Source: Candidatus Nitrosotenuis cloacae (GTDB lineage: Archaea > Thermoproteota > Nitrososphaeria > Nitrososphaerales > Nitrosopumilaceae). From it: a stretch of DNA of 64,000 nt. The stretch covers positions 1,266,582 to 1,330,581 of the forward strand of contig NZ_CP011097.1 in NCBI RefSeq assembly GCF_000955905.1, read 5' to 3'. The position numbers were made by a program, and so were the translations under genes. Below the pieces are notes generated by a model. It searched no databases, had not been told where the DNA came from, and saw nothing but the letters and a program-made list of their open reading frames with translations. Of this stretch, positions 1 through 64,000 are shown piece by piece. Position 1 is the first letter of the stretch. Each line of letters begins with the position of its first letter.

Positions 1-1762
1 CGTTTTTGATTACAACATCTTTTTGTGTTCCCTTGGTTCCCTTGGACCACTTTGATGTGATTACAAAGTTAAAGTCAGTTGGCAGGAACAATGAGAATAA
101 TTGTTTGCCAGAATATAGTGGTCCGTCCTTTCCTTTTGTTGCTGGTGTCGGTAGCTCGCCATCATATCCACCAAGCATTGCATAGTTTGCAAACTCTTGT
201 GGCGTGAGTGTGGTATCGTCTTTAGTTAGAAGGTATGATCCTGTGATAAAGTCTCTCAATCCACCAATGATTGGTCCACCATATCTTGGTGAGATTAATT
301 GGTCTTGAACTCTCATTAGTAAGATGGCTTCTGCTCTTGCTTCCTCGCTTTGTGGTACGTGCAGGTTCATTTCATCCCCATCAAAGTCTGCGTTGTATGG
401 TGGACATACTGATGGGTGTAGCCTGAATGTTTTTCCTGGCAGTACCCGGACATAGTGAGCCATAATTGACATTTGGTGCAATGATGGTTGTCGATTAAAC
501 ATTACAATGTCGCCATCAGAGAGATGTCTTTCCACCAAATATCCGACTTCGAGGTTTTGTGCTATTATGGAGCGGTCCTCTACGAAATCGAGTCTTATTT
601 TTACGCCGTCTGGTCTTACGATATAATTGACACCTGGAAACTTGTCTGGTCCATTGATTACCAGATCTCGCATTCTCTCAATGTTCCATTCTGTTATGAT
701 TTCTGGGATGGTCAGCTTCTTTGCGATTGCCTCTGGAACTCCTACCTCGGACAGATCAAGGCTTGGGTCTGGGGATATGACGGTTCTGCTGGAAAAGTCT
801 ACTCTTTTTCCAGAAAGTGAGCCTCTAAATCTTCCTTCCTTTCCTTTGAGTCTTTGAGTTAATGTCTTTAGTGGTCTGCCAGAACGGTGGTGAGCTTGTG
901 GGATTCCAGATACCTCATTATCAAAGTACGTGGTGGTGTGATATTGTAATAGGTCAACCAAGTCCTGAACGATTAGTGGTGGTGTTCCTGCATCTTTGCT
1001 TTCCTTTAGTCTTTGATTTACACGAATGATATCAACCATTTTGTGTGTGAGATCGTCCTCTGATCTGATTCCTGTTTCCAGTATGATGGATGGTCTAACT
1101 GTTACTGGTGGTACTGGCAATACTTGGAGAATGAACCATTCTGGTCTTGCAGTGTTTGGATCATAACCAAGCAATCGGAGGTCTTCATCACGGATTTGTG
1201 TGAATCGCTCTCGTATGGTGATTGGGAGTAGTCTGTGCTCTCCTATTTCGGTTTTTTCGATAAATATTGTTGGTTTTGTAAATATCATGTCGTATTGTGG
1301 TTTTCCGCAGTGTGGGCATTCCTTTGCTTTCTTTGCCTTGTCTAGAATTTCTTCTGGAATTCTTTTTTGTGAAATGATAGTGTATGCTGCCTCTTTTTTG
1401 AAGATCTGCCCATAGCTGTCAAGATCCTCTTGTGGGAGCTTTAGTCGGGAGCAGGATCGACATGTTGCAAGCAATAGTTTGTGAATATTGTCAATGAATG
1501 CAATATGTAATACTGGTTCTGCCAGCTCGATGTGGCCAAAGTGTCCAGGACATCTTGCCGCGGTGTTTCCGCATGTGAGGCATTTTTGTCCAGGCTCTAG
1601 TGTTCCCAGTCTGCCATCCATCAGTCCGCCTTGTACTGCCATTCCGTCTTCGTCGTATGTTTCAGGCGCGGTGATTTCAGCAACAGAATACTTTCTGATT
1701 TCAGTTGGTGACCATACTGAGAATTTTATTCCATCAATTGCTTTTACTGTTTGAACTGACAA
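1..1762 (-). CDS. rpoA1: DNA-directed RNA polymerase subunit A' (N-terminal part, cut by window edge)
   Basis: Reverse-strand reading frame of about 587 codons, open to the left edge, so the C-terminal part is missing. It encodes the large catalytic subunit A' of archaeal RNA polymerase. Visible: a zinc-binding CLTCGN / CPGHFGH segment near the N-terminus (about 1525-1590) and the absolutely conserved catalytic NADFDGDEMN motif (about 366-395), whose three Asp hold the active-site Mg2+. The start is taken as TTG at 1762, directly after the TAA of rpoB with no intervening base; the protein then begins MSVQTVKAIDGI. It is third in the rpoH-rpoB-rpoA' operon, and translational coupling to rpoB is likely. 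Confidence 0.96.
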   Translation of the reverse strand, partial: MSVQTVKAIDGIKFSVWSPTEIRKYSVAEITAPETYDEDGMAVQGGLMDGRLGTLEPGQKCLTCGNTAARCPGHFGHIELAEPVLHIAFIDNIHKLLLATCRSCSRLKLPQEDLDSYGQIFKKEAAYTIISQKRIPEEILDKAKKAKECPHCGKPQYDMIFTKPTIFIEKTEIGEHRLLPITIRERFTQIRDEDLRLLGYDPNTARPEWFILQVLPVPPVTVRPSIILETGIRSEDDLTHKMVDIIRVNQRLKESKDAGTPPLIVQDLVDLLQYHTTTYFDNEVSGIPQAHHRSGRPLKTLTQRLKGKEGRFRGSLSGKRVDFSSRTVISPDPSLDLSEVGVPEAIAKKLTIPEIITEWNIERMRDLVINGPDKFPGVNYIVRPDGVKIRLDFVEDRSIIAQNLEVGYLVERHLSDGDIVMFNRQPSLHQMSIMAHYVRVLPGKTFRLHPSVCPPYNADFDGDEMNLHVPQSEEARAEAILLMRVQDQLISPRYGGPIIGGLRDFITGSYLLTKDDTTLTPQEFANYAMLGGYDGELPTPATKGKDGPLYSGKQLFSLFLPTDFNFVITSKWSKGTKGTQKDVVIKN

Positions 1763-4700
1763 TTACACTCTCTCCTTTATCATTAGTCTTGGTGCTACGT
1801 TAAGGCTCTGCATTTCTTGCAATAATAGCTTGAATGCATACGCTACTGATACTGAGGAGACTTTGGCCTTGTCTCCGCAAACTCGGCAAACGTATTTTCT
1901 TTGTTTAACATCATGATATGCAACCAGTCCACATCGCTCACAGACGTAAATTTCTGATTTGTCTGATTCGTCCAGTAATCTGTCTTTGAGAATCATAGAT
2001 GCACCATATGCAATTAGGCAGTCTCGCTCCATTTCACCAAATCTGAGTCCTCCACCCCTTGCACGACCTTCTGTTGGCTGCTTGGTCAGCATTTGGACTT
2101 GGCCTCTTGCTCTTGCATGTATTTTGTCTGCAACCATGTGGTGCAGTTTCTGATAATATACAACACCGATGAAGACCTCTACTGGGAATGGTTTGCCAGT
2201 TCTGCCATCATACATCATTTCTTTACCTGAATATTTCAGACCAGAGTGTTCTAGTGCTGATTTGATCTCTTCTGTCTTTTCTCCAACAAATGCAGAGCCA
2301 TCAAATCTTGCTCCCCTAACTGCAGCTGCCTTGCCAGAAATTGACTCCATGAACATTCCAACTGTCATACGTGATGGGAATGCATGTGGGTTGATCAAAA
2401 CGTCTGGGATAACTCCTTCCGCAGTGTATGGCAAGTCTTCGTATCGTGCAAGTATGCCAACCACGCCCTTTTGTCCATGTCTTGACGCAAACTTGTCACC
2501 AATCTCTGGAATTCTCATATCTCTAACTCTGATCTTGTACATTTTGCCGCCCTCATTGGACTGGGTCATGACTACAGTATCTACAACACCTGTCTCTGAT
2601 GGTCTAACACCAATTGATGTGTCACGTCGATATGGTCCTTTGGACTCGAATTCGCGATATTCTTCCATGAATCTTGGAGGACTGGTCTTGCCAATCAGAA
2701 TGTCTCCGCCAACTGCGGTTGATTCGCCTGCAATTACTCCGTCCTCTTCTAGTAATCGATATGCTTTTTCTCCCTTGTAGCCTCGGATGTTGTCCTCGGC
2801 GTTTGGAATCTCGAAGTTGTCTCGCATTCCACCAGGATATTGTTTTGCTTCTGCCTCATAGATTCTATAGAAAAATGTCCTACCCAGGCCCCTGTCCACT
2901 GCTGCCTTGCTGATTACTATTGCGTCTTCAATGTTGTATCCATCAAATGGTAATACTGCGACTACACAGTTTTGTCCTGCTGGTCGGTCTTCTAATCCTA
3001 AAAGATTGAGTGCTTTGGTGGTAACGATTGGTGTTTGTGGATACCACATCAAGTGTTGTCGAACATAAGTGCTGGTGTTCATCATTGGCGTTGAAAAGCC
3101 GAGGCTTTGTTTTGCCATTGCAGACTCGTATGTGTTTCTTGGGGACTGGTTGTGTTCTGGATATGGGATGATGGATGCACCTGCTCCCAAAATTGCAGAT
3201 GGGAATATTTCAAGATGAGTGAATTTTTTGGTGTCTTTGTCATCCAGTGTGATTTCGCAGTTTTCTTCCTCGTTTGCATCGATTAATTCAATGATGCCCA
3301 TTCTTAGAAGATCATTCCAAGACATGAGCTTCTTTGATACCTTATCGATTAGCTCTTGTGTGACTAGTGGTTTTCCTTCCTTTATGACAATGAGTGGTCG
3401 AAGTACACGTCCTGCATTGCAGTTTACGTATAGTCTAGTGGTTGCGCCTTCTACGCCTGGCTTGAAAAGCGAGATTCCGACGTGTGGGTGGATTTTAGAG
3501 TTTCTTCTAAGATCACGCAGTGATTCAACTAGCTTGTCTCCGTCTTTGTAATAGCCGACTAGTCGTCCATCAACAAAGACTCGAGTTCCGTCTCGTTTTA
3601 GGTCTTCTTTTGCATCTGTAAAGTGGACTGAGCCCAAGTCGTATAGTTTTTCGATTATCTCTTCTGGTGATACATTTACTGAAATGATAGCAGACAGTGC
3701 CAAGTTCTTGACCAGCCCACAATTGGAGCCTTCTGGTGTTTCGCTTGGACAGATTCTTCCAAAGTGAGTTGGATGTAAGTCCCTAGCTTCGAAGTTTGGT
3801 TGAGTTCGAGATAATGGTGATTGGATTCTTCTGAGGTGTGAAATGGTGGATAGATAGTTTGTTCTGTCCAGCAGTTGTGTTACTCCTACTCTGCCCCTGC
3901 CCCAGTTTCCTGTTGCAATTGCGTTGTTTAGTTTATCAGAAACAATACCAGGTCTGATAGCAGCTGCTACTGCATTGATTCCTCGTTTTTGTCCGGATCT
4001 TTCGAGTTGGTACTTCATATCACGGACCAAGTTTCTGAATGCAGTTCTGAACAGATCAGCTAACATTTGTCCTGCGAATTTGATTACCTTGTTACCATAG
4101 TGGTCCTTGTCATCTGGTGAGATCCAACCTAGTTTTAGCTCGATTAGCTTGCATGCTGCCTCGCCCAAGAACTGTGCCTTTTCTCGTCTGTTTTCTTGGT
4201 GCTTTCCTAGGTGTGGTAAAAGACCCCAATCAAGTAGTGTCTCTGCACGTTTGATTTGGAACTCTTCTAACATTCCTGGTGCGATTCTTTTACTGATGTA
4301 TACTATAGAGTCCTTTGAGGTCTGGACCTCGGCTACCTTTTCAAATGATGCTTCAAGCTCGTTTTGGATTGATTCTACTAGTGAGGTAGCAGCAGCAATT
4401 TCTCTGTCGGACTCCAGTCCTAGTGCTCTCATCAAAGTAACTACTGGAATGTCAACTGGTGAGCCAGGAATTCTTGCGACAATCAGTCCGTCATTTTTCA
4501 TTACCAGTTCTAGTTTTGCTCTATATCCTACAATAGAAGAATAGACCTTTGCTTTGTAGACATCGTTGCCGCCGACCTTTTCCTTATCTACGATGATTTT
4601 GTTGTATGATAGATCTTCCAGTCCTACGATGACTCGCTCTGATCCGTTAATTATGAAATATCCTCCTGGGTCGTTTGGATCTTCTCCGTGTTCAATTAAT

Positions 4701-5110
4701 TTTTGTGTAGAGAAATTATGCAAGATGCATGCGTTTGATCTTGCCATGACTGGAATGTCTCCAATGTGGACAAATCTTGATTCTAGGATTTTGCCGTCCT
4801 CAACTACGCTTGCCTCCATCATGATTGGTGCAGAGTATGATACATTTCGGAGACGTGCCTCGGCTGGTGTGATGTGTGTGATGGAACCATCAAGCTCCAT
4901 CATTCGTGGTTGTTGTAGTTTTACCTTTCCTAGCTGAATCTTGTATGGATATTCTGCGTTTTCAATTTCGATATGTCCTACCTCATCAATGATACTCTGT
5001 AGTCCGCGTTCTAGGAATTCATCAAAAGAATTGAGGTGCTGTCTTGCGATTCCCTCTCTTTTTAGAAGGTCCTGAATGATTGGCCAGCGTTTATTGGATG
5101 GGTCAGTCAT
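1763..5110 (-). CDS. rpoB: DNA-directed RNA polymerase subunit B (unsplit)
   Basis: A 1115-residue second-largest RNA polymerase subunit. It is a single polypeptide (B), not split into B' and B'' as in many euryarchaea, which fits a thaumarchaeal or crenarchaeal source. Conserved landmarks include the FDGYNIEDA motif, the RHGQKGVVG motif, and a C-terminal zinc ribbon with C1057, C1060, C1075 and C1078. ATG at 5110 follows the rpoH stop with zero spacing, and its own TAA abuts the TTG of rpoA'. The three genes must form one transcript, probably started at the TATA box upstream of rpoH. Confidence 0.98.
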   Translation of the reverse strand: MTDPSNKRWPIIQDLLKREGIARQHLNSFDEFLERGLQSIIDEVGHIEIENAEYPYKIQLGKVKLQQPRMMELDGSITHITPAEARLRNVSYSAPIMMEASVVEDGKILESRFVHIGDIPVMARSNACILHNFSTQKLIEHGEDPNDPGGYFIINGSERVIVGLEDLSYNKIIVDKEKVGGNDVYKAKVYSSIVGYRAKLELVMKNDGLIVARIPGSPVDIPVVTLMRALGLESDREIAAATSLVESIQNELEASFEKVAEVQTSKDSIVYISKRIAPGMLEEFQIKRAETLLDWGLLPHLGKHQENRREKAQFLGEAACKLIELKLGWISPDDKDHYGNKVIKFAGQMLADLFRTAFRNLVRDMKYQLERSGQKRGINAVAAAIRPGIVSDKLNNAIATGNWGRGRVGVTQLLDRTNYLSTISHLRRIQSPLSRTQPNFEARDLHPTHFGRICPSETPEGSNCGLVKNLALSAIISVNVSPEEIIEKLYDLGSVHFTDAKEDLKRDGTRVFVDGRLVGYYKDGDKLVESLRDLRRNSKIHPHVGISLFKPGVEGATTRLYVNCNAGRVLRPLIVIKEGKPLVTQELIDKVSKKLMSWNDLLRMGIIELIDANEEENCEITLDDKDTKKFTHLEIFPSAILGAGASIIPYPEHNQSPRNTYESAMAKQSLGFSTPMMNTSTYVRQHLMWYPQTPIVTTKALNLLGLEDRPAGQNCVVAVLPFDGYNIEDAIVISKAAVDRGLGRTFFYRIYEAEAKQYPGGMRDNFEIPNAEDNIRGYKGEKAYRLLEEDGVIAGESTAVGGDILIGKTSPPRFMEEYREFESKGPYRRDTSIGVRPSETGVVDTVVMTQSNEGGKMYKIRVRDMRIPEIGDKFASRHGQKGVVGILARYEDLPYTAEGVIPDVLINPHAFPSRMTVGMFMESISGKAAAVRGARFDGSAFVGEKTEEIKSALEHSGLKYSGKEMMYDGRTGKPFPVEVFIGVVYYQKLHHMVADKIHARARGQVQMLTKQPTEGRARGGGLRFGEMERDCLIAYGASMILKDRLLDESDKSEIYVCERCGLVAYHDVKQRKYVCRVCGDKAKVSSVSVAYAFKLLLQEMQSLNVAPRLMIKERV

Positions 5111-5383
5111 TTAGATCTCCACCACATATCTATAGTAAATGCTCTCACCGGCAGTTGGGCTCTTTCTTGTAATTTTTATCATGTCGCCTGGTTTTACGCC
5201 AAGTCCGATAATTGCAGGATCGTTTGCAAAAATTAATGGCATCTCAGTTGGCTTGCAGTTGAATTTTTTGAGGACCTCTTCTGCGTCTTTTTTGTCCATG
5301 ATCTCATGCTTTGGTACGTAAATGTGATCCGGTACTAGAACGTGGGTTTTCTTAGTTGCCAACTTGCTCACCTTGGATAGCAT
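5111..5383 (-). CDS. rpoH: DNA-directed RNA polymerase subunit H
   Basis: A 90-residue protein matching archaeal RpoH, the counterpart of the C-terminal domain of eukaryotic Rpb5. It sits at the downstream jaw of the polymerase. Typical segments are the HVLVPDH start and the conserved C-terminal part with MPLIFANDPAI, GVKPGDMIKI and YYRYVV. It is first in the rpoH-rpoB-rpoA' operon, the normal archaeal order, and its TAA directly precedes the rpoB ATG. The N-terminal extension before HVLVPDH is slightly longer than minimal versions. Confidence 0.96.
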   Translation of the reverse strand: MLSKVSKLATKKTHVLVPDHIYVPKHEIMDKKDAEEVLKKFNCKPTEMPLIFANDPAIIGLGVKPGDMIKITRKSPTAGESIYYRYVVEI

Positions 5384-5419
5384 TAGCTAAATATCGAAAA
5401 TTACCAAACAAACTGGAAA

Positions 5420-5431
5420 ACCTCCAGAGGT
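5420..5431. promoter_or_regulatory. Inverted repeat ACCTC-CA-GAGGT upstream of rpoH
   Basis: A perfect 5-bp inverted repeat with a 2-bp centre. It lies between the rpoH TATA tract and the rpoH start, about where transcription should begin. It may be an operator; no cognate regulator can be named. Confidence 0.35.
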
Positions 5432-5500
5432 GGTTTATATATATTTAATCAAGATCTCGCAAAAAATCCATTATTTTTCGCTATTAGTCAATGATTTTTT

Positions 5501-5528
5501 TCCTAACCTTAAATAGTATTCGTTAGGA
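5501..5528. promoter_or_regulatory. Inverted repeat flanking the TATA box of PEFG gene 1
   Basis: TCCTAAC (5501-5507) and GTTAGGA (5522-5528) are perfect inverted 7-mers separated by 14 bp that contain the TATA box CTTAAATAG. A dimeric repressor bound here would block TBP/TFB. The two downstream paralogous promoters do not show the same arrangement. Confidence 0.45.
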
Positions 5529-5540
5529 CGAAAAAGCAAG

Positions 5541-6383
5541 ATGAATACTCTGTATGCAACACTAGCGTTGTTTACAATTCTGGCTACAGGCTCACTAGCA
5601 TTACCAGCTTTTGCTCAGGAATTTGTAGACGCAGTTACTATAGCTACCGACAAAGAGGCATATGAAGACGGCGAGACAATCACCGTATCTGGCTCAGTCC
5701 GAGAAAGACTGTCCGGCTATGATGTTACCTTGCAAGTCATTGCAGCCAACGGAAACCTAGTTACTGCTCAACAATTGCCAGTTTCAGACGAGAATACGTT
5801 TGGAATTGACCTGGCTGCTGGCGGTCCTCTGTGGAGATCTGCTGGAACATATACGATTAAGGTCCTATATGGAACAGCAACAAGAACAGCAGAGACTAGC
5901 TTTGAGTTTGGCGGATCCGGTGACGTAATACCAGGTCCTAAAGGAAAGACCTTCCCATTAGCAAATCCGGAAGATGGCTCAGTTGGCTACTCTATAAAAG
6001 GAGGTAAAATACTAAGCATCACCCCAGACATTCCTGCCAAGTCCCTAATCGTAGAGATAGAGACCACAGCAGATGGTGAGGTGAAACTGATCATCCCAAG
6101 AAGCATCCTAGATGCAAGACTTGGTGCTGATGGAATAAGTGGTGAAGATGATAGCTTTTTCGTCCTAGTAGATGGAGCCGAGGCGGACTTTGAGGAAACA
6201 ACCACCTCTGAAGATCGCACTTTGACCATACCATTTGAGGATGGAACAACTCAGATTGAAATCATCGGAACATTCGTGATCCCAGAATTTGGCACAATCG
6301 CAGTAATCATTCTTGCAGTAGCAATTGTATCGATAATTGCTATATCTTCAAGAAGTAGACTAAGTATCCTGCCAAAATACTAG
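5541..6383 (+). CDS. PEFG-CTERM surface protein, copy 1
   Basis: A 280-residue secreted protein. An N-terminal signal peptide (about 1-25, ending ALPAFAQ) is followed by an Ig-like beta-sandwich starting near ATDKEAYEDGETITVSGSV, a second region (about 150-235) with acidic DGEVKLIIPR and DDSFFVLVDG segments, then PEFG at 248-251, a hydrophobic helix and a short basic tail. This tripartite end is the thaumarchaeal PEFG-CTERM sorting signal, expected to be cut and re-anchored by a thaumarchaeosortase (family knowledge; that enzyme is not in the window). First of three tandem paralogues. ATG at 5541 sits about 28 nt after a TATA box. The ligand and role of the mature domain are unknown. Confidence 0.85.
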   Translation: MNTLYATLALFTILATGSLALPAFAQEFVDAVTIATDKEAYEDGETITVSGSVRERLSGYDVTLQVIAANGNLVTAQQLPVSDENTFGIDLAAGGPLWRSAGTYTIKVLYGTATRTAETSFEFGGSGDVIPGPKGKTFPLANPEDGSVGYSIKGGKILSITPDIPAKSLIVEIETTADGEVKLIIPRSILDARLGADGISGEDDSFFVLVDGAEADFEETTTSEDRTLTIPFEDGTTQIEIIGTFVIPEFGTIAVIILAVAIVSIIAISSRSRLSILPKY

Positions 6384-6391
6384 ATCTTCAA

Positions 6392-6407
6392 CTTTTTTCA
6401 TTTTTTA
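6392..6407 (+). terminator. T-tract terminator after PEFG copy 1
   Basis: CTTTTTTCATTTTTTA, two oligo-T runs about 10 nt after the stop codon, the form expected for archaeal intrinsic termination. The identical 16-mer follows copy 2, so it was probably duplicated with the gene. Confidence 0.6.
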
Positions 6408-6446
6408 AATATACATAAATAGTCAGCATTCTAATCGCCAATCAAG

Positions 6447-7355
6447 ATGAATAGTTATGCACTATACGTGCTAATTGCCATAATGGCTGCAGCAGGCACT
6501 TTAGCGGTAGTACCAACTTATGCATCTAGCTTCGACGAAGAAGCATGCCCAGATTGCGGCAGTATGGACATTTACGAAAAGGCTGAATACGCAAAACAAA
6601 ACAACGTACCAGTCTCAGTATGGACAGATTCAAAGATCTATGATCACGAGTCTGAAATTACCGTAGGTGGTTATGTCGCAAATCTAAGAGGTGATGCTCC
6701 AGTAACAGTTACAGTGATCAGCCCACAAGGCAACATTGCAACAGTTCAGCAAGTTGAAGTTTCAGAGGACAACACATTTGAAACAATGTTTAGCACTGCA
6801 GGCGCACTCTTCAAAGAAAACGGTATGTACACCATTCGAGCACAATATGGCCCACAAGAAATCAATGATAAGGTCATGGTTGAACTAGTTGGTGAGGCAG
6901 CATCAGAAGAGTCAGCATGTGGTGATGGTGAGCTTGCAGTAAAAGGCGGCAGTGAAGTGTTCTGTGTTCCATTTGAAGCAAGTGGAGCAATAGTAACAAG
7001 CGCATCTGCCAACGGTGCTACAAAGTCACTTACCCTGAAAATCGAAACTGAAGGCGACGGTTCTATCTCACTTGCAATTCCAAGAGACGTTCTTGATGCA
7101 ACAGAAGATGGTTCCGATGTAGACTTTATCGTCCTAGTAGATGATGAAGAAGCAGACTTTGAGGAAACAGATAGCGATGATTCAACAAGAATGGTCGACA
7201 TCACATTCTCAGACGGCGCATCACAGATTGAGATCATAGGTACTTATGCAGTTCCAGAATTTGGCACAATGGCAGCAATCATTCTCGCAGTAGCAATTGT
7301 ATCTATAATTGCGGTTTCTGCAAGAACACGACTTAGCATCTCACCAAGATACTAA
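6447..7355 (+). CDS. PEFG-CTERM surface protein, copy 2
   Basis: 302 residues, paralogous to the gene before it. It has a signal peptide (1-26, ending PTYASS), a short segment with a CPDCG pair of cysteines (about 34-37) absent from copy 1, the same Ig-like domain (EITVGGYV to VMVEL), a second domain with DVDFIVLVDDEEADFEE, and PEFG at 270-273 followed by a transmembrane helix and TRLSISPRY. Its C-terminal 35 residues are almost identical to copy 1, which suggests a recent duplication or gene conversion of the sorting signal. TATA (CATAAATAG, about 6413-6421) lies about 28 nt before the ATG. Extra Cys residues near 153 and 166 could form disulfides outside the cell. Confidence 0.85.
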   Translation: MNSYALYVLIAIMAAAGTLAVVPTYASSFDEEACPDCGSMDIYEKAEYAKQNNVPVSVWTDSKIYDHESEITVGGYVANLRGDAPVTVTVISPQGNIATVQQVEVSEDNTFETMFSTAGALFKENGMYTIRAQYGPQEINDKVMVELVGEAASEESACGDGELAVKGGSEVFCVPFEASGAIVTSASANGATKSLTLKIETEGDGSISLAIPRDVLDATEDGSDVDFIVLVDDEEADFEETDSDDSTRMVDITFSDGASQIEIIGTYAVPEFGTMAAIILAVAIVSIIAVSARTRLSISPRY

Positions 7356-7365
7356 AGTCTCTATA

Positions 7366-7381
7366 CTTTTTTCATTTTTTA
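7366..7381 (+). terminator. T-tract terminator after PEFG copy 2
   Basis: Exact copy of the 16-mer CTTTTTTCATTTTTTA found after copy 1, about 11 nt past the stop codon. Confidence 0.6.
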
Positions 7382-7429
7382 GTACAAATTCCGAGAAAAG
7401 GAAATATACGATTATCATAAAACTTTGGT

Positions 7430-8254
7430 GTGAAGTATACTCACGCATTGATTTTGTTACTAGTTATATCATCAATTCCAATGTGGTATGGTTTTGCATC
7501 TGCGGAAGAATGCAAGAATGTTTGTGTTGCAAAGCCATTCTACAAGGAAGGTGAAGCCGTAGTGATATCAGGTAAAGTAGAGGCGTTTTTGCCAAACACG
7601 CCACTATTACTACAGGTGTTTCGTGAGGCAAATCGTGTGCACATTGCCCAAGTCGAAGTTGCGCAAGATGGTACCTTTACTTATTCACTGATTGCAGACG
7701 GACCTTATTTTCAAAAGGATGGAAAATACATAGTCCAGGCATCATACGGTGTGACTGGAAATGTCTTTGAGACTAACTTTGATTTTCAGACAACCATTTC
7801 CGGAACAAACCCAACACAAATCTTTGAGGTAAAGGCAGGCGATGCTGGAACATTTGATGTGCCATATACAATAAACGGCGGCACCATCAAAAACATCATA
7901 GTGGATCCGGCCATACTGGGTCTGATTGTTACAATACAAGCAGACAGTGATGGCTCACTAACACTAGATCTTGGCAGAGAATGGATTGATGCAAAGAAAG
8001 GCCCCGATGGGAAGAGCGGTGATGATGACACATACATCATCTACATTGATGGGTTAGAAGTCCCATACCAAGAATCATCATTAAAGCCAGAATCCAGACT
8101 GATCACAATACACTTTCAAGAAGGCGATTCTGACATTGAGATAATTGGAACATATGTTGTGCCAGAGTTTGGCCCAATTGCAATTGCCATATTGATAATA
8201 TCAATAACATCTGTGATGATATTATCAAAAAAACAAACGATACTGAGAATCTAA
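7430..8254 (+). CDS. PEFG-CTERM surface protein, copy 3
   Basis: 274 residues, the most divergent of the three paralogues. It has a signal peptide (1-25), a CKNVC pair near the mature N-terminus, the shared Ig-like domain (EAVVISGKV to VFETNF), a second domain with DDDTYIIYIDGLEVPY, and PEFG at 245-248 followed by a helix and a short basic tail (SKKQTILRI). The GTG start at 7430 is supported by AATATACG about 26 nt upstream (leaderless). Its 3' end overlaps the convergent cysteine desulfurase by 4 nt. It probably serves a role related to copies 1 and 2 on the cell surface, but that role is unknown. Confidence 0.82.
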   Translation: MKYTHALILLLVISSIPMWYGFASAEECKNVCVAKPFYKEGEAVVISGKVEAFLPNTPLLLQVFREANRVHIAQVEVAQDGTFTYSLIADGPYFQKDGKYIVQASYGVTGNVFETNFDFQTTISGTNPTQIFEVKAGDAGTFDVPYTINGGTIKNIIVDPAILGLIVTIQADSDGSLTLDLGREWIDAKKGPDGKSGDDDTYIIYIDGLEVPYQESSLKPESRLITIHFQEGDSDIEIIGTYVVPEFGPIAIAILIISITSVMILSKKQTILRI

Positions 8255-9408
8255 AATCCGTACTTTGCCTTGAATGGTGATACTGCCCTAAGCTCGGCAA
8301 CTACTTTTTTTAAAATATCAACTGTCTGATCGATTTCTGAAATTGTATTAGAAATACCAACAGTAAGGCGCAAAGAGCCAGTTATTTGCTCGTGTGAGAA
8401 TCCCATTGCCATCAGAACATGAGACGCCTTTTGTGTCTTCACAGAACATGCAGAGCCAGTAGATGCGGCAATTCCATGTTCGTCTAGCTTTATGATTAGG
8501 TCCTCACCGTTTACTCCCAGAAATGTAAAATGTGCATTGTTTGGCAGGCGCATTTCTTTGTGGCCGTTCATCGTGGTATGAGTTAGATCATTTGATACGC
8601 GCTTGACCAGATGATTTCTTAGGCTTTGTAGTGTATGGTTATTGGATTGTAGGTTTTCCTGGGCAATCTGGCATGCCTTGCCAAAACCAACAATGTTTGC
8701 TACATTTTCCGTGCCTGAGCGCATACCGTTTTCCTGTCCACCGCCCAAAAGAAACGGGTTCAATGTCACACCGTGTCTTATGTATAATGCGCCGATTCCT
8801 TTTGGTCCGTTTATCTTGTGAGAGGATATCGACATTAGATCAACGCCCAGCTCCTGTACATCAACTGGGATTTTTCCCACTGCCTGTACTGCATCAGTAT
8901 GAAATGGTATGGAATACTTCTTGCAAAGTTGTGCGATTTGTTTGATTGGCTGTATGGTACCAACCTCGTTGTTTGCAAACATTATACTAACTAGGCCTAT
9001 TTGGTCTGAAAGTAATGACTCTAGATTCTCAACATCAATCATTCCGGCAGAGTCAACTGGAAGATAGATCACATTATGGCCTAGCTGCTCTAGTTTTTTG
9101 CAGGGCTCTAGTATCGCATCATGCTCAATTGATGTGGTGATGAGTGTTTTTACTTTGTTTTGATTCATCGTACCAAACAGTGCAGTATTGTTGGATTCTG
9201 TCCCACCAGATGTAAACAGAATTTCATTTGGGCTTGCGCCGATTAGATCCGCAATTCTCTTTCTGGCCAAATCCAGTGCCTTTGTTGTGATCCTGCCAAA
9301 CCTATGAATTGATGATGGGTTGCCATAGTTTTCCTTTAGGTATGGCATCATCTCTTCTAGTACTGGATCGGCAATCGGAGTTGATGCCGCATGATCCAAA
9401 TAGATCAA
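8251..9408 (-). CDS. Cysteine desulfurase, NifS/IscS type
   Basis: A 385-residue PLP enzyme of class V aminotransferase fold that takes sulfur from cysteine as a persulfide. Visible: H96 stacking on PLP (SIEHD), the Schiff-base Lys198 in SSHK, and the active-site Cys321 in STGSACS on the mobile loop, typical of group I (NifS/IscS) enzymes. The start TTG overlaps the TGA of larE (TTGA), so it is the last gene of a larC-larE-nifS transcript. That context suggests it feeds sulfur to LarE, or builds the LarE Fe-S cluster, besides any general Fe-S role. No IscU scaffold lies next to it. Confidence 0.93.
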   Translation of the reverse strand: MIYLDHAASTPIADPVLEEMMPYLKENYGNPSSIHRFGRITTKALDLARKRIADLIGASPNEILFTSGGTESNNTALFGTMNQNKVKTLITTSIEHDAILEPCKKLEQLGHNVIYLPVDSAGMIDVENLESLLSDQIGLVSIMFANNEVGTIQPIKQIAQLCKKYSIPFHTDAVQAVGKIPVDVQELGVDLMSISSHKINGPKGIGALYIRHGVTLNPFLLGGGQENGMRSGTENVANIVGFGKACQIAQENLQSNNHTLQSLRNHLVKRVSNDLTHTTMNGHKEMRLPNNAHFTFLGVNGEDLIIKLDEHGIAASTGSACSVKTQKASHVLMAMGFSHEQITGSLRLTVGISNTISEIDQTVDILKKVVAELRAVSPFKAKYGF

Positions 9409-10202
9409 TCAGCAATCACGTTGATTTTTCCCGGCCTGTATCCGGTTTCATCTATTGTGACGGATTCAAATCCAATTGATTTTAGCTTGGCCGCAAGATC
9501 ATCAATGTTTGCAGATTGAATCAAGTCAAGCTCGTCTTGACCTATCTCGATTTTTGCCATTCCATTTATGTCCCTGACTCGAACCTGCTTTGCGCCAACC
9601 ATCTGCTTGACAAAGGTCTCGCCCACCTCAATTCTTGCCAGGCGCTCCGCAGTAACACGCTGTCCCCAAGGGATTCTTGATGCCAAGCACGAATTTGATG
9701 GCCTATCATATACAGATAGTCCTACTGATTTTGCCGTGTCTCGTACCTCGGACTTTGTAAAGTTTGATTCAACTAGCGGGCTGCGAATTCCATTGTTTTG
9801 CAGTGCCACAATTCCTGGCCTGTAATCACCAAGATCATCAATGTTTGTGCCATCTACAATTACTGTAATGTTTTCTTTTCTTGCCAGTCGGATAAGATGA
9901 TCAGATAGCTCAGATCGGCAATGATAGCATCGGTTCTGGTCGTTTTTGACAAAATCCGGATTTTCCAGCTCATCATACGAGATTATCATATGTCTAATAC
10001 CGATCTCTTGGCAGATTTTTTTGGCAGAATCCAGCTCTTCTTGTGCCAGTGTTTTGTAGTCAGCAGTTACTGCAAGGGCGGAGCTGCCAAGAACTTGATG
10101 GGCGGCATATGCAACCAAAGCACTATCCACACCACCAGACAATGCAACTATGACATTTTTCTTATCAGAAAACCAATCAGACAGAGAATCTAGTTTGTTC
10201 AT
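9405..10202 (-). CDS. larE: NPN cofactor sulfur transferase LarE
   Basis: A 265-residue PP-loop ATPase (SGGVDS at 22-27) of the LarE family. LarE adenylates the carboxylates of the nickel-pincer precursor (P2CMN) and replaces the oxygen with sulfur. The family motif SNSCLASR carries Cys172, equivalent to the sulfur-donating Cys of LarE. There is also a CYHC pair (C92, C95). In single-Cys LarE the Cys is sacrificed; in three-Cys versions the cysteines bind a [4Fe-4S] cluster and the enzyme turns over, and this protein has the three-Cys pattern. ATG overlaps the larC stop (ATGA) and the gene overlaps nifS by 4 nt. Confidence 0.93.
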   Translation of the reverse strand: MNKLDSLSDWFSDKKNVIVALSGGVDSALVAYAAHQVLGSSALAVTADYKTLAQEELDSAKKICQEIGIRHMIISYDELENPDFVKNDQNRCYHCRSELSDHLIRLARKENITVIVDGTNIDDLGDYRPGIVALQNNGIRSPLVESNFTKSEVRDTAKSVGLSVYDRPSNSCLASRIPWGQRVTAERLARIEVGETFVKQMVGAKQVRVRDINGMAKIEIGQDELDLIQSANIDDLAAKLKSIGFESVTIDETGYRPGKINVIAD

Positions 10203-11410
10203 TTTAGTTGTTTTTTGACTTCGGCTTTGATTAATTCTTCGGTCTGTTTGAATGAGATGGAGAGTTTTTCAGATATTGATTTAATGTCATCATATTCTAC
10301 TTTGAATTGGTGCTTGCTTGCGGTTTTGCATCGTACGATGAAATCTTTGCTGTGAATTTTGATTTTTAGTGGTATGATCTTTCTTGGGACGATAAATCTC
10401 TCAGATGATCTTATTCTAACTCCCAGCGTTCCGGTCTCTGAGATCAATACTTGAATCAGATTGTCCACATTTTTGTGATCACAAATAACTGAGATCATGT
10501 GGCTTGGCCTTCCCTTCTTTGTTAGAGTTGGAATGACAGAAATGTCCTTGGCACCACTTGACATTATCTTATCAATTACATGTGCTAGAACCTCGCCTGA
10601 GACGTCATCTACATTTGTCTCTAGAATGCTGACGGAGTCAGATTTTAGGCTCGATTTTTCACCCAATACCATTTTTAGCACATTGGAAAAACTCTCAAAG
10701 TTTTTTTGTCCTGCCCCATACCCTACTGAGTCTATTTTCATCAATGGATAATGCTCAACACACCGGTCTGTTAGATTAACAAGCATTGCAGCACCAGTCG
10801 GTGTTGTTAATTCATCCTGAGAATCATTCCCAGAGATTATTATTCCAGACTTTGCAAATATCCCAAGTATTGCACTGGCCGGATTTGATGCCACTCCATG
10901 TGAGAATGATATGGTGCCGTTTCCAACAGCTACTGGCATTGTAATGATATCATGATCAAAGCACTTTAGATCATCTAGTGCTATTGCCACACCAATTATA
11001 TCAATCACAGTATCAATGCTGGACGCCTCATGGAAGTGAACCGAGTCCTTGGGGACGCCATGAATTTTTGACTCGGCAGAAATCAGAGTTTCAATAGAGT
11101 TTTTTGCAAATTTGGATGCCCTCTCAGATAGTCCTATTTTTTGTGCAGTTTTTGTTATACAGTTTTGGATTTCAATTCCTTTTCTTTCATGGCTGTGCTC
11201 ATCTAGTTTTAGGACTAGTGTGGTTGCGTTGACTCCGTGCTTGTCTGTTTTTTTGAAATCGATTTTTTCAATTTTGGAGTGATGTAAAAAGTTCTGAGAT
11301 ACCTTGACGCCTTCAATTATTTTGGATTTTTTTGCACCAAGATCCACCAGTGCTGACAACAACATATCACCAGAAATTCCAGCAATTTGTGGATCTATTA
11401 TCAGAACCAT
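10199..11410 (-). CDS. larC: NPN cofactor nickel insertase LarC (single polypeptide)
   Basis: About 403 residues, LarC family: the CTP-dependent nickel insertase (cyclometallase) that completes the nickel-pincer nucleotide. It shows the ISGDM N-terminal motif, a His-rich FHEASSIDT region, DELTTPTGAA, and ETNVDDVSGE opening the C-terminal LarC2-like half. In some lactobacilli the two halves are joined by a programmed frameshift; here they are one frame. The start is set at ATG 11410 because AATTTATATG (about 11433-11442) sits about 28 nt upstream; an upstream TTG at 11458 would lie before the promoter. First gene of larC-larE-nifS. Confidence 0.92.
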   Translation of the reverse strand: MVLIIDPQIAGISGDMLLSALVDLGAKKSKIIEGVKVSQNFLHHSKIEKIDFKKTDKHGVNATTLVLKLDEHSHERKGIEIQNCITKTAQKIGLSERASKFAKNSIETLISAESKIHGVPKDSVHFHEASSIDTVIDIIGVAIALDDLKCFDHDIITMPVAVGNGTISFSHGVASNPASAILGIFAKSGIIISGNDSQDELTTPTGAAMLVNLTDRCVEHYPLMKIDSVGYGAGQKNFESFSNVLKMVLGEKSSLKSDSVSILETNVDDVSGEVLAHVIDKIMSSGAKDISVIPTLTKKGRPSHMISVICDHKNVDNLIQVLISETGTLGVRIRSSERFIVPRKIIPLKIKIHSKDFIVRCKTASKHQFKVEYDDIKSISEKLSISFKQTEELIKAEVKKQLK

Positions 11411-11432
11411 GACATCAGGATTGCAAAAATGC

Positions 11433-11444
11433 ATATAAATTCTC
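11433..11444 (-). promoter_or_regulatory. TATA box of larC operon
   Basis: AATTTATATGCA on the minus strand, centred about 28 nt before the chosen larC ATG. This decides against the longer TTG start. Confidence 0.6.
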
Positions 11445-11524
11445 AGATCGACAAACAAAGAATTTGTTTTGTGAGTTCATGATGTACAATAGATTTAATT
11501 ATTGAACGACAAAGTCGACAAAAT

Positions 11525-12433
11525 ATGATTACAATTATTGGCTCAGGCAAAGTTGGCGGAGACGCAGCATTATTTTCAGCACTGAGACGAGTAGATGATG
11601 AAATCTTACTATTAGATGTCGTAAATGGATTGCCACAAGGCGAAGCAATGGATCTTAATCACATGCTATCAGAGCAAGGAATCGACGTAAACATTCGAGG
11701 CTCTAATGACTATTCTGACATGAAGGGGTCAAAGGTAGTAGTTGTAGTTGCAGGTTCGGGAAGAAAGCCAGGCATGACCAGAATGGACCTGCTCAAGATC
11801 AATGCAGGCATAGTAAAGGGAGTAGTTGAGAATATCAAAAAATATGCAGATGATTCCATCATAGTTCCAGTAACAAACCCACTGGACCCAATGGTTCACA
11901 TCACATACCAAACATCAGGCTTTGATAGAAACAGAATCGTCGGAATGGGTGGAATGCTGGACCTATCCAGATTCATCCAGTTCATTCACGAGGCAACAGG
12001 CCATTCTCGTGAATCCATCAGAGCTTTGGTAATTGGAGAGCATGGAGAAAACATGCTGCCACTACCAAGATTTTCCACAGTATCTGGAATTCCACTATCA
12101 AGCATGTTACCAAAAGAAAAACTAGACCAACTGGTCCAAAACACAAAGCAAGTAGCAGCCAAAGTAATTGAGCTCAAAGGGGCAACAGTTCATGCCCCAG
12201 GAAACGCAATATCTGCAATCGTTGATGCCATCCTAAAGGACAGAAAGAAAGTCATCCCAGTTGCCACTCCATTAAATGGCGAATATGGCCAATCCAACGT
12301 GTCAATTGGAGTTCCAGCAGTAATTGGAAGAAAAGGTGTTGAAAAAATAATAGAATTAGACTTGGATGTACAAGAAAAAGAAACATTCCAGAAAGGAATC
12401 GAGAGTGTCAAGTCAGCCCTTGCCGGCGTCTGA
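11525..12433 (+). CDS. mdh: Malate dehydrogenase (LDH/MDH superfamily)
   Basis: 302 residues, NAD(P)-dependent interconversion of malate and oxaloacetate. N-terminal Rossmann motif [10 protein letters not shown]. The catalytic set matches bacterial MDH spacing: R80 (in RKPGMTR, the residue that selects malate over lactate), R86, D146, R149 and H173 in GEHGE. It serves the TCA cycle in this kind of autotroph. It is divergent from larC and is followed after 34 nt by larB on the same strand, so it sits between the two halves of the NPN gene set. Direct involvement with that cofactor is unlikely because the enzyme family needs no nickel. Confidence 0.93.
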
Positions 12434-12467
12434 TCAGTTTTTTAAATAAATCACTTCAAGTCACACC

Positions 12468-13238
12468 ATGGAAATTACCGATGTTTTAGAATCACTAAAG
12501 ATTGGCAAAATATCCGTCTCTGAGGCAAAAAAACAGCTCGCATTATACTCCATTGAAAAAATAGAGGATTTTGCCCAAATTGACATGGGTCGAAAGCACA
12601 GAAAGGGAATCCCGGAAGTAATATTTGCAGAACGAAAAACATCAGATGAGATAAAAAAAATAATCCAGCGAGTCTTGGAAAAGTCTGACTCGGTCCTAGT
12701 ATCGAGAATTCAAAAATCAGACTATACCAAAATAGTCAGATTTGCAAAATCAAAAAAGCTCAAAATCAAGGACGGCAAAAACACCACTACCCTACTAATC
12801 CACAAAAACACGCTCAAAAGTACGGGTGGAACCGTAGGAATTGTGACTGCCGGAACATCAGATATTGGAGTTGCAGAAGAGACAAGGCTTACCTGTGAGG
12901 CAATGCATTGTAATACAATTACCAGTTATGATGTTGGAATTGCCGGATTGCACAGATTGTTTCCAATTATTAAAAAATTCATCGAACAAGACATTGATGT
13001 TATAGTGGTAGCAGCCGGAATGGAGGGAGCTCTGGCATCGGTAGTGTCATCTTTGGTAAATGTTCCAGTGATTGGCCTGCCAACATCTGTAGGATATGGT
13101 TATGGAGAAAAAGGAGTTGCTGCCCTAGCATCAATGCTTCAGAGCTGCTCACTTGGATTATCGGTTGTAAATATTGACAATGGTATTGGTGCAGGTGCGG
13201 TTGCTGCAAACATTGCAAATCGGGCTAGACGTCAATAA
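12468..13238 (+). CDS. larB: NPN cofactor synthesis carboxylase/hydrolase LarB
   Basis: 256 residues, LarB family, related in its C-terminal half to PurE. LarB carboxylates nicotinic acid adenine dinucleotide and hydrolyses it to P2CMN, the first step of NPN synthesis. Visible: the N-terminal LarB-specific helical part (about 1-110), then the PurE-like half with GIVTAGTSDIGVAEE, a glycine-rich AAGMEGALASVV loop and PTSVGYGYGEKG. A TATA (TTTAAATAAA) lies about 26 nt before the ATG. Together with larC and larE it completes the known biosynthetic set. The 3' end overlaps the convergent VIT1-like gene by 14 nt. Confidence 0.92.
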   Translation: MEITDVLESLKIGKISVSEAKKQLALYSIEKIEDFAQIDMGRKHRKGIPEVIFAERKTSDEIKKIIQRVLEKSDSVLVSRIQKSDYTKIVRFAKSKKLKIKDGKNTTTLLIHKNTLKSTGGTVGIVTAGTSDIGVAEETRLTCEAMHCNTITSYDVGIAGLHRLFPIIKKFIEQDIDVIVVAAGMEGALASVVSSLVNVPVIGLPTSVGYGYGEKGVAALASMLQSCSLGLSVVNIDNGIGAGAVAANIANRARRQ

Positions 13239-13944
13239 TTCCAAGATTAGCTAGCTCAGTTCCTATTCCAAATCCAATCAGAGCAATTCCTGTTCCAAGG
13301 CCTGCCATTTCCAGACCACCCTTTATGATATTGGTGCGGGCAAGTTTGGATTTTACTGCACCAACTGCAAACGATGTGGACAGACTAATTCCAACTGCAA
13401 TTATCAATGGAACATACCCATGTGCAAAGAAAAACGGAATTATTGGTAGTATGCCGCCAAGCAAAAATGCACCAAACATTCGCAATGCACTCTTTAGGGG
13501 ATTGCCAATCACATCTACATTGAGTCTTAGTTCTTCTGTCAGCATTGTGTCCAGCCAGACTTTTTTGTTTGATGTGATCTTGTTTACTATCATATCTAGG
13601 TCTTTTCCCTCAAAGCCCTTTGCCTTGTAGATTTCCTCTATTTCCTGTCTTTCCACTTCAGGTTTGTTTTCCATCTCCCATTCTTCGCGAGCTATTTCAG
13701 AATTGAGCAGCTCGCGCTGCGCTTTTACTGCCAGATAGTTCTGGACTGCCATTGCCTTGGCGCCAGTAAACATGCCAACAAGTGATGCTAGAATTATAAT
13801 ATTTGATGAAACATCTGCACCTCCAACTCCTGCAGCTATTCCAAGTGAGGTGTTGATGCCATCTCCAAATCCAAACACAAAATCTCGAATCCCGCTTGAT
13901 TCAGAGAGGTGAGGCTCCATGTGTCGCGGCTCTGATACGTCCAT
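13225..13944 (-). CDS. VIT1/CCC1 family Fe2+/Mn2+ transporter
   Basis: 239 residues with the VIT1/CCC1 arrangement: transmembrane helices 1 and 2 (about 20-75, with FGFGDGINTSLG), a soluble acidic metal-binding stretch (about 75-130, including EEWEMENKPEVE), then three membrane helices (about 150-235). The family moves Fe2+ or Mn2+ out of the cytosol by proton antiport. A TATA-like TTAAATTAC is about 26 nt before the ATG. It overlaps larB convergently. Whether it exports nickel is not known. Confidence 0.88.
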   Translation of the reverse strand: MDVSEPRHMEPHLSESSGIRDFVFGFGDGINTSLGIAAGVGGADVSSNIIILASLVGMFTGAKAMAVQNYLAVKAQRELLNSEIAREEWEMENKPEVERQEIEEIYKAKGFEGKDLDMIVNKITSNKKVWLDTMLTEELRLNVDVIGNPLKSALRMFGAFLLGGILPIIPFFFAHGYVPLIIAVGISLSTSFAVGAVKSKLARTNIIKGGLEMAGLGTGIALIGFGIGTELANLGIIDV

Positions 13945-14026
13945 GTTTTGAGTTGATGGGTTTGTAATTTAAGTTTGCAAAGCAGGTAGGAAAATAATTT
14001 ATACCATATGCGAAGTCAATGTTTAG

Positions 14027-15595
14027 TTGGCTGGCAAACGTATTGTTCTTACTGCTGACCGCAGTCTGATGACAAATTATCGCGGAAATTTCCTTTATGG
14101 GTTCATTGCATGTGGACCATATGAGCTGTTACCAGAATGGGTCTTTGACAAGGTTTTCTGCCCGGCAGTAGAGACAGACCCAAACACTGGCGAGGCAAAG
14201 GTTGCCCAAGTCGGACTAAGAAGAGTAGAGAGCGCATTGCTCCAAGGATACAAAAGAGATGAGATCTTTGTCGCAAATCCAGACTATCTAGCAAAATCAA
14301 TCGGGCCCGACACCAAAGTAGTTGGAATCAATGTGATGGATCCACTCGGCATGGCACCAGTCACAACTACCATGTCGCCTGAAAAATTATCGTACGTTGC
14401 AATGAAGTTCAAGCGCATGTGTGCAGATATTATCCAATTAAAGAAAAAATATGATTTCAAAGTTGTAGTTGGCGGAAACGGGGCATGGGAGCTTGCAAAA
14501 ACAGACAGAATGAAAATTCACGGAATTGACACGGTTGTAGTTGGCGAAGCAGACGAGCTTGCCCTGGACTTGTTCAAGGATTTAGAGAGCGGAGACGCAC
14601 CAGAATTGATGCATTGCTTTGTCAAAAACATACAGAATATTCCAGAAATCGAAGGCCCAACTGTCAACTCGTTAATTGAGGCAATGCGAGGATGCGGACG
14701 TGGATGCGACTTTTGTGATGTGAACAAGCGCTCCAAAAAAGACTTGCCAATTGAGCGACTACAGCACGAAGCAAAAATAAACCTCGATTACGGTTTTGAT
14801 TCCATTTGGCTGCACTCTGATGAAATGCTGCTTTATGGATGTGACAATAAAGACTTTCAGCCAAACAGAGACGCCATTACGGAATTGTGGCGTAGCCTAA
14901 AATCAATGGGTGCTAACTTTGTTGGAACCACCCACATGACATTCTCTGCAATTGCAGCAGACCCAGTTCTACTAAAACAAATGTCAGAAATTAATGAAAT
15001 GCACACAAACGGCAGATGGCTTGCAACAAACTTGGGAATAGAAACCGTTGCACCAAGAATGGTCAAAAAACACCTAGGTGTCAAGACCAAGCCATTCTCA
15101 ACTGACGAGTGGGGATGGGTAGTACGAGAAGGAGCTCGAATCATGAATGAGAACCACTGGTTCCCAGCAGCCACATTAATCATTGGCTGGCCTGATGAGA
15201 CCCCAGATGAGACCCAATATACCATTGATTTAATCGAGGATTTCAGAAAGACAAACTTTAGGGGACTGGTAGCACCATTGCTGTATCAAGACTTTTCAGA
15301 AAAGAACTCGATGCACTTTGGAAACCTCAATGAGGCCCAATTCACCCTGTTTTGGAGGTGCTGGGAGAACAACATGCGGGTCATTAATGATATCGTACCG
15401 ATCATATTACGAAACAAGACCTACGGTCCTCCAATGAAGATATTCATGTATGGGTTGATCAAGGCTGGAACCTGGGCAATCATGAGATACCTAAGAGGCC
15501 TCTGCAAGGATCTCTTCAATGGCAAGCTTCCAGAAGATATCGTGGATAGATATGCAAGAAGCAGATCAGTTGCTGCCCCTACATATACAAGATAA
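14027..15595 (+). CDS. B12-binding-type radical SAM protein (possible tetraether lipid-modifying enzyme)
   Basis: 522 residues. An N-terminal Rossmann-like region resembling a B12-binding domain (about 80-190, GINVMDPLG and VVVGGNGAWE; no DxHxxG is visible) is followed by a radical SAM barrel with CxxxCxxC at C223, C227 and C230, and a C-terminal helical part. The start is TTG 14027, placed about 27 nt after TTTATACC. The overall design resembles archaeal radical SAM proteins that act on membrane tetraethers, such as GDGT ring synthases (Grs), and thaumarchaea do make ring-bearing GDGTs. Assignment to Grs rather than another family member is inference. It could also be another methyltransferase-like radical SAM enzyme. 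Confidence 0.7.
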   Translation: MAGKRIVLTADRSLMTNYRGNFLYGFIACGPYELLPEWVFDKVFCPAVETDPNTGEAKVAQVGLRRVESALLQGYKRDEIFVANPDYLAKSIGPDTKVVGINVMDPLGMAPVTTTMSPEKLSYVAMKFKRMCADIIQLKKKYDFKVVVGGNGAWELAKTDRMKIHGIDTVVVGEADELALDLFKDLESGDAPELMHCFVKNIQNIPEIEGPTVNSLIEAMRGCGRGCDFCDVNKRSKKDLPIERLQHEAKINLDYGFDSIWLHSDEMLLYGCDNKDFQPNRDAITELWRSLKSMGANFVGTTHMTFSAIAADPVLLKQMSEINEMHTNGRWLATNLGIETVAPRMVKKHLGVKTKPFSTDEWGWVVREGARIMNENHWFPAATLIIGWPDETPDETQYTIDLIEDFRKTNFRGLVAPLLYQDFSEKNSMHFGNLNEAQFTLFWRCWENNMRVINDIVPIILRNKTYGPPMKIFMYGLIKAGTWAIMRYLRGLCKDLFNGKLPEDIVDRYARSRSVAAPTYTR

Positions 15596-15600
15596 AAAAA

Positions 15601-15927
15601 TTAGCCTAGTTTTTGGATTGCTTCATCAGCAATAGTGTTTCTTTTTGGTGAGATCACAATAAAGTACGTCTTGTCTGCTCTCTCTATTGCCGCAACTTTT
15701 CTGTAAGAGTTTGCGTTGATGTCAAATTCCAAAATTCTGCCATCTAGTGTTGCCTTGGTGTATATCATCAAGTAGACATCACCACCATTGTGAGTCAGTG
15801 GGATGAATGCAAAGACGTATCCTTTGTAGTAGTTGATTGGCATTGTGTTTTTCATTGGTGGCATTACAGCTGCCATGTAAGAAAAGATGTCTTGAATTGA
15901 CGAAAATTCTTCGTATTCTACGTGCAT
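15601..15927 (-). CDS. Conserved small protein, function unknown
   Basis: 108 residues, no signal peptide and no membrane helix. A mixed alpha/beta composition with alternating hydrophobic strands (GYVFAFIPLTH, DVYLMIYTKA, KTYFIVISP) suggests a small soluble beta-rich domain. No catalytic motif is recognised. Convergent to the radical SAM gene (stop codons only a few nt apart) and followed on the same strand by no close gene. Codon usage is like its neighbours. Confidence 0.6.
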   Translation of the reverse strand: MHVEYEEFSSIQDIFSYMAAVMPPMKNTMPINYYKGYVFAFIPLTHNGGDVYLMIYTKATLDGRILEFDINANSYRKVAAIERADKTYFIVISPKRNTIADEAIQKLG

Positions 15928-15957
15928 GAATGGGGTTTGATAAAAGAGGATATAATC

Positions 15958-17070
15958 TTAAAGGCGTCTTTTTTGGATTAGGCCTTTAACTTTGACTATC
16001 ACTATGGCTGGCACTACAAAGTACATTCCGATGTTTAGTAGAATGACTCCTATACCATAGCCTAGCATTTCTTGCTCAGAGTTGATATCAACATAGTTGA
16101 GTATCGATAGTGTTGATAGCATTGGAGTGATTGCAGTCTTTACTACTTCTTTGAATAGTGGACTTTGTCTTTCCAAGTCTGCTACTGCTGGGCTGAATGC
16201 ATAGTACACACTGTTGAATCCTGCTAGGAATGTTGTACCTGCTCCGGTGCTGAATAGTACGTTATCTCTAACTTCTCTTAGCATTTGTACTTGTGGTGCA
16301 AGTTCAGTTCCAAATGCAGCAGTTGCAATCAAGCATCCTGGACCTCCAGTAGTACCTGACTTTGGAACACAGATTCCATCTTTAAGTTCGGTGCCTGCGC
16401 CACATTGTGGTGGTGGAGGTGTGTTGTCTTCTGGTTCAACATCAACACATACGTTGTTGACTAGCTCTTGTCCTGGTGGGCAGTTATCAACAACTGGCGG
16501 TGCTACAATACATGACTTTGATACGGGATCATAAACCGTACCTGTTCCACATGCTGGTGGTGGAGTCTCGATGTCTTCTGGATTTGTACATTGTCCATTT
16601 ACTATGATTTGTCCTTCAGCGCATGATGGCGGTGGTGGAACTACGTCTGGTGGTAATTCGCCCGTTCCTCCATTATAGAAGAACATAGTCTCTGCCTTTT
16701 GTGGGCCATAGTTTACTAGAATTTTGTAATCTCCTCTCTTAATCCAACGGTCGCCGGCTACGATAAAGGCACTCTCAAAGGAGCCATCTAATTGTGGTTT
16801 TACTTGGTCAATTGAAACGATGTTTCCGTTACTGCCATTGACTACAGGTCCTAGGACCCTAACTGTAACATCAATCATGTTATTGATGTCTGGGCTTTTG
16901 ATAAAGCCGCTAAATGTTACGGTATCTCCCTCATCATACAGAGGAAGGTTTGTTGATACAGATAATGGTGGTATCTGACTTAGATCAGTTTGTGCAAAAA
17001 CCATTGATAATGATGATGTGAATAGTACAAGTGACAAAAATACTGCTACGAGTCTCCCAGCTCCTCTCAT
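15958..17070 (-). CDS. Secreted CFI-box protein with Ig-like domain and Cys-loop stalk
   Basis: 370 residues from ATG 17070 (a longer frame to 17163 is rejected because ATAAATA sits about 28 nt before this ATG). Signal peptide 1-27 (ending VFAQ); an Ig-like domain (about 38-130, DEGDTVTFSGF to AETMFFY) of the same kind as in the PEFG proteins; a proline-rich stalk (about 138-245) with four short Cys-bounded loops (C150-C161, C174-C187, C197-C208, C223-C234); then CLIATAAFGTELAPQV at 246-261, the CFI-box associated with C-terminal anchoring regions; and a transmembrane helix near 338-362 with a basic tail. A surface protein of unknown binding role. Confidence 0.82.
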   Translation of the reverse strand: MRGAGRLVAVFLSLVLFTSSLSMVFAQTDLSQIPPLSVSTNLPLYDEGDTVTFSGFIKSPDINNMIDVTVRVLGPVVNGSNGNIVSIDQVKPQLDGSFESAFIVAGDRWIKRGDYKILVNYGPQKAETMFFYNGGTGELPPDVVPPPPSCAEGQIIVNGQCTNPEDIETPPPACGTGTVYDPVSKSCIVAPPVVDNCPPGQELVNNVCVDVEPEDNTPPPPQCGAGTELKDGICVPKSGTTGGPGCLIATAAFGTELAPQVQMLREVRDNVLFSTGAGTTFLAGFNSVYYAFSPAVADLERQSPLFKEVVKTAITPMLSTLSILNYVDINSEQEMLGYGIGVILLNIGMYFVVPAIVIVKVKGLIQKRRL

Positions 17071-17188
17071 GTCTAGGCTGATACAAGAATTCAGGGTATT
17101 TATGTATTCTATGAAAGAAAAGTTGACTCGAATATGCTCTTGTTGAACCTTTTTTGACCTCATTTTACCATACCAGTTTTTTGCAAAA

Positions 17189-20113
17189 TTATTTTTTGTT
17201 TACCATAAATGTTACCTTACCAACATTATACTTTTGATATTGTATGTCAACAGAGTACTGGCCGGTCGGAGAGTTTGGTTTTAGTGATATTATGGTTTTG
17301 TAGCTGCCTTGCTTTGTGGCAACTGCGTACAGATCTGATGATTTGCCATCCGGTGTTTGCAGTGTGAACTTGATCTTGGTTCCCGGCTTGTAGTTTTGCA
17401 TCTTACCACTAAGTACCACATCCTTTGTCTTTCCAGGAGATGGTAAAGTGTAGGACTTGGCATCAAGTTTTGCAGTGCTTGAGGTGACAAGCTTTTGTTT
17501 TGACGGAGTTTTGCTAAGACTAAACGTATTTGATTGGCCAGACGAATCCCTAAAGTCATTATACTTTAGATCGACTATTCCGCCTGCTGGCGATATGAGT
17601 TTGGTACCATCCTTATTACAAATCTTTGATGGCATCTTGAATACGCCCTCAAATCGACCTGTGTTTGGACCTGTCTCAATTAGCGAGAATCCACTTGCCG
17701 CAAGTCCTCCGGTTTCCACGCCTCCAATGGTGCATCGCTTGAATCGAATGTCCTTAATTAATACCTCAAGTAGGATGCCTCCGCTTGAGCTGCCAACAGT
17801 ATCCACGTTTGTAGAGGCAGAATCATCAATTACAGAATAGATTTCAATGGTATCGTGCTTGAGATTAAGGTCAGGATCATCTAGTATTACGGTAACTGGA
17901 TGGCCAAATCTGAACACGTTTGATGCGGTTGACACAGAGCCAGAATGAGTTTGGATATCGCTCTTTGATGATACACCGGTTGTCAGCCCTGTCTGTGCAA
18001 CATCTGAATATGCAATATTAATTCCTTTTTCATCAATTAGTCTTTGGTTTACAAAGAATTTCACATCATCATCAATTGGTCGCAGTATCTTGATGACATT
18101 TACATCAAACTGGTTTAGCTGGTTTGCAATTACATATTCCATTGTACCAGTAAATGTGGCAGAGTTGGATGATGTCTCTTGCAGCTCAAATCGATATATT
18201 CCATTAACGATGTCTTTGTTGTTTTTGTTTCCAAATGAAAACAGATCAAACACGATTGGTTGAGTATCGGTCTCAGTAGAGACAGATCCTTGTGCTGCAG
18301 AGTTGTTTGATGTGTCAAAGTTGATCACCAAAAATGCAGTTCCGGATTTTCCTGCAATTGCACTTGCTGCGGCATTTGGCAATTGCACAAATCCTTGGGC
18401 CCCAGTCATATTAGCTGGACTGACTAGAGTTATCGGTGTTGCATCACCCAATCCAAAGAACAGTGAGATCGTAGTATCCGAATAATCAGTTATTCCAAGC
18501 TGGTTTTGTATGGATCTGAGATCATAGTTGACCCAGTTTGTTCCTTGATCACCTGCACTGGTTCTAATCAGCAGGTTTTGGAGATCTGTTGCGGATAGTC
18601 CTGTACTAAGTGAGAGCTTCTCAAAGCTTTGATTTACGATTCCAGTGGAGGATCTTGTATCCAGAATTAATCTATCAGATGCTTTGTCTGGAACGGATGA
18701 GCTAACAGAGTTGCCACCAGTCAATACATCAGTAGATAACGCATAGATTTTGACGCTTCCAGCACTTTGTAGTGTTGCCGGATTTCCTATTGTTAATGAC
18801 GGAATTAGCGCTGAGCTCCTAAAGACGTCTAGCTTGTCTTTTGCCCCAGAGTTGACGTTTTGGTCAGGATCGTTTACCGTCACTGCTACTTTTTGCCCAG
18901 AGACAGGCTGGTTTGTGCCTACAGAGATGTTTGCATCACTTAGGCCAGACACAATGGATGTTGATTTTTGGTCATATTCTATACTGGCAGACTGTCCTCT
19001 TGGAGCCGTGGATAGAATCTTTACAGAGGATAAATCAGAAAAGTCAAAGTTCTCAAATGTGCCTGTGTTTGGTTGCGATTCCACAAATGTTACGATTTGA
19101 CTAAATGTTGTGGTTCCATCAGTTGCAGTTGCCGTTTGATGTCCGTTTGCTTGGAGTTGTGCAACAGATCCAAGGCTCATTGATACTTTACCGTTGTTAT
19201 CAAACCCAAGACTAGATAGTTTTGAGATCAAATTAGTAAGACCAACACTTCCGGTTGCCGCATTTGCGCCATTTTCAGTAAACGCTGCATAAAAGACGGT
19301 TTGTGGTGAGCCAATATTGAATGTCCAGGAATCTCGTGATGTTGGGTCTTGGTTTAGCTGCATGTCCTTGATGGTAACAAAAACCTGGGAGCTTGGAGGA
19401 TAGTTTGTCCTATCCAAAGTTGTTGTGATATTTGGAATCTCATCGTATTGTAAGGTGACGGTTTGTGTTCCACCTGCCGCATTATACTGAATCACAACAT
19501 CGTTGTTGAAAGAATATAGTTGTATGATCGGCCAAACATTTGCGTTTAGTCCTATTTGCCCTGTAGAAATTGCAGAGTTTGTGTTAATTGATTTCGGACT
19601 TCGAACCACATTATTTACAGTAGATCCAGCAGGAACTGTGGTGCATGTGGAAAATCCCGAATCGCCATTTGTTGCACCAGTAGCGCCAGTCCTTGGAATT
19701 GCCACACCGTCAGATTCCGAAAATGATGGTCCAAACGCTGTTGTGTCTTTGCTGCAAAATTCTCCAAAGTCAAGGCCTTTTCCTGCAGCACCGACTCCGG
19801 CATCAACTATTGTCTGGTCTGCTATTTTGGCCTTGTCCAGATTTGCAAAGTATGCATACCATTTACCATCGGTTGCCTGGACCATTCGGATGTTTTTGCC
19901 GTTTAGTGTAACGTCTGGCTCTCCTTTGCCAACGCCGGTATCAGCAAGGCTTGGGTCATTAATCACCACCTCTACTACCATCGTGCCTGCAAAATGATTG
20001 GTATAGTACGAATTTTCCGCAGATACGTACAGATTTGGGTTGGCAGCATGTGCCGATCCCAGCAACGGAACTAGTAGGAATCCTAATACCCCAAGTAATG
20101 CCAGTTTGTTCAA
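17189..20113 (-). CDS. Large S-layer-like secreted protein
   Basis: About 974 residues from the TTG chosen here. A Sec signal peptide (MNKLALLGVLGFLLVPLLG, cleavage near AHA) precedes NPNLYVSAENSYYTNHFAG, the start of a series of beta-sandwich repeats rich in Asn, Ser, Thr and Asp. Several repeats contain VTVNDPDQN- or VILDDPDLN-like strands. It resembles the thaumarchaeal S-layer protein family but is much shorter than the long marine S-layer protein. The C-terminus is a soluble Ig-like domain with no helix or sorting signal, so it must assemble or bind non-covalently. Start alternatives are TTG 20140 and TTG 20182; the latter would precede the likely promoter. Confidence 0.65.
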   Translation of the reverse strand: MNKLALLGVLGFLLVPLLGSAHAANPNLYVSAENSYYTNHFAGTMVVEVVINDPSLADTGVGKGEPDVTLNGKNIRMVQATDGKWYAYFANLDKAKIADQTIVDAGVGAAGKGLDFGEFCSKDTTAFGPSFSESDGVAIPRTGATGATNGDSGFSTCTTVPAGSTVNNVVRSPKSINTNSAISTGQIGLNANVWPIIQLYSFNNDVVIQYNAAGGTQTVTLQYDEIPNITTTLDRTNYPPSSQVFVTIKDMQLNQDPTSRDSWTFNIGSPQTVFYAAFTENGANAATGSVGLTNLISKLSSLGFDNNGKVSMSLGSVAQLQANGHQTATATDGTTTFSQIVTFVESQPNTGTFENFDFSDLSSVKILSTAPRGQSASIEYDQKSTSIVSGLSDANISVGTNQPVSGQKVAVTVNDPDQNVNSGAKDKLDVFRSSALIPSLTIGNPATLQSAGSVKIYALSTDVLTGGNSVSSSVPDKASDRLILDTRSSTGIVNQSFEKLSLSTGLSATDLQNLLIRTSAGDQGTNWVNYDLRSIQNQLGITDYSDTTISLFFGLGDATPITLVSPANMTGAQGFVQLPNAAASAIAGKSGTAFLVINFDTSNNSAAQGSVSTETDTQPIVFDLFSFGNKNNKDIVNGIYRFELQETSSNSATFTGTMEYVIANQLNQFDVNVIKILRPIDDDVKFFVNQRLIDEKGINIAYSDVAQTGLTTGVSSKSDIQTHSGSVSTASNVFRFGHPVTVILDDPDLNLKHDTIEIYSVIDDSASTNVDTVGSSSGGILLEVLIKDIRFKRCTIGGVETGGLAASGFSLIETGPNTGRFEGVFKMPSKICNKDGTKLISPAGGIVDLKYNDFRDSSGQSNTFSLSKTPSKQKLVTSSTAKLDAKSYTLPSPGKTKDVVLSGKMQNYKPGTKIKFTLQTPDGKSSDLYAVATKQGSYKTIISLKPNSPTGQYSVDIQYQKYNVGKVTFMVNKK

Positions 20114-20156
20114 TTTATCTTCGATTTTGCTCTCATCCAAGATAACGTTTCCGTAT

Positions 20157-20172
20157 GATTTATTCGTAAACC
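20157..20172. promoter_or_regulatory. Shared TATA element between S-layer-like gene and CDF gene
   Basis: TGATTTATTCGTAAAC can act on either strand. It lies about 23 nt before the CDF TTG at 20183, and on the other strand it precedes the S-layer-like start by 21-50 nt depending on the codon used. The two frames as drawn at maximum length would be back to back with no promoter between them, so at least one must start later. Confidence 0.45.
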
Positions 20173-20182
20173 AAGCAATCAA

Positions 20183-21547
20183 TTGTCATTGGAAAATATT
20201 TTGCTGAAAAGAACAGGGGCGCTAAAACTATCGCTTGTCGCAATCTTGTCAGCATTTGTAGTGGAGCTTGTCTTTGGAGTATTATCGAACAGTCTTGCAC
20301 TACTGACCGATAGCATTCATGCATTGCTAGATAGTGTTGTGACATTGGTTTTGTTATTGGCCGCAAGGTTTGCGATCAAACCACCAGACGCAGAGCACAC
20401 CTATGGTCATGGTAAGGTAGAATCTCTCGGCGGGCTGATTGGTGGAATTGCCATTTTTCTTATTGCCTGTTTTTTTATTTTTGAGGCAATCATCAAGATT
20501 CAAAGTCCAACACATCTCGGAGTGATCGGGCCATTAGCACTGATTGGTGCTGCATATACGATATGCGTTGATGTGTTTAGGATAATTTTGCTAAGGCGCG
20601 CAATATCAAAGATTGGTGGAACCACGCTAAAGGCGGACTTTTACCATGCGTTTTTGGACTTGGGCTCCACACTTGTTGTAATAGTTGGAATTGTATTGAT
20701 CACATTTGGCTTTGAGCATGGCGACTTTGTTGCAGCACTGATTCTTGGTGCATTGCTTTGTGTACTTAGTGTCAAGCTAGTATATCGAACTGCCCAAGAG
20801 CTCACAGACGTGATATCGCCAGAGATGGTAAACAAGGTCCAAAATATTGCACTAGCAACGGAAGGAGTCGTAGAGACCGGCCCTATTCTTATGAGAAGAT
20901 CAGGTGACTCGATATTTGCGGATGTAACTGTGTCACTACGGGCAGATGTCAGTTTTGATAGGGCGCATGAGATATCAAGTACAGTTGAGAAAAACATCAA
21001 AGACCACATTGCCAACTCGGAGATTACAGTCCACTTTGAGCCTAGCTGGAAAAACGTCCCAAACGAATCCAAGATTTACGACATTGCGTCCGGCGTTGCA
21101 GGCGTCAAGGGCATACACAATGTTAGTCAACACACCTCAAATGACATGACGTTTGTGAGCCTTCACGCAATGGTGGATAGGCAGATGAGCCTGAATGACG
21201 CACACCACATCTCAGAGATAATTGAGGAAAAGATTCATCATACTCTGCCGGAAATTCAGCATATCACCATACATTTGGAACCACACATTGCAATACCAAA
21301 AGATCTCAAACTACAGGGCACAAATGATGAGAAGATAATTCAGCTCCTAAAACAGCATTCTGAAGTAAAAAAAATTGGTACCATAGTTACTTTGAACTTT
21401 GATGAGCTGGTAAAAATCGACATTGATTGTTCTTTTGATAAAGACCTATCAATAGAGCAGGTCCACGATCTTACATCTCAAATAGAACAAGACATTAGGA
21501 ATCATTTCAAGAACTCAGTAATAACAATACATCCAGAGCCATTCTAG
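20183..21547 (+). CDS. CDF family divalent-metal exporter with three C-terminal regulatory repeats
   Basis: 454 residues versus about 300 in ordinary cation diffusion facilitators. Six-helix membrane domain (about 12-205) with the transport site H46/D50 in helix 2 and H155/D159 in helix 5; the HxxxD pair in both helices is typical of zinc-preferring members. After it come three tandem ferredoxin-like cytoplasmic domains, about 208-287, 294-367 and 378-453, each ending in an HxEP motif (HFEP, HLEP, HPEP). Normally there is one. These domains sense metal and dimerise. The 3' end overlaps the convergent ZIP gene by 4 nt. Confidence 0.9.
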   Translation: MSLENILLKRTGALKLSLVAILSAFVVELVFGVLSNSLALLTDSIHALLDSVVTLVLLLAARFAIKPPDAEHTYGHGKVESLGGLIGGIAIFLIACFFIFEAIIKIQSPTHLGVIGPLALIGAAYTICVDVFRIILLRRAISKIGGTTLKADFYHAFLDLGSTLVVIVGIVLITFGFEHGDFVAALILGALLCVLSVKLVYRTAQELTDVISPEMVNKVQNIALATEGVVETGPILMRRSGDSIFADVTVSLRADVSFDRAHEISSTVEKNIKDHIANSEITVHFEPSWKNVPNESKIYDIASGVAGVKGIHNVSQHTSNDMTFVSLHAMVDRQMSLNDAHHISEIIEEKIHHTLPEIQHITIHLEPHIAIPKDLKLQGTNDEKIIQLLKQHSEVKKIGTIVTLNFDELVKIDIDCSFDKDLSIEQVHDLTSQIEQDIRNHFKNSVITIHPEPF

Positions 21548-22710
21548 ACTAGAATGCTGGTGAGATACATTATGATCATTCCGACTGCAATTCCTGCCGC
21601 AGTTGGTGCTGATAGTAATCCTTGCTCGTCTTGTTTTATCCATTTTAGTATGGCAACCACTACCTGAAATATTGCACCTGCCCCAACTGAGAGAAATATT
21701 ATTGCCATGATTGGTGAGTACTGGAATCCTCCAACCCATGCACCCAAAATTGCTGGCGCTCCCGCGATAAATCCCATCAGGGCTAGTTTTTTTATCATTG
21801 GCTTTTGACGAGCCATTGGAGCAGCTATTGCCAGACCTTCTGTGGTGTTGTGGATAGTAAATCCAATTATCAAAAATGTGCTCAATGCTACCTCTCCTAG
21901 GCCAATTGCCGCGCCTATTGCCAGTCCCTCACCAAGATTGTGCAAGCCTATTCCAATTGCAACCATCAATGCAATTGCAACCGACTTGGATGCAGATGAT
22001 ACTCGGCTTACTAGTTTTTCCGCAGTATAATAGAGCCCAACAAAAGAGCCTACCACCACAGTTGCGATCAATAGCTGTCCGTTGAATGCACCAGAGAGTC
22101 GCTCAGCTGAAATTTCAAAGCCTTCCTCGATTGCATCAATTCCCAAAAATATCAATAACCCGGCAGTTAGCGCCAAAAAGAACTTGTATTTTGCAGGACT
22201 CATCTTGGCAATGAATGGGAACCATAACAATCCAATCATGACTGGTATGATTCCAACGTAGGTTCCAATTACTGCAAAGTATGATGCAAGCTCAATGCTT
22301 GGCTTCATTGCAGGTGCTGCGGCCTCTACTGATTGTGCAAAACGTGTTCCGTCATTTACAGTAAGTCCTATCTCATATGGTTCTGCCTCATTCCACTCAA
22401 ATGGGATTCTGACCAGAGCTGTTTCAAATCGGGATAGGTGTGCATCTGGTTCTATTGCGGCAGGATAAATTCGATCATTGACATCTGCTTGTGCAATGGA
22501 AAGATCAATTGGTCCAGTGTTTCGCACAGTAACTTGGATCTCGGATTTTACAAACTCTATTCTTTCTATACTGATGTCAGGTAGTGGAATACCAAAGTTT
22601 AACAGATCAGCGCCAGGCCCAAACAAATACAGAATCATTGCAGCCAGCAAAACAATCGGAATTATTCCTGCTGCCAGAACCTTTGCCTTTGAGGTCTTTG
22701 CAGATTCCAT
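21544..22710 (-). CDS. ZIP family metal importer with extracellular N-terminal domain
   Basis: 388 residues. Helix 1 (about 10-30) leads to a predicted outside beta-domain (about 45-130, TVRNTGPIDLSI to IGLTVND), then the ZIP membrane core from about 140. Metal-binding motifs are HNLGEG (H257, E261) and HNTTEG (H287, E291), the paired helix-4 and helix-5 sites of ZIP proteins for Zn2+, Fe2+ or Mn2+ uptake. ATG overlaps the stop of the upstream multicopper oxidase (TAATG), so both are made together. The extra outer domain is unusual for prokaryotic ZIPs and could contact the oxidase. Confidence 0.9.
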   Translation of the reverse strand: MESAKTSKAKVLAAGIIPIVLLAAMILYLFGPGADLLNFGIPLPDISIERIEFVKSEIQVTVRNTGPIDLSIAQADVNDRIYPAAIEPDAHLSRFETALVRIPFEWNEAEPYEIGLTVNDGTRFAQSVEAAAPAMKPSIELASYFAVIGTYVGIIPVMIGLLWFPFIAKMSPAKYKFFLALTAGLLIFLGIDAIEEGFEISAERLSGAFNGQLLIATVVVGSFVGLYYTAEKLVSRVSSASKSVAIALMVAIGIGLHNLGEGLAIGAAIGLGEVALSTFLIIGFTIHNTTEGLAIAAPMARQKPMIKKLALMGFIAGAPAILGAWVGGFQYSPIMAIIFLSVGAGAIFQVVVAILKWIKQDEQGLLSAPTAAGIAVGMIIMYLTSILV

Positions 22711-23729
22711 TATTGCGCTACCTCGTCTTTGACTAGGAACAGTCCAGTCCAGCCCTTTTCAGCAAACTCGGTCTTGTGAGCGTGGAACATGAACTTGCCA
22801 GGCATATCATAGGTAAACTCCATTATTCCACGCTCGCCTTGCGAAAACGTCATCATGTCGGTAAATGCGCTAGGCATATCATACGTGCCTGTTGGGTAAT
22901 AATGATACAGATTTCCATGAAGGTGAAAATTGTTAATCTGATCAAATTCCAACATGTTAACGACATACAGTCTTACCAGCTCACCAGTCTTGATCTGAAT
23001 TGGATGGTGCTGATAGTAAAACGGAATTGTGTTTGCAGCATAGAAATTGTTCTCAGTATCAAAGTCAGTATCAAATCCATTTAGGACCATCACCATTTCG
23101 TCCGCTTGTGGTCTTGGCTCTTTTGGATCAACGATATACACGCCATACAATCCATGAGAGATATGCTCCTCTAGTGGCATCACATGACAGTGATACGGAT
23201 GAACGCCGACTGGGCCTGCCTCAAACTCGTAGGTAAACTGTCCACCGTTTCCGCCTACCGGCTCAAATACTCCGTCCATTTCAGCTGCATGAAATCCATG
23301 GAAATGTATTGTGTGCTGCTTTGAGCCTTGATTGACGAATTTTACTTTGACCCAGTCCCCTTCTGTTGCGCGAATGGTTGGTCCTGGCACGGTTCCATTA
23401 AAGGTCCAAACATTATAGAAAACGCCTGGCGATATCTCCATTACTTTGTCATCGTTGGCGATTATGGTGTATTCACGTACGGTCTTGCCATCAATGTTGG
23501 ATGTTCTGCCATAATTGAATTCCCGAAGATACTTGTCTGGATCAATTTCAACTGTTTGCGCAGTATAGATAGGATCCAGTACCTGTCCGGTTGTTTTGAT
23601 TACAGCTCCAGAATGAGTCAGAAATGTTTTTTCTTGGTTTGCATTAATTTGCATTGGATAAACAAAGTAAAGCGTAGCTAGGATCGCAGTTACTGCTAGA
23701 GCAAATATCATCTTTGAGAACGGCTTCAC
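22710..23729 (-). CDS. Two-domain multicopper oxidase
   Basis: 339 residues, membrane-anchored or secreted through an N-terminal helix (about 5-25). Two cupredoxin domains. Domain 1 has the HTIHFHGFH cluster (H139, H142, H144) and HPYHCHVMPLEEH, where Cys181 is the type-1 copper ligand and H180/H182 are type-3-type ligands. Domain 2 has HLHG (H269, H271) and FMFHAHKTEF (H316, H318) but no Cys, so only domain 1 carries blue copper. It resembles two-domain MCOs and the related NirK group. The substrate is unknown; metal oxidation is suggested by the ZIP partner. GTG start at 23729, with TATA about 27 nt upstream beside DtxR-like palindromes. Confidence 0.88.
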   Translation of the reverse strand: MKPFSKMIFALAVTAILATLYFVYPMQINANQEKTFLTHSGAVIKTTGQVLDPIYTAQTVEIDPDKYLREFNYGRTSNIDGKTVREYTIIANDDKVMEISPGVFYNVWTFNGTVPGPTIRATEGDWVKVKFVNQGSKQHTIHFHGFHAAEMDGVFEPVGGNGGQFTYEFEAGPVGVHPYHCHVMPLEEHISHGLYGVYIVDPKEPRPQADEMVMVLNGFDTDFDTENNFYAANTIPFYYQHHPIQIKTGELVRLYVVNMLEFDQINNFHLHGNLYHYYPTGTYDMPSAFTDMMTFSQGERGIMEFTYDMPGKFMFHAHKTEFAEKGWTGLFLVKDEVAQ

Positions 23730-23749
23730 TATTATATGATAGCAAAATT

Positions 23750-23761
23750 GTTTATTTAAAG
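23750..23761 (-). promoter_or_regulatory. TATA box of the MCO-ZIP operon
   Basis: CTTTAAATAAAC on the minus strand, centred about 27 nt before the GTG start. It touches the first palindrome, so an occupied operator would cover the BRE and TATA. Confidence 0.6.
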
Positions 23762-23775
23762 TTAGCCTAGGCTAA
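23762..23775. promoter_or_regulatory. DtxR/MntR-type operator, site 1 (perfect palindrome)
   Basis: TTAGCCTAGGCTAA, a perfect 14-bp palindrome, very close to the TTAGG-CTAA half-site pattern bound by metal-responsive DtxR-family repressors. It lies immediately upstream of the TATA box of the MCO-ZIP operon. Confidence 0.7.
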
Positions 23776-23780
23776 ATTTG

Positions 23781-23794
23781 TTAGCCAAGACTAA
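23781..23794. promoter_or_regulatory. DtxR/MntR-type operator, site 2 (imperfect)
   Basis: TTAGCCAAGACTAA, an imperfect copy of site 1, 19 bp away start to start, roughly two helical turns. Tandem sites at this spacing would suit two repressor dimers. It lies between the two divergent transcription units. Confidence 0.6.
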
Positions 23795-23865
23795 ATTTTT
23801 AGGCACAAAATTCCCAACAAATTGCCCCTCAATACCAATATAGAGCATAAGGACGGCAGTGATTA

Positions 23866-24366
23866 ATGAAAAAAGCGCCACTGATTCTCTTTGTTGGGGG
23901 AGCACTAGTTGCAATAGGAATGGTCCTATCATATACAGGTGCGTCATTTATCTCAGGACAAATATCAATCAAGGAATCACTGCTAAACAGCACAATTCCT
24001 GCCGAGCTACAAAAAGAGCTAGACCCATCAATTACCAACAAGGGCGCATTTGTGATTCGCGCAGAAGGATTTGAAAAGACATCGCTTGTTGCAAATCTGT
24101 ATGATCCAAGCGGCACAGAGATTGCAACAAAGCAGATAACACAAGTATCAACTGAGGAATATTTCGATATTGAAGGTAGGGGCGACTACAAACTAATAGT
24201 GCAAAATTCAGGCCCAGAGACTCCAATAGTTTTGGGACTAACCCACATGCCAGACAAGGCACTAATTGCAATAAACATGCTTGGCCAATCCATGATCATA
24301 TCTGGATTTGTCGGAGTCGGAATTGCCGCAATATATGCGCTAAAGAACAGAAAGAAGTCTAGTTAA
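23866..24366 (+). CDS. Two-helix membrane protein with extracellular beta domain
   Basis: 166 residues: transmembrane helix about 5-27, an outside domain of about 110 residues with strand-like segments (GAFVIRAEGFEKTSLVANLYD, GDYKLIVQNSG), then a second helix about 139-159 and a basic tail (KNRKKSS). The outer domain has the look of a small beta-sandwich. It is divergent from the MCO-ZIP operon across the palindromes, so it may share their metal control. An AATATAG element lies about 26 nt before the ATG. No family name can be given. Confidence 0.7.
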   Translation: MKKAPLILFVGGALVAIGMVLSYTGASFISGQISIKESLLNSTIPAELQKELDPSITNKGAFVIRAEGFEKTSLVANLYDPSGTEIATKQITQVSTEEYFDIEGRGDYKLIVQNSGPETPIVLGLTHMPDKALIAINMLGQSMIISGFVGVGIAAIYALKNRKKSS

Positions 24367-24652
24367 GATAGCTGTCAAGCTCTGTTAGTCCATCAACTAC
24401 ACCCTTGTAGTTTTCATCGTTTTCCATGAATTTTGCTAGTTTTTCAGAATCGACTCCATATGTAGTGCCAGATACAATGACAAATCCGGTTTCTATTAGG
24501 TATTCAAGTCTGGTTTTGATTTCAGGTTCTGGTATTCCAAGTGTTGATGACAGTAGGGCGGATTCTTTTGGCCCAGATTCTAATTCTGCCATTATAATTG
24601 AAACATCTGGATTAAACAGTGAATCTGCTACCTTTGATTTGTCATATGACAT
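24359..24652 (-). CDS. Small winged-helix DNA-binding protein
   Basis: 97 residues with a helix-turn-helix/wing pattern: PDVSIIMAELESGPKESALLSSTLGIPEPEIKTRLEYLIETGFVIVSGTTYGVD, followed by a C-terminal helix. It is of the ArsR-like winged-helix type common in thaumarchaea. No metal-binding Cys or His pair is seen. Its stop overlaps the convergent membrane-protein gene by 8 nt, and it starts 8 nt after the VWA gene on the same strand, so it may belong to the AAA+/VWA transcript. The target is unknown. Confidence 0.7.
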   Translation of the reverse strand: MSYDKSKVADSLFNPDVSIIMAELESGPKESALLSSTLGIPEPEIKTRLEYLIETGFVIVSGTTYGVDSEKLAKFMENDENYKGVVDGLTELDSYLN

Positions 24653-24659
24653 GGACAGG

Positions 24660-26000
24660 CTAGTTTTTTGAGCCTAATATCTTCTTGGTGTTGTAAAGAT
24701 AGTCAATTACCAAGACCCGGTCCATGTTGTTTTGGTTTATGTGGTATGTCTTTCCCTGTAAGGCTTTTTCCATTTGCTGCACATATTCCAATAATTCCAT
24801 TTCCTCGCTAACCACAATAGAGTCGATTTGGATGTTTTCACGGATGCATTTTTTTGCCTCAGATACGGTTCTTTCATCTACTTTGGGGTCGACTTTTTTG
24901 TATCTATAACAAAGATAGACCTGAGTGCCCAGGTTTTGGTCGATCTTGAGGTTGCGCTCTGATCTTATTTTTGATAGTAGTGAATCATTTGGAACGTAAA
25001 AGTTTGAGTATGGCTTTTCAGATAGAATGGACTCTTTTTGAGAGTCATTATCAACAAAGCATGCACTTGGCTGCCCATCGGTTATCATTACGATTCTTTT
25101 GTTTTTTGCACTAGTTCTTTGTAAGATTTTTTTTGCTAGGCGAAACGCTGCCTGATAGTTTGTATAGTGAAGGAATTCATCGTTTGCATCATATGTTTTC
25201 AAAAACGGAATGTCAAGCGGATCTATCAGTGATGCCATTGATGCAAAGCCAACTATACTGATGGAATCATTTGGGAAAAATCGATTGTTCAAAACATAAA
25301 GACTCCACAGTGCGCGCTTGGCCGCCTCGATTCTGCTCATGCCAGAACTATCCAAAGAGGATTTCATTGTAGAGCTCAAATCAATACAATATACGATGGC
25401 CGCAGAGACATCCTCCGTGGTTTCATATTCCTCATAGTCATCAACATCCAGATCTAGTGGGAACTCGAGTGACTTTGCCTGTTTGCTGAGCCGTTGAATC
25501 GTATTTAGTAGGCTTGATGATACATTTAGGAGTTTTAGGTCTCCACCAAGCTCAAACTTTTTTGTAGTATCCAGTATTGTGGTGCCAACACCTATGGATT
25601 TAGTCTCATGCAGGCCAAATTCGCCTGGCTTTAGCTGATTTAGCAGATCTCGCAGAATTTGGTTGCCTATTGCAAAAAATCCCTTTTTTGCAAGCCAGTT
25701 TTTTTCGTCCTTGAGATATCCATGTTCCATCAGATATTTCGTGATGGATTTTGTGTCATCGCTTTGAGGTACAGAATCGGATTCGGTTTGGGTTTGCTCC
25801 GTGCTGGATTCTTTGATCTCACCTTGCAAGATAGATTCCAGTTCTTCAAGGCTTGGTGCTTTTTCCCGCATGGACTGTTTTGCAAGACTTTGCATTAGTT
25901 TTTCAATTGTGTTTTGGTCTAATCCTTCCTTTGGTGTTTTATTTTGTTTTTCCTCGGTGCTGGACTGGTATACGAAATTCTTGAGATTATGCTGCAACAT
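24660..26000 (-). CDS. VWA-domain protein (MoxR partner)
   Basis: 446 residues from ATG 26000; the longer frame to 26051 starts at TTG and would overlap the upstream ATPase by 65 nt, whereas this start gives 14 nt. An N-terminal charged, probably flexible region (Gln/Ser/Thr-rich, about 10-90) is followed by a helical part and a von Willebrand A domain with the MIDAS motif DLSST (D207 in this numbering) and ITDGQPS later. VWA proteins encoded beside MoxR-type ATPases act in metal insertion or complex assembly. The client is not evident here. Confidence 0.85.
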   Translation of the reverse strand: MLQHNLKNFVYQSSTEEKQNKTPKEGLDQNTIEKLMQSLAKQSMREKAPSLEELESILQGEIKESSTEQTQTESDSVPQSDDTKSITKYLMEHGYLKDEKNWLAKKGFFAIGNQILRDLLNQLKPGEFGLHETKSIGVGTTILDTTKKFELGGDLKLLNVSSSLLNTIQRLSKQAKSLEFPLDLDVDDYEEYETTEDVSAAIVYCIDLSSTMKSSLDSSGMSRIEAAKRALWSLYVLNNRFFPNDSISIVGFASMASLIDPLDIPFLKTYDANDEFLHYTNYQAAFRLAKKILQRTSAKNKRIVMITDGQPSACFVDNDSQKESILSEKPYSNFYVPNDSLLSKIRSERNLKIDQNLGTQVYLCYRYKKVDPKVDERTVSEAKKCIRENIQIDSIVVSEEMELLEYVQQMEKALQGKTYHINQNNMDRVLVIDYLYNTKKILGSKN

Positions 26001-27597
26001 AGCCTGTGTCTTTTTTGTCGATGATCTTTGGGGTAAGATAATACAGTCCATCCAGAACTATTTCCAAGACTGCCGATCTAAACTCAGAGTCGGTCTTTTG
26101 GTCTAGTGTGATGTTTTGGTTTGGAATTTTGCCTGCGAGGCCTGACTGTTCTTGGAGCATTTTCTCTGATTGAAATTGTATGATTTTGGACAGATTGGCA
26201 AATCCCAGAAGCTGGTTGGAATATGATGCGGATCCGTTCTGCCAAACCATTCCCTGTGATACTTGGAATGTCTTGCCAGAGAACTCTTGCTTTATTGCAT
26301 CCAGTGTTTCTTGTGGAATGGCCTGTACGTATTCCAGTGTAGTCTCTTTGATGGAATCATTCAAAATTGACTCGAATACTTTGCGGCGATTTTCCAAGGT
26401 GTCATCTATTTCCGATAGCTCAAATTTTGCAATCTGCCCCAAGCAGTACATATCAGAGTGGCGAGGCACTGGAATTAGCTTGTGTGATATTGAGCGTGTT
26501 CTCTCTGATTCTCCAACCAGTAATTCCAGACCATGTATTCCAAATCTTACGCTAACACCCTTTGCCTGATTGATCTCAGGATTTGCGCGAGCCTTGTGTA
26601 CAAGTCTTGCCAGAGTTTTTAGGACAAATACAGGAATCATGCAGTTTGCAACTTTTGCCTCTTGCAGTATGATGCGCATCTCATCGGAGATGGTCTTTGG
26701 ATAGTGAGTATGGATATGTGATTTTAGTCGGTCGTATAGCGGCTCGATGATTTTGCCCGAATGGGTATAGTCAATTGGGTTTGCTGTTGCAAAGAATACG
26801 GTTTTTGGCTCAAAGACTACAGGGTATGAACCTGTGGTGTATTTTCCCTCTTGTAGTACTGATAATAGTGCAACCTGTTTTCTTGGGTCCAGTACTGGCA
26901 GCTCATCAATGCAGAATATGCCATGCTTTGCCTGCAGTAATTGTCCTGGAGAGTACGAGTCGACTTTGAACATTTCAACTCCTTTCTTTGCTACTTTAAT
27001 TGCGTCGATATATCCAACCAAGTCCTTGACAGAGATGTCAGGTGTTGCCAATACATAGCGGAATCTTTGGGCACCCTCAATCCAAGATATCTTGGTGTCT
27101 AGCTTGTGGTCTTGGATTTTTTTTGCACTCTCTGGGCTGATATGAAATGTAGGTGTTGTACACGTAGGCTCTTGTCCATCTAATAGTGAGATAAGATCAG
27201 ATGCTGGAAGATCCATCGGAGTATCATTTGTAATAGAGCCATCAATCACTGGAATTGGCGATAAGAGGTTTTTTGCAATCACTTCAACTAGTCGGGTCTT
27301 TGCCTGACCGATCTGCCCAATCAAAAACACATCATGGCATGAAAGAATCGCTCTATCCAATGCAGGAACAACGTCGTCATCATAACCCAGTATTCCAGGA
27401 TATTTGTCTCCGCCCATCTTCATTGTGTTAATCAGGTTTTGTCTTAGCTGCTCTTTTGCAGGCACGAGTTTGTAGTTGATTTGGAGCAGATCCCTAATTG
27501 TCTTAATTGATTGATGGTCCTCCGGTAGTCCGGCCTTGATCTCAGTATACTTTGGCGCAGAGCCAAACGAATGTGAGACCAGTTGCGATGCTTCCAA
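25987..27597 (-). CDS. MoxR/Mg-chelatase-type AAA+ ATPase
   Basis: 536 residues. Walker A is GQIGQAKT (93-101), Walker B FCIDE (228-232), followed by a sensor-1 ATANP segment, as in the MoxR/ChlI/RavA clade. The enzyme remodels or inserts cofactors together with a VWA partner, here the next gene. The C-terminal 150 residues are unlike standard MoxR and are shared with no recognised domain. The TTG start at 27597 has a weak promoter candidate (TATTATTACG) about 30 nt upstream. With the VWA and winged-helix genes it forms a probable three-gene operon. Confidence 0.88.
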   Translation of the reverse strand: MEASQLVSHSFGSAPKYTEIKAGLPEDHQSIKTIRDLLQINYKLVPAKEQLRQNLINTMKMGGDKYPGILGYDDDVVPALDRAILSCHDVFLIGQIGQAKTRLVEVIAKNLLSPIPVIDGSITNDTPMDLPASDLISLLDGQEPTCTTPTFHISPESAKKIQDHKLDTKISWIEGAQRFRYVLATPDISVKDLVGYIDAIKVAKKGVEMFKVDSYSPGQLLQAKHGIFCIDELPVLDPRKQVALLSVLQEGKYTTGSYPVVFEPKTVFFATANPIDYTHSGKIIEPLYDRLKSHIHTHYPKTISDEMRIILQEAKVANCMIPVFVLKTLARLVHKARANPEINQAKGVSVRFGIHGLELLVGESERTRSISHKLIPVPRHSDMYCLGQIAKFELSEIDDTLENRRKVFESILNDSIKETTLEYVQAIPQETLDAIKQEFSGKTFQVSQGMVWQNGSASYSNQLLGFANLSKIIQFQSEKMLQEQSGLAGKIPNQNITLDQKTDSEFRSAVLEIVLDGLYYLTPKIIDKKDTGYVAA

Positions 27598-27695
27598 ACA
27601 ATAATGATTAGTTTGTTTTACGTAATAATATTACTGAGAAAATCCGCTTTAGGCAAGGCAGGGTTTTTATCACGGTCGATTCGATTCCCCAATAC

Positions 27696-28304
27696 TTGTC
27701 AGCACAAGACTATAGACACATTGTAAGAATTGTCGGAAAGGACATTCCGGGAGACAAAAAGCTCTCAGTTGGCCTGACCCAAATCAAAGGTGTCGGTTAT
27801 AATTTTGCCAATGCAATAATTGGGGTTTTAGGACTAAATCCAAACAGCAACATTGGCTTTCTCACAGAATCTCAAGTAGAATCAATCGAAAAAACACTAA
27901 AGGACCCAGTCTCCGTTAATTTCCCATCTTGGTTATTCAATAGAAGAAAGGATGTTGAGACAGGCACCACAACTCACCTTATCACATCAGATGTTGCATT
28001 TACAGTAAGAAACGACATCGAGCGAGAAAAGCTCGTAAACAGTTGGAGAGGATTCCGACACATGTATGGATTAAAAGTTAGAGGACAACGAACACGAACC
28101 ACAGGCCGTAAGGGAGCATCAGTGGGTGTAAAGAAGGGAGGCAAGGTATTGCCTGCCGGAGCTGCACCAGCTGCCACAGGAGCTGAAGCAGCTGCCCCAG
28201 CCGCAGGTGCTGCACCAGCTGCAGCTCCAGCGAAAGGAGCTGCCCCAGCCGCAAAACCGGCGGCCGCACCAGCTGCAAAGCCAGCTGCGGCACCAAAGAA
28301 ATAG
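27696..28304 (+). CDS. rps13: 30S ribosomal protein uS13 with Ala/Pro/Lys-rich tail
   Basis: 202 residues. The first about 150 match archaeal uS13, with the helix-two-turn-helix [12 protein letters not shown] and the basic [12 protein letters not shown] end that contacts the tRNAs in the small subunit head. The last about 50 residues are a repetitive Ala/Pro tail with Lys, not part of the usual protein. TTG start at 27696, with TTTTTATC about 28 nt upstream. The stop is 11 nt before rps4, the normal archaeal pair, but rps11 and rpoD do not follow. Confidence 0.95.
28147..28301 (+). repeat. GC-rich GCTGCACCAGC-type repeats coding the uS13 tail
   Basis: Short imperfect direct repeats (GCTGCACCAGC / GCTGCCCCAGC) of high GC content in an otherwise AT-rich region. 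They code for Ala-Pro-Ala units with interspersed Lys. Slippage during replication could vary the length of the tail between strains. Confidence 0.7.
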
Positions 28305-28315
28305 AGGGAATGTGA

Positions 28316-28858
28316 ATGGGAGATCCAAAATATCCAAGTCGAGTCTGGAGAAAACCAAAGCGCCCACTCAACTATGATTTCATGATGGAGGACCTCAACA
28401 CACTTGGAACTTATGGTCTAAAGAACAAACGCGAACTATGGAAGGCAAGAACTGAGCTGTCCAGAGTAAGACACCAAGCAAGATCATTATTGGCACTCAG
28501 ACAAGAAGTAAGAGAACAAAAAGAACCAGTATTGATGAAGTCACTTGTAAGAATCGGCCTAGTAAAGGAAGACGCAACACTTGATGACGTTTTGAATTTA
28601 GAAATAAACAACCTGCTTGACCGCAGACTACAGACAATTGTTCAGAGAAAATTCACGTTCAAGACACCATACCAAGCACGACAAGCAATTGTCCACGGCC
28701 ACATCACAATCGGAGACAGAGTAATCACAGTTCCATCATATACCGTAAATATAAAAGAGGAATCAGGCATTGAGCTATCGCCAAGATTTAAGATTCAAAG
28801 CTCAGCCCCACCAGTAGAGGTTGAAGTAAAAGAAGAAGCACCCGCTGCTGAATCATAA
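28316..28858 (+). CDS. rps4: 30S ribosomal protein uS4
   Basis: 180 residues, archaeal uS4. The S4 RNA-binding domain is visible (NLLDRRLQTIVQRKFTFKTP, then ARQAIVHGHITIGDRVITVPSY). It nucleates assembly of the 16S 5' domain. It ends in a short acidic VKEEAPAAES tail, mirroring in charge the basic tail of uS13 encoded just before it. ATG at 28316; co-transcribed with rps13. Confidence 0.97.
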   Translation: MGDPKYPSRVWRKPKRPLNYDFMMEDLNTLGTYGLKNKRELWKARTELSRVRHQARSLLALRQEVREQKEPVLMKSLVRIGLVKEDATLDDVLNLEINNLLDRRLQTIVQRKFTFKTPYQARQAIVHGHITIGDRVITVPSYTVNIKEESGIELSPRFKIQSSAPPVEVEVKEEAPAAES

Positions 28859-28905
28859 GTAAAGCTTAATCCTAAATACCCTATTCTTCTAAATTAGTAC
28901 AGAAA

Positions 28906-30666
28906 ATGTGTTCTATTATCGGCTATTATGGAGACGGTCCGGCAGCCCCAATCTTGGTTCGCGGCTTGAAGCGAATGGAGTACAGAGGATATGACAGTGT
29001 AGGTGTTGCCACAAAGTCAGACCACGACATTGCACTCAAAAAAGGAGTAGGCAAAGTAGACGATGTAAACAATGCACTACATTTGGATAATTTGCCAGGC
29101 CACATTGGCATTGGCCATACCAGGTGGGCAACACATGGAAATGTCACAGATGTCAATGCACACCCACATCCTAGCAGCTCAGGTAAAATAGCCATCGTAC
29201 ACAATGGAATAATCGAAAATTATGATGAGCTAAAAGCTGATCTACAAGCAAGAGGCTACAATTTCAAGAGTCAGACAGACAGCGAAGTCATTGCAAATCT
29301 TTTACAGTTCAACTATGATCAGTGCCACGACATAAAACAATCCATGATCAGAACTATGTCAAAATTAAAAGGCCATTATGCTTTTGTTGCAATGTTTGAG
29401 AATGGAATGCTTGCAGCCGCAAGATATCATGAACCATTAATCGTTGGGATTGGCAAAAATGGGTTCTTCCTTTCTAGCGATGTTTTGGGATTCATAGAGA
29501 AAACAGACGATGCCATCTATTTGGACAATGGTGAGTTTGTCATGCTGGATAGAATAGGAATTCAGATTTATGATTTTGAGGGAAACGCAGTAAAGCACCA
29601 AGTAACCAAGGTGTCAAAGGAATTTGCAGATGCATACAAGGGTGACTATGCGCATTTTACTCTAAAAGAAATATCAGAGCAGCCAGATACCATCATACAG
29701 GCAGGCGACAAATCAGCAGATGCAATCAACACTGCAACTGACTTTATCAAGCACGCAAGAAACATCTACATCACAGGCAGCGGCACCAGCTATAATGCAG
29801 CACTGGTTGCAAAATACCTCTGGCAAAAGCACGCCAAAATAAAAGTTGAGCCAATCATATCCAGTGAGCTGTCATTTACGCCTGAAACAATAGATCCAAA
29901 TTCCATTCTGATTGCAATATCACAAAGTGGTGAAAGTGCAGATGTACTAGAAGCAGTGAAAATTGCAAAAAAGGCAAACGCCAAGATTTTATCAATTGTA
30001 AATATTTTAACATCATCTTTGGCCCAAGAATCTGCCGTAGTGATCGGTATGGGTTGTGGTCCAGAAATTGGAGTGGCTGCAACAAAGAGTTTTACTGCAC
30101 AACTTGGCATAATATACAAAATTACAAGAAAGCTTTGTGATGGCTGCATCAATGTAGACTCGACAAAGATCTCAGACTCTGTTGGCAAGGTGTTATCAGA
30201 TCAAACAAAGATAAAGGAAATCGCAAAAGAGCTCAAAGACGTCCAAGACATTTACATTTTGGGCAGAGCCGTCCACTATCCAATCGCATTGGAATCGGCA
30301 CTGAAGCTAAAGGAACTATCATACATTCATGCTGAAGGCATACCAGGAGGCGAGCTAAAGCACGGACCACTTGCACTGATGGACTCTAGTGTTTATGTGA
30401 TAATTATCAATCCAAACGATTTCACATACAATGACACCCTAACCAGTGCCCGCGAAATAAAGGCAAGAGGCGCCAAGATAATTGGAATCTCGGATAAGCC
30501 AAGTGATGTGTATGATCATTGGATACAAATCCCGACAATTGATGATGCCCTTTATCCGCTAATTGAGATAATTCCAATCCAATTGCTATCGTATTATTCT
30601 GCAATAGAAAAAGATACAGACCCAGACTATCCAAGAAATCTGGCAAAATCAGTTACTGTGAAATAG
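28906..30666 (+). CDS. glmS: Glutamine-fructose-6-phosphate aminotransferase (isomerizing)
   Basis: 586 residues. N-terminal glutaminase domain with the nucleophile Cys2 (MCSIIGYYG) and conserved RWATHG and HNGIIENY motifs; C-terminal pair of SIS sugar-isomerase domains (GSGTSYNAA, SQSGESADV) ending in AKSVTVK. It makes glucosamine-6-phosphate for surface glycans and N-glycosylation. A TATA-like CTAAATACC about 30 nt before the ATG suggests its own promoter, 47 nt after rps4. Its 3' end overlaps the convergent CobT-like gene by 14 nt. Confidence 0.97.
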   Translation: MCSIIGYYGDGPAAPILVRGLKRMEYRGYDSVGVATKSDHDIALKKGVGKVDDVNNALHLDNLPGHIGIGHTRWATHGNVTDVNAHPHPSSSGKIAIVHNGIIENYDELKADLQARGYNFKSQTDSEVIANLLQFNYDQCHDIKQSMIRTMSKLKGHYAFVAMFENGMLAAARYHEPLIVGIGKNGFFLSSDVLGFIEKTDDAIYLDNGEFVMLDRIGIQIYDFEGNAVKHQVTKVSKEFADAYKGDYAHFTLKEISEQPDTIIQAGDKSADAINTATDFIKHARNIYITGSGTSYNAALVAKYLWQKHAKIKVEPIISSELSFTPETIDPNSILIAISQSGESADVLEAVKIAKKANAKILSIVNILTSSLAQESAVVIGMGCGPEIGVAATKSFTAQLGIIYKITRKLCDGCINVDSTKISDSVGKVLSDQTKIKEIAKELKDVQDIYILGRAVHYPIALESALKLKELSYIHAEGIPGGELKHGPLALMDSSVYVIIINPNDFTYNDTLTSAREIKARGAKIIGISDKPSDVYDHWIQIPTIDDALYPLIEIIPIQLLSYYSAIEKDTDPDYPRNLAKSVTVK

Positions 30667-31717
30667 TCTCGGAGTATTGCTGCTCGGCTAACACAAGTAG
30701 TTTCTCTGAATCAATTCCTATCTTTAGCATTGCAGCAAGCGATGCACCGCCTGCGCCAACACCCTCTTTAACAAACCCATTGGCAAATGCCTTGAGCCCA
30801 TCTATTTTTGAGCGCCCAAGTGCCAATTTTACCGAAAAGACCGGAATCGTATCTATTTGGGAGACCATCTCGATTAGGTTTGCGGATTTATCATCTATGA
30901 TGTATGATGTGGTGGCAAGTGCCACATTATCCCTGTGATATCCAGTTATTTTACCAAATGCCAAAGCAGCTGCCATCTGCGTGCCGCCTGCCAGAATAAC
31001 TTTGGTTTGGGCAGATGCGGTGCTTAGAATTCCTGCAACCGTTGGGATCATTGGATCACCACAGTTTGCTACAACATCAAATTCATTTGTAGAATCAATT
31101 CTTTTTGCAGCATCACTTGCTATTTTTTGTTTTAGTGATAGTGGATTTTCCTGCATGCTACTGCTTACCATTCCATTGATGCCAAGTGATGTGAGAACTG
31201 CCTGTGCAGTGGTGGTACCACCAGGGATGCTCTCGCCAATCACCAGACAGTCGGTAGTTGAGCCAAGGCTTCTGCCGATCATTCTGCCATATTCAACGGC
31301 ATGAGTCACATCATCTAAAGACATTGCAGGTTCGAGCGCAATGTTTCTTCCATGAGATAGTCCGGTTTCAAAACACGGTAGTTGCGGCTGGATTTTGCTT
31401 CCAGCATTTATTATGATGTTTGGTATGCTTGCAGATTCTAGTGCTGTTTTTGTCAGCAATGCAGGTGTTGGCTTGCCATCAGGCGTCATTGGTATGGCGT
31501 TTATGCACTTGCAGTATCCAAAATTCAAAAATTCAGCATCAGCTGGCGATGTGTATGGCAATACTTCCGGTGTCTTGCCAGCTACGGTGATTCCAGGAAT
31601 TGTACACGTATTTGTATATGATATTACCAATGAGAAGAGAAATGGTTTTTTTTCTAATTTTTCTAAGAATTCTTGCCCCCTTTGCTTGTCAACAAAAATC
31701 TCGACGTCTTTGTGCAA
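30653..31717 (-). CDS. Nicotinate-nucleotide-dimethylbenzimidazole phosphoribosyltransferase-like (archaeal CobT family)
   Basis: 354 residues of the archaeal CobT-like family (UPF0284 / TIGR00303). Features include the glycine-rich GESIPGGTTTAQAVL segment and VKEGVGAGGAS near the end, the catalytic Glu region of CobT. The bacterial enzyme activates the lower-ligand base of cobalamin; thaumarchaea make cobalamin, so the role is plausible, but the exact base used by this family is less certain. TTG start directly abuts the TAA of the MBL gene. Third gene of nnrE-MBL-cobT. Confidence 0.82.
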   Translation of the reverse strand: MHKDVEIFVDKQRGQEFLEKLEKKPFLFSLVISYTNTCTIPGITVAGKTPEVLPYTSPADAEFLNFGYCKCINAIPMTPDGKPTPALLTKTALESASIPNIIINAGSKIQPQLPCFETGLSHGRNIALEPAMSLDDVTHAVEYGRMIGRSLGSTTDCLVIGESIPGGTTTAQAVLTSLGINGMVSSSMQENPLSLKQKIASDAAKRIDSTNEFDVVANCGDPMIPTVAGILSTASAQTKVILAGGTQMAAALAFGKITGYHRDNVALATTSYIIDDKSANLIEMVSQIDTIPVFSVKLALGRSKIDGLKAFANGFVKEGVGAGGASLAAMLKIGIDSEKLLVLAEQQYSETISQ

Positions 31718-32332
31718 TTATCCAATACCCATTATTTCCAAGAATTCCGCCTCGGTTCTCGGCTGCATCACAAAGTTCATCTTTTTTTGCGTGCCCAAAG
31801 TTGAGCTCGGAGTAGAGCCATAGTTATGTCCAGGATACATGAGCAGATTATCATCCATTTTTCTCAATATATCGACCAGACTGTGATATAGTTCCCTAGC
31901 ATCACCACCAGGTAAGTCCACTCGTCCACATGTTCCAACAAAGAGGGTATCACCTGAGAATATTTTGCCATCACCTACCAAACACATGCTGTCCTTGGAG
32001 TGTCCAGGGGTGTGGATTACAGTAAGCTCCGAGTTGCCAAATTTTATTTTCTGGCCATTGGATACTTCGAGATCATGCTTTATGGTTGAAGTTTTGTATT
32101 GCATGATTGGAGCATTTGTTTGTGCTTTCATGGTTTCATTTCCTATCGTATGATCAAAATGATGGTGTGTGTTTACAATGTATTTTATTTTGAGATTGTT
32201 TTTTTGTATTGTTCTCATTATTTCATCAAGGTCCCATGACGGATCAATTATAATTGCCTCGCTGGTGTCCTCATCCTCCACAACATAGGTAAAGTTCTGC
32301 ATGCTACCTACCGGAATTTGATGGACTATCAT
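31718..32332 (-). CDS. Metallo-beta-lactamase fold hydrolase (glyoxalase II-like)
   Basis: 204 residues with the full binuclear site: THHHFDH (H56, H58, D60, H61), HTPGHS, FSGDTLF and PGHNYG. It resembles hydroxyacylglutathione hydrolase, but archaea of this group lack glutathione, so another thioester or persulfide substrate is likely. ATG overlaps the nnrE stop (32329-32332) and its own stop abuts the cobT-like start, giving tight coupling. Confidence 0.88.
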   Translation of the reverse strand: MIVHQIPVGSMQNFTYVVEDEDTSEAIIIDPSWDLDEIMRTIQKNNLKIKYIVNTHHHFDHTIGNETMKAQTNAPIMQYKTSTIKHDLEVSNGQKIKFGNSELTVIHTPGHSKDSMCLVGDGKIFSGDTLFVGTCGRVDLPGGDARELYHSLVDILRKMDDNLLMYPGHNYGSTPSSTLGTQKKMNFVMQPRTEAEFLEIMGIG

Positions 32333-32976
32333 AGTACGCCTATTTCGGCTTCTGTGGGTATGCCAATTTTTTCAACAAAGATAATTCCACAAAGATCTTT
32401 TCGTTTTGGCATACCTCTTTTCATTTTGTGAAATGTCACGGTAACATCTGCTGTAACATACTTGTCAGCAGTGTTTCCAGTGTCAGGGTCCAGCCCACTT
32501 GGAACATCGACTGCTATTTTGAATGCATTTGTTTTGTTGATAAGATCAATTGCTGATGCATGCGGCTCACGAATTTGTCCAGTAATTCCAGTTCCTAGTA
32601 TGCCATCAACTATGATATCCACATCAAAATTGGTTGCATCTGCAGGGCCAAAGCCCAATTGAACGGACTTCATCTTTTCTAGGATTTGCCAGTTTGTTTT
32701 GCATTCGATTGTCTTGATGTCTGATGGATTGCCCAACAAAACCACAGTAATTTTGGCGCCATATCCAGTCAGATGTCTTGCGACAACTAGAGCATCACCC
32801 CCATTATTGCCAAGGCCAGCAAAGACTAGAACCCTTTTTGATGAAACATCTGGGAATTTTTCTAAAATTCTTCTGACCATGGATGCGCCAGCATTTTCCA
32901 TCATTAGTTGCCGCGGGAATCCCATCTGGTGCCCGTTTTCTTCTATTTGGTACATTTGTTTAACAGTAATCTCCAT
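32329..32976 (-). CDS. nnrE: NAD(P)H-hydrate epimerase
   Basis: 215 residues, YjeF N-terminal family. It converts R- to S-epimers of damaged NAD(P)H hydrate so that the dehydratase can repair them. Motifs: MMENAG near the start, FAGLGNNGGDALV (nucleotide-binding loop) and VDVPSGLDPDTG. The fused kinase-like dehydratase half found in many archaea is absent, so NnrD must be encoded elsewhere. First gene of a three-gene minus-strand operon. Confidence 0.9.
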   Translation of the reverse strand: MEITVKQMYQIEENGHQMGFPRQLMMENAGASMVRRILEKFPDVSSKRVLVFAGLGNNGGDALVVARHLTGYGAKITVVLLGNPSDIKTIECKTNWQILEKMKSVQLGFGPADATNFDVDIIVDGILGTGITGQIREPHASAIDLINKTNAFKIAVDVPSGLDPDTGNTADKYVTADVTVTFHKMKRGMPKRKDLCGIIFVEKIGIPTEAEIGVL

Positions 32977-33032
32977 GCTAAAGCCAAATTCTTGACATAA
33001 AATAAGTTATTTGAAAACGACTTTATTCTAGG

Positions 33033-33045
33033 GTGATAAAATCAC
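33033..33045. promoter_or_regulatory. Palindrome GTGATAAAATCAC before the translin gene
   Basis: A perfect 5-bp inverted repeat with a 3-bp centre ending 4 nt before the ATG. A TATA-like CTTTATTC is about 26 nt upstream of that ATG, so the palindrome would lie between TATA and the transcription start, a classical repressor position. Confidence 0.4.
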
Positions 33046-33049
33046 GCCA

Positions 33050-33649
33050 ATGGATTCAACAAAGCGATCGCTTCAAAAAATCTCAAAGACACTTGAGAAA
33101 AGCCTGAATGAGCGAGAGGACCTAATCAAGAACACCCGCCAGATAATCACTTTATGTAGCGAATCCATCATTGATTGTCACAAAAAAGATACCAACTCGG
33201 CTGCAAAAAAAACCTTGCAGGCAAAAAAACTATTAGAACAATATCGAAAAAACATCGACAAGTCTCTGTACAAGTATTTGATTCCATCTGAGCAGGAATT
33301 CGTAGAGGCGTCCTCATTTTTGGCACTAATCCAAGGCAAGAACATCCCAAGCCCAGAGGCACTTGGCGTAAAAGACGAATCCTTTGTTTTAGGTCTGCTT
33401 GATTGCATCGGCGAGATGCGACGAGATGTTTATGATAAAATTCGAATTGGAAAATCAGAGGACGCAAGAGAAATGTTTGAGAAAATGGACGAATTATACC
33501 TGATGCTTTATCCATTTGCATATTTTGATAAAGTAGTCAAAGAGGCAAGAAGAAAGCTTGACGTAAACAGAATTCTAGTTGAGGAAACAAGAATCGCAAT
33601 CACAGAAGAGATTAGACGATCAGATCTAATCAAGAAATTAAAAAAATAA
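33050..33649 (+). CDS. Archaeal translin-family RNA/DNA-binding protein
   Basis: 199 residues, all-helical. It matches the translin/TRAX superfamily: a heptad-like N-terminal helix (SLQKISKTLEKSLNEREDLI), then the translin core (LGVKDESFVLGLLDCIGEMRRDVYDKI, about 115-145) and an EEIRRSDLI end. Archaeal members form octameric shells; some are RNases. The acidic residues seen (E118, D132, E136 region) would be compatible with nuclease activity, but that is inference. Divergent from nnrE. Confidence 0.82.
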   Translation: MDSTKRSLQKISKTLEKSLNEREDLIKNTRQIITLCSESIIDCHKKDTNSAAKKTLQAKKLLEQYRKNIDKSLYKYLIPSEQEFVEASSFLALIQGKNIPSPEALGVKDESFVLGLLDCIGEMRRDVYDKIRIGKSEDAREMFEKMDELYLMLYPFAYFDKVVKEARRKLDVNRILVEETRIAITEEIRRSDLIKKLKK

Positions 33650-33679
33650 AAATTTTTTTGCAAAACCATACATTTCCGA

Positions 33680-33745
33680 CCTCCATTTATTTACGCACAA
33701 AATCTCCATTTTTTTCCCAAAAACCTCCATTTTCCTCCATTTATT
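33680..33745. repeat. Four direct CTCCATTT repeats
   Basis: (C)CTCCATTT occurs at about 33681, 33704, 33725 and 33735, twice extended to CCTCCATTTATT. The region lies just after the translin stop and beyond the 3' end of the minus-strand tRNA-Leu, where on the minus strand it reads as AAATGGAGG. It may take part in termination or processing; no protein is encoded. Confidence 0.6.
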
Positions 33746-33761
33746 CAAAAAGTGAGGAAAT

Positions 33762-33845
33762 GCGGGAAGTGGGATTTGAACCCACGAAATCCTAAGATAC
33801 TAGCCCCTCAAGCTAGCGCCGTTGGCCGGGCTTGGCAACTCCCGC
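33762..33845 (-). tRNA. tRNA-Leu (anticodon GAG)
   Basis: An 84-nt class II tRNA on the minus strand. Acceptor GCGGGAG pairs with TTCCCGC (one G-U); anticodon stem CTAGC/GCTAG with loop TTGAGGG gives anticodon GAG (Leu, CUC/CUU); a variable arm follows; the T arm is GTGGG TTCAAAT CCCAC. No intron and no encoded CCA. The promoter is the symmetrical TATA element shared with rpoN. Confidence 0.95.
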
Positions 33846-33862
33846 AGCAAAATTCCATGGAT

Positions 33863-33875
33863 GGTTTTTATAACC
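33863..33875. promoter_or_regulatory. Bidirectional TATA element for rpoN and tRNA-Leu
   Basis: GGTTTTTATAACC reads as a good TATA box on both strands. Its centre is about 26 nt before the rpoN GTG and about 24 nt before the tRNA-Leu 5' end on the other strand, so one element could start both transcripts. Confidence 0.6.
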
Positions 33876-33894
33876 TTACTTGATTTTTGAGATC

Positions 33895-34131
33895 GTGTTA
33901 ATCCCAGTCAGATGTTTCACTTGTGGAAATCTAATTGCTGATAAATACGACGATTATCAAAACAGAATCAAAGCTGGAGAAGAGCCAGTCAAAGTTTTAG
34001 ATTCACTTGGTTTGAAAAGATACTGCTGCAGAAGAATGATGTTGACAACAGTAGAGACAATGCAACAAATCATTCCATTCTATGAGGCAATCCAAAGACG
34101 TTACTTGGAAGTTCAATCCGAGTTAGAGTAA
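33895..34131 (+). CDS. rpoN: DNA-directed RNA polymerase subunit N
   Basis: 78 residues from GTG 33895 (MLIPVRCFTCGN), the counterpart of Rpb10. Zinc ligands CFTC and CC(RR) are visible, the universal CxxC...CC site. The start is fixed by the TATA element centred about 26 nt upstream; an upstream TTG at 33880 would fall before the transcript. The stop TAA is immediately followed by the enolase ATG. The rpoN-eno-rps2 order is typical of archaea. Confidence 0.95.
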   Translation: MLIPVRCFTCGNLIADKYDDYQNRIKAGEEPVKVLDSLGLKRYCCRRMMLTTVETMQQIIPFYEAIQRRYLEVQSELE

Positions 34132-35370
34132 ATGCCAAAGATCACATCAATAAGAGGCAGACTAGTTTACAATAGCCGCGGTAGTAAGACAATTGAAATT
34201 GATGTCATTTCCGATAAAAAACACCTAGGTCGAGCCTGCGCACCATCCGGCGCAAGCGTTGGAAAGTATGAGGCGCAGAGTTTTGCAGACAACAAGGCAG
34301 AAAAAAGCCTCCAAGTTCTAAACAAGAACATCAAAAAGTTTGTCGGACTAGATTCGGATGATCTAAAATCGATTCAAAGGCAGATAAGAAAAATCGACAA
34401 TACTAGTAATTATTCCAAAATAGGCGGTGCCGTAGCATATGCGCTCACCATAGCATCCATTGATTCTGCGGCAAAGGCGCAAGATGAGCCATTCTTTAAG
34501 GTAATATCTCAGACAAAAAAATGGAGATTCCCATTCCCGCTTGGAAACATTCTGGGTGGCGGAGCACACGCAGGACCTGGTACCCCTGACATTCAGGAGA
34601 TCCTGATCTGCTCAATTGGTGCAAAGACACCTCGGGAATCAATAGAGATGAACCTGACAGTACACAAGGAGCTTGGCAAGACACTTCAGAAAGACAATCC
34701 GCGCTTTACCAATGGACGGGGGGATGAGGGCGGATGGGCACCAGAAATGGACAATGAGCGGGCCTTGGAAATATCTGCCCAGGCAATTGAGAGTCTTGGG
34801 TTTACTATGGGCAAAGAGGTAGCACTTGGTGTAGACTTTGCGTCATCCACACAGTGGGATGAGAAAAAGAAAAAATACGTTTACGAGCGAGCCGGCTTTG
34901 AGAACACGTCAGAAGAGCAAATTGATTTTGCTGCAGATATCATAAAGAAATACAAGCTCATCTACGCAGAGGATGCAGTCCATGAGGAGGCATTTGGAGA
35001 CATGGCAGTTTTGGCAAAGAAATTCCCAAAGACATTTGTCACAGGTGATGATCTTACCGTCACAAACCCCAAGATTCTCCAAAAGGCAGTGAAGAAAAGA
35101 TCATGCACCGGTGTGATCCTAAAGGTAAACCAAGCAGGAAGTCTTTATGACGCGCTGGAATTTGCGCAGATTGCAACCAAGAACAAAATAGGAATCATAA
35201 CATCTCACAGATCAGGCGAGTCAACAGATTCCCAGATTTCCCACATTGGTATTGCAACTGGCTCCAAGATGTTAAAGGTCGGAGTAGTTGGTGGTGAGAG
35301 AGTCTCAAAACTAAACGAACTCATTCGTCTATCAGAGCATGATTTAATACGCGGTATGGCAGAGGTTTAA
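34132..35370 (+). CDS. eno: Enolase
   Basis: 412 residues, phosphopyruvate hydratase for gluconeogenesis/glycolysis. Motifs: NSRG and SGASVG near the start (mobile loops), GGGAHAG, the Mg2+ ligand region EDAVHEE and DDL, then catalytic Lys in VNQAGS and SHRSGE. It begins directly after the rpoN stop. Co-transcribed with rpoN, rps2 and the genes after it. Confidence 0.97.
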   Translation: MPKITSIRGRLVYNSRGSKTIEIDVISDKKHLGRACAPSGASVGKYEAQSFADNKAEKSLQVLNKNIKKFVGLDSDDLKSIQRQIRKIDNTSNYSKIGGAVAYALTIASIDSAAKAQDEPFFKVISQTKKWRFPFPLGNILGGGAHAGPGTPDIQEILICSIGAKTPRESIEMNLTVHKELGKTLQKDNPRFTNGRGDEGGWAPEMDNERALEISAQAIESLGFTMGKEVALGVDFASSTQWDEKKKKYVYERAGFENTSEEQIDFAADIIKKYKLIYAEDAVHEEAFGDMAVLAKKFPKTFVTGDDLTVTNPKILQKAVKKRSCTGVILKVNQAGSLYDALEFAQIATKNKIGIITSHRSGESTDSQISHIGIATGSKMLKVGVVGGERVSKLNELIRLSEHDLIRGMAEV

Positions 35371-35379
35371 AATCGTAAA

Positions 35380-36003
35380 ATGAGTCAACAAGCAGAAGGC
35401 CAAGACATCAAGAAAAAGATCCTATCCACGGGAATCAGAGTAGGAACTACTGTCAAGACTACCTTCATGCAGCCATTCATCACAAAGGCAAGCCCTGAAG
35501 GTCTGTACATGATTGATCTTGATAAAACATTGGCAAGAATTAACACTGCGGCAAAATTCATCAACAGAATTGATGCTGACAAGATTTTGGTCTGCTCTGG
35601 ACGCGAATACGCAAGTACTCCAATTGAGAGATTCTGCGAGTTGATTGGAACAAAAAAGATGCTGAGCAGATTCATGCCAGGATCACTGACTAACCCATCA
35701 TTGCCATATTACACTGAACCAAAACTAGTAATCATTTCCGATCCTCAAGTTGACTCTCAAGCAATCATAGAGGCAACAAACGCAGGAGTTCCAGTCATTG
35801 GAATATCAAACACAGATAATGTCACATCAAAGATTGATGTAGTCATTCCAGCAAACAATCGAGGACGTAAATCACTTGCTACAGTCTTTTGGCTATTAGC
35901 AAGAGAGATCCTGATCCAAAAGGGCAAGCTTGGGGAAAACGACCCAATGAAATACGAAATCGACGATTTCGAAACAAAGATTTCTGAAGAGGAAATAGAA
36001 TAG
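35380..36003 (+). CDS. rps2: 30S ribosomal protein uS2
   Basis: 207 residues, archaeal uS2. Family segments GLYMIDLDKTLARINTAAKFI, FMPGSLTNP and VPVIGISNTDN, the last contributing to the flavodoxin-like core. The C-terminus ends in an acidic extension (KISEEEIE). 9 nt after eno, and the MEMO gene starts immediately after its stop. Confidence 0.96.
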   Translation: MSQQAEGQDIKKKILSTGIRVGTTVKTTFMQPFITKASPEGLYMIDLDKTLARINTAAKFINRIDADKILVCSGREYASTPIERFCELIGTKKMLSRFMPGSLTNPSLPYYTEPKLVIISDPQVDSQAIIEATNAGVPVIGISNTDNVTSKIDVVIPANNRGRKSLATVFWLLAREILIQKGKLGENDPMKYEIDDFETKISEEEIE

Positions 36004-36831
36004 ATGCGTATTAGAACACCGGCTGTTGCTGGCATGTTCTATCCAAAAGAAAAATCAAAACTCGAACAATCAATTCACTCCTGCATAGCACATGAGTATG
36101 GAGTTGGAAAACACCAAAACCAAGAAAAAATCTACGGTGTAATTTGCCCACATGCGGGTTACATGTACTCTGGTCCTGTAGCAACACACTCCTTTGATAG
36201 CATAGCGAACCAAGACTTTGAGCTTGCAGTGATTTTGGGCCCAAACCACTGGGGCATTGGATGCAACATTGCCACAATGAAGGACTGTACCTGGGAGACC
36301 CCACTGGGTGAGATAGATGTTGATTCTGATGCAGCAAGTCAGATCAATGAGATTTCCAAAATAATAGAGATTGATTATTTTTCCCACACCCGTGATCATA
36401 GCATAGAAGTCCAAGTTCCAATGCTGCAGGAATTCTGCAAAAAGCCATTCAAAATTTTGCCAATCATATTAAACGACCAAGATTACGAGTTTGCGCAGGA
36501 AATAGGTGCAGCCATTGCAAAGATTGCCAAAACAAAAAAGACAATCATCATTGGCTCATCAGACTTTACTCATTATGAGGAAAACGAGTTTGCGCACAGG
36601 CAGGATATGGCCCTAATTGAGCCAATATTGAAATTAGATGTGAAGAAATTCTACAAAGTGTTGAATGATAGGAGGATAAGTGCGTGCGGATACGGAGCAA
36701 TCGCTTCCACCATGATTGCATGCAAGGAACTCGGAGCAACAAAGGGCGTGCTCCTAAAATATGCAACAAGTGGAGATATTGCCGGAGACACAAGCTCCGT
36801 TGTCGGATACGCATCAATAGTGTTTAGTTGA
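36004..36831 (+). CDS. MEMO family protein
   Basis: 275 residues, MEMO-like family related to extradiol dioxygenases (LigB fold). Seen: RTPAVAGMFYP at the start, CPHAGYMYSG, GPNH and SSDFTHY, which carry the His and Asp/Cys residues of the metal site. Human MEMO1 binds iron or copper and was proposed to act in redox signalling; the archaeal role is not established. The gene is fused into an operon between uS2 and mevalonate kinase, its usual archaeal place, and overlaps the next gene by TTGA. Confidence 0.9.
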   Translation: MRIRTPAVAGMFYPKEKSKLEQSIHSCIAHEYGVGKHQNQEKIYGVICPHAGYMYSGPVATHSFDSIANQDFELAVILGPNHWGIGCNIATMKDCTWETPLGEIDVDSDAASQINEISKIIEIDYFSHTRDHSIEVQVPMLQEFCKKPFKILPIILNDQDYEFAQEIGAAIAKIAKTKKTIIIGSSDFTHYEENEFAHRQDMALIEPILKLDVKKFYKVLNDRRISACGYGAIASTMIACKELGATKGVLLKYATSGDIAGDTSSVVGYASIVFS

Positions 36832-37784
36832 AATCCATTGCATCTGCTCCCGCAAAGGTGATCTTGTTTGGTGAGCACTTTATCATATATGGCGGAAAGG
36901 CAATTCTCTGCTCAATAGACAAAAGAATCACCGTAGAGTCCGAGTTGATTGATGATAATACAATACAGATAAGCTCCGATCTTGGCTCCATCACATCATC
37001 AAGGGATGAATCGATCAAAAACACTGATCCAAAGTTCGGGCCACTGGTGTTTATTGCTCAGAAAATTCTCAAACAATTTGAATCAAAATCAGGACTAAAG
37101 ATCTCTATAAAATCAGAGATTCCATCTGGTGTAGGTCTTGGATCATCGTCTGCCTGTTGTGTTGCAGCAGCTAGCTCGATTTCAGGTCTTTTTACAAATT
37201 ATTCGAAGGATGAAATCGTAAAAATTGCAATAGAGGCAGAAAGAACAGTATTTGAGAACGCATCCGGTGCGGATACTAGCATCTGCACGTTTGGCGGAAT
37301 AATGGAATACACAAAACAAGAAACTAAAAATTTGGATTTAAAGCCAAAATTCCATCTAGTGATTGCCAACTCTAAAATGATTCATTCTACAAGCGAGGTG
37401 GTTTTGCGAGTAAAACAATTCAGGGAAAAACAGGTTGACGAGTTTGCATTGTTGTGCCAAAACGAATCTTCCTTGATCGAAGAAGCACTGGATGCGCTAA
37501 AAAGAAACGATCTTGGATTGATTGGAGAAAAAATGCTGATAAATCAGACACATTTGCAAAAAATTGGAGTATCAAACCAAACATTAGATGAAATGATCAG
37601 AGCAATCAAAGGCATATCATATGGAGCAAAAATAACTGGTGCTGGGGATGGTGGATGTATCGTCATACTAGTTGATGAGTCCAATTTACAAAAGACATTG
37701 GATGCGCTAAAAAATTACGAATGTTTTGCAACAAAAATCGACACATTAGGCGTTGAGCAAAAAACCATAAAAAATACCACATAG
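36828..37784 (+). CDS. mvk: Mevalonate kinase
   Basis: 318 residues, GHMP kinase. Motifs: SAPAKVILFGEH near the start, the phosphate-binding loop PSGVGLGSSSA, and GAGDGGC near the C-terminus. It phosphorylates mevalonate for archaeal isoprenoid lipids. The TTG start overlaps the MEMO stop. It begins the isoprenoid run mvk-ipk-idi-idsA. Phosphomevalonate enzymes of the archaeal alternative route are not in the window. Confidence 0.95.
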   Translation: MKSIASAPAKVILFGEHFIIYGGKAILCSIDKRITVESELIDDNTIQISSDLGSITSSRDESIKNTDPKFGPLVFIAQKILKQFESKSGLKISIKSEIPSGVGLGSSSACCVAAASSISGLFTNYSKDEIVKIAIEAERTVFENASGADTSICTFGGIMEYTKQETKNLDLKPKFHLVIANSKMIHSTSEVVLRVKQFREKQVDEFALLCQNESSLIEEALDALKRNDLGLIGEKMLINQTHLQKIGVSNQTLDEMIRAIKGISYGAKITGAGDGGCIVILVDESNLQKTLDALKNYECFATKIDTLGVEQKTIKNTT

Positions 37785-37828
37785 AACTATTCGATACTTT
37801 TTAACTAAGCCAATTTCTGAAAACAAAT

Positions 37829-38569
37829 ATGATTCTGATCAAGCTTGGCGGATCTATTATAACAAACAAGGAAAAACCGCTTTCTCCAAGAATCAAAACC
37901 ATAGACAACATTGCAAAACAGCTAAAAAAAATCTCAGAGCCATTTGTTATAGTGCATGGTGGCGGATCCTTTGGGCACTATTGGTCAGTCAAATACGACA
38001 TGCACACAAAGCCAGCAAGGTATGATTCACACGGTGTTGCAATAGTAAAAAATTCCATGATAGAGCTAAACAAGATAATCCTAGACAGTCTCACAAAGAA
38101 CAAGCTAAATCCATACTGTCTTCCACCGACTGATTTTATGTCAGGCAACAAACCAATACCATCCAAGGTCAGAGAAATAAGAAAAATTGCCGAATCAAAC
38201 CTGATCCCAGTTACGTTTGGAGACGCATTATGGTATGGGCAAAAAAAATCCTACATACTCTCTGGCGATAAGATAATGAGCATTTTGGCAAAGGCATTGC
38301 GCCCAAGACTATCCATATTTATCCTAAACGTGGACGGACTATACTCGGATCTGAATACAAAGCGCCTCATTTACGATATGAAAGATGATCAAGTATCAAT
38401 ACAAGACATACCAATGGATGTCACAGGCGGAATGACTCGCAAGGTGGAAGAGGCAACCAAGATTTCAAAGATGGGCCTAAAGGTGTTTTTTGCAAACGGA
38501 AACAAGCCAGAGCGCATCACCAACGCCATACAAAAAAACAGATTCGAGGGAACAATATTTCGAGGCTAG
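37829..38569 (+). CDS. ipk: Isopentenyl phosphate kinase
   Basis: 246 residues, amino-acid-kinase fold. KLGGSIIT at the start and HGGGSFGH (43-50), where the last His is the catalytic residue that defines IPK within the family. It converts isopentenyl phosphate to IPP, the final step of the archaeal mevalonate route. 44 nt after mvk, and 1 nt before the next gene. Confidence 0.95.
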   Translation: MILIKLGGSIITNKEKPLSPRIKTIDNIAKQLKKISEPFVIVHGGGSFGHYWSVKYDMHTKPARYDSHGVAIVKNSMIELNKIILDSLTKNKLNPYCLPPTDFMSGNKPIPSKVREIRKIAESNLIPVTFGDALWYGQKKSYILSGDKIMSILAKALRPRLSIFILNVDGLYSDLNTKRLIYDMKDDQVSIQDIPMDVTGGMTRKVEEATKISKMGLKVFFANGNKPERITNAIQKNRFEGTIFRG

Positions 38570-38570
38570 C

Positions 38571-39212
38571 ATGGCAGAAGAATTTCTAATCCTAGTTGAT
38601 AGCAGTGATACCCCAATAGGTACTGAGGAGAAAGTCAAGTGTCATTTGCCAAACGGCAAGCTACACCGAGCATTCACCATATTACTATTCAACAAGGAAA
38701 AAAAACTATTACTCACGCGACGAAGTGAGAGCAAAATGCTTTGGCCTGGAGACTGGGACGGTACGGTTGCAAGTCATCCACGAAAGACAGAAACCTATGT
38801 GTCGTCTGCTGAGCGAAGGTTGCCAGAGGAGATCGGTGCAGCTTGCAAGTTGGATTATTTGTTCAAATTTGAGTATCATGTTCCATACAAAGATGTTGGA
38901 TCAGAAAATGAGATCTGCGGCACACTAATCGGAGAGGTAAATGACTCATTCCAGATTAAGTTAGTAAAAGACGAAATCAGTGAGATAAAGTGGGCAGACG
39001 AAAAGGAACTCTTCTCAGAGATTGAAAAAAATCCGCAGATATACTGTCCATGGATGCTAGTTGCGCTATATTTTCTTGAAAAATCTGACAAACAGATGAT
39101 TCAAAAACACAAAGAAATTTTCGATAAATGGATGAATCCAAAATACAAGCACATCATAGAAAAATCACTCAAATACCACTTTCCAACAAACAATTGGAGG
39201 CTGCTAAACTAA
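38571..39212 (+). CDS. Type 1 isopentenyl-diphosphate isomerase-like Nudix protein (active-site Cys replaced)
   Basis: 213 residues from ATG 38571; an earlier in-frame start at 38490 would overlap ipk. A Nudix fold closely following IDI-1: HLPNGKLHRAF (metal His pair), WPGDWDGTVASHP, RRLPEEIG, ENEIC (metal Glu pair) and CPWML near the end. In IDI-1 the segment should read like TNSVCGHP with the catalytic Cys67; here position 67 is Ala, while His69 and the other ligands remain. The operon position between ipk and GGPP synthase still argues for IPP/DMAPP interconversion or a related role. Confidence 0.82.
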   Translation: MAEEFLILVDSSDTPIGTEEKVKCHLPNGKLHRAFTILLFNKEKKLLLTRRSESKMLWPGDWDGTVASHPRKTETYVSSAERRLPEEIGAACKLDYLFKFEYHVPYKDVGSENEICGTLIGEVNDSFQIKLVKDEISEIKWADEKELFSEIEKNPQIYCPWMLVALYFLEKSDKQMIQKHKEIFDKWMNPKYKHIIEKSLKYHFPTNNWRLLN

Positions 39213-40186
39213 TGGTAAAGACCCTTCCAAGCACAGCAAAGACAGTAAATCACTATCTACGATCAAAACTAAATGGAAGGCCTGATGTTTTGTACAAGGC
39301 ATCTGCACACCTAATTGTAAACGGTGGCAAGCGCCTAAGACCATATTTGGTGGTAAAGAGCTGCCAAATGCTTGGTGGCTCCATAAAGGACGCAATGCCA
39401 GCGGCAGCTGCAATAGAAATGGTTCACAACTTTACCCTAGTCCACGATGACATTATGGACAATGATGAGATGCGACATGGTGTTCCGACAGTTCACATGA
39501 GGTTTGGCATGCCTCTTGCAATACTCGCAGGCGATGTCTTGTTCTCAAAGGCGTTTGAGATGGTATCCACAGAAAATGTGAAAAGCGTACAGGTCTCTGC
39601 AGGCTTGGTCTCAAGGCTTGCCAAGGCTTGCGTTGATGTCTGTGAGGGACAGGTATTGGATATCAAGATGGCAGAGGGCAAGAAAATCCCAACAAAATCA
39701 GAATATATCACCATGATAGAAAAAAAGACATCGGCTCTCTTTGAGGTCTCTTGTGCCATGGGCGCAATATGTGCAAAAAGGCCATCAGATGTTGCAAACT
39801 TGGCATCATTTGGCAAAAACTTGGGAGTATCATTTCAGATAACAGACGATTACATTGGTGTTTTGGGCGATCCAAAGGTTACAAAAAAGCCAGTAGGCAA
39901 TGATTTGCGCGAGGGCAAAAAATCCCTGCCAATATTGCTTGCAATTCAAAAGGCAGATCCAAAATCAAGAAAAATAATTCTCAAAGTGTTTGGAAACCCA
40001 AGAGCAACAAAATCAGAGATAGCAAATGCAATCCAGACAATGCGAACTCTGGAAATTGAAGAAGATGTAAGAAAGACAGCACTAGATTATGCGCAAAAAG
40101 CAAAGCAGTCATTGGCAAAATATTCAGGTCCTGCCAAGTCAGAAATGATTGCACTTTTGGATTTTGTTGTAACAAGGAGCTTGTAA
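39212..40186 (+). CDS. idsA: Geranylgeranyl diphosphate synthase
   Basis: 324 residues from ATG 39212, which overlaps the stop before it (TAATG); a longer frame to 39128 is inside the preceding gene. First Asp-rich motif DDIMDND (79-85) and second DDYIG define a trans-prenyltransferase. GGKRLRP binds the diphosphate. The chain-length-determining residues before the first motif (NFTLVH) suggest GGPP (C20), the precursor of archaeal ether lipids. The stop is 1 nt before gltX. Confidence 0.94.
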   Translation: MVKTLPSTAKTVNHYLRSKLNGRPDVLYKASAHLIVNGGKRLRPYLVVKSCQMLGGSIKDAMPAAAAIEMVHNFTLVHDDIMDNDEMRHGVPTVHMRFGMPLAILAGDVLFSKAFEMVSTENVKSVQVSAGLVSRLAKACVDVCEGQVLDIKMAEGKKIPTKSEYITMIEKKTSALFEVSCAMGAICAKRPSDVANLASFGKNLGVSFQITDDYIGVLGDPKVTKKPVGNDLREGKKSLPILLAIQKADPKSRKIILKVFGNPRATKSEIANAIQTMRTLEIEEDVRKTALDYAQKAKQSLAKYSGPAKSEMIALLDFVVTRSL

Positions 40187-40187
40187 G

Positions 40188-41894
40188 TTGAGTGATGATA
40201 TCAAAGACAAGATACTAAAGGCAGCACTGCAAAACGCACTAGACCATGGCAAGACCCAAGACAAGATAGTTCTCGGCAAGATTCTTGGAACAGAGCCAAG
40301 TCTGAGAACCCAAGTAAAAGAGATAATGCCAACAATCATTGATGTAGTAAATTCCGTAAACCAAATGTCTGCCGACCAGATAAGGCGACAAATTCAAGAT
40401 AGATTTCCGGATTTGCTTGCAGAAAAGCCAAAAAAGCAGGAAGAACGAGATGGTTTGCCACCACTAGAGGGCGCAGAGCAAGGCAAGGTCATAACAAGAT
40501 TCCCTCCAGAGCCAAACGGATACCCACATGTCGGACATGCAAAGGCAGCCATCATAGATGAAGAATACGCCAAAATGTACGGAGGTAAGTTGATTTTACG
40601 ATTTGATGATACAAACCCAGAGGCAGAAAGACTAGAGTATTACGCAGCAATCAAGGTAGGATTGGACTGGCTTGAAGTAAAGTATGACCGAGTAAAGAAC
40701 ACCTCAGATGACATTGAGCTTCTTTACAAAAAATGCCAGGAAATGCTAGATGGTAATTATGCATATGTTTGTACATGCAAGCAAGAAACAATTAGTGCAA
40801 ACAGGCGAGAGATGAAGCCGTGCAAGTGCAGCATGGGCGAGCAAGAGCAAAACATGGAGCGATGGGAGAAAATGTTCTCCAAGTTCAAGCAAGGCGACGC
40901 AATAGTGAGGTTCCGCGGAAATATGAGCTCAGAGAACACAGTAATGCGCGATCCAGTATTATTTAGAATAATAGAAACAAGGCATCCACTTTTGGCAGAC
41001 AAGTATCGAGTCTGGCCAAGCTATGATTTTGCAGTTGCAATTGAGGACAGTATTGATGGTGTGACTCATGCGTTTAGAACAAAAGAGTATGAGCTGAGAA
41101 ACGAACTGTACTATACAATATTAGACATTCTAAAAATGAGAAAGCCAAAGGTGATGGAATTCTCAAGATTAGGGTTTGAGGGAATGCCAGTATCAAAGAG
41201 AATTTTGCGCCCCCTAATTGAAGAGGGCAAGGTATCTGGATATGATGACCCAAGACTGCCAACACTGGAGGCACTAAAAAGACGAGGTGTTAGGCCAGAG
41301 GCAATCAGAAAATTTGTTCTCTCATTAGGATTCACAAAGGCAGATACGCTTGCACCATTTGAGACCCTAGAATCATTTAATCGCAAAATAGTTGACCCGG
41401 AAAGCATTCGATTGCACATGGTCAAAAATCCAGCCTCAATTAAGGTAAGAAATCTACCATCCAACATCATAACGATGCCAAACCACCCAACAAAAGACAT
41501 TGGAAGACGCACAATAGAGATCGGTGAGGACTTTTACATCGAATCAGAAGATGTAGAGAAGCTAAAGACAGGTGATGCCATTCGATTTATGGGCCTAGGC
41601 AATGTCAGAATAACAAACCAGTCACCACCACAAGGACAGTACATTGGGGACGAGATAGGCCATGATATTGCCAAAGTGCATTGGGTGCCACAAAAGAATG
41701 CGCAGAAAATCAAGATTTTGATTCCAAGTCAGCTCTTCTTTGGAGAGAAATTCAATGAGAATAGTCTTGAGGAGATCAACGTTTTTACAGAACCATACTA
41801 TAATGAGCTAAAAGAGGGAAGGGAAATACAGTTCGTAAGATTCGGATACTGCAGAAAAGATTCAGTATTGCAAGCAGTTTACACTCACAAGTGA
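40188..41894 (+). CDS. gltX: Glutamyl-tRNA synthetase (archaeal type)
   Basis: 568 residues, class I synthetase. An N-terminal helical region of about 100 residues, then FPPEPNGYPHVGHAKAAI with the HIGH-type motif HVGH, and the KMSKS-equivalent VSKRIL. The C-terminal anticodon domain is of the beta-barrel type shared with GlnRS, as in archaeal GluRS, which usually charges both tRNA-Glu and tRNA-Gln. TTG start one base after the idsA stop. Confidence 0.94.
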   Translation: MSDDIKDKILKAALQNALDHGKTQDKIVLGKILGTEPSLRTQVKEIMPTIIDVVNSVNQMSADQIRRQIQDRFPDLLAEKPKKQEERDGLPPLEGAEQGKVITRFPPEPNGYPHVGHAKAAIIDEEYAKMYGGKLILRFDDTNPEAERLEYYAAIKVGLDWLEVKYDRVKNTSDDIELLYKKCQEMLDGNYAYVCTCKQETISANRREMKPCKCSMGEQEQNMERWEKMFSKFKQGDAIVRFRGNMSSENTVMRDPVLFRIIETRHPLLADKYRVWPSYDFAVAIEDSIDGVTHAFRTKEYELRNELYYTILDILKMRKPKVMEFSRLGFEGMPVSKRILRPLIEEGKVSGYDDPRLPTLEALKRRGVRPEAIRKFVLSLGFTKADTLAPFETLESFNRKIVDPESIRLHMVKNPASIKVRNLPSNIITMPNHPTKDIGRRTIEIGEDFYIESEDVEKLKTGDAIRFMGLGNVRITNQSPPQGQYIGDEIGHDIAKVHWVPQKNAQKIKILIPSQLFFGEKFNENSLEEINVFTEPYYNELKEGREIQFVRFGYCRKDSVLQAVYTHK

Positions 41895-41900
41895 GAAAAC

Positions 41901-42764
41901 ATGAAGATTGGAAGATTTTTGATTTCAGGTAAGGAAACCTATGGTTTTGTCAAAGATGATCACATAGCAACAAAAGAAGAGATCATAACAAAGACAGGAA
42001 TCCCGATTCCACTATCAATCAAAGAGTTTCTTTTTGATGGATGGTACAATGAAGTGATATCGCAAAACCCAAAGCTAGACTATTCAGTAAAATTATCAAA
42101 TGCAAAGATCCTAGCACCCATTCCAAACCCGCCAAAAGTGATTTGCCTTGCGTTTAACTATGTGGATCATGCAAAGGAGCAAAACCTCACACCGCCAACA
42201 GATCCTGCCATTGTATTAATTCCAAGAACCACATTAAATGGAACAAACTCGGATATTGTTTGTCCCAGCTTTGTAAAGCAGCTAGACTATGAGGTAGAGC
42301 TTGCCATCATAATTGGTGAGGGCTGCAAGAACATTGATGAAAAAGACGCAATGAACACAGTCTTTGGATATATGGCATTCAATGATGTTTCAGCCAGAGA
42401 CATTCAAGCACAAGACAAGCAGTTTGGGCGCGCAAAAGGATTTGACACATTTGCGCCATGCGGTCCATGGATTACAACTTCGGATGAAATACCAGATCCC
42501 CAAAATCTGAAAATGACTACCAAAGTTAATGGTGTTGTACGCCAAAATTCAAACACTGCCAACATGTTCATAAAAATTCCATCAATTGTATCCAAGCTCA
42601 GCAAGGTTATGACACTCGAAAAAGGTGACATCATTTCAACTGGCACACCAGCAGGCGTAATGCTGAACAAACCAAACGCGGTTTTCCTAAAAGATGGTGA
42701 CAAAATAGAAATGGAAATCGAGAAAATAGGAAGACTGGAAAACACCGTTAGATTCGTGCAGTAG
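41901..42764 (+). CDS. Fumarylacetoacetate hydrolase-family protein
   Basis: 287 residues with the FAH fold: PNPPKVICLAFNYVDHAKEQ, then DYEVELAIIIGEG (metal-ligand Glu), FNDVSARDIQ, GRAKGFDTFAPCGPWI and STGTPAGV. The family contains acylpyruvases, oxaloacetate decarboxylases and related C-C hydrolases; the substrate cannot be fixed. 6 nt after gltX, so probably the end of the long plus-strand operon. Confidence 0.88.
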   Translation: MKIGRFLISGKETYGFVKDDHIATKEEIITKTGIPIPLSIKEFLFDGWYNEVISQNPKLDYSVKLSNAKILAPIPNPPKVICLAFNYVDHAKEQNLTPPTDPAIVLIPRTTLNGTNSDIVCPSFVKQLDYEVELAIIIGEGCKNIDEKDAMNTVFGYMAFNDVSARDIQAQDKQFGRAKGFDTFAPCGPWITTSDEIPDPQNLKMTTKVNGVVRQNSNTANMFIKIPSIVSKLSKVMTLEKGDIISTGTPAGVMLNKPNAVFLKDGDKIEMEIEKIGRLENTVRFVQ

Positions 42765-42795
42765 ATTTTTAAGAAATATCAAAAGCACACACAAC

Positions 42796-43104
42796 ATGGG
42801 CAAGATAATTGTCGGCAAGATATCAGAGATTCCTGCAGGTAAAATGCAAAAGGTCTCAGTTGATGGAAGAGAGATTCTAGTTGCAAACATTGGCGGAAAT
42901 TATTACGCATGTGATGACACATGCACTCATGCCGGAGCAAGTCTTGCAGAAGGCGTACTAGAAGGCCAAACAATCACTTGTGGATGGCATGGTGCAAAAT
43001 TCAACTGCATGAGCGGCAAGCTGGAAAAATTTCCAGCCAAGATTAAGGATCTCAAGTCATATCGAACCGTAATAGAATCAGACAATGTGTTTGTGGAACT
43101 CTAG
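42796..43104 (+). CDS. Rieske-type [2Fe-2S] ferredoxin
   Basis: 102 residues, soluble. Rieske ligands C43/H45 (CTHAG) and C62/H65 (CGWHG). It lacks the extra disulfide cysteines of the respiratory Rieske proteins, so it is of the ferredoxin type that feeds oxygenases or nitrite reductases. TTTTTAAG lies about 27 nt before the ATG. The electron partner is unknown; the FAH-family hydrolase beside it may be unrelated. Confidence 0.9.
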   Translation: MGKIIVGKISEIPAGKMQKVSVDGREILVANIGGNYYACDDTCTHAGASLAEGVLEGQTITCGWHGAKFNCMSGKLEKFPAKIKDLKSYRTVIESDNVFVEL

Positions 43105-43151
43105 GGTGTAGACTTTAAAACTAGTACTAATAATACAAAAATGAATTAGGC

Positions 43152-43424
43152 ATGGCAGACAAAAAAGCACAAAACCAGAAATCGTTTGAATCAGCAATAC
43201 AGACACTCACTCAAGTTGCTGCAAACCCCACCACACCAAAAAACATCAAGAAGAACCTTACTGATTTGATTGCCAACCTAAAGGGCAGTCAAGACTCGGT
43301 ATCAGTCAGGGCTGCAAACGCAATCAGTCAGCTGGACGATGTCAGTCAAGACCCAAATATGCCATCATATGTTCGAGTCACGTTGTGGCAAGCAGTATCC
43401 ACACTAGAAAGCATAAGGGATTAA
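43152..43424 (+). CDS. UPF0147 family protein
   Basis: 90 residues, helical, matching the archaeal UPF0147 family (TPKNIKKNLTDLIANL, SVRAANAISQLDDVSQDPNMPSYVR). Widespread in archaea and small, with no known biochemical role. A TATA-like CTTTAAAAC is about 30 nt upstream of ATG 43152. Confidence 0.85.
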   Translation: MADKKAQNQKSFESAIQTLTQVAANPTTPKNIKKNLTDLIANLKGSQDSVSVRAANAISQLDDVSQDPNMPSYVRVTLWQAVSTLESIRD

Positions 43425-43448
43425 ATTTCTGATTGGCAAATTCCTAGT

Positions 43449-44195
43449 GTGAAAATCGAGGAATACATTTCATCCTTACCAACACCAATAATTTCCGGCC
43501 AAGAAGTTGAGCTGCCAGACGATTCACTAAGGGAGATTTTCAGATTTGTAGATCTTGGAAAAGAGGATGTGCTTTATCATCTTGGATGCGGAACTGGAAA
43601 CAGCCTATCAATAGCTACAAAAGAATTTGGAGCTAAAACAATTGGAATCGATAATGACAAAAACAAGATCATACAAGCAGAGCAGCAAAAAGAACCAAAT
43701 AGAATCCTTCGATGCGAAGACATTACAGAATCAGATCTGTCGGATGCAACAGTGATCTTGTTTTGGTTCTCAGATGAGAACATAATTCAGAAAATGCTTG
43801 AGAGATTCTCAAAGCTAAAACCAGAATGCAGAATAATTACGATTTTTGATCCACTGCCCGGAATTATCCCAAATATGGTGAGATTTCCGTATCTTTTGCA
43901 CAAAACACCATTTACACCAGCAAAGAGCCTCAAGGATCAAGTAGTATCAATATTTGAAACAGAATGCATTGATTTTACCACGGCATGGGAATATGCTGAA
44001 AGATACACAAAGGCAGTAGGTTCACCAGATGTAGGAAATGACAGGTTTTTGACCATACTACAAACCATAATGATCTGGATTAATGCAAGAAACTTGGGAT
44101 TATCATGCACCAAAGAGATACCTGCGCCAGTCAAGGCCTACATTGAGATTTTGGATAATTTCTTTAACATAGAGGTAAAGCACCTGATTAAGTAG
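43449..44195 (+). CDS. Class I SAM-dependent methyltransferase-like protein
   Basis: 248 residues. A Rossmann methyltransferase core with SAM-binding motif I HLGCGTGNS (about 44-52), the acidic motif II TIGIDND, then ILFWFSDENI in place of the usual catalytic strand. The C-terminal 110 residues (IWINARNLGLSC...) are helical and not recognised. GTG start 24 nt after the UPF0147 stop. The substrate is unknown; protein or lipid methylation are both possible. Confidence 0.78.
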   Translation: MKIEEYISSLPTPIISGQEVELPDDSLREIFRFVDLGKEDVLYHLGCGTGNSLSIATKEFGAKTIGIDNDKNKIIQAEQQKEPNRILRCEDITESDLSDATVILFWFSDENIIQKMLERFSKLKPECRIITIFDPLPGIIPNMVRFPYLLHKTPFTPAKSLKDQVVSIFETECIDFTTAWEYAERYTKAVGSPDVGNDRFLTILQTIMIWINARNLGLSCTKEIPAPVKAYIEILDNFFNIEVKHLIK

Positions 44196-44229
44196 TGATG
44201 CTTTTATTTTTGTTAGCCTCAAACATACC

Positions 44230-44574
44230 ATGGGCAAGATAAACATCAACGTCTCGGCCACAGACTACGACAGATCAAGCAAGGAAATAACCAAAACCTT
44301 GGTAGGCCTAGAGGATATGGTTCATGAAAAAGACGGATTTGTGGTGACTGATTCAGAATTTGCATTTGGATGGCATTTTTACGTAGTATCAGTGAGAACA
44401 GATCTAGTTGAAAAGCTTGCAGACCAGATGGGCCAAGACTTTCAGAAACTAAAAGGTAAAGGAAGTGAGAAAAAATTCCTTTCTTGGCTGACACAGAAAA
44501 TGGAAAAGACCAGTCTTCGAGTAAAGTTTGCCATCAAAGAAGAGATGGAATCAAGCAAGTATGGAATTTTTTAG
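44230..44574 (+). CDS. Conserved small protein, function unknown
   Basis: 114 residues, soluble, alpha/beta. N-terminal strand KININVSATDYDRSSKEITK, then FAFGWHFYVVSVRTD, then a basic helical end (SLRVKFAIKEEMES). No motif or signal is recognised. It appears to be a single-gene unit with a TATA-like CTTTTATTTT before it. The 3' end overlaps the convergent dehydrogenase by 4 nt. Confidence 0.6.
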   Translation: MGKININVSATDYDRSSKEITKTLVGLEDMVHEKDGFVVTDSEFAFGWHFYVVSVRTDLVEKLADQMGQDFQKLKGKGSEKKFLSWLTQKMEKTSLRVKFAIKEEMESSKYGIF

Positions 44575-45521
44575 GGTTTCAACAAAACCTTTAGTTTCTC
44601 GGAATCACGTGCAGCATCCAATGCATCATTTAGCCTATCCAATGGATAAACAGAGTCAATCAGATCATCAACAAATATGACTCCGCTTGCCAAGGCTTGA
44701 ATTGCAGGCCTAAATGGTCCACATCTAGATCCAACAAACGTAATTTCATTTACTATGGCAGGAGTCAAGTCCAGTTTGTTTTTTGACGCTATTGTAGATT
44801 TTAGAACAACTATTCCTCTTGGCTTTGCAAGTTTCATAGTATCCAAGAATCCAGATTCACTTCCAGTGGCCTCTATTACAACATCAAATGTGTGCTCATC
44901 TTCTGGTAAAATTCCAATCTTTGTTTGCACTCCAAGTTTTGACAACAATTGCAGCTTGTTCTGATGTCTACCAAAACATGCCATGTTCTTGTGGTTTATC
45001 CCAAGAACTCTAGCAATTAGCTGGGCTAGTCTGCCATCACCAAGTATTGCTATTTTGGAATTTATGTCAATTTTGAGCTGCTCTTCGATTTCAAATGCAG
45101 CTGCCAGTGGCTCTACAAACACTGCCTGCTCATCAGATACTGAATCAGGAATTACATGCAGGTTTTTTTCAGGAAGTGACAGATATTGTGCAAAAGCTCC
45201 GTCTCTTTTGTATATTCCAAGAACCGTTCTCTCCGTACAGTGTCTTTCCAGGCCTGTTGTGCACATTTGACATCTTCCACAGCCTGCATTGATCTCACCT
45301 ACAACTCTTTTTCCAACCAGATTCCGGTTTGAGGATTTTACCACTTCGCCTACAAATTCATGGCCTAAAACACCAGTGTATGATGCATAACCTTGAATCA
45401 TCTCAAGATCCGTTCCACATATTCCGGCCAGTCGAACTTTGACTAGTGTTTCACCTTGTTTAGGATCAGGATAATCATGTGTTACTAAGATTTTAGAGCC
45501 GTCAAAATATGCTGCCTTCAT
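44571..45521 (-). CDS. Zinc-dependent alcohol dehydrogenase-family oxidoreductase
   Basis: 316 residues from ATG 45521 (MKAAYFDG; an upstream TTG at 45533 is less likely). MDR fold: catalytic zinc site CGTD with GHEFVGEV, structural zinc loop CGRCQMCTTGLERHC, and a nucleotide-binding ILGDGRLAQLIARV where the usual GxGxxG has become GDGRLA. The substrate is unknown: sugar alcohols, threonine-like or aldehyde substrates are all compatible. Probably a single-gene unit. Confidence 0.88.
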   Translation of the reverse strand: MKAAYFDGSKILVTHDYPDPKQGETLVKVRLAGICGTDLEMIQGYASYTGVLGHEFVGEVVKSSNRNLVGKRVVGEINAGCGRCQMCTTGLERHCTERTVLGIYKRDGAFAQYLSLPEKNLHVIPDSVSDEQAVFVEPLAAAFEIEEQLKIDINSKIAILGDGRLAQLIARVLGINHKNMACFGRHQNKLQLLSKLGVQTKIGILPEDEHTFDVVIEATGSESGFLDTMKLAKPRGIVVLKSTIASKNKLDLTPAIVNEITFVGSRCGPFRPAIQALASGVIFVDDLIDSVYPLDRLNDALDAARDSEKLKVLLKP

Positions 45522-45566
45522 GTTTTTTAACAATACAAATCTGAGGGAATTAAACTAAAAGGTGTA

Positions 45567-45639
45567 GGCCCTCGAGGGGAATCGAACCCCTGTCCGGGGA
45601 TCCACAGTCCCCTATACTAGCCACTGTACTACGAAGGCC
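45567..45639 (-). tRNA. tRNA-His (anticodon GTG)
   Basis: Minus-strand cloverleaf: acceptor GCCTTCG with CGAGGGC, D stem GTAC/GTAT, anticodon stem GGGGA/TCCCC with loop CTGTGGA (GTG, His), T arm AGGGG TTCGATT CCCCT. The extra 5' G(-1) is encoded at 45639 and faces C73 at 45567, the identity pair of archaeal tRNA-His. Confidence 0.95.
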
Positions 45640-45730
45640 GCAAAAACTCATGTTTTTAGATCAAGTATTAACCTAACTCTCTTGAAAATCTGCTTGAAAG
45701 TTTATTATTCTCTGCTAAAAACCACAAAAT

Positions 45731-45820
45731 ATGCAAGGCAAAGGTTGGTTCATTGGAATGGCAATAACTGTAGCCGTAGTTTGGTGGGGAGTAAATTACT
45801 TGTTCCCCTGGTATCACTAG
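45731..45820 (+). CDS. 29-residue single-helix membrane peptide
   Basis: A tiny ORF too short for usual gene callers: starts MQGKGWFIGMAITVAV, one hydrophobic helix (about 6-24) with a Trp-Trp pair, and ends FPWYH. A TATA-like TTTATTATT lies about 28 nt before the ATG, which supports a leaderless message. Small one-helix peptides of this kind serve as accessory subunits of respiratory complexes, but no partner gene is adjacent. The stop overlaps the end of the convergent corA gene. Confidence 0.55.
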   Translation: MQGKGWFIGMAITVAVVWWGVNYLFPWYH

Positions 45821-46836
45821 TCAGCTAGCCATTTCTTCTTGTAGAAATGCAAAAACATCAGCAGCGACGGCAAAAGCGACACTATTAGCATTATGATTAG
45901 TGTTGTATATTCTCCAAGAAAAGTCCAGTTTCCAGTCTGAATTCCGCCAGGCAGATTCACGTTCATTCCATAAAGCGCACCAACTACAGTTGGCGGAATA
46001 GTAAGGGTGAATATTATGGTCAGAGTTGCAAGTATTTTATTTGATTTCTCAGTTGAGAGCATAAAGTCAGTATCCTTGTAGATCTCCATTGTTTCCTTTG
46101 CCTCATCAAGTGTTTCTGCTACTTTGTCAATGTGATCAATTACATCATCAAAATGTATCACCAAATCATCATCTGGATTTGAGAATCGTTGAGTGTTCTT
46201 TGATGTTTCCAGTACTATTTTTCTTAATGGATGAACTATTCTGCGAAGTATGGTGATTTCCCGTCTGAGCAAAGAGATCTTTTTTGGTGTGGACTTGTTT
46301 TCATCAAACACGTCATCTTCTATCTCATCTAGGTTTTCCACAATTCTGCGCAATGTATGAAGCAGATCATCTACCAGTACATCAATTATTTTGTAGAGTA
46401 AAAATCCAGATGATTTGCCAAGCAGTTCGTTTCGGTATTGAGAATTATCCTTGCAGTGATTCACCATGTCGACTAGCGGCTTTAGTTCGCCGTAATGAAT
46501 GGTGACTAGATAGTCTTTGCCAATAAAAACAGAAAGTTGGTTGAATCTAGACATGCCACGCTTTAGCGCAAGAGGTGGGAAATGCAGTATGATAAAAGAA
46601 TGATCGTCATAGTTATCGATTTTTGCGAGTTGGATTTTTGAAATAGAGTCATCCAGATTTAGAGAATTGAAATTGTACATTTGTCCTAGTTTTTCAATTT
46701 CTGCACGGTCTGGGTTTTGAATGTCAGTCCAAGTAAATCCATTTCCTTGTATGGTCTCAAGGCGACTCTGAATAACCTCGCTTGGTTGCGGATGACGTCT
46801 TAGGTGTGGTAGTTTGGAAATGAATAATTCTTTCAA
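45817..46836 (-). CDS. corA: CorA family magnesium/divalent-cation channel
   Basis: 339 residues. A large N-terminal cytoplasmic alpha/beta domain (about 1-270), then two C-terminal helices with the YGMN motif (YGMNVNLP) at the end of the first, the selectivity signature of CorA. The last residues are basic (KKKW). TTG start at 46836 with AATTTAAATT about 30 nt upstream. It may carry Mg2+, Co2+ or Ni2+, the last being relevant to the NPN genes in this window. Confidence 0.92.
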   Translation of the reverse strand: MKELFISKLPHLRRHPQPSEVIQSRLETIQGNGFTWTDIQNPDRAEIEKLGQMYNFNSLNLDDSISKIQLAKIDNYDDHSFIILHFPPLALKRGMSRFNQLSVFIGKDYLVTIHYGELKPLVDMVNHCKDNSQYRNELLGKSSGFLLYKIIDVLVDDLLHTLRRIVENLDEIEDDVFDENKSTPKKISLLRREITILRRIVHPLRKIVLETSKNTQRFSNPDDDLVIHFDDVIDHIDKVAETLDEAKETMEIYKDTDFMLSTEKSNKILATLTIIFTLTIPPTVVGALYGMNVNLPGGIQTGNWTFLGEYTTLIIMLIVSLLPSLLMFLHFYKKKWLAD

Positions 46837-46929
46837 GGCAGCTGACCTGCTTTGATAATTAATTTAAATTTTCATTACCATAGCGCGAACAAACTTTGCA
46901 CAAACTACGTAATTTTGTGCAATATTTTG

Positions 46930-46938
46930 AAAAACAAC
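46930..46938 (-). terminator. T-tract after the ncRNA candidate
   Basis: On the minus strand GTTGTTTTTC follows directly after the 3' strand of the closing helix, the layout of an archaeal RNA-gene terminator. Confidence 0.5.
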
Positions 46939-46941
46939 CTG

Positions 46942-47033
46942 GCGTGGCCCCAAGCGTAGAACTCGAGAGAATACCTCTCCACCCATAACGCCAAGGCATT
47001 AATGGTTCAACATTTCGTTCTACTGAGCCACGC
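46942..47033 (-). ncRNA. Structured non-coding RNA candidate (92 nt)
   Basis: On the minus strand the ends pair perfectly (GCGTGGC / GCCACGC). Inside, GTAGAAC pairs with GTTCTAC, and the enclosed loop holds a hairpin CCAT(T)AATGC-CTTG-GCGTTATGG with one bulge and a GAGAG-GTATT-CTCTC hairpin, giving a junction of two arms on a two-part stem. It is GC-rich against an AT-rich surround. The minus strand is preferred because TTGTTTTT follows the 3' end and a TATA-like CTATAAG is upstream. It is not a tRNA (no T arm) and not 5S rRNA. Class unknown. Confidence 0.6.
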
Positions 47034-47146
47034 ACGGTTTATTTGTTAGGATTTACATCCTTCCGCATTATTTCTTATAGGAAGTTATGATATTTAAGAT
47101 TTAATTCCAAGATTTTGATAAAACAAGAGCTTAACTTCAAAGTTTT

Positions 47147-47200
47147 ATGGCTACCGATCCAACAAAGATTTCATATTTCATGACACAGAACCAGTTTTGA
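47147..47200 (+). other. 17-codon upstream ORF overlapping the taw1 start
   Basis: ATG at 47147 opens MATDPTKISYFMTQNQF and stops at TGA 47198-47200, overlapping the taw1 ATG by one base (TGATG). It could be a translated leader coupled to taw1, or chance. Leadered messages are the minority in this organism, so it stands out. Confidence 0.3.
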
Positions 47201-48225
47201 TGAGCTGTTCTGGGGAATTTGTAGAGGACAATGAAATCATACAGATCAAATCCTCCATCCAACAGCAGCTAAAGAAAGCCAAGTATGGAGTATCGGATCA
47301 TTCAACTGTAGAGTTATGTCATTGGACAAAAAAATCCTTCAAAGGTGAGGAAAGCTGCTACAAGCACAAGTTCTATGGCATATCAACACACCAATGCATG
47401 GAGTTCTCACCTGCAGGTATGTATTGCGAGAACAGATGTGTGTACTGTTGGCGCCCAATGGAATTTTATGATTCACTGGTAATGGATCCTACGCGAGTTG
47501 CAGAGCCACAGGAGATAATTACAAAACTAATGGCAGAGCGACGTGGACTGATCATGGGTCATTATGGTGATCCAAAATCCATTACAAAAAAACTAGACGA
47601 ATCATTGCTTCCAGCACATTATGCAATATCATTGTCTGGGGAGCCAACAATGTATCCAAAGCTGCCAGAGCTGATAAAATACCTAAAGACACTGCCTGCA
47701 ACAAAATCAATCTTTTTGGTAACAAATGGCCAAGAGCCACAAATGTTGCAAAGACTGCAAGACGAAGATGCATTGCCAACTCAGATTTACCTGTCCACAA
47801 ATGCAGCAGACTATGATTCCTTTATGAGAATAAACAAGCCAAGATATGATGATTCTTGGGAGCGATGGAACAAGTCTTTGGAATTATTATCAAAACTAAA
47901 TACGCGAACGGTTCTTCGTATGACACTAATTCGAGACCACAACAATTCTGAGTCAATGATTCCATCATTTGCAAGCATGATAAAAAGAGCAAATGTCCAC
48001 TTTATTGAAATCAAGTCCTACATGCACATTGGTCGCTCCACAAATAGATTGGCCAGATCAGACATGCTAGAATTTGAAGAGGTTAGCCACTTTGCGACGC
48101 AATTAGCAAAGCAAAGCCAAATCTATTCAGTAATGGACGAGAGTATTGCCTCAAGAATCGTTTTGTTGCAGAACCAAGAACGATTAATCGATCCCTTTAT
48201 TGCCGCTTATGCACAAACCAGCTAG
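47200..48225 (+). CDS. taw1: tRNA wybutosine-synthesis radical SAM enzyme (4-demethylwyosine synthase)
   Basis: 341 residues from ATG 47200 (TTG 47197 is also possible; numbering below counts from that TTG). Archaeal Taw1: the radical SAM cluster at C77, C81 and C84 (CENRCVYC) plus the second-cluster cysteines C41, C54 and C67, with the 13-residue spacing known from the family. It condenses pyruvate carbons onto N1-methylguanosine 37 of tRNA-Phe to make the tricyclic wyosine base. It overlaps the convergent ITPase gene by 29 nt. Confidence 0.94.
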   Translation: MSCSGEFVEDNEIIQIKSSIQQQLKKAKYGVSDHSTVELCHWTKKSFKGEESCYKHKFYGISTHQCMEFSPAGMYCENRCVYCWRPMEFYDSLVMDPTRVAEPQEIITKLMAERRGLIMGHYGDPKSITKKLDESLLPAHYAISLSGEPTMYPKLPELIKYLKTLPATKSIFLVTNGQEPQMLQRLQDEDALPTQIYLSTNAADYDSFMRINKPRYDDSWERWNKSLELLSKLNTRTVLRMTLIRDHNNSESMIPSFASMIKRANVHFIEIKSYMHIGRSTNRLARSDMLEFEEVSHFATQLAKQSQIYSVMDESIASRIVLLQNQERLIDPFIAAYAQTS

Positions 48226-48754
48226 CAAATTTTTCCAGCGCGCGGTATCTATGAGATAGCGTATTTTTGTCAGGAATATGAGCATAAGTCCTGGTCTTTC
48301 CTTCTGGGATGAATATTGGATCATACCCCCATCCCCCACTGCGGATTTTTTTTGATATTTTACCTGGGGTTATTCCCTCAAAAAGAATCGGTTTTTTGTC
48401 CTTATCGCAGTATGAGATCGTGGCACAAAATTTCGCTTGCCTGTCTTTTTTTACTAGTTGCATCACACCAAGATTCCCTATAGTATCAAACACATATGAC
48501 GAGTAAGGTCCTGGAAAGCCCCCAAGAGATGGTATAATCAGAGCATCATCTTCTATTACAACTGGCTTTTTGCATTTGGAAAAAGCATCCAGCGCTTTTA
48601 TGGTAGCAATCTCAGATAGAGAATTTGATTGAATTTCCATTAGATTAGATTTGAAAAAATAAACCCGTATTCCAAATGATGAGAGGATTTCTTTTGCCTC
48701 TAGGTACTTGTGCTTGTTTGATGACACAAAATACACATCATTCCATTCGCGCAT
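48197..48754 (-). CDS. XTP/dITP diphosphatase (HAM1/RdgB family)
   Basis: 185 residues. N-terminal VSSNKHKYLEAKEIL nucleotide-binding segment, then EDDALIIPSLGGFPGPYSSYV and SGGWGYDPIFIPEG, and a closing SHRYRAL, all family hallmarks. It hydrolyses deaminated purine nucleoside triphosphates to keep ITP and XTP out of nucleic acids. Its start overlaps the bud32 stop by 17 nt; this bud32-HAM1 linkage is common in archaea. Confidence 0.94.
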   Translation of the reverse strand: MREWNDVYFVSSNKHKYLEAKEILSSFGIRVYFFKSNLMEIQSNSLSEIATIKALDAFSKCKKPVVIEDDALIIPSLGGFPGPYSSYVFDTIGNLGVMQLVKKDRQAKFCATISYCDKDKKPILFEGITPGKISKKIRSGGWGYDPIFIPEGKTRTYAHIPDKNTLSHRYRALEKFASWFVHKRQ

Positions 48755-49358
48755 ATCTTCCCCTACTTTCTATTACACCAACATGATTTAGTACCTTGTT
48801 GAATCGCTCAGGTCTCACAACCGATCTGTACCCCTTGAGGAATGCTTTCCACAGTAAATCCATCACACCAACATGCGCACTACCAAGAATTTCCTTGAAC
48901 AGTCTAAGATCGACTGCGTGATCTTCTGTTCTGACAGATTTTTGCGCAAGACCAAAGTCAATTGCATAGATCTTGTTTTGATACGATATGAAATTAGACG
49001 TCGTAAGATCCCCGTGTATTATTCCAGATTTGTGCAATGTTGCAGTTATTTTGCCGATTTCCACACATGCAGATTCTAGTTTTATGCCGACAAGATCCCT
49101 TACCAGAATTCCATTGATTTGCTGCATTAGTATGGTACAATCATTTTGATTTACTTGGTATACTAGTGGAGTCCTAATTCCTAATGATTTTGCCTCAGAC
49201 AGTATAGATGACTCTCTAATTGTTCTTTGTTTTCTGATGCGTGAATCAAGTTGAGGGTGCCTGTATGGTTTTTTCTTGCGTGTCTTGAGAATTGCAGTAT
49301 GATTATCAAACCTTGTAAGATAGATATCACCCTCTGCGCCTTTTTTTAGCAGCTTCAT
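48738..49358 (-). CDS. bud32: KEOPS complex kinase/ATPase Bud32
   Basis: 206 residues from ATG 49358. A minimal protein-kinase fold: GAEGDIY glycine-rich loop, catalytic HGDLTTSNF and DFGLAQ, and an arginine-rich C-terminus (VRPERFNKVL...ESRGRYARME). In KEOPS it works with Kae1 to make t6A37 in tRNAs that read ANN codons. Kae1 lies 360 nt away on the same strand, with a plus-strand gene between them; in some archaea the two are fused. Confidence 0.94.
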   Translation of the reverse strand: MKLLKKGAEGDIYLTRFDNHTAILKTRKKKPYRHPQLDSRIRKQRTIRESSILSEAKSLGIRTPLVYQVNQNDCTILMQQINGILVRDLVGIKLESACVEIGKITATLHKSGIIHGDLTTSNFISYQNKIYAIDFGLAQKSVRTEDHAVDLRLFKEILGSAHVGVMDLLWKAFLKGYRSVVRPERFNKVLNHVGVIESRGRYARME

Positions 49359-49397
49359 TAAAGATATAACCAAATCAAATCGGATTAAAATCTAGTT

Positions 49398-49724
49398 ATG
49401 GATGAATCCGAAAAACGACTAAAGCAGGAAGACTGCAATGAAGACACACTAGGTGCCGGAATTCTTACACTAACTAACAAAAGAATTGCATTTGATAAAA
49501 CTCGTGGAAGGATTGCAGACTTTACAAAGCGAGTTGATGAGACTATTTTGGATGTTCCGCTAAATGAGATCACAAAGGTCTGGAAAGAAGGATTATTCAT
49601 TAAAAAAGCCTGTATCAGAGCAAAAACCAAAGATGGTGAGCAAGACTACAAGTTCGGAGTTTTTAGCACCGGAAGCTGGCAAAAAGACATTCAAAAGGCA
49701 ATAAATGATTACAAGCCTCAATAG
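49398..49724 (+). CDS. PH/GRAM-like domain protein
   Basis: 108 residues. An acidic N-terminus (MDESEKRLKQEDCNED), then a pattern of strands typical of bacterial-type PH domains (GAGILTLTNKRIAFDKTRGR, then LDVPLNEITKVWKEG, KKACIRAKTKDG, DYKFGVFS) and a closing helix. Such domains mediate membrane or protein contacts. It is inserted on the opposite strand between kae1 and bud32 and overlaps the kae1 3' end by 7 nt. The partner is unknown. Confidence 0.7.
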   Translation: MDESEKRLKQEDCNEDTLGAGILTLTNKRIAFDKTRGRIADFTKRVDETILDVPLNEITKVWKEGLFIKKACIRAKTKDGEQDYKFGVFSTGSWQKDIQKAINDYKPQ

Positions 49725-50698
49725 TCAATTTGTACTGTATCTAGTCGCCAAGATTGCCTAACAAATGCATCCTTGAGTGAAACACCTTTTTTTACAGTTG
49801 CTTCCAATAGTCCGGTCCACGCAATCTGGGAACCGCAATCGCCAGAATATTGTATTGGTGCAACAAAGAATTCGGCCTTTTGTCTTGCACATATTTGCTT
49901 GAAGATTTGAGACAGTCTTTTGTTTGCAGCAACTCCACCAACTATTAGCAATTCTTTTTTTTCTGTAAATGACAAGGCACGCTCAGCTGCTTCTCCAATC
50001 ATTGCAAATGCAGTTTCCTGCAAAGAATAGCATGCATCCTCTTTGTTTTTTGATATTCTTTTTGCAGCAGACATCAATCCAGAAAATGACACGTCGTTTC
50101 CCTTTACAACATATGGTAGTTCGATGTATTTTTCAGATTTGCCAGCTAGCTCTTCAATTTTTTTTCCGCATGGGGATGCAAATCCAAGTGAGCGTCCAAA
50201 CTGATCCAGTAACTGTCCTAGTGTGATATCAAGTGTTTCGCCAAATATTCTCCATTTTTTTTGCTTAAATGCAGCAAGCATTGTGTGTCCCCCAGACACC
50301 AACAATACCAACGGATCCTTTGCTCCTGTGAGCATCTTGCCAAGCTCAATGTGGCCTATTGCGTGGTTTACCGGATAGATTGGAATTTTATAATATGAGG
50401 AGATCGTCCTTGCTACTACCCCCGATACGCGAAGGCATGGTCCAAGGCCTGGACCTGCAGAATATGATATTACATCAATGTCTTTGATGGAAAGATTTGA
50501 CTGGTGCACACATTCAGACAAGACCTCAGAGCTGTGCTCAATGTGGTGTCTTGATGCTTCGCGAGGATGAATTCCTTGGCCGTCTGGAGGTCGGTAAATT
50601 CTTCTCACATCTGATAGAATTTTGCCTTTGTTGCCGCGCCGTTCCACAATAGCGCATGAAAATGTGTGAGCAGTGCTTTCAATTCCTAGGCAGATCAT
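49718..50698 (-). CDS. kae1: tRNA threonylcarbamoyladenosine synthase Kae1
   Basis: 326 residues, ASKHA fold, catalytic KEOPS subunit that transfers threonylcarbamoyl from TC-AMP to A37 of tRNA. Motifs: GIESTAHTFS start, VNHAIGHIE (metal-binding His pair), LVSGGHT, GGVAANKRL and GDCGSQIAW (metal Asp). Starts 3 nt after the ychF-like gene stop on the same strand. Confidence 0.96.
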   Translation of the reverse strand: MICLGIESTAHTFSCAIVERRGNKGKILSDVRRIYRPPDGQGIHPREASRHHIEHSSEVLSECVHQSNLSIKDIDVISYSAGPGLGPCLRVSGVVARTISSYYKIPIYPVNHAIGHIELGKMLTGAKDPLVLLVSGGHTMLAAFKQKKWRIFGETLDITLGQLLDQFGRSLGFASPCGKKIEELAGKSEKYIELPYVVKGNDVSFSGLMSAAKRISKNKEDACYSLQETAFAMIGEAAERALSFTEKKELLIVGGVAANKRLSQIFKQICARQKAEFFVAPIQYSGDCGSQIAWTGLLEATVKKGVSLKDAFVRQSWRLDTVQIDY

Positions 50699-50701
50699 TT
50701 C

Positions 50702-51892
50702 CTATCCACGACTCATTGCAGATATTATTTTGATAACGTCGCCGTCTTTGAGGGTGTGATCTCCGCTGATTCTTTGTTTTGTTTTTGCATCTATTGCGTG
50801 CAAAAATCCCTTTGCCAGATCCGCATGTATTGTACCTGCCAGGTCTTTTGCAGTAGAGCCAACCGGCAATAATCTTGCATCGGGCAATACAACGCCATCC
50901 TTGTTTGAGAGCTTGGTCTCATCCTCAACGGGATAAACTGTGATGAATTTCAGCACATCAAATACCGCATGGTTAATTGCCTCTTGCACGCCAGTCGTGT
51001 GAATTTTTGTTAGTACAGTTTTGACCAGATCTAGTGCTTGTTTTTGCTGCGGATTTATTGTAGATTCATTAGATATGACAAAGGAAGAGTCACCTGAGAT
51101 ATATTTTATCAGACCTACCTTTGCTGCCTTGCGAAGCAAAAACTCGGACTCGGCACTACATGTAACAACATGGTTTTCTTTTATTTTATCTATAATGGAA
51201 AGATCCTTACAGAGATCTGCCTTGTTTGCAGCAATGAGCACAGGTTTTGTTTTTTTGCGCAGCTTGGTAACAAATAATGTAATGTCATCTTCACTCCATT
51301 CTGTTGGCTTTTTCATACCAAGTCCGGTCTCTTTTAGAATATCAGATACTTCAAACTCTTTTACTCCCAAACCAGAAAACCGTCTTGTGATTCCTTCAAC
51401 TAGGGTTGCAGTTTTTTGTAATATTTCTTTGAGTAGTTTTTGCCATTCTCGCATCAAGATTTGCTTAAACCACTGGTTGAATTCATTTTCCACAAACTCT
51501 ACATCCTCAAGCGGATTGTGAGTTCCTGGTGGTACTGGTTGTCCCTGAATGTCAGTAGTTCCTGCCACATCCACCACATGAATCAGTACATCTGCCTGTC
51601 TTGCATCATCTAGGAATTTGTTGCCCAAACCCTTTCCCTCATGAGCACCAGGAACTAGTCCTGCCACATCGATTATTTTTACTGGGACTAGTCGCACACC
51701 ATCCAAACATGACGGATTCTGGTGTGTTATCCCAAAGTGCTTGCACGCACATTTTGTCTTTACGTGTGTTACTCCAACGTTTGGCTCTATTGTCGTGAAT
51801 GGGTAGTTTCCAATTGCTACGGTTGTTTCTGTTGCCGCGGAAAAGAATGTGGATTTACCAACATTTGCCTTGCCAAGCAGTCCAATAAACAT
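50702..51892 (-). CDS. YchF/OLA1-type P-loop NTPase with TGS domain
   Basis: 396 residues from ATG 51892 (MFIGLLGKANVGKST); the longer frame adds only unlikely residues. G1 is GKANVGKST, G3 DVAGLVPGAHEGKG, and the G4-like motif is NKAD. The C-terminal TGS domain ends GDHTLKDGDVIKII. Archaeal members of this Obg-related group bind the ribosome. Directly upstream of kae1 in the same direction. Confidence 0.94.
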   Translation of the reverse strand: MFIGLLGKANVGKSTFFSAATETTVAIGNYPFTTIEPNVGVTHVKTKCACKHFGITHQNPSCLDGVRLVPVKIIDVAGLVPGAHEGKGLGNKFLDDARQADVLIHVVDVAGTTDIQGQPVPPGTHNPLEDVEFVENEFNQWFKQILMREWQKLLKEILQKTATLVEGITRRFSGLGVKEFEVSDILKETGLGMKKPTEWSEDDITLFVTKLRKKTKPVLIAANKADLCKDLSIIDKIKENHVVTCSAESEFLLRKAAKVGLIKYISGDSSFVISNESTINPQQKQALDLVKTVLTKIHTTGVQEAINHAVFDVLKFITVYPVEDETKLSNKDGVVLPDARLLPVGSTAKDLAGTIHADLAKGFLHAIDAKTKQRISGDHTLKDGDVIKIISAMSRG

Positions 51893-51966
51893 CAAAATGA
51901 AAAAAATCGCCACTTCTTATTAGTATTGCAGAAATTGTTTAATGTGGAGATAATTCCAGTCCATAC

Positions 51967-52521
51967 ATGATAGTGATCACTGGTAATCCAGGAGTCGGCA
52001 AACACACCATATCAAAAAAATTGTCTCAAAAACTCGGTTTCCCAATTCTAGATCTTAACCAAATTGCCATACAAAACAAGGTCTACCAAAAAAATGACCA
52101 TACACTAGATGTTGATACAAAAAAGCTAGCAGAAATAACAAAAAAACTCGTAAAAAAAGATACCATAGTTGTAGGGCATCTTGCTCCATATGTTATAGAA
52201 AGATCACAACCAAGTCTTGCCATAATACTAAGAAAAAACCCATACAAGCTAATTCCTATTTACAAAAAAAGAAAATACACTCAGAAAAAAATCATTGAAA
52301 ATATTGGTAGTGAAATTCTAGGTATAATAGAATATGACAGCATAGTAAGATTTGGCATGAAAAAAACACGCCAGATCAATGCAACAAATCTTTCCCCAAA
52401 TCAAATAATAAACAAAATAATGCTTGCAATAAAACGCAAATTCAAAGGAGATAAGGTAGACTGGCTGGATCTGGTCGCAAACAAGGGCGATCTTGCCAAG
52501 TTCTTCCCAAACAAAAAGTGA
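51967..52521 (+). CDS. Fap7/AK6-type adenylate kinase-like ATPase
   Basis: 184 residues. P-loop GNPGVGKHT and an AK6-like HLAPYVI segment. The archaeal and eukaryotic Fap7 protein acts in late assembly of the small ribosomal subunit, with uS11 as partner, and has adenylate kinase activity. The basic C-terminus (KRKFKGDKVDWLDLVANKGDLAKF) is typical of archaeal members. It overlaps no gene; tgtA follows 4 nt after its stop. Confidence 0.9.
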   Translation: MIVITGNPGVGKHTISKKLSQKLGFPILDLNQIAIQNKVYQKNDHTLDVDTKKLAEITKKLVKKDTIVVGHLAPYVIERSQPSLAIILRKNPYKLIPIYKKRKYTQKKIIENIGSEILGIIEYDSIVRFGMKKTRQINATNLSPNQIINKIMLAIKRKFKGDKVDWLDLVANKGDLAKFFPNKK

Positions 52522-52525
52522 TCAC

Positions 52526-54025
52526 ATGTTTGAGATTCTAAAGACAGACCTGGCCGCAAGAATTGCAATACTGCAGACCAACCACGGCAAGGTAGAGACT
52601 CCAGCGTTTGTTCCAGTTGTGCATCCAGTAAAACAAAGCGTCCCAACTGCCAAGCTAAAGCAGATGGGCTTTGATCTGGTCATCACAAATGCCTACATCA
52701 CCATGAAGCGATGGGGCGATGAGGCGGCAAAGCGAGGCATTCATGATATAATAAAATTTGATGGAAGTGTGATGACAGATTCTGGCGGATACCAGGTCTT
52801 AGAGTATGGCCAAGTGGATGTAACGCCTGAAAACATGGCAGAGTTTGAGCAAAAAATAATGACAGACATTGCCATCCCGCTGGACAAGCCAACAGGTTAT
52901 GGCCTGCCAAAGAAAAAAGCAAAAAGCTATGTTGATCACACATTACAAGTAACAAAAAAAACCATCGATACAAAAAAAGACAATGGCCAAGTCTGGGTTG
53001 GGCCTATCCAAGGTGCAGAACACCTGGATTTGGTGAGAAAGTCAACTAGCACACTACTAGACCAGGGATACCAAATGCTTGCCTTTGGCAGCCCAGTTGA
53101 GGTGATGGAGTCATACGAGTATGGGCTGCTTGCAAAAATAATTCTAGAGGCAAAAAAGCTAATTCCAGATTCAATACCGCTGCATCTTTTTGGTGCAGGT
53201 CATCCATTAACAATTCCAATTGCCATTGCGTTAGGCTACGACACATTTGATTCAGCATCGTACATGCTATATGCAAAACATGACAGGTACATCTCAGATG
53301 ATAGGACAAACCACCTAACCGAAATGCAGTATTTTGGATGCAACTGCGAGGTCTGCACAAAATACACCCCAAAGTCACTCTCAGAATTACCACCTGATGA
53401 GCGAATCCCTCAGATAGCGCTGCACAACCTATATGCAATCAAGTCCGAAGTCGACCGCACAAAGGAGGCAATCCATGAAGGGCGGCTCTGGGAATACATT
53501 GTCAAAAAGATAAAGGCACACCCAAAACTATACGAAACACTAGAAGTCTTTACTGCAAATTCCGAGTTTTTGGCAAAAACCACACCAAAGTTCAAGGACA
53601 AAGCCCTGTTCCTGTACACTCCAGAAGACCAGTTCAGGCCAGAAATCATAACGTATCACAAAACGGTGAGAAATTTCAAAACCGATAAAAAAGAACTAGT
53701 AATACTAAGGGATGCATCAGACAAGCCATTTTACCTCTCAGGGGATTATAACAGAATGAAAAAAAAATACAAAAATAATGTCCAGTTTTGCCAGTTCAAC
53801 CCATATCTTGGCTTGATACCGCTAGAGATTTCTGACCTGTATCCAGCAGCACACTATGTCATGTCAGAAAACAAGGCAAAGCCAGAAGAATTCACAGAGT
53901 TTGCCAAGACTTGGAAGGCATTTTTCCAAAACAACAAATTTGATAAAATCCACCTAGAGAAAAGCGACTTTCTAAAACATCAGAAAACCCCAAGGTCAGC
54001 TAAAACTAGGTATCTAAAAAAGTAA
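52526..54025 (+). CDS. tgtA: Archaeosine tRNA-guanine(15) transglycosylase
   Basis: 499 residues from ATG 52526 (the earlier TTG start would overlap the Fap7 gene). TGT barrel: catalytic Asp in MTDSGGYQVLEYG, DIAIPLDKPTG, VGPIQGAEHLDLV and the nucleophilic Asp region HLFGAGHPLTI...YDTFDSASYM; zinc site CNCEVC with a later His. The C-terminal about 140 residues are an archaeal D-loop-binding extension, probably without a full PUA domain. It inserts preQ0 at G15 of archaeal tRNA. The enzymes for preQ0 are not in the window. Confidence 0.95.
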   Translation: MFEILKTDLAARIAILQTNHGKVETPAFVPVVHPVKQSVPTAKLKQMGFDLVITNAYITMKRWGDEAAKRGIHDIIKFDGSVMTDSGGYQVLEYGQVDVTPENMAEFEQKIMTDIAIPLDKPTGYGLPKKKAKSYVDHTLQVTKKTIDTKKDNGQVWVGPIQGAEHLDLVRKSTSTLLDQGYQMLAFGSPVEVMESYEYGLLAKIILEAKKLIPDSIPLHLFGAGHPLTIPIAIALGYDTFDSASYMLYAKHDRYISDDRTNHLTEMQYFGCNCEVCTKYTPKSLSELPPDERIPQIALHNLYAIKSEVDRTKEAIHEGRLWEYIVKKIKAHPKLYETLEVFTANSEFLAKTTPKFKDKALFLYTPEDQFRPEIITYHKTVRNFKTDKKELVILRDASDKPFYLSGDYNRMKKKYKNNVQFCQFNPYLGLIPLEISDLYPAAHYVMSENKAKPEEFTEFAKTWKAFFQNNKFDKIHLEKSDFLKHQKTPRSAKTRYLKK

Positions 54026-54045
54026 AAAGAAAAAAAGACTGTCGC

Positions 54046-54057
54046 GGTCTATAGACC
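54046..54057. repeat. Perfect palindrome GGTCTATAGACC at the ferredoxin 3' end
   Basis: 12-bp perfect palindrome covering the stop codon of the ferredoxin gene, just past the tgtA stop and an A-rich stretch that reads as oligo-T on the minus strand. It may form the stem of a shared terminator for the convergent genes. Confidence 0.35.
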
Positions 54058-54351
54058 TGCGTCTTCTGCCCAGCCTTTTACGAAAACTCCGTTCTTGTGA
54101 AGAGGAACTGGTTGACCAGCAGTGTAGTTCATTGGTCTCATCCAGAAGATTGACTTTGTTGGGCATACACCGATGCATGCACCATCAGAAATACATCTCT
54201 CTGGGTAAAAGACAAATGCTTTACCTCTCTTCCAGCCTTCAACAGGCTTTACACGAAGTACGTCTGGGCCAAGAGATGTACAGATTTCTACGCACAAGGC
54301 GCAGCCAATACATCTTTGTTCGTCAACGTCTGGAAGTATTGCTATTGGCAT
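54049..54351 (-). CDS. Ferredoxin with two Fe-S cluster motifs
   Basis: 100 residues. First motif CIGCALCVEIC (CxxCxxCxxxC), second CISDGACIGVCP (CxxxxxCxxxCP), the spacing of dicluster ferredoxins of the 7Fe/8Fe kind. Trp-rich linker and C-terminal extension (MRPMNYTAGQPVPLHKNG). A TATA-like TTTAAATAG is about 35 nt before the ATG. It likely serves as a general electron carrier, for example for pyruvate or 2-oxoglutarate oxidoreductases and radical SAM enzymes. Confidence 0.9.
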   Translation of the reverse strand: MPIAILPDVDEQRCIGCALCVEICTSLGPDVLRVKPVEGWKRGKAFVFYPERCISDGACIGVCPTKSIFWMRPMNYTAGQPVPLHKNGVFVKGWAEDAGL

Positions 54352-54500
54352 TTATTTCACTTAATCTGATCAGTCCGTAGTAACTATTTAAACCATGATT
54401 AAAAAATTCAACGGTGTTATAGAATTTGATCGCATGAAAACGATCGAGATCAACAAAACAAGGAACTAGAAAATATAAAAAAGGTAATACAGATGGCGAT

Positions 54501-54713
54501 TTATTTTCGCATTGCGTCGATTTGGCCGCTTGTTACCCAATCTAGCAATTCAGCTGCGCTTGGATTCAAGTCAGCTCTTTTGTCCATCAGATTTTTTACC
54601 CAAACCCAATTAATTTGGTTTAACAGTGGTTTGTTTCCTTCATCGCCTGCGCGTGTTTTGTTGCGTAGGTCTGCAGGAATTGAACTCCACCATTGGTCAA
54701 AAGTTCTACCCAT
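54501..54713 (-). CDS. Small tryptophan-rich conserved protein, function unknown
   Basis: 70 residues, soluble, helical, unusually rich in Trp for its size (WW near 8-9, NWVWVKN near 35-41, LLDWV). Starts MGRTFDQWWSSIPADLRNK. A TATA-like TTTAATTAG is about 28 nt before the ATG, which supports real expression as a leaderless message. No family recognised. Confidence 0.6.
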   Translation of the reverse strand: MGRTFDQWWSSIPADLRNKTRAGDEGNKPLLNQINWVWVKNLMDKRADLNPSAAELLDWVTSGQIDAMRK

Positions 54714-54827
54714 GAGAGTGGATCTTAGGTTTGACTAATTAAAGCTTTTGAAGATTACATTATTGGCATAACGATCGGGTGATTTTGTAACAACCTTTTA
54801 ACGTAGACCAAAAACCATCCCAAGCTC

Positions 54828-56084
54828 TTGAAAGTAAAAGTTTTGGGTGCAGGCCTCGAAGTTGGCAGATCTGGCTTTTTGGTAAATTGTGAGGACACCA
54901 ACTACCTATTGGACTATGGAGTGAACTTGGGCAAAAACCTCCAAGCCCCAATGCATGTGATGCCAAAGGAGGTGGATTCCATTATTGTGACTCATGCACA
55001 TTTGGACCATTCGGGATATGTTCCACTGATGTATGTGAGTGGCACCTGTCCTGTTTATGCTACAGCGCCGACATTTGATCTGAGCAGAATTCTAATTGAG
55101 GACATGCTAAGGCTGGAAAAAGAGGCACATCCGTTCGGCCTTCCAGAGGTCAACAAGATGTATTCCCACGCAAAAAGAATAGGATTCAAAGAAAAGATAA
55201 CGCAGAAAAAGTCATCATTTGAGCTTCGAGATTCCGGCCACGTGGTGGGAGGCGGAACCGTACTCTTAGAATCAGAAGGTAAAAAGCTGTTCTATACAGG
55301 CGATATCAATGTCAGAGGTTCCCGAATGCTTCGCGAGGCAGACTTGGATGTTGGCGAAATTGATCTTCTCATTACAGAGAGTACCTATTCGCAGACTGAG
55401 CAAATGCCAAGGCAAGAATCCGAGGAAAAATTCATCGAGTTTGCAAATGAAACACTAGATCAGAAAGGAACTCTCTTTGTTCCGGCATTTTCTGTAGAGA
55501 GATCACAAGAAATTGCCTGCATACTAAAGAACGCCAAGTTCAAGCACAAAATAATCATGGACGGAATGGCACTAAGCGTAAATGAGATACTATTGCGTTA
55601 TCCAGGCTATTTACGCGATTATGATGTATTCCAGGATGCAATAGAAAACACAGTATGGGTAAGAACCCATTCTGAGAGAAAACGCGAACTATCAGAGCCG
55701 TGTGTTGTCATATCACCGGCAGGCATGCTGGTTGGCGGAAATGCGGTGTTTTACTTGCAAGAGTTGGCCTTAGATAAGAAAAACGGAATCGCATTGGTAT
55801 CATATCAGGGAGAAGGAACGCCGGGAAGAAGACTGCTCGACTCTGGCAAGATTTCAGTTCAGGGAAAGGATCGAAAGGCAGAAGCACAGGTACGACAATT
55901 CGAGTTTTCGGGTCATTCTGATAGAAATGGGTTGTTTGATCTTATCAAGAGCATAAAGGGCAATCCAAAGGTTTTGACAGTACACGGAGACGGAAATTCG
56001 TGCACCAAGTTTGCCCAAGAGATACATGAAAAATTTGGCTTTGAGGCACATGCCCCAATGATGGGCGATGTCATAACAATTTAG
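54828..56084 (+). CDS. Beta-CASP metallo-beta-lactamase RNase (aCPSF2-like)
   Basis: 418 residues with no N-terminal KH domains, which places it with aCPSF2-like enzymes rather than aCPSF1. Metal site motifs HAHLDHSGY, DSGHVVGG, YTGD and, in the beta-CASP part, PAFSVERSQE and SGHSDRNG. Family members are endo- and 5'-exoribonucleases in RNA decay and processing. TTG start at 54828 with a TATA-like CTTTTAACG about 30 nt before it. The OGG gene starts 1 nt after its stop. Confidence 0.9.
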   Translation: MKVKVLGAGLEVGRSGFLVNCEDTNYLLDYGVNLGKNLQAPMHVMPKEVDSIIVTHAHLDHSGYVPLMYVSGTCPVYATAPTFDLSRILIEDMLRLEKEAHPFGLPEVNKMYSHAKRIGFKEKITQKKSSFELRDSGHVVGGGTVLLESEGKKLFYTGDINVRGSRMLREADLDVGEIDLLITESTYSQTEQMPRQESEEKFIEFANETLDQKGTLFVPAFSVERSQEIACILKNAKFKHKIIMDGMALSVNEILLRYPGYLRDYDVFQDAIENTVWVRTHSERKRELSEPCVVISPAGMLVGGNAVFYLQELALDKKNGIALVSYQGEGTPGRRLLDSGKISVQGKDRKAEAQVRQFEFSGHSDRNGLFDLIKSIKGNPKVLTVHGDGNSCTKFAQEIHEKFGFEAHAPMMGDVITI

Positions 56085-56085
56085 A

Positions 56086-56925
56086 ATGCAAATCAACGTA
56101 GATCACAGCATCAACAGCGGCCAAGTGTTCTTGTGGGAAAAATTTGGCACAAAGAAGTGGTACGGGGTAAATGGTGCTGACATATTACTAGTTGATGAGT
56201 CAAACCCCAAAAAAGTCCAGTCATACCAAAAATCAAGCTGTGATTTGTTTAGAGAAAAAGATGATTTTGATAAAATAATTAAAACAATATCCAAGGACAA
56301 AATAATTAAAAAAGCAATCAAGGAATTCCCAGGCCTCAGATTATTGCGACAGGATCCATTCCAGTGTTACATTTCTTTTATTGTATCAGCAAATTCCAAC
56401 ATACAAAATATCAGACACACATTACAAAGACTAGCAAAAAAATTCGGAGATAAAGTAACATTTGATAAAAAGGAATTTTATTTGTTCCCAGAACCAAAAA
56501 GACTTGCAAGTGCGACAAAAGCAGAATTACTATCATGTGGTCTTGGATACAGAGCTCCATTTGTAAAAGACGCTGCAATTCAAGTTGTGGATGGCTGGAT
56601 TGATTTTGATCATCTAAAAAAAGCAGACTATCACGCTGCAAAAGAATCATTGATACAGGTGTATGGCATAGGAAACAAGGTAGCAGACTGCATCTTGCTT
56701 TTTTCATTGGAGAAACTAGAGGCATTCCCACTAGACAGATGGATAATTCGTAGCCTGCAACAGTATTATCCACAAAGATTTTCCTTTGAGGGAAAGACTA
56801 TCACTGATAAAAAGTATCGATTGCTCCATGAGCAGATTGTGCAGCATTTCGGCCCATATGCAGGATATTGCCAACAATTTCTTTTCAAAATGATCAGAGA
56901 AGCAAATCAAAAAAACTGGCTCTAA
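56086..56925 (+). CDS. ogg: 8-oxoguanine DNA glycosylase (OGG1-like)
   Basis: 279 residues. N-terminal SGQVFLWEKF domain as in OGG1, then a helix-hairpin-helix GPD core: VYGIGNKVADCILLF, in which the Lys equals the catalytic Lys of OGG1, and FPLDRWI, with the conserved catalytic Asp. It removes 8-oxoguanine and cuts by beta-elimination. Translation is probably coupled to the RNase gene (1 nt apart). This OGG1-like form is closer to the eukaryotic enzyme than to archaeal OGG2 or AGOG. Confidence 0.9.
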   Translation: MQINVDHSINSGQVFLWEKFGTKKWYGVNGADILLVDESNPKKVQSYQKSSCDLFREKDDFDKIIKTISKDKIIKKAIKEFPGLRLLRQDPFQCYISFIVSANSNIQNIRHTLQRLAKKFGDKVTFDKKEFYLFPEPKRLASATKAELLSCGLGYRAPFVKDAAIQVVDGWIDFDHLKKADYHAAKESLIQVYGIGNKVADCILLFSLEKLEAFPLDRWIIRSLQQYYPQRFSFEGKTITDKKYRLLHEQIVQHFGPYAGYCQQFLFKMIREANQKNWL

Positions 56926-56972
56926 GATCTCCACTCGTTATGTTTAAAATGCCAATAACTTGTCAGGTTTTT

Positions 56973-57050
56973 GGGCCGGTAGCTCAGCATGGATAGAGTG
57001 CTGGACTTCTAATCCAGTGGTCAAGGGATCGAAGCCCTTCTGGCCCGCCA
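56973..57050 (+). tRNA. tRNA-Arg (anticodon TCT)
   Basis: GGGCCGG acceptor with CTGGCCC, anticodon stem CTGGA/TCCAG around loop CTTCTAA (TCT, Arg AGA), T arm AAGGG ATCGAAG CCCTT (an unusual A at the first loop position), discriminator G and an encoded CCA at 57048-57050. TTTAAAATG about 28 nt upstream is its likely promoter. Confidence 0.95.
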
Positions 57051-57089
57051 CACCTAAAAAATTATTTAACATTAGGAATAGTTGCCATC

Positions 57090-57437
57090 ATGAAAGATAT
57101 CGAAATAACGCTCCAAGACAAAAACATCAAGCCAAATTTGGACATCGTTGGTACAATCAAGGTGAATTATACCGGCAAATACGACAGCATCGTGCTAAAC
57201 ACCCAAATTCTCGGCTCCAACGAACTAATGTTGTTTACATCATATAATGGAAAAAAGATATCGCAGCGAAGCTCGCGCCTTTTTATCAGCAGGGAATCCA
57301 TGCCGCAGGACAAGGCAGACTTTACTGCCATGATCACCTTTGAGCCCACTCAAAAACATGATGTAAAGTTTCGCGCATCAATAATTGAGCAACACAAAGA
57401 GATAGAAAGCGACGTCTTGTTTGCAGGAATTTCCTAG
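57090..57437 (+). CDS. Conserved small beta-rich protein, function unknown
   Basis: 115 residues, no signal peptide. A beta-sandwich-like pattern of strands (IEITLQDKNI, LDIVGTIKVNY, SIVLNTQILG, FTAMITFEP, DVKFRASII). The arrangement resembles an arrestin-like or Ig-like fold but no motif confirms it. Convergent with the cupredoxin gene by a 4-nt overlap. A single-gene unit after tRNA-Arg. Confidence 0.6.
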   Translation: MKDIEITLQDKNIKPNLDIVGTIKVNYTGKYDSIVLNTQILGSNELMLFTSYNGKKISQRSSRLFISRESMPQDKADFTAMITFEPTQKHDVKFRASIIEQHKEIESDVLFAGIS

Positions 57438-57901
57438 AATCTCTGTTTTGTTACTACTACTTTACCAGTCATCCACGGATGTGGTGAGCAGTGATAGCTG
57501 ATTTCTGCTGCCTCTGTAAAGAGAAATTCGTATGATTCACCAGGCTTTACCACGCCAGTTGAGCCAAACTCTCCACTGTACGAATCCTCATATGCCTTAT
57601 CAGGAGTTACGGTATGGGCAGTGATATCATCATTTACCCATATTGCCTTGTTATCAACGCCTAATTGGATATTGACTAGTTTTGGAACAAAGTTGTCTTT
57701 TTGCTCTTGGCTATCAGATCCTTTGATCATTGCCAATTGCATTTTGTCTGGAGGATTGAGAATCTCTTCAGATACCTTTGGCTTTGCCAAGGATTCTGGA
57801 AGATAATACAACTGATAATAACCAATTCCAATAGATATACCAACAATTACTGCAATTACTCCGATTCCATATGCATGACTTGATGTTGGTTTGCTGCTCA
57901 A
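57434..57901 (-). CDS. Membrane-anchored blue copper protein (plastocyanin-like)
   Basis: 155 residues: an N-terminal membrane helix (about 10-30), a linker, and a cupredoxin domain with the type-1 copper ligands: His in NDDITAHTV and the CSPHPWM loop (Cys, His, Met). TTG start. It lies 53 nt after the cytochrome b gene on the same strand. In ammonia-oxidising archaea such proteins are thought to replace cytochrome c as electron carriers for complex III, and gene order here supports that. Confidence 0.9.
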   Translation of the reverse strand: MSSKPTSSHAYGIGVIAVIVGISIGIGYYQLYYLPESLAKPKVSEEILNPPDKMQLAMIKGSDSQEQKDNFVPKLVNIQLGVDNKAIWVNDDITAHTVTPDKAYEDSYSGEFGSTGVVKPGESYEFLFTEAAEISYHCSPHPWMTGKVVVTKQRF

Positions 57902-57954
57902 CGATTTTGGGTGGTCGGTAAAAGTCTTATAAAGTTTGTTTAGCGGATTCGATC

Positions 57955-59400
57955 TTAATTTTCCGACTTGTGTTCTTTTGGAAGCTCTTTTTGAGCTGCT
58001 TGTTCCAGTTGTGGTTCTGCTGGTTTTGGTGCTGGTGGTGGTCTTTTTGCCTCACTTAGTGCATATCGGTACACATGGAACATTCCTGCAAACACAATCA
58101 GTATCAGTCCAGTAAAGAACAGCGACAGATTGTTCAGGCCGGTGATTGCTGCATTATACGCCGCGATATTTAGATAAACTTGGAATGCCAGCAATCCGAC
58201 TATGACCCAGTTTAGCCATTTCTGAGACAGGTTTATCTCGGCCACCTTTTTTGGTCCCTTGTCTTTGTTGAGCTTTGCCTTTCTTTCTGCTTCCTGAGCC
58301 ATCTTTATCATCATATAGCTAAAGCCAAAGCCCAACGGCACAAGCAGAATCATTACCAAGTAGAAGAATATTGGATCAATTACCAATCTTTGCACTAGAG
58401 GAATGGTAGTATCAGACGGGATGTAAAAGCCCCAATATGTCGTGACCATTATTTGTGCAATTCCTGTAATTCCAAATGCCGTGATTAGTGGTCTGTCCTT
58501 CCAAGAGAACTTCTTGTATCTATCAAGGAACGGTACAAGCAATAATGCACCTATGAACAGGCCTGGCCAAAGTACGCCCGTGACGAACTTGTCGTATTGT
58601 GTCCTAAGGAATGCATACAGTCCTGTCAGATACCACTCTGGAACGGTGATTCCAGGCGGTACGGTTGGCTCGAACTTGAATCCCATGTCAATCGGGAACA
58701 CGCCTCCTGTGATCAAAATTGCGCCAGAGATTGCCATTACCATTGGCACATCAAATACCAAGAATCGCGGGAAATGCACCGCCATCAAGCCCAGCATCAC
58801 AAGCGGCAAAACAAACACATGTTGGGCGTAAAATCTCAGTACAAAGTCCGAAAACCCAGACCCAAACATGGCATCCCGTATTGTGGGACCAGCTATTGGA
58901 ATGGAGTTAGTCAGTGATGCCGCAATACTGATTGCAAGCTCGGCTCGCTCGCTAAATATGATATCATATCCGGTGAATGCCTCTAGTATTGTAACGGTAC
59001 CTAATATGATGCCAGTTACCCAGAGAATTTCATTTCTTATTTTGTATCTTCCGCTAAAGTATTGGTAATACATGTGTAGTATGGCCAAAAGAACCATTGC
59101 GTTTGATCCATGATAGTGAATGTTACGAATGTGGAATCCAAACGGAACTACATTGTTGATTTTCTCTACACTATCCCATGCTCTATCAAGTATTGGCATG
59201 TAATAGAACATGAGTAGTGCGCCTGAAACGCCCAAAATCACAAACACGATAAATGTGAGCATTCCCAAAAATCCAAATGGGCTGACAAACCTGGATGGGA
59301 ATGAGAACTTTACACCAGTAAATATTGTTCTCTCAAGGCCATCCCAGATCCAATACAGAAAGGCAACTGTGCCTGTACGTCTACTTAATGAAACGGCCAT
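57955..59400 (-). CDS. Cytochrome b (fused b6/subunit IV type) of complex III
   Basis: 481 residues, a membrane protein. The N-terminal half carries two pairs of heme-b His: HIRNIHYHGS / HMYYQYF and YAQHVF / AVHF. The second half carries the quinol-oxidation PEWY motif. The C-terminus adds two further helices and a Pro/Glu/Lys-rich cytoplasmic tail. Fusion of b6 and subunit IV is as in bc1. Its start overlaps the Rieske stop by 20 nt. Electrons go from quinol to the Rieske protein and the cupredoxin. Confidence 0.94.
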   Translation of the reverse strand: MAVSLSRRTGTVAFLYWIWDGLERTIFTGVKFSFPSRFVSPFGFLGMLTFIVFVILGVSGALLMFYYMPILDRAWDSVEKINNVVPFGFHIRNIHYHGSNAMVLLAILHMYYQYFSGRYKIRNEILWVTGIILGTVTILEAFTGYDIIFSERAELAISIAASLTNSIPIAGPTIRDAMFGSGFSDFVLRFYAQHVFVLPLVMLGLMAVHFPRFLVFDVPMVMAISGAILITGGVFPIDMGFKFEPTVPPGITVPEWYLTGLYAFLRTQYDKFVTGVLWPGLFIGALLLVPFLDRYKKFSWKDRPLITAFGITGIAQIMVTTYWGFYIPSDTTIPLVQRLVIDPIFFYLVMILLVPLGFGFSYMMIKMAQEAERKAKLNKDKGPKKVAEINLSQKWLNWVIVGLLAFQVYLNIAAYNAAITGLNNLSLFFTGLILIVFAGMFHVYRYALSEAKRPPPAPKPAEPQLEQAAQKELPKEHKSEN

Positions 59401-59989
59401 ATCCTACTACTCCATTGTCGTTTGGTGAAAACTTTGCTGGTAAAATCCACAAATCTCCTTTAGAATCTGCCTCCATGTCAAGCTTGGCAAGCGTATTAGA
59501 TGGCGATGCTTGCAATGATGCAGGCCCTGCAAATGCAGTTCCAGTCATTGGGTTGTACATACTTCCATGACATGGACATTCGCCCCTTTTACGGCCTTCT
59601 TGCGGCCAATACTTCCAAAGACACCATAAATGCAAACACACCATGCTAAATGCCCTAAAGGAGCTTGCATCGTTTTTTGCCCCGCCCAGCTCTTCAGGTA
59701 ATCGAATAAACTGCCATTTTCTAAATGCCTCCTCATCTAGAACACGGTCTCCAGTTGAAGGATATGTAATGACTTCGGCATGATTTGTCGGAAAAGTGTT
59801 AACGTTTGCCTGTCCCCCGTCTGGAAGTATGACTGGTACTTTTTCCAGCTTGGCGCTGTCTGGGTTTGGCATGAATTTGCCCCATGGTACAAATGGTGCA
59901 AAAGTGAGTGCCGTGCCTGCAGCACCCATTAATTTAAGAAAATCTCTTCTGGATAGCGTAGCTACTTTGGTACTATCCCCTTGCGACAT
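59381..59989 (-). CDS. Rieske iron-sulfur protein of complex III
   Basis: 202 residues. Twin-arginine export signal SRRDFLK with a hydrophobic stretch that may remain as the anchor. Rieske cluster ligands CLHLWC and CPCHGS, including the two extra Cys that form the stabilising disulfide, as in respiratory Rieske proteins. First gene of the Rieske-cytochrome b-cupredoxin operon; overlaps cytochrome b by 20 nt. Confidence 0.95.
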   Translation of the reverse strand: MSQGDSTKVATLSRRDFLKLMGAAGTALTFAPFVPWGKFMPNPDSAKLEKVPVILPDGGQANVNTFPTNHAEVITYPSTGDRVLDEEAFRKWQFIRLPEELGGAKNDASSFRAFSMVCLHLWCLWKYWPQEGRKRGECPCHGSMYNPMTGTAFAGPASLQASPSNTLAKLDMEADSKGDLWILPAKFSPNDNGVVGYGRFIK

Positions 59990-60028
59990 CCAAAGCTGAT
60001 TTTCGGAACTTTTCTTATAAACCTTGTT

Positions 60029-63000
60029 TCAGTATTTTGGTAATTTTTGCGACTTGTTTCCAAGAACAATAAAGATTGTAATTCCGATCGCAAATATACC
60101 GGCAATCACCAACAGTGTGAAATTATAATCAAATTTGATGTCAGTTTGATGTGCGGTACTAGTATCCTTTGCTCTTTGTATCTCAAAGTGGATGATTTTT
60201 TGATTTATGTTGTTTGCCTTGTCTGTAGCAATTATCGTAATATCATATTGTCCATCTTTTAGCGAACCAGTATCAAGATTGATGATATTTTGATTGTGTA
60301 TGACAGTACCGTTTGGAAGTAACACTTGATGAGCATCAGGATTCTCATCCAATATTGTATAATCCAAATGTAAGGAACCAATGACTTTGGAGTTAGGTTT
60401 GGGAGAATTTATTATAATTTCAGGCATTGTTTTGTCTACAATAAAAGAATAAAATTGCGTCGAGATATTACCCATCTCATCTGCTGCATCAATTTTGAGA
60501 TTGTGTGATCCTTCCAGAATTGAATCAATCATATCAAAGTCAATTTCTTTATCATCAAGATAATACTTGACAGAAACTTGTCCATCATCAATTATTGTTG
60601 GGATGGGAATAGAGCCGTTTACAAATTGTGGAATTGAAAAAGATATTTCTGGGGGTTTGTCATCTGCAAAAATTGAGGAAAACTTTGCAATTACAGTGAA
60701 TGGTTCCGTTGTAGATTGTCCTCCAAACAAAGTCGAGTGCAAAAGTAATGTGTAGGTGCCGGTCTGGTTTATCGGTGTATACAATAATGTGGAGGTAGCA
60801 TCTTTGTTTTTGACTGGATAAAATCCTCCGCCCTCGCTGAATACAGTAGTGCCAAGCCAGTCAGATGTGGGCCAATCAAGCAATTGTCCAAATACGCCGG
60901 ACGGCATGTTTGTCTGTATGATCTTTCCCTGTGGATCAATCATAAAGATGGAAAAGTTTGTGTCTGGACTTTTCCAAGATATATCAAAGGATGCAGTGTT
61001 GATCGTAGAGTCTTTGATATCAAAGTAATATTGACGCCAATCACCTGCGTTGTATCTGTTTGTCATATCAAATGCACCCTTGACATATCCATTTCCATAT
61101 AGGATGTCAGAATTTTTCTCGCCAGATATTACTGTGAGTTTGTCCTTTTGTGTTATTTCGGAAGTCACTGCAAATGATACGGGTGCATTTACGGTGTGAT
61201 TAGCTCCAATAAATCGAATAAAGCCCTGGTATACACCCGGCTTTGCATCATCTGGAACCATAATGGTTGCAGAGATCTGGGCTGAGCTGTATGGGGGGAC
61301 CTCAACTAGACTATTGTCAATCCACACATCACTCCAGTTTTGCTTTTTGTAATAGCTGGCAGATAGCACATAGTTCATCTCAGTCGAGTTTTTCTTTGTC
61401 TCGCCAAGCCAGTACGAATATCTTGTCGGAACGGGATATATTCCGGCCAGCGGGATATTTTCAAATTTAGTGTTTGGCTCCGATACGCGTATTTCTTGGA
61501 CTGTGCCCCAAGTGCCGCCACGATTCACCAAAGAGAGTTCTGCGCTGGATACTTGATCGTCTTTGTTCTTATCATTCCAGTCATAGAGATATAGTGAGGC
61601 AATCTTGGTATCAGATGCGTAAAGTTTCTCGGTTTTATTCAGAAAATCAGAGAATGCAAAATTAAGGTTCATTACCATCAATTCTGCATCTTGTGGAATT
61701 ACGGTCTGGTTATCGTAATATGAGAATAATGAATTGTGCTGCTTTGCATCTTCCAGCTTGATGTAATCCGGCCTAAACACGTTTGTCTTGTTGTATAAAG
61801 AGTCCTTTAGTCGCAGTTTTGTAGTAGAGTTTGTTTCGGATTTTTGAATCAGTTCGATCTTTTGCGGTATGACGTGTACTGTTATGGTATGGTTGCTTGG
61901 GTTTACTATGGTATATGTGGTTGAGCTTTTCTCGCTAGGTACAAGTCTTCCTGCAAACCAACTTGTTTGAGGCTGTGTTTTGTCAGGCAACTCAAAGATG
62001 TCAAATCCCGGCAGTGTAGAATTTAACTTCAGCATTGGATCATCTAGTATTTTTTTAATATTGTAATAAGTAGAGTTGTTGTGTACCAAGAATATGCCGT
62101 CTTTTTCATTCACAAACTGGACAGCTTTGTATGAATTTACTAGTCCTGATCCTTGCGTGAATGGATCATTTTGAAGATCAGTTGCAGTAGACATCAGTAT
62201 GTTTTTTATCATAAAAGAATCATAGTTTTGGTTTTTTTCCTTTAGGCTTTCCATTAAAATGGCAGCAGAGCCCGCAACTAGTGGTGCGGCCATACTTGTT
62301 CCACCAAACATTGAAAACGATTCTTGTTTAGAGTCTTTTTTTGCTTTAAGCACATTGCTTGGCACAAAACCATATGCACCAACATTCATCAAATCTGGTT
62401 TTGGATCACCAATTATACTTGGGCCCCTACTTGAGAAATCAACCACATTGTTTGCATGAATAGTAGTATTTCCAAATCGTGGCTGGCCCTTGAATGCACC
62501 ATATCCAACATAGACATTGTTTGTTGTGGCGCCAACCGTAATCCCAAAGGGGGCAGCATTTGGGAGGCCCATTGTGCCATACCCATGGCCTGCATTACCA
62601 GCACTGGATATTATCACCACTCCAGGATATTTTGCGTCAACCGATTGTGGTGTGGATAGAACATTCGCTATCAGTGATAGTATGTCAACACCTGGTGACG
62701 TTTTCAGGGATGGAAAATTGGATATTCCCCAGCTGTTTGATATGATATCTGCCCGTGGCCTGCCGGAAAACTTCCAGGTACTGTTTGCACTATCAAATCC
62801 GGATGCCCACAACCACCCATATACCGTATCCCCAAACCAAAGCGCCTTTACAGGAATTATTTTTGCGTTTGGTGCAATTCCTGGAAGAGTATATTTTTTT
62901 GTATTATTGTAAATGTCATATTGTAATTTTCCTTTTGATGCAATGGATGATGCCGCACCAGTTCCATGTCCAACAAAATCAGTCATTATACCAAAAAAAT

Positions 63001-64000
63001 TGCCTTGTGGATCCATTGGAAGCAATAAAGTACCATTTGTTGCTTTTAGGAATTTATCAACTGAAGATTTGTTTTGGGAAAATATACCGTAGACATCAAC
63101 TACTCGAGCGCCGACGGTTCCCGCACTATAATCTAGTTTACCATCCTTGTTGGAGTCATAAACCAAGAACTCATTTCCATTGCCAAGTTTGATTGGTGAT
63201 TCATCAGTAAAATCAAAATCATATGTCGGTTTTTGTCCCTTTTTTAGATCAAATTTTGTGTAGTCTTGCCAAGATGTTGTCAGATCAGGGATTATTGTAT
63301 CATAGACTCCTGGAAATTGTGAATCAACCACCAATACCGGAACTGCCTGAACACTTGTGAATGGCCCCTGCATTGCACCCTGATATATCATGCCAAAGTG
63401 ATAGACACCGCTTGCAGACTTGATGTAATCACGACTGGTTTTTCCTATTTTGTAATCATCAAGAATAGTACCATTAAAAATTGGTGATAACCCACTGGAT
63501 GGGAAAAACGAGTTGTAGATTGATACTGGTGTGCCTTTTCCTTTTTGTTTTAGGTTCAAAAATATGCCATTTTTTGTAAGATATACATTTGAGGTTGCAT
63601 TTTTGGTCAAAGATTTGTTTGTCTTCTCAATGATTGACTTTGTGGTGTTTTCCAGTACACCATATTTGTCAATGTTTGCAACAAATGTCGCATTGGTGAT
63701 TATGATGCCTTGCCCATCAGCATCAAGCATTATTGGGTAATTTTGGTCATCTCGTGCAAGCGAATCTTTTAGATCAGGATTTGAAAAATCAACACCAGTA
63801 TCCACTATTGCTATTTTTATTCCGTTGCCAGTGTAATTGTATTTTATCTGTACAAGCTCTGCCCCAGTAGATTCTCTTATTGCATCCATTTCAGAGTATG
63901 AGATATCATTTTTTGTTGTGTGAAATTCTAATGGAAAGTCTTTGATTATGTGATATCCTCTCGCATTAAGAATCGGTATTGATTGCTCGGAAAGTATCAT
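60029..64000 (-). CDS. Giant membrane-anchored subtilisin-like protease (N-terminus cut by window edge)
   Basis: At least 1323 residues; ATG at 64000 is the window edge, no signal peptide is seen, and the true start is probably further right. S8 catalytic residues in this numbering: D67 (IVDTGVD), H345 (GHGTG), oxyanion N469 (SAGNAG) and S569 (GGTSMAAP). About 278 residues separate D and H, far more than in a typical subtilisin; the insert holds an EF-hand-like calcium loop (DSNKDGKLD, 282-290). After the protease come several beta-sandwich domains and a C-terminal helix (about 1292-1314) with a basic tail. A cell-surface protease, probably processing S-layer or other exported proteins. Confidence 0.9.
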   Translation of the reverse strand: MILSEQSIPILNARGYHIIKDFPLEFHTTKNDISYSEMDAIRESTGAELVQIKYNYTGNGIKIAIVDTGVDFSNPDLKDSLARDDQNYPIMLDADGQGIIITNATFVANIDKYGVLENTTKSIIEKTNKSLTKNATSNVYLTKNGIFLNLKQKGKGTPVSIYNSFFPSSGLSPIFNGTILDDYKIGKTSRDYIKSASGVYHFGMIYQGAMQGPFTSVQAVPVLVVDSQFPGVYDTIIPDLTTSWQDYTKFDLKKGQKPTYDFDFTDESPIKLGNGNEFLVYDSNKDGKLDYSAGTVGARVVDVYGIFSQNKSSVDKFLKATNGTLLLPMDPQGNFFGIMTDFVGHGTGAASSIASKGKLQYDIYNNTKKYTLPGIAPNAKIIPVKALWFGDTVYGWLWASGFDSANSTWKFSGRPRADIISNSWGISNFPSLKTSPGVDILSLIANVLSTPQSVDAKYPGVVIISSAGNAGHGYGTMGLPNAAPFGITVGATTNNVYVGYGAFKGQPRFGNTTIHANNVVDFSSRGPSIIGDPKPDLMNVGAYGFVPSNVLKAKKDSKQESFSMFGGTSMAAPLVAGSAAILMESLKEKNQNYDSFMIKNILMSTATDLQNDPFTQGSGLVNSYKAVQFVNEKDGIFLVHNNSTYYNIKKILDDPMLKLNSTLPGFDIFELPDKTQPQTSWFAGRLVPSEKSSTTYTIVNPSNHTITVHVIPQKIELIQKSETNSTTKLRLKDSLYNKTNVFRPDYIKLEDAKQHNSLFSYYDNQTVIPQDAELMVMNLNFAFSDFLNKTEKLYASDTKIASLYLYDWNDKNKDDQVSSAELSLVNRGGTWGTVQEIRVSEPNTKFENIPLAGIYPVPTRYSYWLGETKKNSTEMNYVLSASYYKKQNWSDVWIDNSLVEVPPYSSAQISATIMVPDDAKPGVYQGFIRFIGANHTVNAPVSFAVTSEITQKDKLTVISGEKNSDILYGNGYVKGAFDMTNRYNAGDWRQYYFDIKDSTINTASFDISWKSPDTNFSIFMIDPQGKIIQTNMPSGVFGQLLDWPTSDWLGTTVFSEGGGFYPVKNKDATSTLLYTPINQTGTYTLLLHSTLFGGQSTTEPFTVIAKFSSIFADDKPPEISFSIPQFVNGSIPIPTIIDDGQVSVKYYLDDKEIDFDMIDSILEGSHNLKIDAADEMGNISTQFYSFIVDKTMPEIIINSPKPNSKVIGSLHLDYTILDENPDAHQVLLPNGTVIHNQNIINLDTGSLKDGQYDITIIATDKANNINQKIIHFEIQRAKDTSTAHQTDIKFDYNFTLLVIAGIFAIGITIFIVLGNKSQKLPKY

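Follow-up and report, generated by a model that had tools for sequence, protein, structure and literature searches.

A protein encoded in the window, the whole stretch of 64,000 nucleotides of Candidatus Nitrosotenuis cloacae DNA analysed here, has the fold and almost all of the active-site residues of a type 1 isopentenyl diphosphate isomerase (IDI-1), but carries alanine at position 67, the place of the catalytic cysteine of the canonical enzymes. The substitution is real, universal among the loci read from the window's family, and biologically load-bearing. On the evidence of sequence and gene content, we put at roughly three in four the probability that the protein is an isomerase; it would then be the only IPP isomerase of the cell, and would work without Cys67. 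It is most likely a Cys67-free variant that the family model files as IDI-1 and that works as IDI-1 does.

Nitrosopumilaceae, which oxidise ammonia, are among the most abundant marine archaea, and the membrane lipids of archaea are isoprenoid; the isomerase would supply an essential precursor of these lipids. If the reading is correct, then there are at least two ways to catalyse the IDI-1 reaction, of which the accepted mechanism is one, and the protein offers a direct way to ask what role the thiol plays in the isomerase reaction. It would also help to explain the working of human IDI2, and would document a stage in the descent of isomerases from Nudix hydrolases. Because family models already label the protein as IDI, the missing cysteine goes unnoticed.

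The reading frame opens with ATG at 38571 and closes with TAA at 39210-39212; the codon for Ala67 is gca (38769-38771) and that for Cys116, which corresponds to position 118 in E. coli, lies at 38916-38918. The gene is closely packed with its neighbours (Table 1). The stop codon of the upstream kinase gene occupies 38567-38569, so that the ATG begins two bases past the last kinase base, and the ATG of the downstream GGPP synthase gene overlaps the IDI-1-like stop (TAATG). The upstream gene, which we take to be an isopentenyl phosphate kinase (IPK) from the archaeal occurrence of the same gene cluster, would make IPP; GGPP synthase uses DMAPP as primer. The order IPK–IDI–GGPP synthase on one strand was found in 42 of 43 named loci, and the remaining one (L128) is cut off before the IPK. 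A MEMO-like gene (36004-36831 in the window) was found in just 7 of the 43 named loci, some of which end short of that place; it seems to be missing from the cluster in many Nitrosopumilus.

Table 1. The IDI-1-like gene, its parts and its neighbours (positions in the window).
Feature	Position	Strand	Evidence
GHMP kinase, probable mevalonate kinase	36828..37784	+	
Isopentenyl phosphate kinase-like (IPK-like) gene	37829..38569	+	Pfam AA_kinase
IDI-1-like protein gene, 213 aa, Ala67 in place of Cys67	38571..39212	+	ORF list, family models, AF2 model
Codons 63-69 (D63 G64 T65 V66 A67 S68 H69)	38757..38777	+	
Codons 112-116 (E112 N113 E114 I115 C116)	38904..38918	+	
C-terminal extension of the IDI-like protein, residues 166-213	39066..39209	+	
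Polyprenyl/GGPP synthase gene	39212..40186	+	PF00348

The IDI-1 models TIGR02150 (115.5 bits, cut-off 105.8) and NF002995 (135.2 bits, cut-off 127) are both exceeded, if not by much, while the model of type 2 IDI (TIGR02151) gave no match at E 0.01 in the NCBIfam scan. The best relatives in the PDB are all IDI-1, with a top E-value of 6.9e-26. An AF2 model built from a 50-row alignment (pLDDT 96.7) superposes on E. coli IDI 1hx3 with Z 22.7 and rmsd 2.3 over 175 aligned residues (VIA-align; best canonical chains Z 21.9-22.7), and it aligns with human IDI1 over residues 1-213. The end of human IDI1 is matched by the C-terminal extension (approximately 45 residues, closing in a conserved W[RE] pattern), which is present in Nitrosopumilaceae proteins and absent from the Thr67 and Nitrospirota relatives discussed below.

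A preliminary description of this DNA had placed Ala67 where Cys67 should be, with His69, the other metal ligands, the Glu pair and the active-site Trp kept. Both statements are borne out by the alignment to E. coli IDI, which is free of gaps at the site and sets Ala67-Ser68-His69 over Cys67-Gly68-His69. (PDB entry 1i9a reads SVCGHP there; chains 1ow2 and 1hx3 read SVAGHP, that is, Ala67.) The window protein retains every one of the five metal ligands (the histidines H25, H32 and H69, and the glutamates E112 and E114), the catalytic E114, Y102 and W161 (E112, E114 and Y102 are E. coli E114, E116 and Y104), and also K21, R51, K55, R83 and E87. Besides Ala67, it departs from canonical type 1 IDI (E. 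coli Idi, human IDI1) in having Asp63 for Thr/Ser/Ala, Gly64 for Asn64, and Tyr76. The Nudix box (Gx5Ex7REUxEExGU) is altered, with S68 for the first G and R83 for the E of 'RE', although E74, R82, E86, E87 and G89 are still present. YfcD-like Nudix hydrolases share the Nudix fold (2fkb, Z 20.7), have H25/H32 in archaeal relatives and in some cases Asp63; in contrast to the window protein, they have Glu at 83 and, in L185-L194, neither ENE-x-C nor Pro-Trp.

Alignment of thaumarchaeal sequences at position 67, a check that the preliminary description had proposed, shows the change throughout what was read of the family. Ala67-Ser68 was found at all 91 loci read (76 genomes, out of 199 in the family that gave a match), with S68 invariant, and Ala67 at all 43 named Nitrosopumilaceae-type loci. 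The named loci are mostly from Nitrosopumilus, with Nitrosotenuis, Nitrosotalea and Cenarchaeum; from their titles we infer that the window's family, among the 400 genomes of the class that were surveyed, is Nitrosopumilaceae. All four alanine codons are used (GCA 66, GCT 8, GCC 8 and GCG 6 in 88 sequences). Values of dN/dS lie between 0.055 and 0.083 in four of eight pairs (dS was not computable for the other four), which indicates strong purifying selection.

The preliminary description had also called for a search for type 2 IDI, which is FMN-dependent, belongs to an unrelated protein family, presumably performs the same reaction, and takes the place of IDI-1 in related families. The genome of Ca. 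N. cloacae (one contig, 99.93% complete) holds no type 2 IDI and no IspH, and its six NUDIX-domain places include no second relative of the window protein, even at E 10. Across the 400 genomes, an IDI-1-like protein is found in 234 and IDI-2 in 135. The former comprise 199 genomes of the window's family, none of which has IDI-2, and 35 from other families (32 of them from family f4); a few of these 35 are weak matches and may be other Nudix proteins. Two f4 genomes (G342 and G348) carry IDI-2 but gave no match of the IDI-1-like kind. Neither type was found, at the thresholds used, in 32 genomes, at least 20 of which belong to the window's family. Five of these 20 were checked: four fragmented genomes also lack a close GGPP synthase neighbour (matches are just 29-30% identical), and the fifth gave no GGPP synthase match. 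The absence of the IDI-1-like gene in these genomes thus points to assembly gaps.

Both types occur together in one genome only, G345 (87% complete, 4% contamination), where the IDI-1 (locus L064) is of the Cys67 type; a contaminant contig is possible. Within genus g44, G348 has IDI-2 and three other genomes (G213, G305 and G314) have an IDI-1-like protein of the Thr67 type, a pattern that looks like an exchange of one kind for the other.

Relatives outside the family show a variety of residues at the same position. A scan of named genomes recovered three Nitrospirota proteins with Ala67 (L105, L148 and L149), and Aenigmatarchaeota relatives with Thr67 (L102, L104) and Cys67 (L103). All three Nitrospirota genes lie less than 4 kb from hopanoid genes: HpnJ, HpnK and hopene cyclase for L148; HpnN, hopene cyclase and HpnA for L105; HpnM and HpnN for L149. 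Bacterial Ala67 enzymes, too, thus have an isoprenoid context. Thr67-Ser68 was read at every readable locus (46 of 47) of a second thaumarchaeal group, which consists of f4, one f17 genome and look-alikes from named genomes. In the named loci of this group the genes do not adjoin mevalonate genes of the window type, and the neighbours of L083 and L097 are unrelated. Viral contigs gave no relative with one query alignment and one Cys67 relative with another. A literature search covering titles and the beginnings of abstracts, mostly of open-access papers, returned no publication on a Cys67-less archaeal IDI.

The lack of IDI-2 and IspH in the genome, the family-wide absence of IDI-2, the IPK and GGPP synthase neighbours, the hopanoid context in Nitrospirota, the purifying selection, the fold match to IDI-1 and the precedent of human IDI2 (below) together argue that the window protein is most likely the sole isomerase, on which the cell seems to depend; from the same facts we infer its activity. 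Against this reading count the near loss of activity in Cys67 mutants of the E. coli enzyme and the position of the Thr67 relatives apart from window-type mevalonate genes; the genome may also encode an isomerase of some other, unrecognised kind. Were such an isomerase to make DMAPP, the window protein might do a different job on IPP/DMAPP, be it Nudix hydrolysis to the monophosphate or regulation. Relatives just outside the branch do score best as YfcD-like Nudix hydrolases (L187), and a residue other than Cys at 67, together with D63, is common to some such proteins. We nevertheless regard a different job as improbable: the genome yielded no other isomerase, IDI-1-like proteins and IDI-2 are mutually exclusive across all genomes but G345, the Nudix box is altered at S68 and R83 whereas the ENE and Pro-Trp of IDI are retained, and the gene neighbours belong to mevalonate and hopanoid clusters. 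The preliminary description had left the choice between another residue and a different job; universality and the lack of IDI-2 and IspH speak against the latter, and the use of another residue is favoured. That the enzyme is dead or decaying, or that codon 67 is misread, is scarcely credible. The sole support for either is the missing residue itself; decay should show as relaxed selection, of which there is no sign, and a sequencing error, which had been named as a possible refutation, is excluded by 91 concordant loci written with four different codons.

A natural precedent for an IDI-1 without Cys67 is human IDI2 (PDB 2pny), which differs from IDI1 in having Ser67, Asp64 and Cys116 in place of Cys67, Asn64 and Asp116. 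Like the window protein, it combines Cys116 with an acid at 63/64; unlike the window protein, it has Ser rather than Ala at 67, the acid at 64 rather than 63, and His102, and it is of separate origin, falling beside IDI1 in the tree. A stop mutation in human IDI2 is reported to abolish breath isoprene (PMC10542801), which implies activity in an IDI-1 that naturally lacks Cys67. In the accessible parts of that paper the terms 'cysteine' and 'serine' do not occur and residue 67 is not discussed.

To define what varies together with position 67, we assembled 173 distinct sequences of the IDI branch possessing E112, E114, H69 and W161. Two proteins with Trp161 and no Cys116 (L182b and L198) were left out because they fall outside the branch; L065, L066, L186 and L189, whose place in the tree is unsure, were counted here among the Cys67-less sequences and left out of the careful tree described below. 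Position 67 is Cys in 22 sequences and another residue in 151 (117 Ala, 32 Thr and 2 Ser). Cys116 is present in all 151 Cys67-less sequences, as against 5 of the 22 with Cys67 (the others have D in 10, V in 3, N in 2, L in 1 and G in 1). Asn64 occurs in 22 of 22 Cys67 sequences and in none of the 151, while an acid at 63/64 occurs in all 151, human IDI2 included, and in none of the 22. These counts are dominated by one related group and represent two independent contrasts on the tree, with which the paired test run for position 116 cannot reach significance.

Mutation of Cys67 leaves E. coli IDI with almost no activity. The residues that move protons in this enzyme are taken to be Cys67, Glu116 and Tyr104, and in human IDI1 Cys87, Glu149, Trp197 and Tyr137 are held necessary for antarafacial transfer (PMC11415240, which cites the primary papers). 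To judge from the residues kept, the metal site of the window protein (H25, H32, H69, E112, E114) would hold IPP, E114 with Y102 would deliver or remove the C4 proton, and W161 would stabilise the tertiary cation, all as in the E. coli enzyme. Another group would be needed for the proton step at C2, the second one, which in E. coli is ascribed to Cys67; the candidates, in order, are Cys116, D63, and water held near A67/S68.

That Cys116 is the replacement acid/base is a tentative proposal. Residues 110-122 form one strand in the AF2 model, so that, by strand geometry, the side chains of E112, E114 and C116 should all point towards the metal site. However, Cys116 cannot be enough without other changes, since E. 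coli IDI has both Cys67 and Cys118 and yet is said to need Cys67; moreover, Cys116 and E114 share one strand, but the canonical transfer is described as antarafacial (PMC11415240). It is a serious possibility, and one compatible with the isomerase role, that no thiol stands in for Cys67: the C2 proton may move by way of Asp63, of water or a hydroxyl at S68/T65, or of the substrate pyrophosphate, with Cys116 incidental. Position 63/64 is a sharper discriminator of the two groups than Cys116, the E. coli enzyme has both cysteines, and none of the 91 family loci departs from S68. Against this, D63 is found also in distant NUDIX proteins (L208, L182b, L198) and so may be structural, Cys116 was not found in those outgroup rows, and S68 is present in Cys67 enzymes as well.

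Other residues were considered and rejected. Cys24, the first idea for a replacement thiol (Cys in most Cys67-less proteins and Ala in E. coli), is Ala in two Thr67 loci (L054, L096) and Ser in one family locus, and is Cys in human IDI1 and many non-IDI Nudix proteins too. Cys159 is invariant in the family (91 of 91) but is Thr in the Thr67 relatives. The preliminary suggestion that T65 or S68 is the substitute has proved weak, as both occur in Cys67 enzymes: human IDI1 reads C-C-S-H around position 68, and position 65 is T/S here and S/T/A/G/P in Cys67 enzymes.

To place the Cys67-less proteins we built a tree from 55 rows, without columns 67 and 116, rooted on YfcD-like Nudix proteins of Thermoproteota (Thr/Ser67). 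The Thr67 branch departs first, followed by an Ala67 branch (the family plus Nitrospirota, support 97/92) beside a Cys67 branch (support 89/62, with human IDI2 inside); the pairing of the latter two is supported at 95/91. In this best tree the window protein lies outside the canonical Cys67 branch. Forcing all Cys67-less rows into one clade costs 7.4 log units, and this alternative is not rejected (AU p 0.055). The tree suggests that Cys67 was never present in this branch, rather than lost, and was a later gain elsewhere. The preliminary wording, a protein without its cysteine, stands as to the absence, whereas the implied loss is disfavoured by the rooted tree. Thaumarchaeal IDI1 has been proposed to be probably of bacterial origin by transfer (PMC3533463), and the position of the family next to Nitrospirota fits this proposal, as it would fit a transfer in either direction.

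A more speculative extension, which we consider less likely than not, is that Cys67 was not a founding feature. The earliest IDI-1 may have used Cys118 (E. coli numbering), the acid at 63, or both, with Cys67 and Asn64 arising later and freeing position 118. The founding Cys67-free state would then persist in Nitrosopumilaceae, another thaumarchaeal family, some Aenigmatarchaeota and Nitrospirota, and human IDI2 would have reverted, losing Cys67 and Asn64 and gaining Cys at 118.

Two further arrangements were observed among the distant relatives. At locus L182 (genome G719), approximately 2 kb separate a Cys67 IDI-1 from another Nudix protein (Ser67, Val116), and both share their strand with a mevalonate kinase-like gene. 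L186 and L189, from family f68 of the phylum, are Nudix proteins with the motif W-E-F-P-A-S-H, ENE-x-C and Trp161, and constitute another Cys67-less form.

Follow-up and report, generated by a model that had tools for sequence, protein, structure and literature searches.

We describe here a gene of the ammonia-oxidising archaeal family Nitrosopumilaceae that we hold, with high confidence, to be free-standing and to encode an RNA in which a covarying fold is joined to an open reading frame (ORF) of nine codons. The window in which it was found is a 64,000-nt stretch (C1:1266582-1330581) of an archaeal genome assembled as a single contig of 1.62 Mb, where the gene lies between corA (Pfam CorA, 45817-46836, minus strand) and a plus-strand radical-SAM gene (47197-48225) that includes a wyosine-formation domain. 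The gene itself, like all of its elements given below, is on the minus strand and extends from a putative 5' end at 47069, the A before the ATG, to a 3' end in the T run at about 46930. These ends were placed from the promoter and the T run, and covariance models match 46937-47069 end to end. A preliminary description had delimited a 92-nt structured RNA at 46942-47033, which is the larger part of the gene; comparison within the genus revealed that the conserved unit begins at A 47069, 36 nt further 5', and contains the nine-codon ORF. The predicted transcript would measure approximately 135-140 nt and begin at the start codon or one base before it. This arrangement suggests an RNA that is controlled by, or acts on, the ribosome reading it.

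The 92-nt fold is real and belongs to the minus strand. Folding of 46942-47033 gave -38.2 kcal/mol, compared with -24.7 ± 2.9 kcal/mol for 200 shuffled sequences, none of which was as good (z -4.7). All of the helices named in the preliminary description, including the two inner hairpins, are present. The closing helix P1 (GCGUGGC/GCCACGC, nine pairs in total) is formed by 47025-47033 and 46942-46950, and the second helix P2 (GUAGAAC/GUUCUAC) by 47017-47023 and 46956-46962. The inner hairpins are P3 (46981-47006) and P4 (GAGAGGUAUUCUCUC, 46965-46979).

Among 61 distinct sequences, standard pairs occupied 91.1% of the pair cells, compared with 82.1% after shuffling and 39-49% with slid partners, a control that is too favourable, the model having guided the alignment. 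Changes on both sides were observed in 29 of the 37 base pairs (203 cells against 54.5 expected; 0 of 500 shuffles), and the compensatory changes that a covariance model built from relatives had been proposed to look for are abundant. In P1, 97.6% of the cells are paired and both-side changes occur in six of nine pairs; the corresponding values for P2 are 98.4% and six of seven, and in P3 all nine modelled pairs are affected. A double change in P2 is visible by eye (GCAGAAC/GUUCUGC to GCGGGAC/GUCCCGC). P4 is the least variable helix, with changes in relatives from GAGAG/CUCUC to GUGAG/CUCAC, again recognisable by eye, and to GGGAG/CUCCC. The GAGAGG sequence of P4 was also considered as a mimic of a Shine-Dalgarno sequence and rejected: its partial complementarity to the 16S 3' end is equally explained by the stem and is not present in all copies.

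The upstream promoter candidate of the preliminary description appears genuine and is assigned to the TATA box CTTAAATA at 47091-47098, which is conserved among the copies at a nearly fixed distance. The minus-strand oligo-T stretch after the fold was likewise found, at 46930-46934; it is the likely transcription end, and a T run occurs at a similar place in many relatives (CGCCTTTT in Nitrosopumilus). The layout in the copies consists of a TATA box, 22 nt, a start codon, almost always nine codons, a stop codon, 3-5 nt and P1. A start codon with a short ORF was located 27-31 nt from the first TATA base in 104 of 110 distinct copies, most commonly at 30 nt (76 copies) or 29 nt (15 copies); in the other six, another box was apparently picked, and their ORFs can nevertheless be recognised. 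Such spacing is appropriate for an archaeal promoter with transcription predicted to start at the start codon or one base before it.

In the window, the predicted leaderless ORF occupies 47039-47068 and reads ATG CGG AAG GAT GTA AAT CCT AAC AAA TAA (MRKDVNPNK*). Among 90 distinct copies, an ATG directly follows the first base in 88 and the ORF has exactly nine codons in 84, ending in TAA (68), TAG (14) or TGA (8). The two start-codon exceptions are misplacements by the model, and nine codons are read from the proper start in both (MAEKSAHMT in L090, MLVQCRMMD in L095). Length variants have 8 or 10 codons and preserve the frame. In a set of ten ORFs with below 60% identity, from which one mis-called row (L074) was left out, every stop falls at codons 9-11; by shuffling, the chance is about 0.12 for each and about 1e-9 jointly. 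The ORF also contains a 5' hairpin, P0 (AGGAU GUAA AUCCU, 47048-47061). Against shuffled sequences, P0 has a mean z of -3.0 in type A copies, with both-side changes, and a mean of -1.0 (median -0.6) in the sister type C described below. Because the type A ORF folds as a hairpin and the type C ORF hardly does, the ORF rather than P0 is the common element.

A start and a stop that are kept without a kept peptide could be accounted for if the folded domain were the sole functional part and the ORF only disposed of ribosomes that load on a transcript starting with AUG and would otherwise invade the domain. Many archaeal mRNAs are leaderless. However, the problem would not arise if transcription began at a site lacking a start codon, whereas every copy seen begins with such a codon, and the length is held at nine codons, rarely 8 or 10, although any short frame would serve. 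We therefore regard a purely protective ORF as rather improbable.

The start, length and stop of the ORF are kept, while its peptide, judged from the aligned sequences, is not conserved. Peptides vary widely between copies (MSLVIKSNE, MMSISISTE, MLVQCRMMD, VQKRVKSNK), and pN/pS was 0.42 for the corA copy, 0.72 for the commonest copy, 1.9 for type C and 4.0 for the copy facing a PurP-like gene; these values are a rough guide only, because P0 overlaps the type A ORF and constrains the same bases. They bear on the reading of the gene as a dual-function small RNA, in which the domain pairs with mRNAs and the nine-residue peptide has a function of its own. Such a reading has an archaeal precedent in leaderless small ORFs inside small RNAs, as in sRNA154 of Methanosarcina mazei (PMC11456600), and in Nitrosopumilus and Nitrosarchaeum the peptide predicted from the ancestral copy hardly varies (MPKDIIPID). 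Against it stand the wide differences among peptides, pN/pS values above 1 in two groups and the lack of any conserved unpaired seed that stands out among the aligned copies. We consider a dual function unlikely, though it deserves more weight than a protective ORF.

The distribution of the gene was determined at three scales. By DNA similarity alone, it was detected in 15 of 16 other Ca. Nitrosotenuis genomes, eight of them with a second detectable copy. With a refined covariance model, 126 of 300 genomes from the order were positive; all belong to one family and make up 126 of the 132 sampled Nitrosopumilaceae, with 1-4 copies per carrying genome. In a sample of the phylum, 36 of 250 genomes were positive, again Nitrosopumilaceae only, and none was found outside this family by the covariance model in the 300 order and 250 phylum genomes. 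The genome of the window contains three copies, at C1:1313518-1313650 (that of the window), C1:23744-23877 and C1:874652-874788. One copy is shared, at the same place, by a contig of N. chungbukensis MY2 (L122) and another genome of its genus (G011). No exact pattern match to the RNA was found in viral contigs, and matches in Bifidobacterium, a Chlorobiaceae bin and a Desulfuromonadales bin were rejected as chance, having no meaningful model score.

Two public bins labelled Nitrososphaeraceae (L121 and L145) carry copies of the RNA. These labels are probably wrong, since the copy of one bin matches that of a Nitrosopumilaceae genome (G211) in position and score; the bins are probably mislabelled or mixed. 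In Nitrosarchaeum sp. BD3 (G237), identical copies were observed on a large and a short contig (L062 and L063), which may reflect assembly redundancy rather than a true duplicate.

The sister type C (model R3) is strong in five genera and absent from Nitrosotenuis. It lies between aroC and aroA in most of the copies looked at, from Nitrosopumilus, Nitrosarchaeum and relatives (L249-L259, L273-L302), and all 27 of its 27 ORFs have nine codons, with a GTG start in three. Type C is placed on the opposite strand within the aroC-aroA spacer, and might affect aro transcripts in antisense. A further divergent group (L260, L262, L263), located near an msrA-like gene in one genus, has a GTG start and nine codons in three copies.

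The surroundings of the copies argue for a gene that is independent of its neighbours. In most cases, the next downstream gene is convergent. On one side of the commonest copy is a divergent gene of the SDR family, and on the other a convergent gene whose 145-aa product gave no Pfam match; a transcription factor B gene is nearby. The end of this copy is only a few bases from the stop codon of the 145-aa gene. Other copies face the PurP-like gene or aroA; the names SDR, TFB, PurP and aro are our own, assigned from the sequences. The closeness of the commonest copy to the convergent stop codon would fit a bidirectional terminator or insulator between convergent genes, which we consider very improbable because it leaves the promoter, the ORF and the covariation of five helices unexplained and because some copies are not convergent.

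In Nitrosotenuis, the copy found in the window is followed on the same strand by corA, at a distance of 64-114 nt, and it is the only one of the groups seen to have a same-strand gene downstream as a rule. It is this position that would favour a cis-acting riboswitch or leader controlling corA. In the species compared, however, corA keeps its own conserved TATA-like box approximately 30 nt before its start codon, as the preliminary description had supposed, and the other copies face convergent genes (the 145-aa protein gene, the PurP-like gene and aroA) instead of a same-strand gene sharing their transcript. Because most copies are convergent to the next gene, we interpret the RNA as a free-standing gene and not as a riboswitch of corA; control of corA in cis is already contradicted and extremely improbable. 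The earlier suggestion that this is a free small RNA outside the known classes, rather than a riboswitch, agrees with this, while a purely non-coding reading is probably wrong in view of the predicted leaderless nine-codon ORF. Between the RNA gene and corA, a perfect 9-bp inverted repeat (TTGCACAAA...TTTGTGCAA, 46896-46922) was also observed; it is kept only loosely across other species of the genus and could be a regulator site of corA.

Comparison with Rfam 15, using the window and other copies, returned only tRNAs elsewhere above the gathering cut-off, and the best weak matches had E-values of about 0.5 or worse; guide RNAs of the C/D and H/ACA kinds were addressed indirectly, through this comparison. 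Neither a lack of compensatory changes nor membership of a known family, the outcomes that would have spoken against the preliminary description, was observed. Neither ARAGORN nor Rfam reported a tRNA or tmRNA at the locus, and no tRNA-like fold or T arm was found, in agreement with the preliminary description. The RNase P and SRP RNAs were rejected as candidates, as the genome has its copies of them elsewhere (C1:1074413-1074693 and C1:121160-121470). No description of this RNA and no published regulatory RNA of Nitrosopumilaceae was found in the literature searched. Members of this family rank with the most common archaea of seawater and groundwater and drive nitrification. The RNA, previously uncatalogued and absent from Rfam, is nearly universal in them and often present in multiple copies.

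The fold, covariation, promoter, ORF geometry and independence from neighbours are all read from sequence; from them we infer that the gene is transcribed and translated, that a ribosome controls a switch and that the RNA acts in trans. The transcript would be read as a leaderless mRNA, with its start codon at or one base from the 5' end. One ribosome would read nine codons and terminate 3-5 nt short of P1, the base of a compact domain in which the P1/P2 stack would bear the hairpins P3 and P4. The 27 nt between start and stop correspond roughly to the footprint of one ribosome, so there should be no room for a second. At the stop codon, this ribosome would lie over the ORF, with P0 melted and P1 opened at its base. 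Since the ribosome would reach several bases into P1, translation is proposed to control the folding of the domain, whose open and closed states would be toggled by ribosome occupancy. The RNA may then act in trans on ribosomes, on an RNA-binding protein such as Lsm, or on mRNAs. No target was found: complementarity of the RNA to the rRNA operon, the sole target candidate compared, was not above that of shuffled sequences. Working from distances alone, we propose such a ribosome-controlled switch.

The chances appear evenly balanced that the act of translation, and not the peptide, is the input, that ribosome occupancy switches the state of the domain and that the RNA acts in trans; any exact biochemical role is less probable than this. 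More tentatively, the gene may represent a new RNA class in which a single ribosome at the 5' end, terminating nine codons on against a folded domain, is the sensor, and the supply of ribosomes or the speed of termination sets the state of a trans-acting RNA independently of the peptide. An ORF fixed at nine codons without a fixed peptide is unusual, and it opens translation-coupled RNA function in archaea to direct testing.

Several known systems share features with this RNA. In leader peptides with attenuators and in leaders controlled by upstream ORFs, translation of a very short ORF controls folding just downstream, as it would in the adjacent RNA here. Most of the Nitrosopumilaceae copies, however, control no downstream gene, and no attenuator-type codon bias was seen in their ORFs. 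tmRNA likewise has a short reading frame within a folded, stable RNA, whereas the present RNA is predicted to carry a start codon of its own at the 5' end, a tRNA-like domain was not found in it and ARAGORN identified no tmRNA. Tan1, a 229-nt RNA of marine Euryarchaeota whose role is not known, is also a lineage-specific structured archaeal RNA, but it belongs to another phylum, is longer and has no ORF reported in the part of the source consulted (PMC5069720). In Haloferax volcanii, ribosome-associated small RNAs with reported ribosome occupancy have been described, most without coding evidence (PMC12482152); those were obtained by ribosome profiling in a different lineage, whereas ribosome contact in Nitrosopumilaceae is deduced from the conserved ORF. 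The nearest precedent for the layout, sequence relation aside, is sRNA154 of M. mazei, like the predicted RNA a small free-standing RNA with a leaderless 5' small ORF, reported as 20 aa, and an RNA part (PMC11456600). In contrast, the ORF of Nitrosopumilaceae has nine codons, a near-fixed length and no conserved peptide, and its domain is a covarying multi-helix junction present in 1-4 copies per genome.
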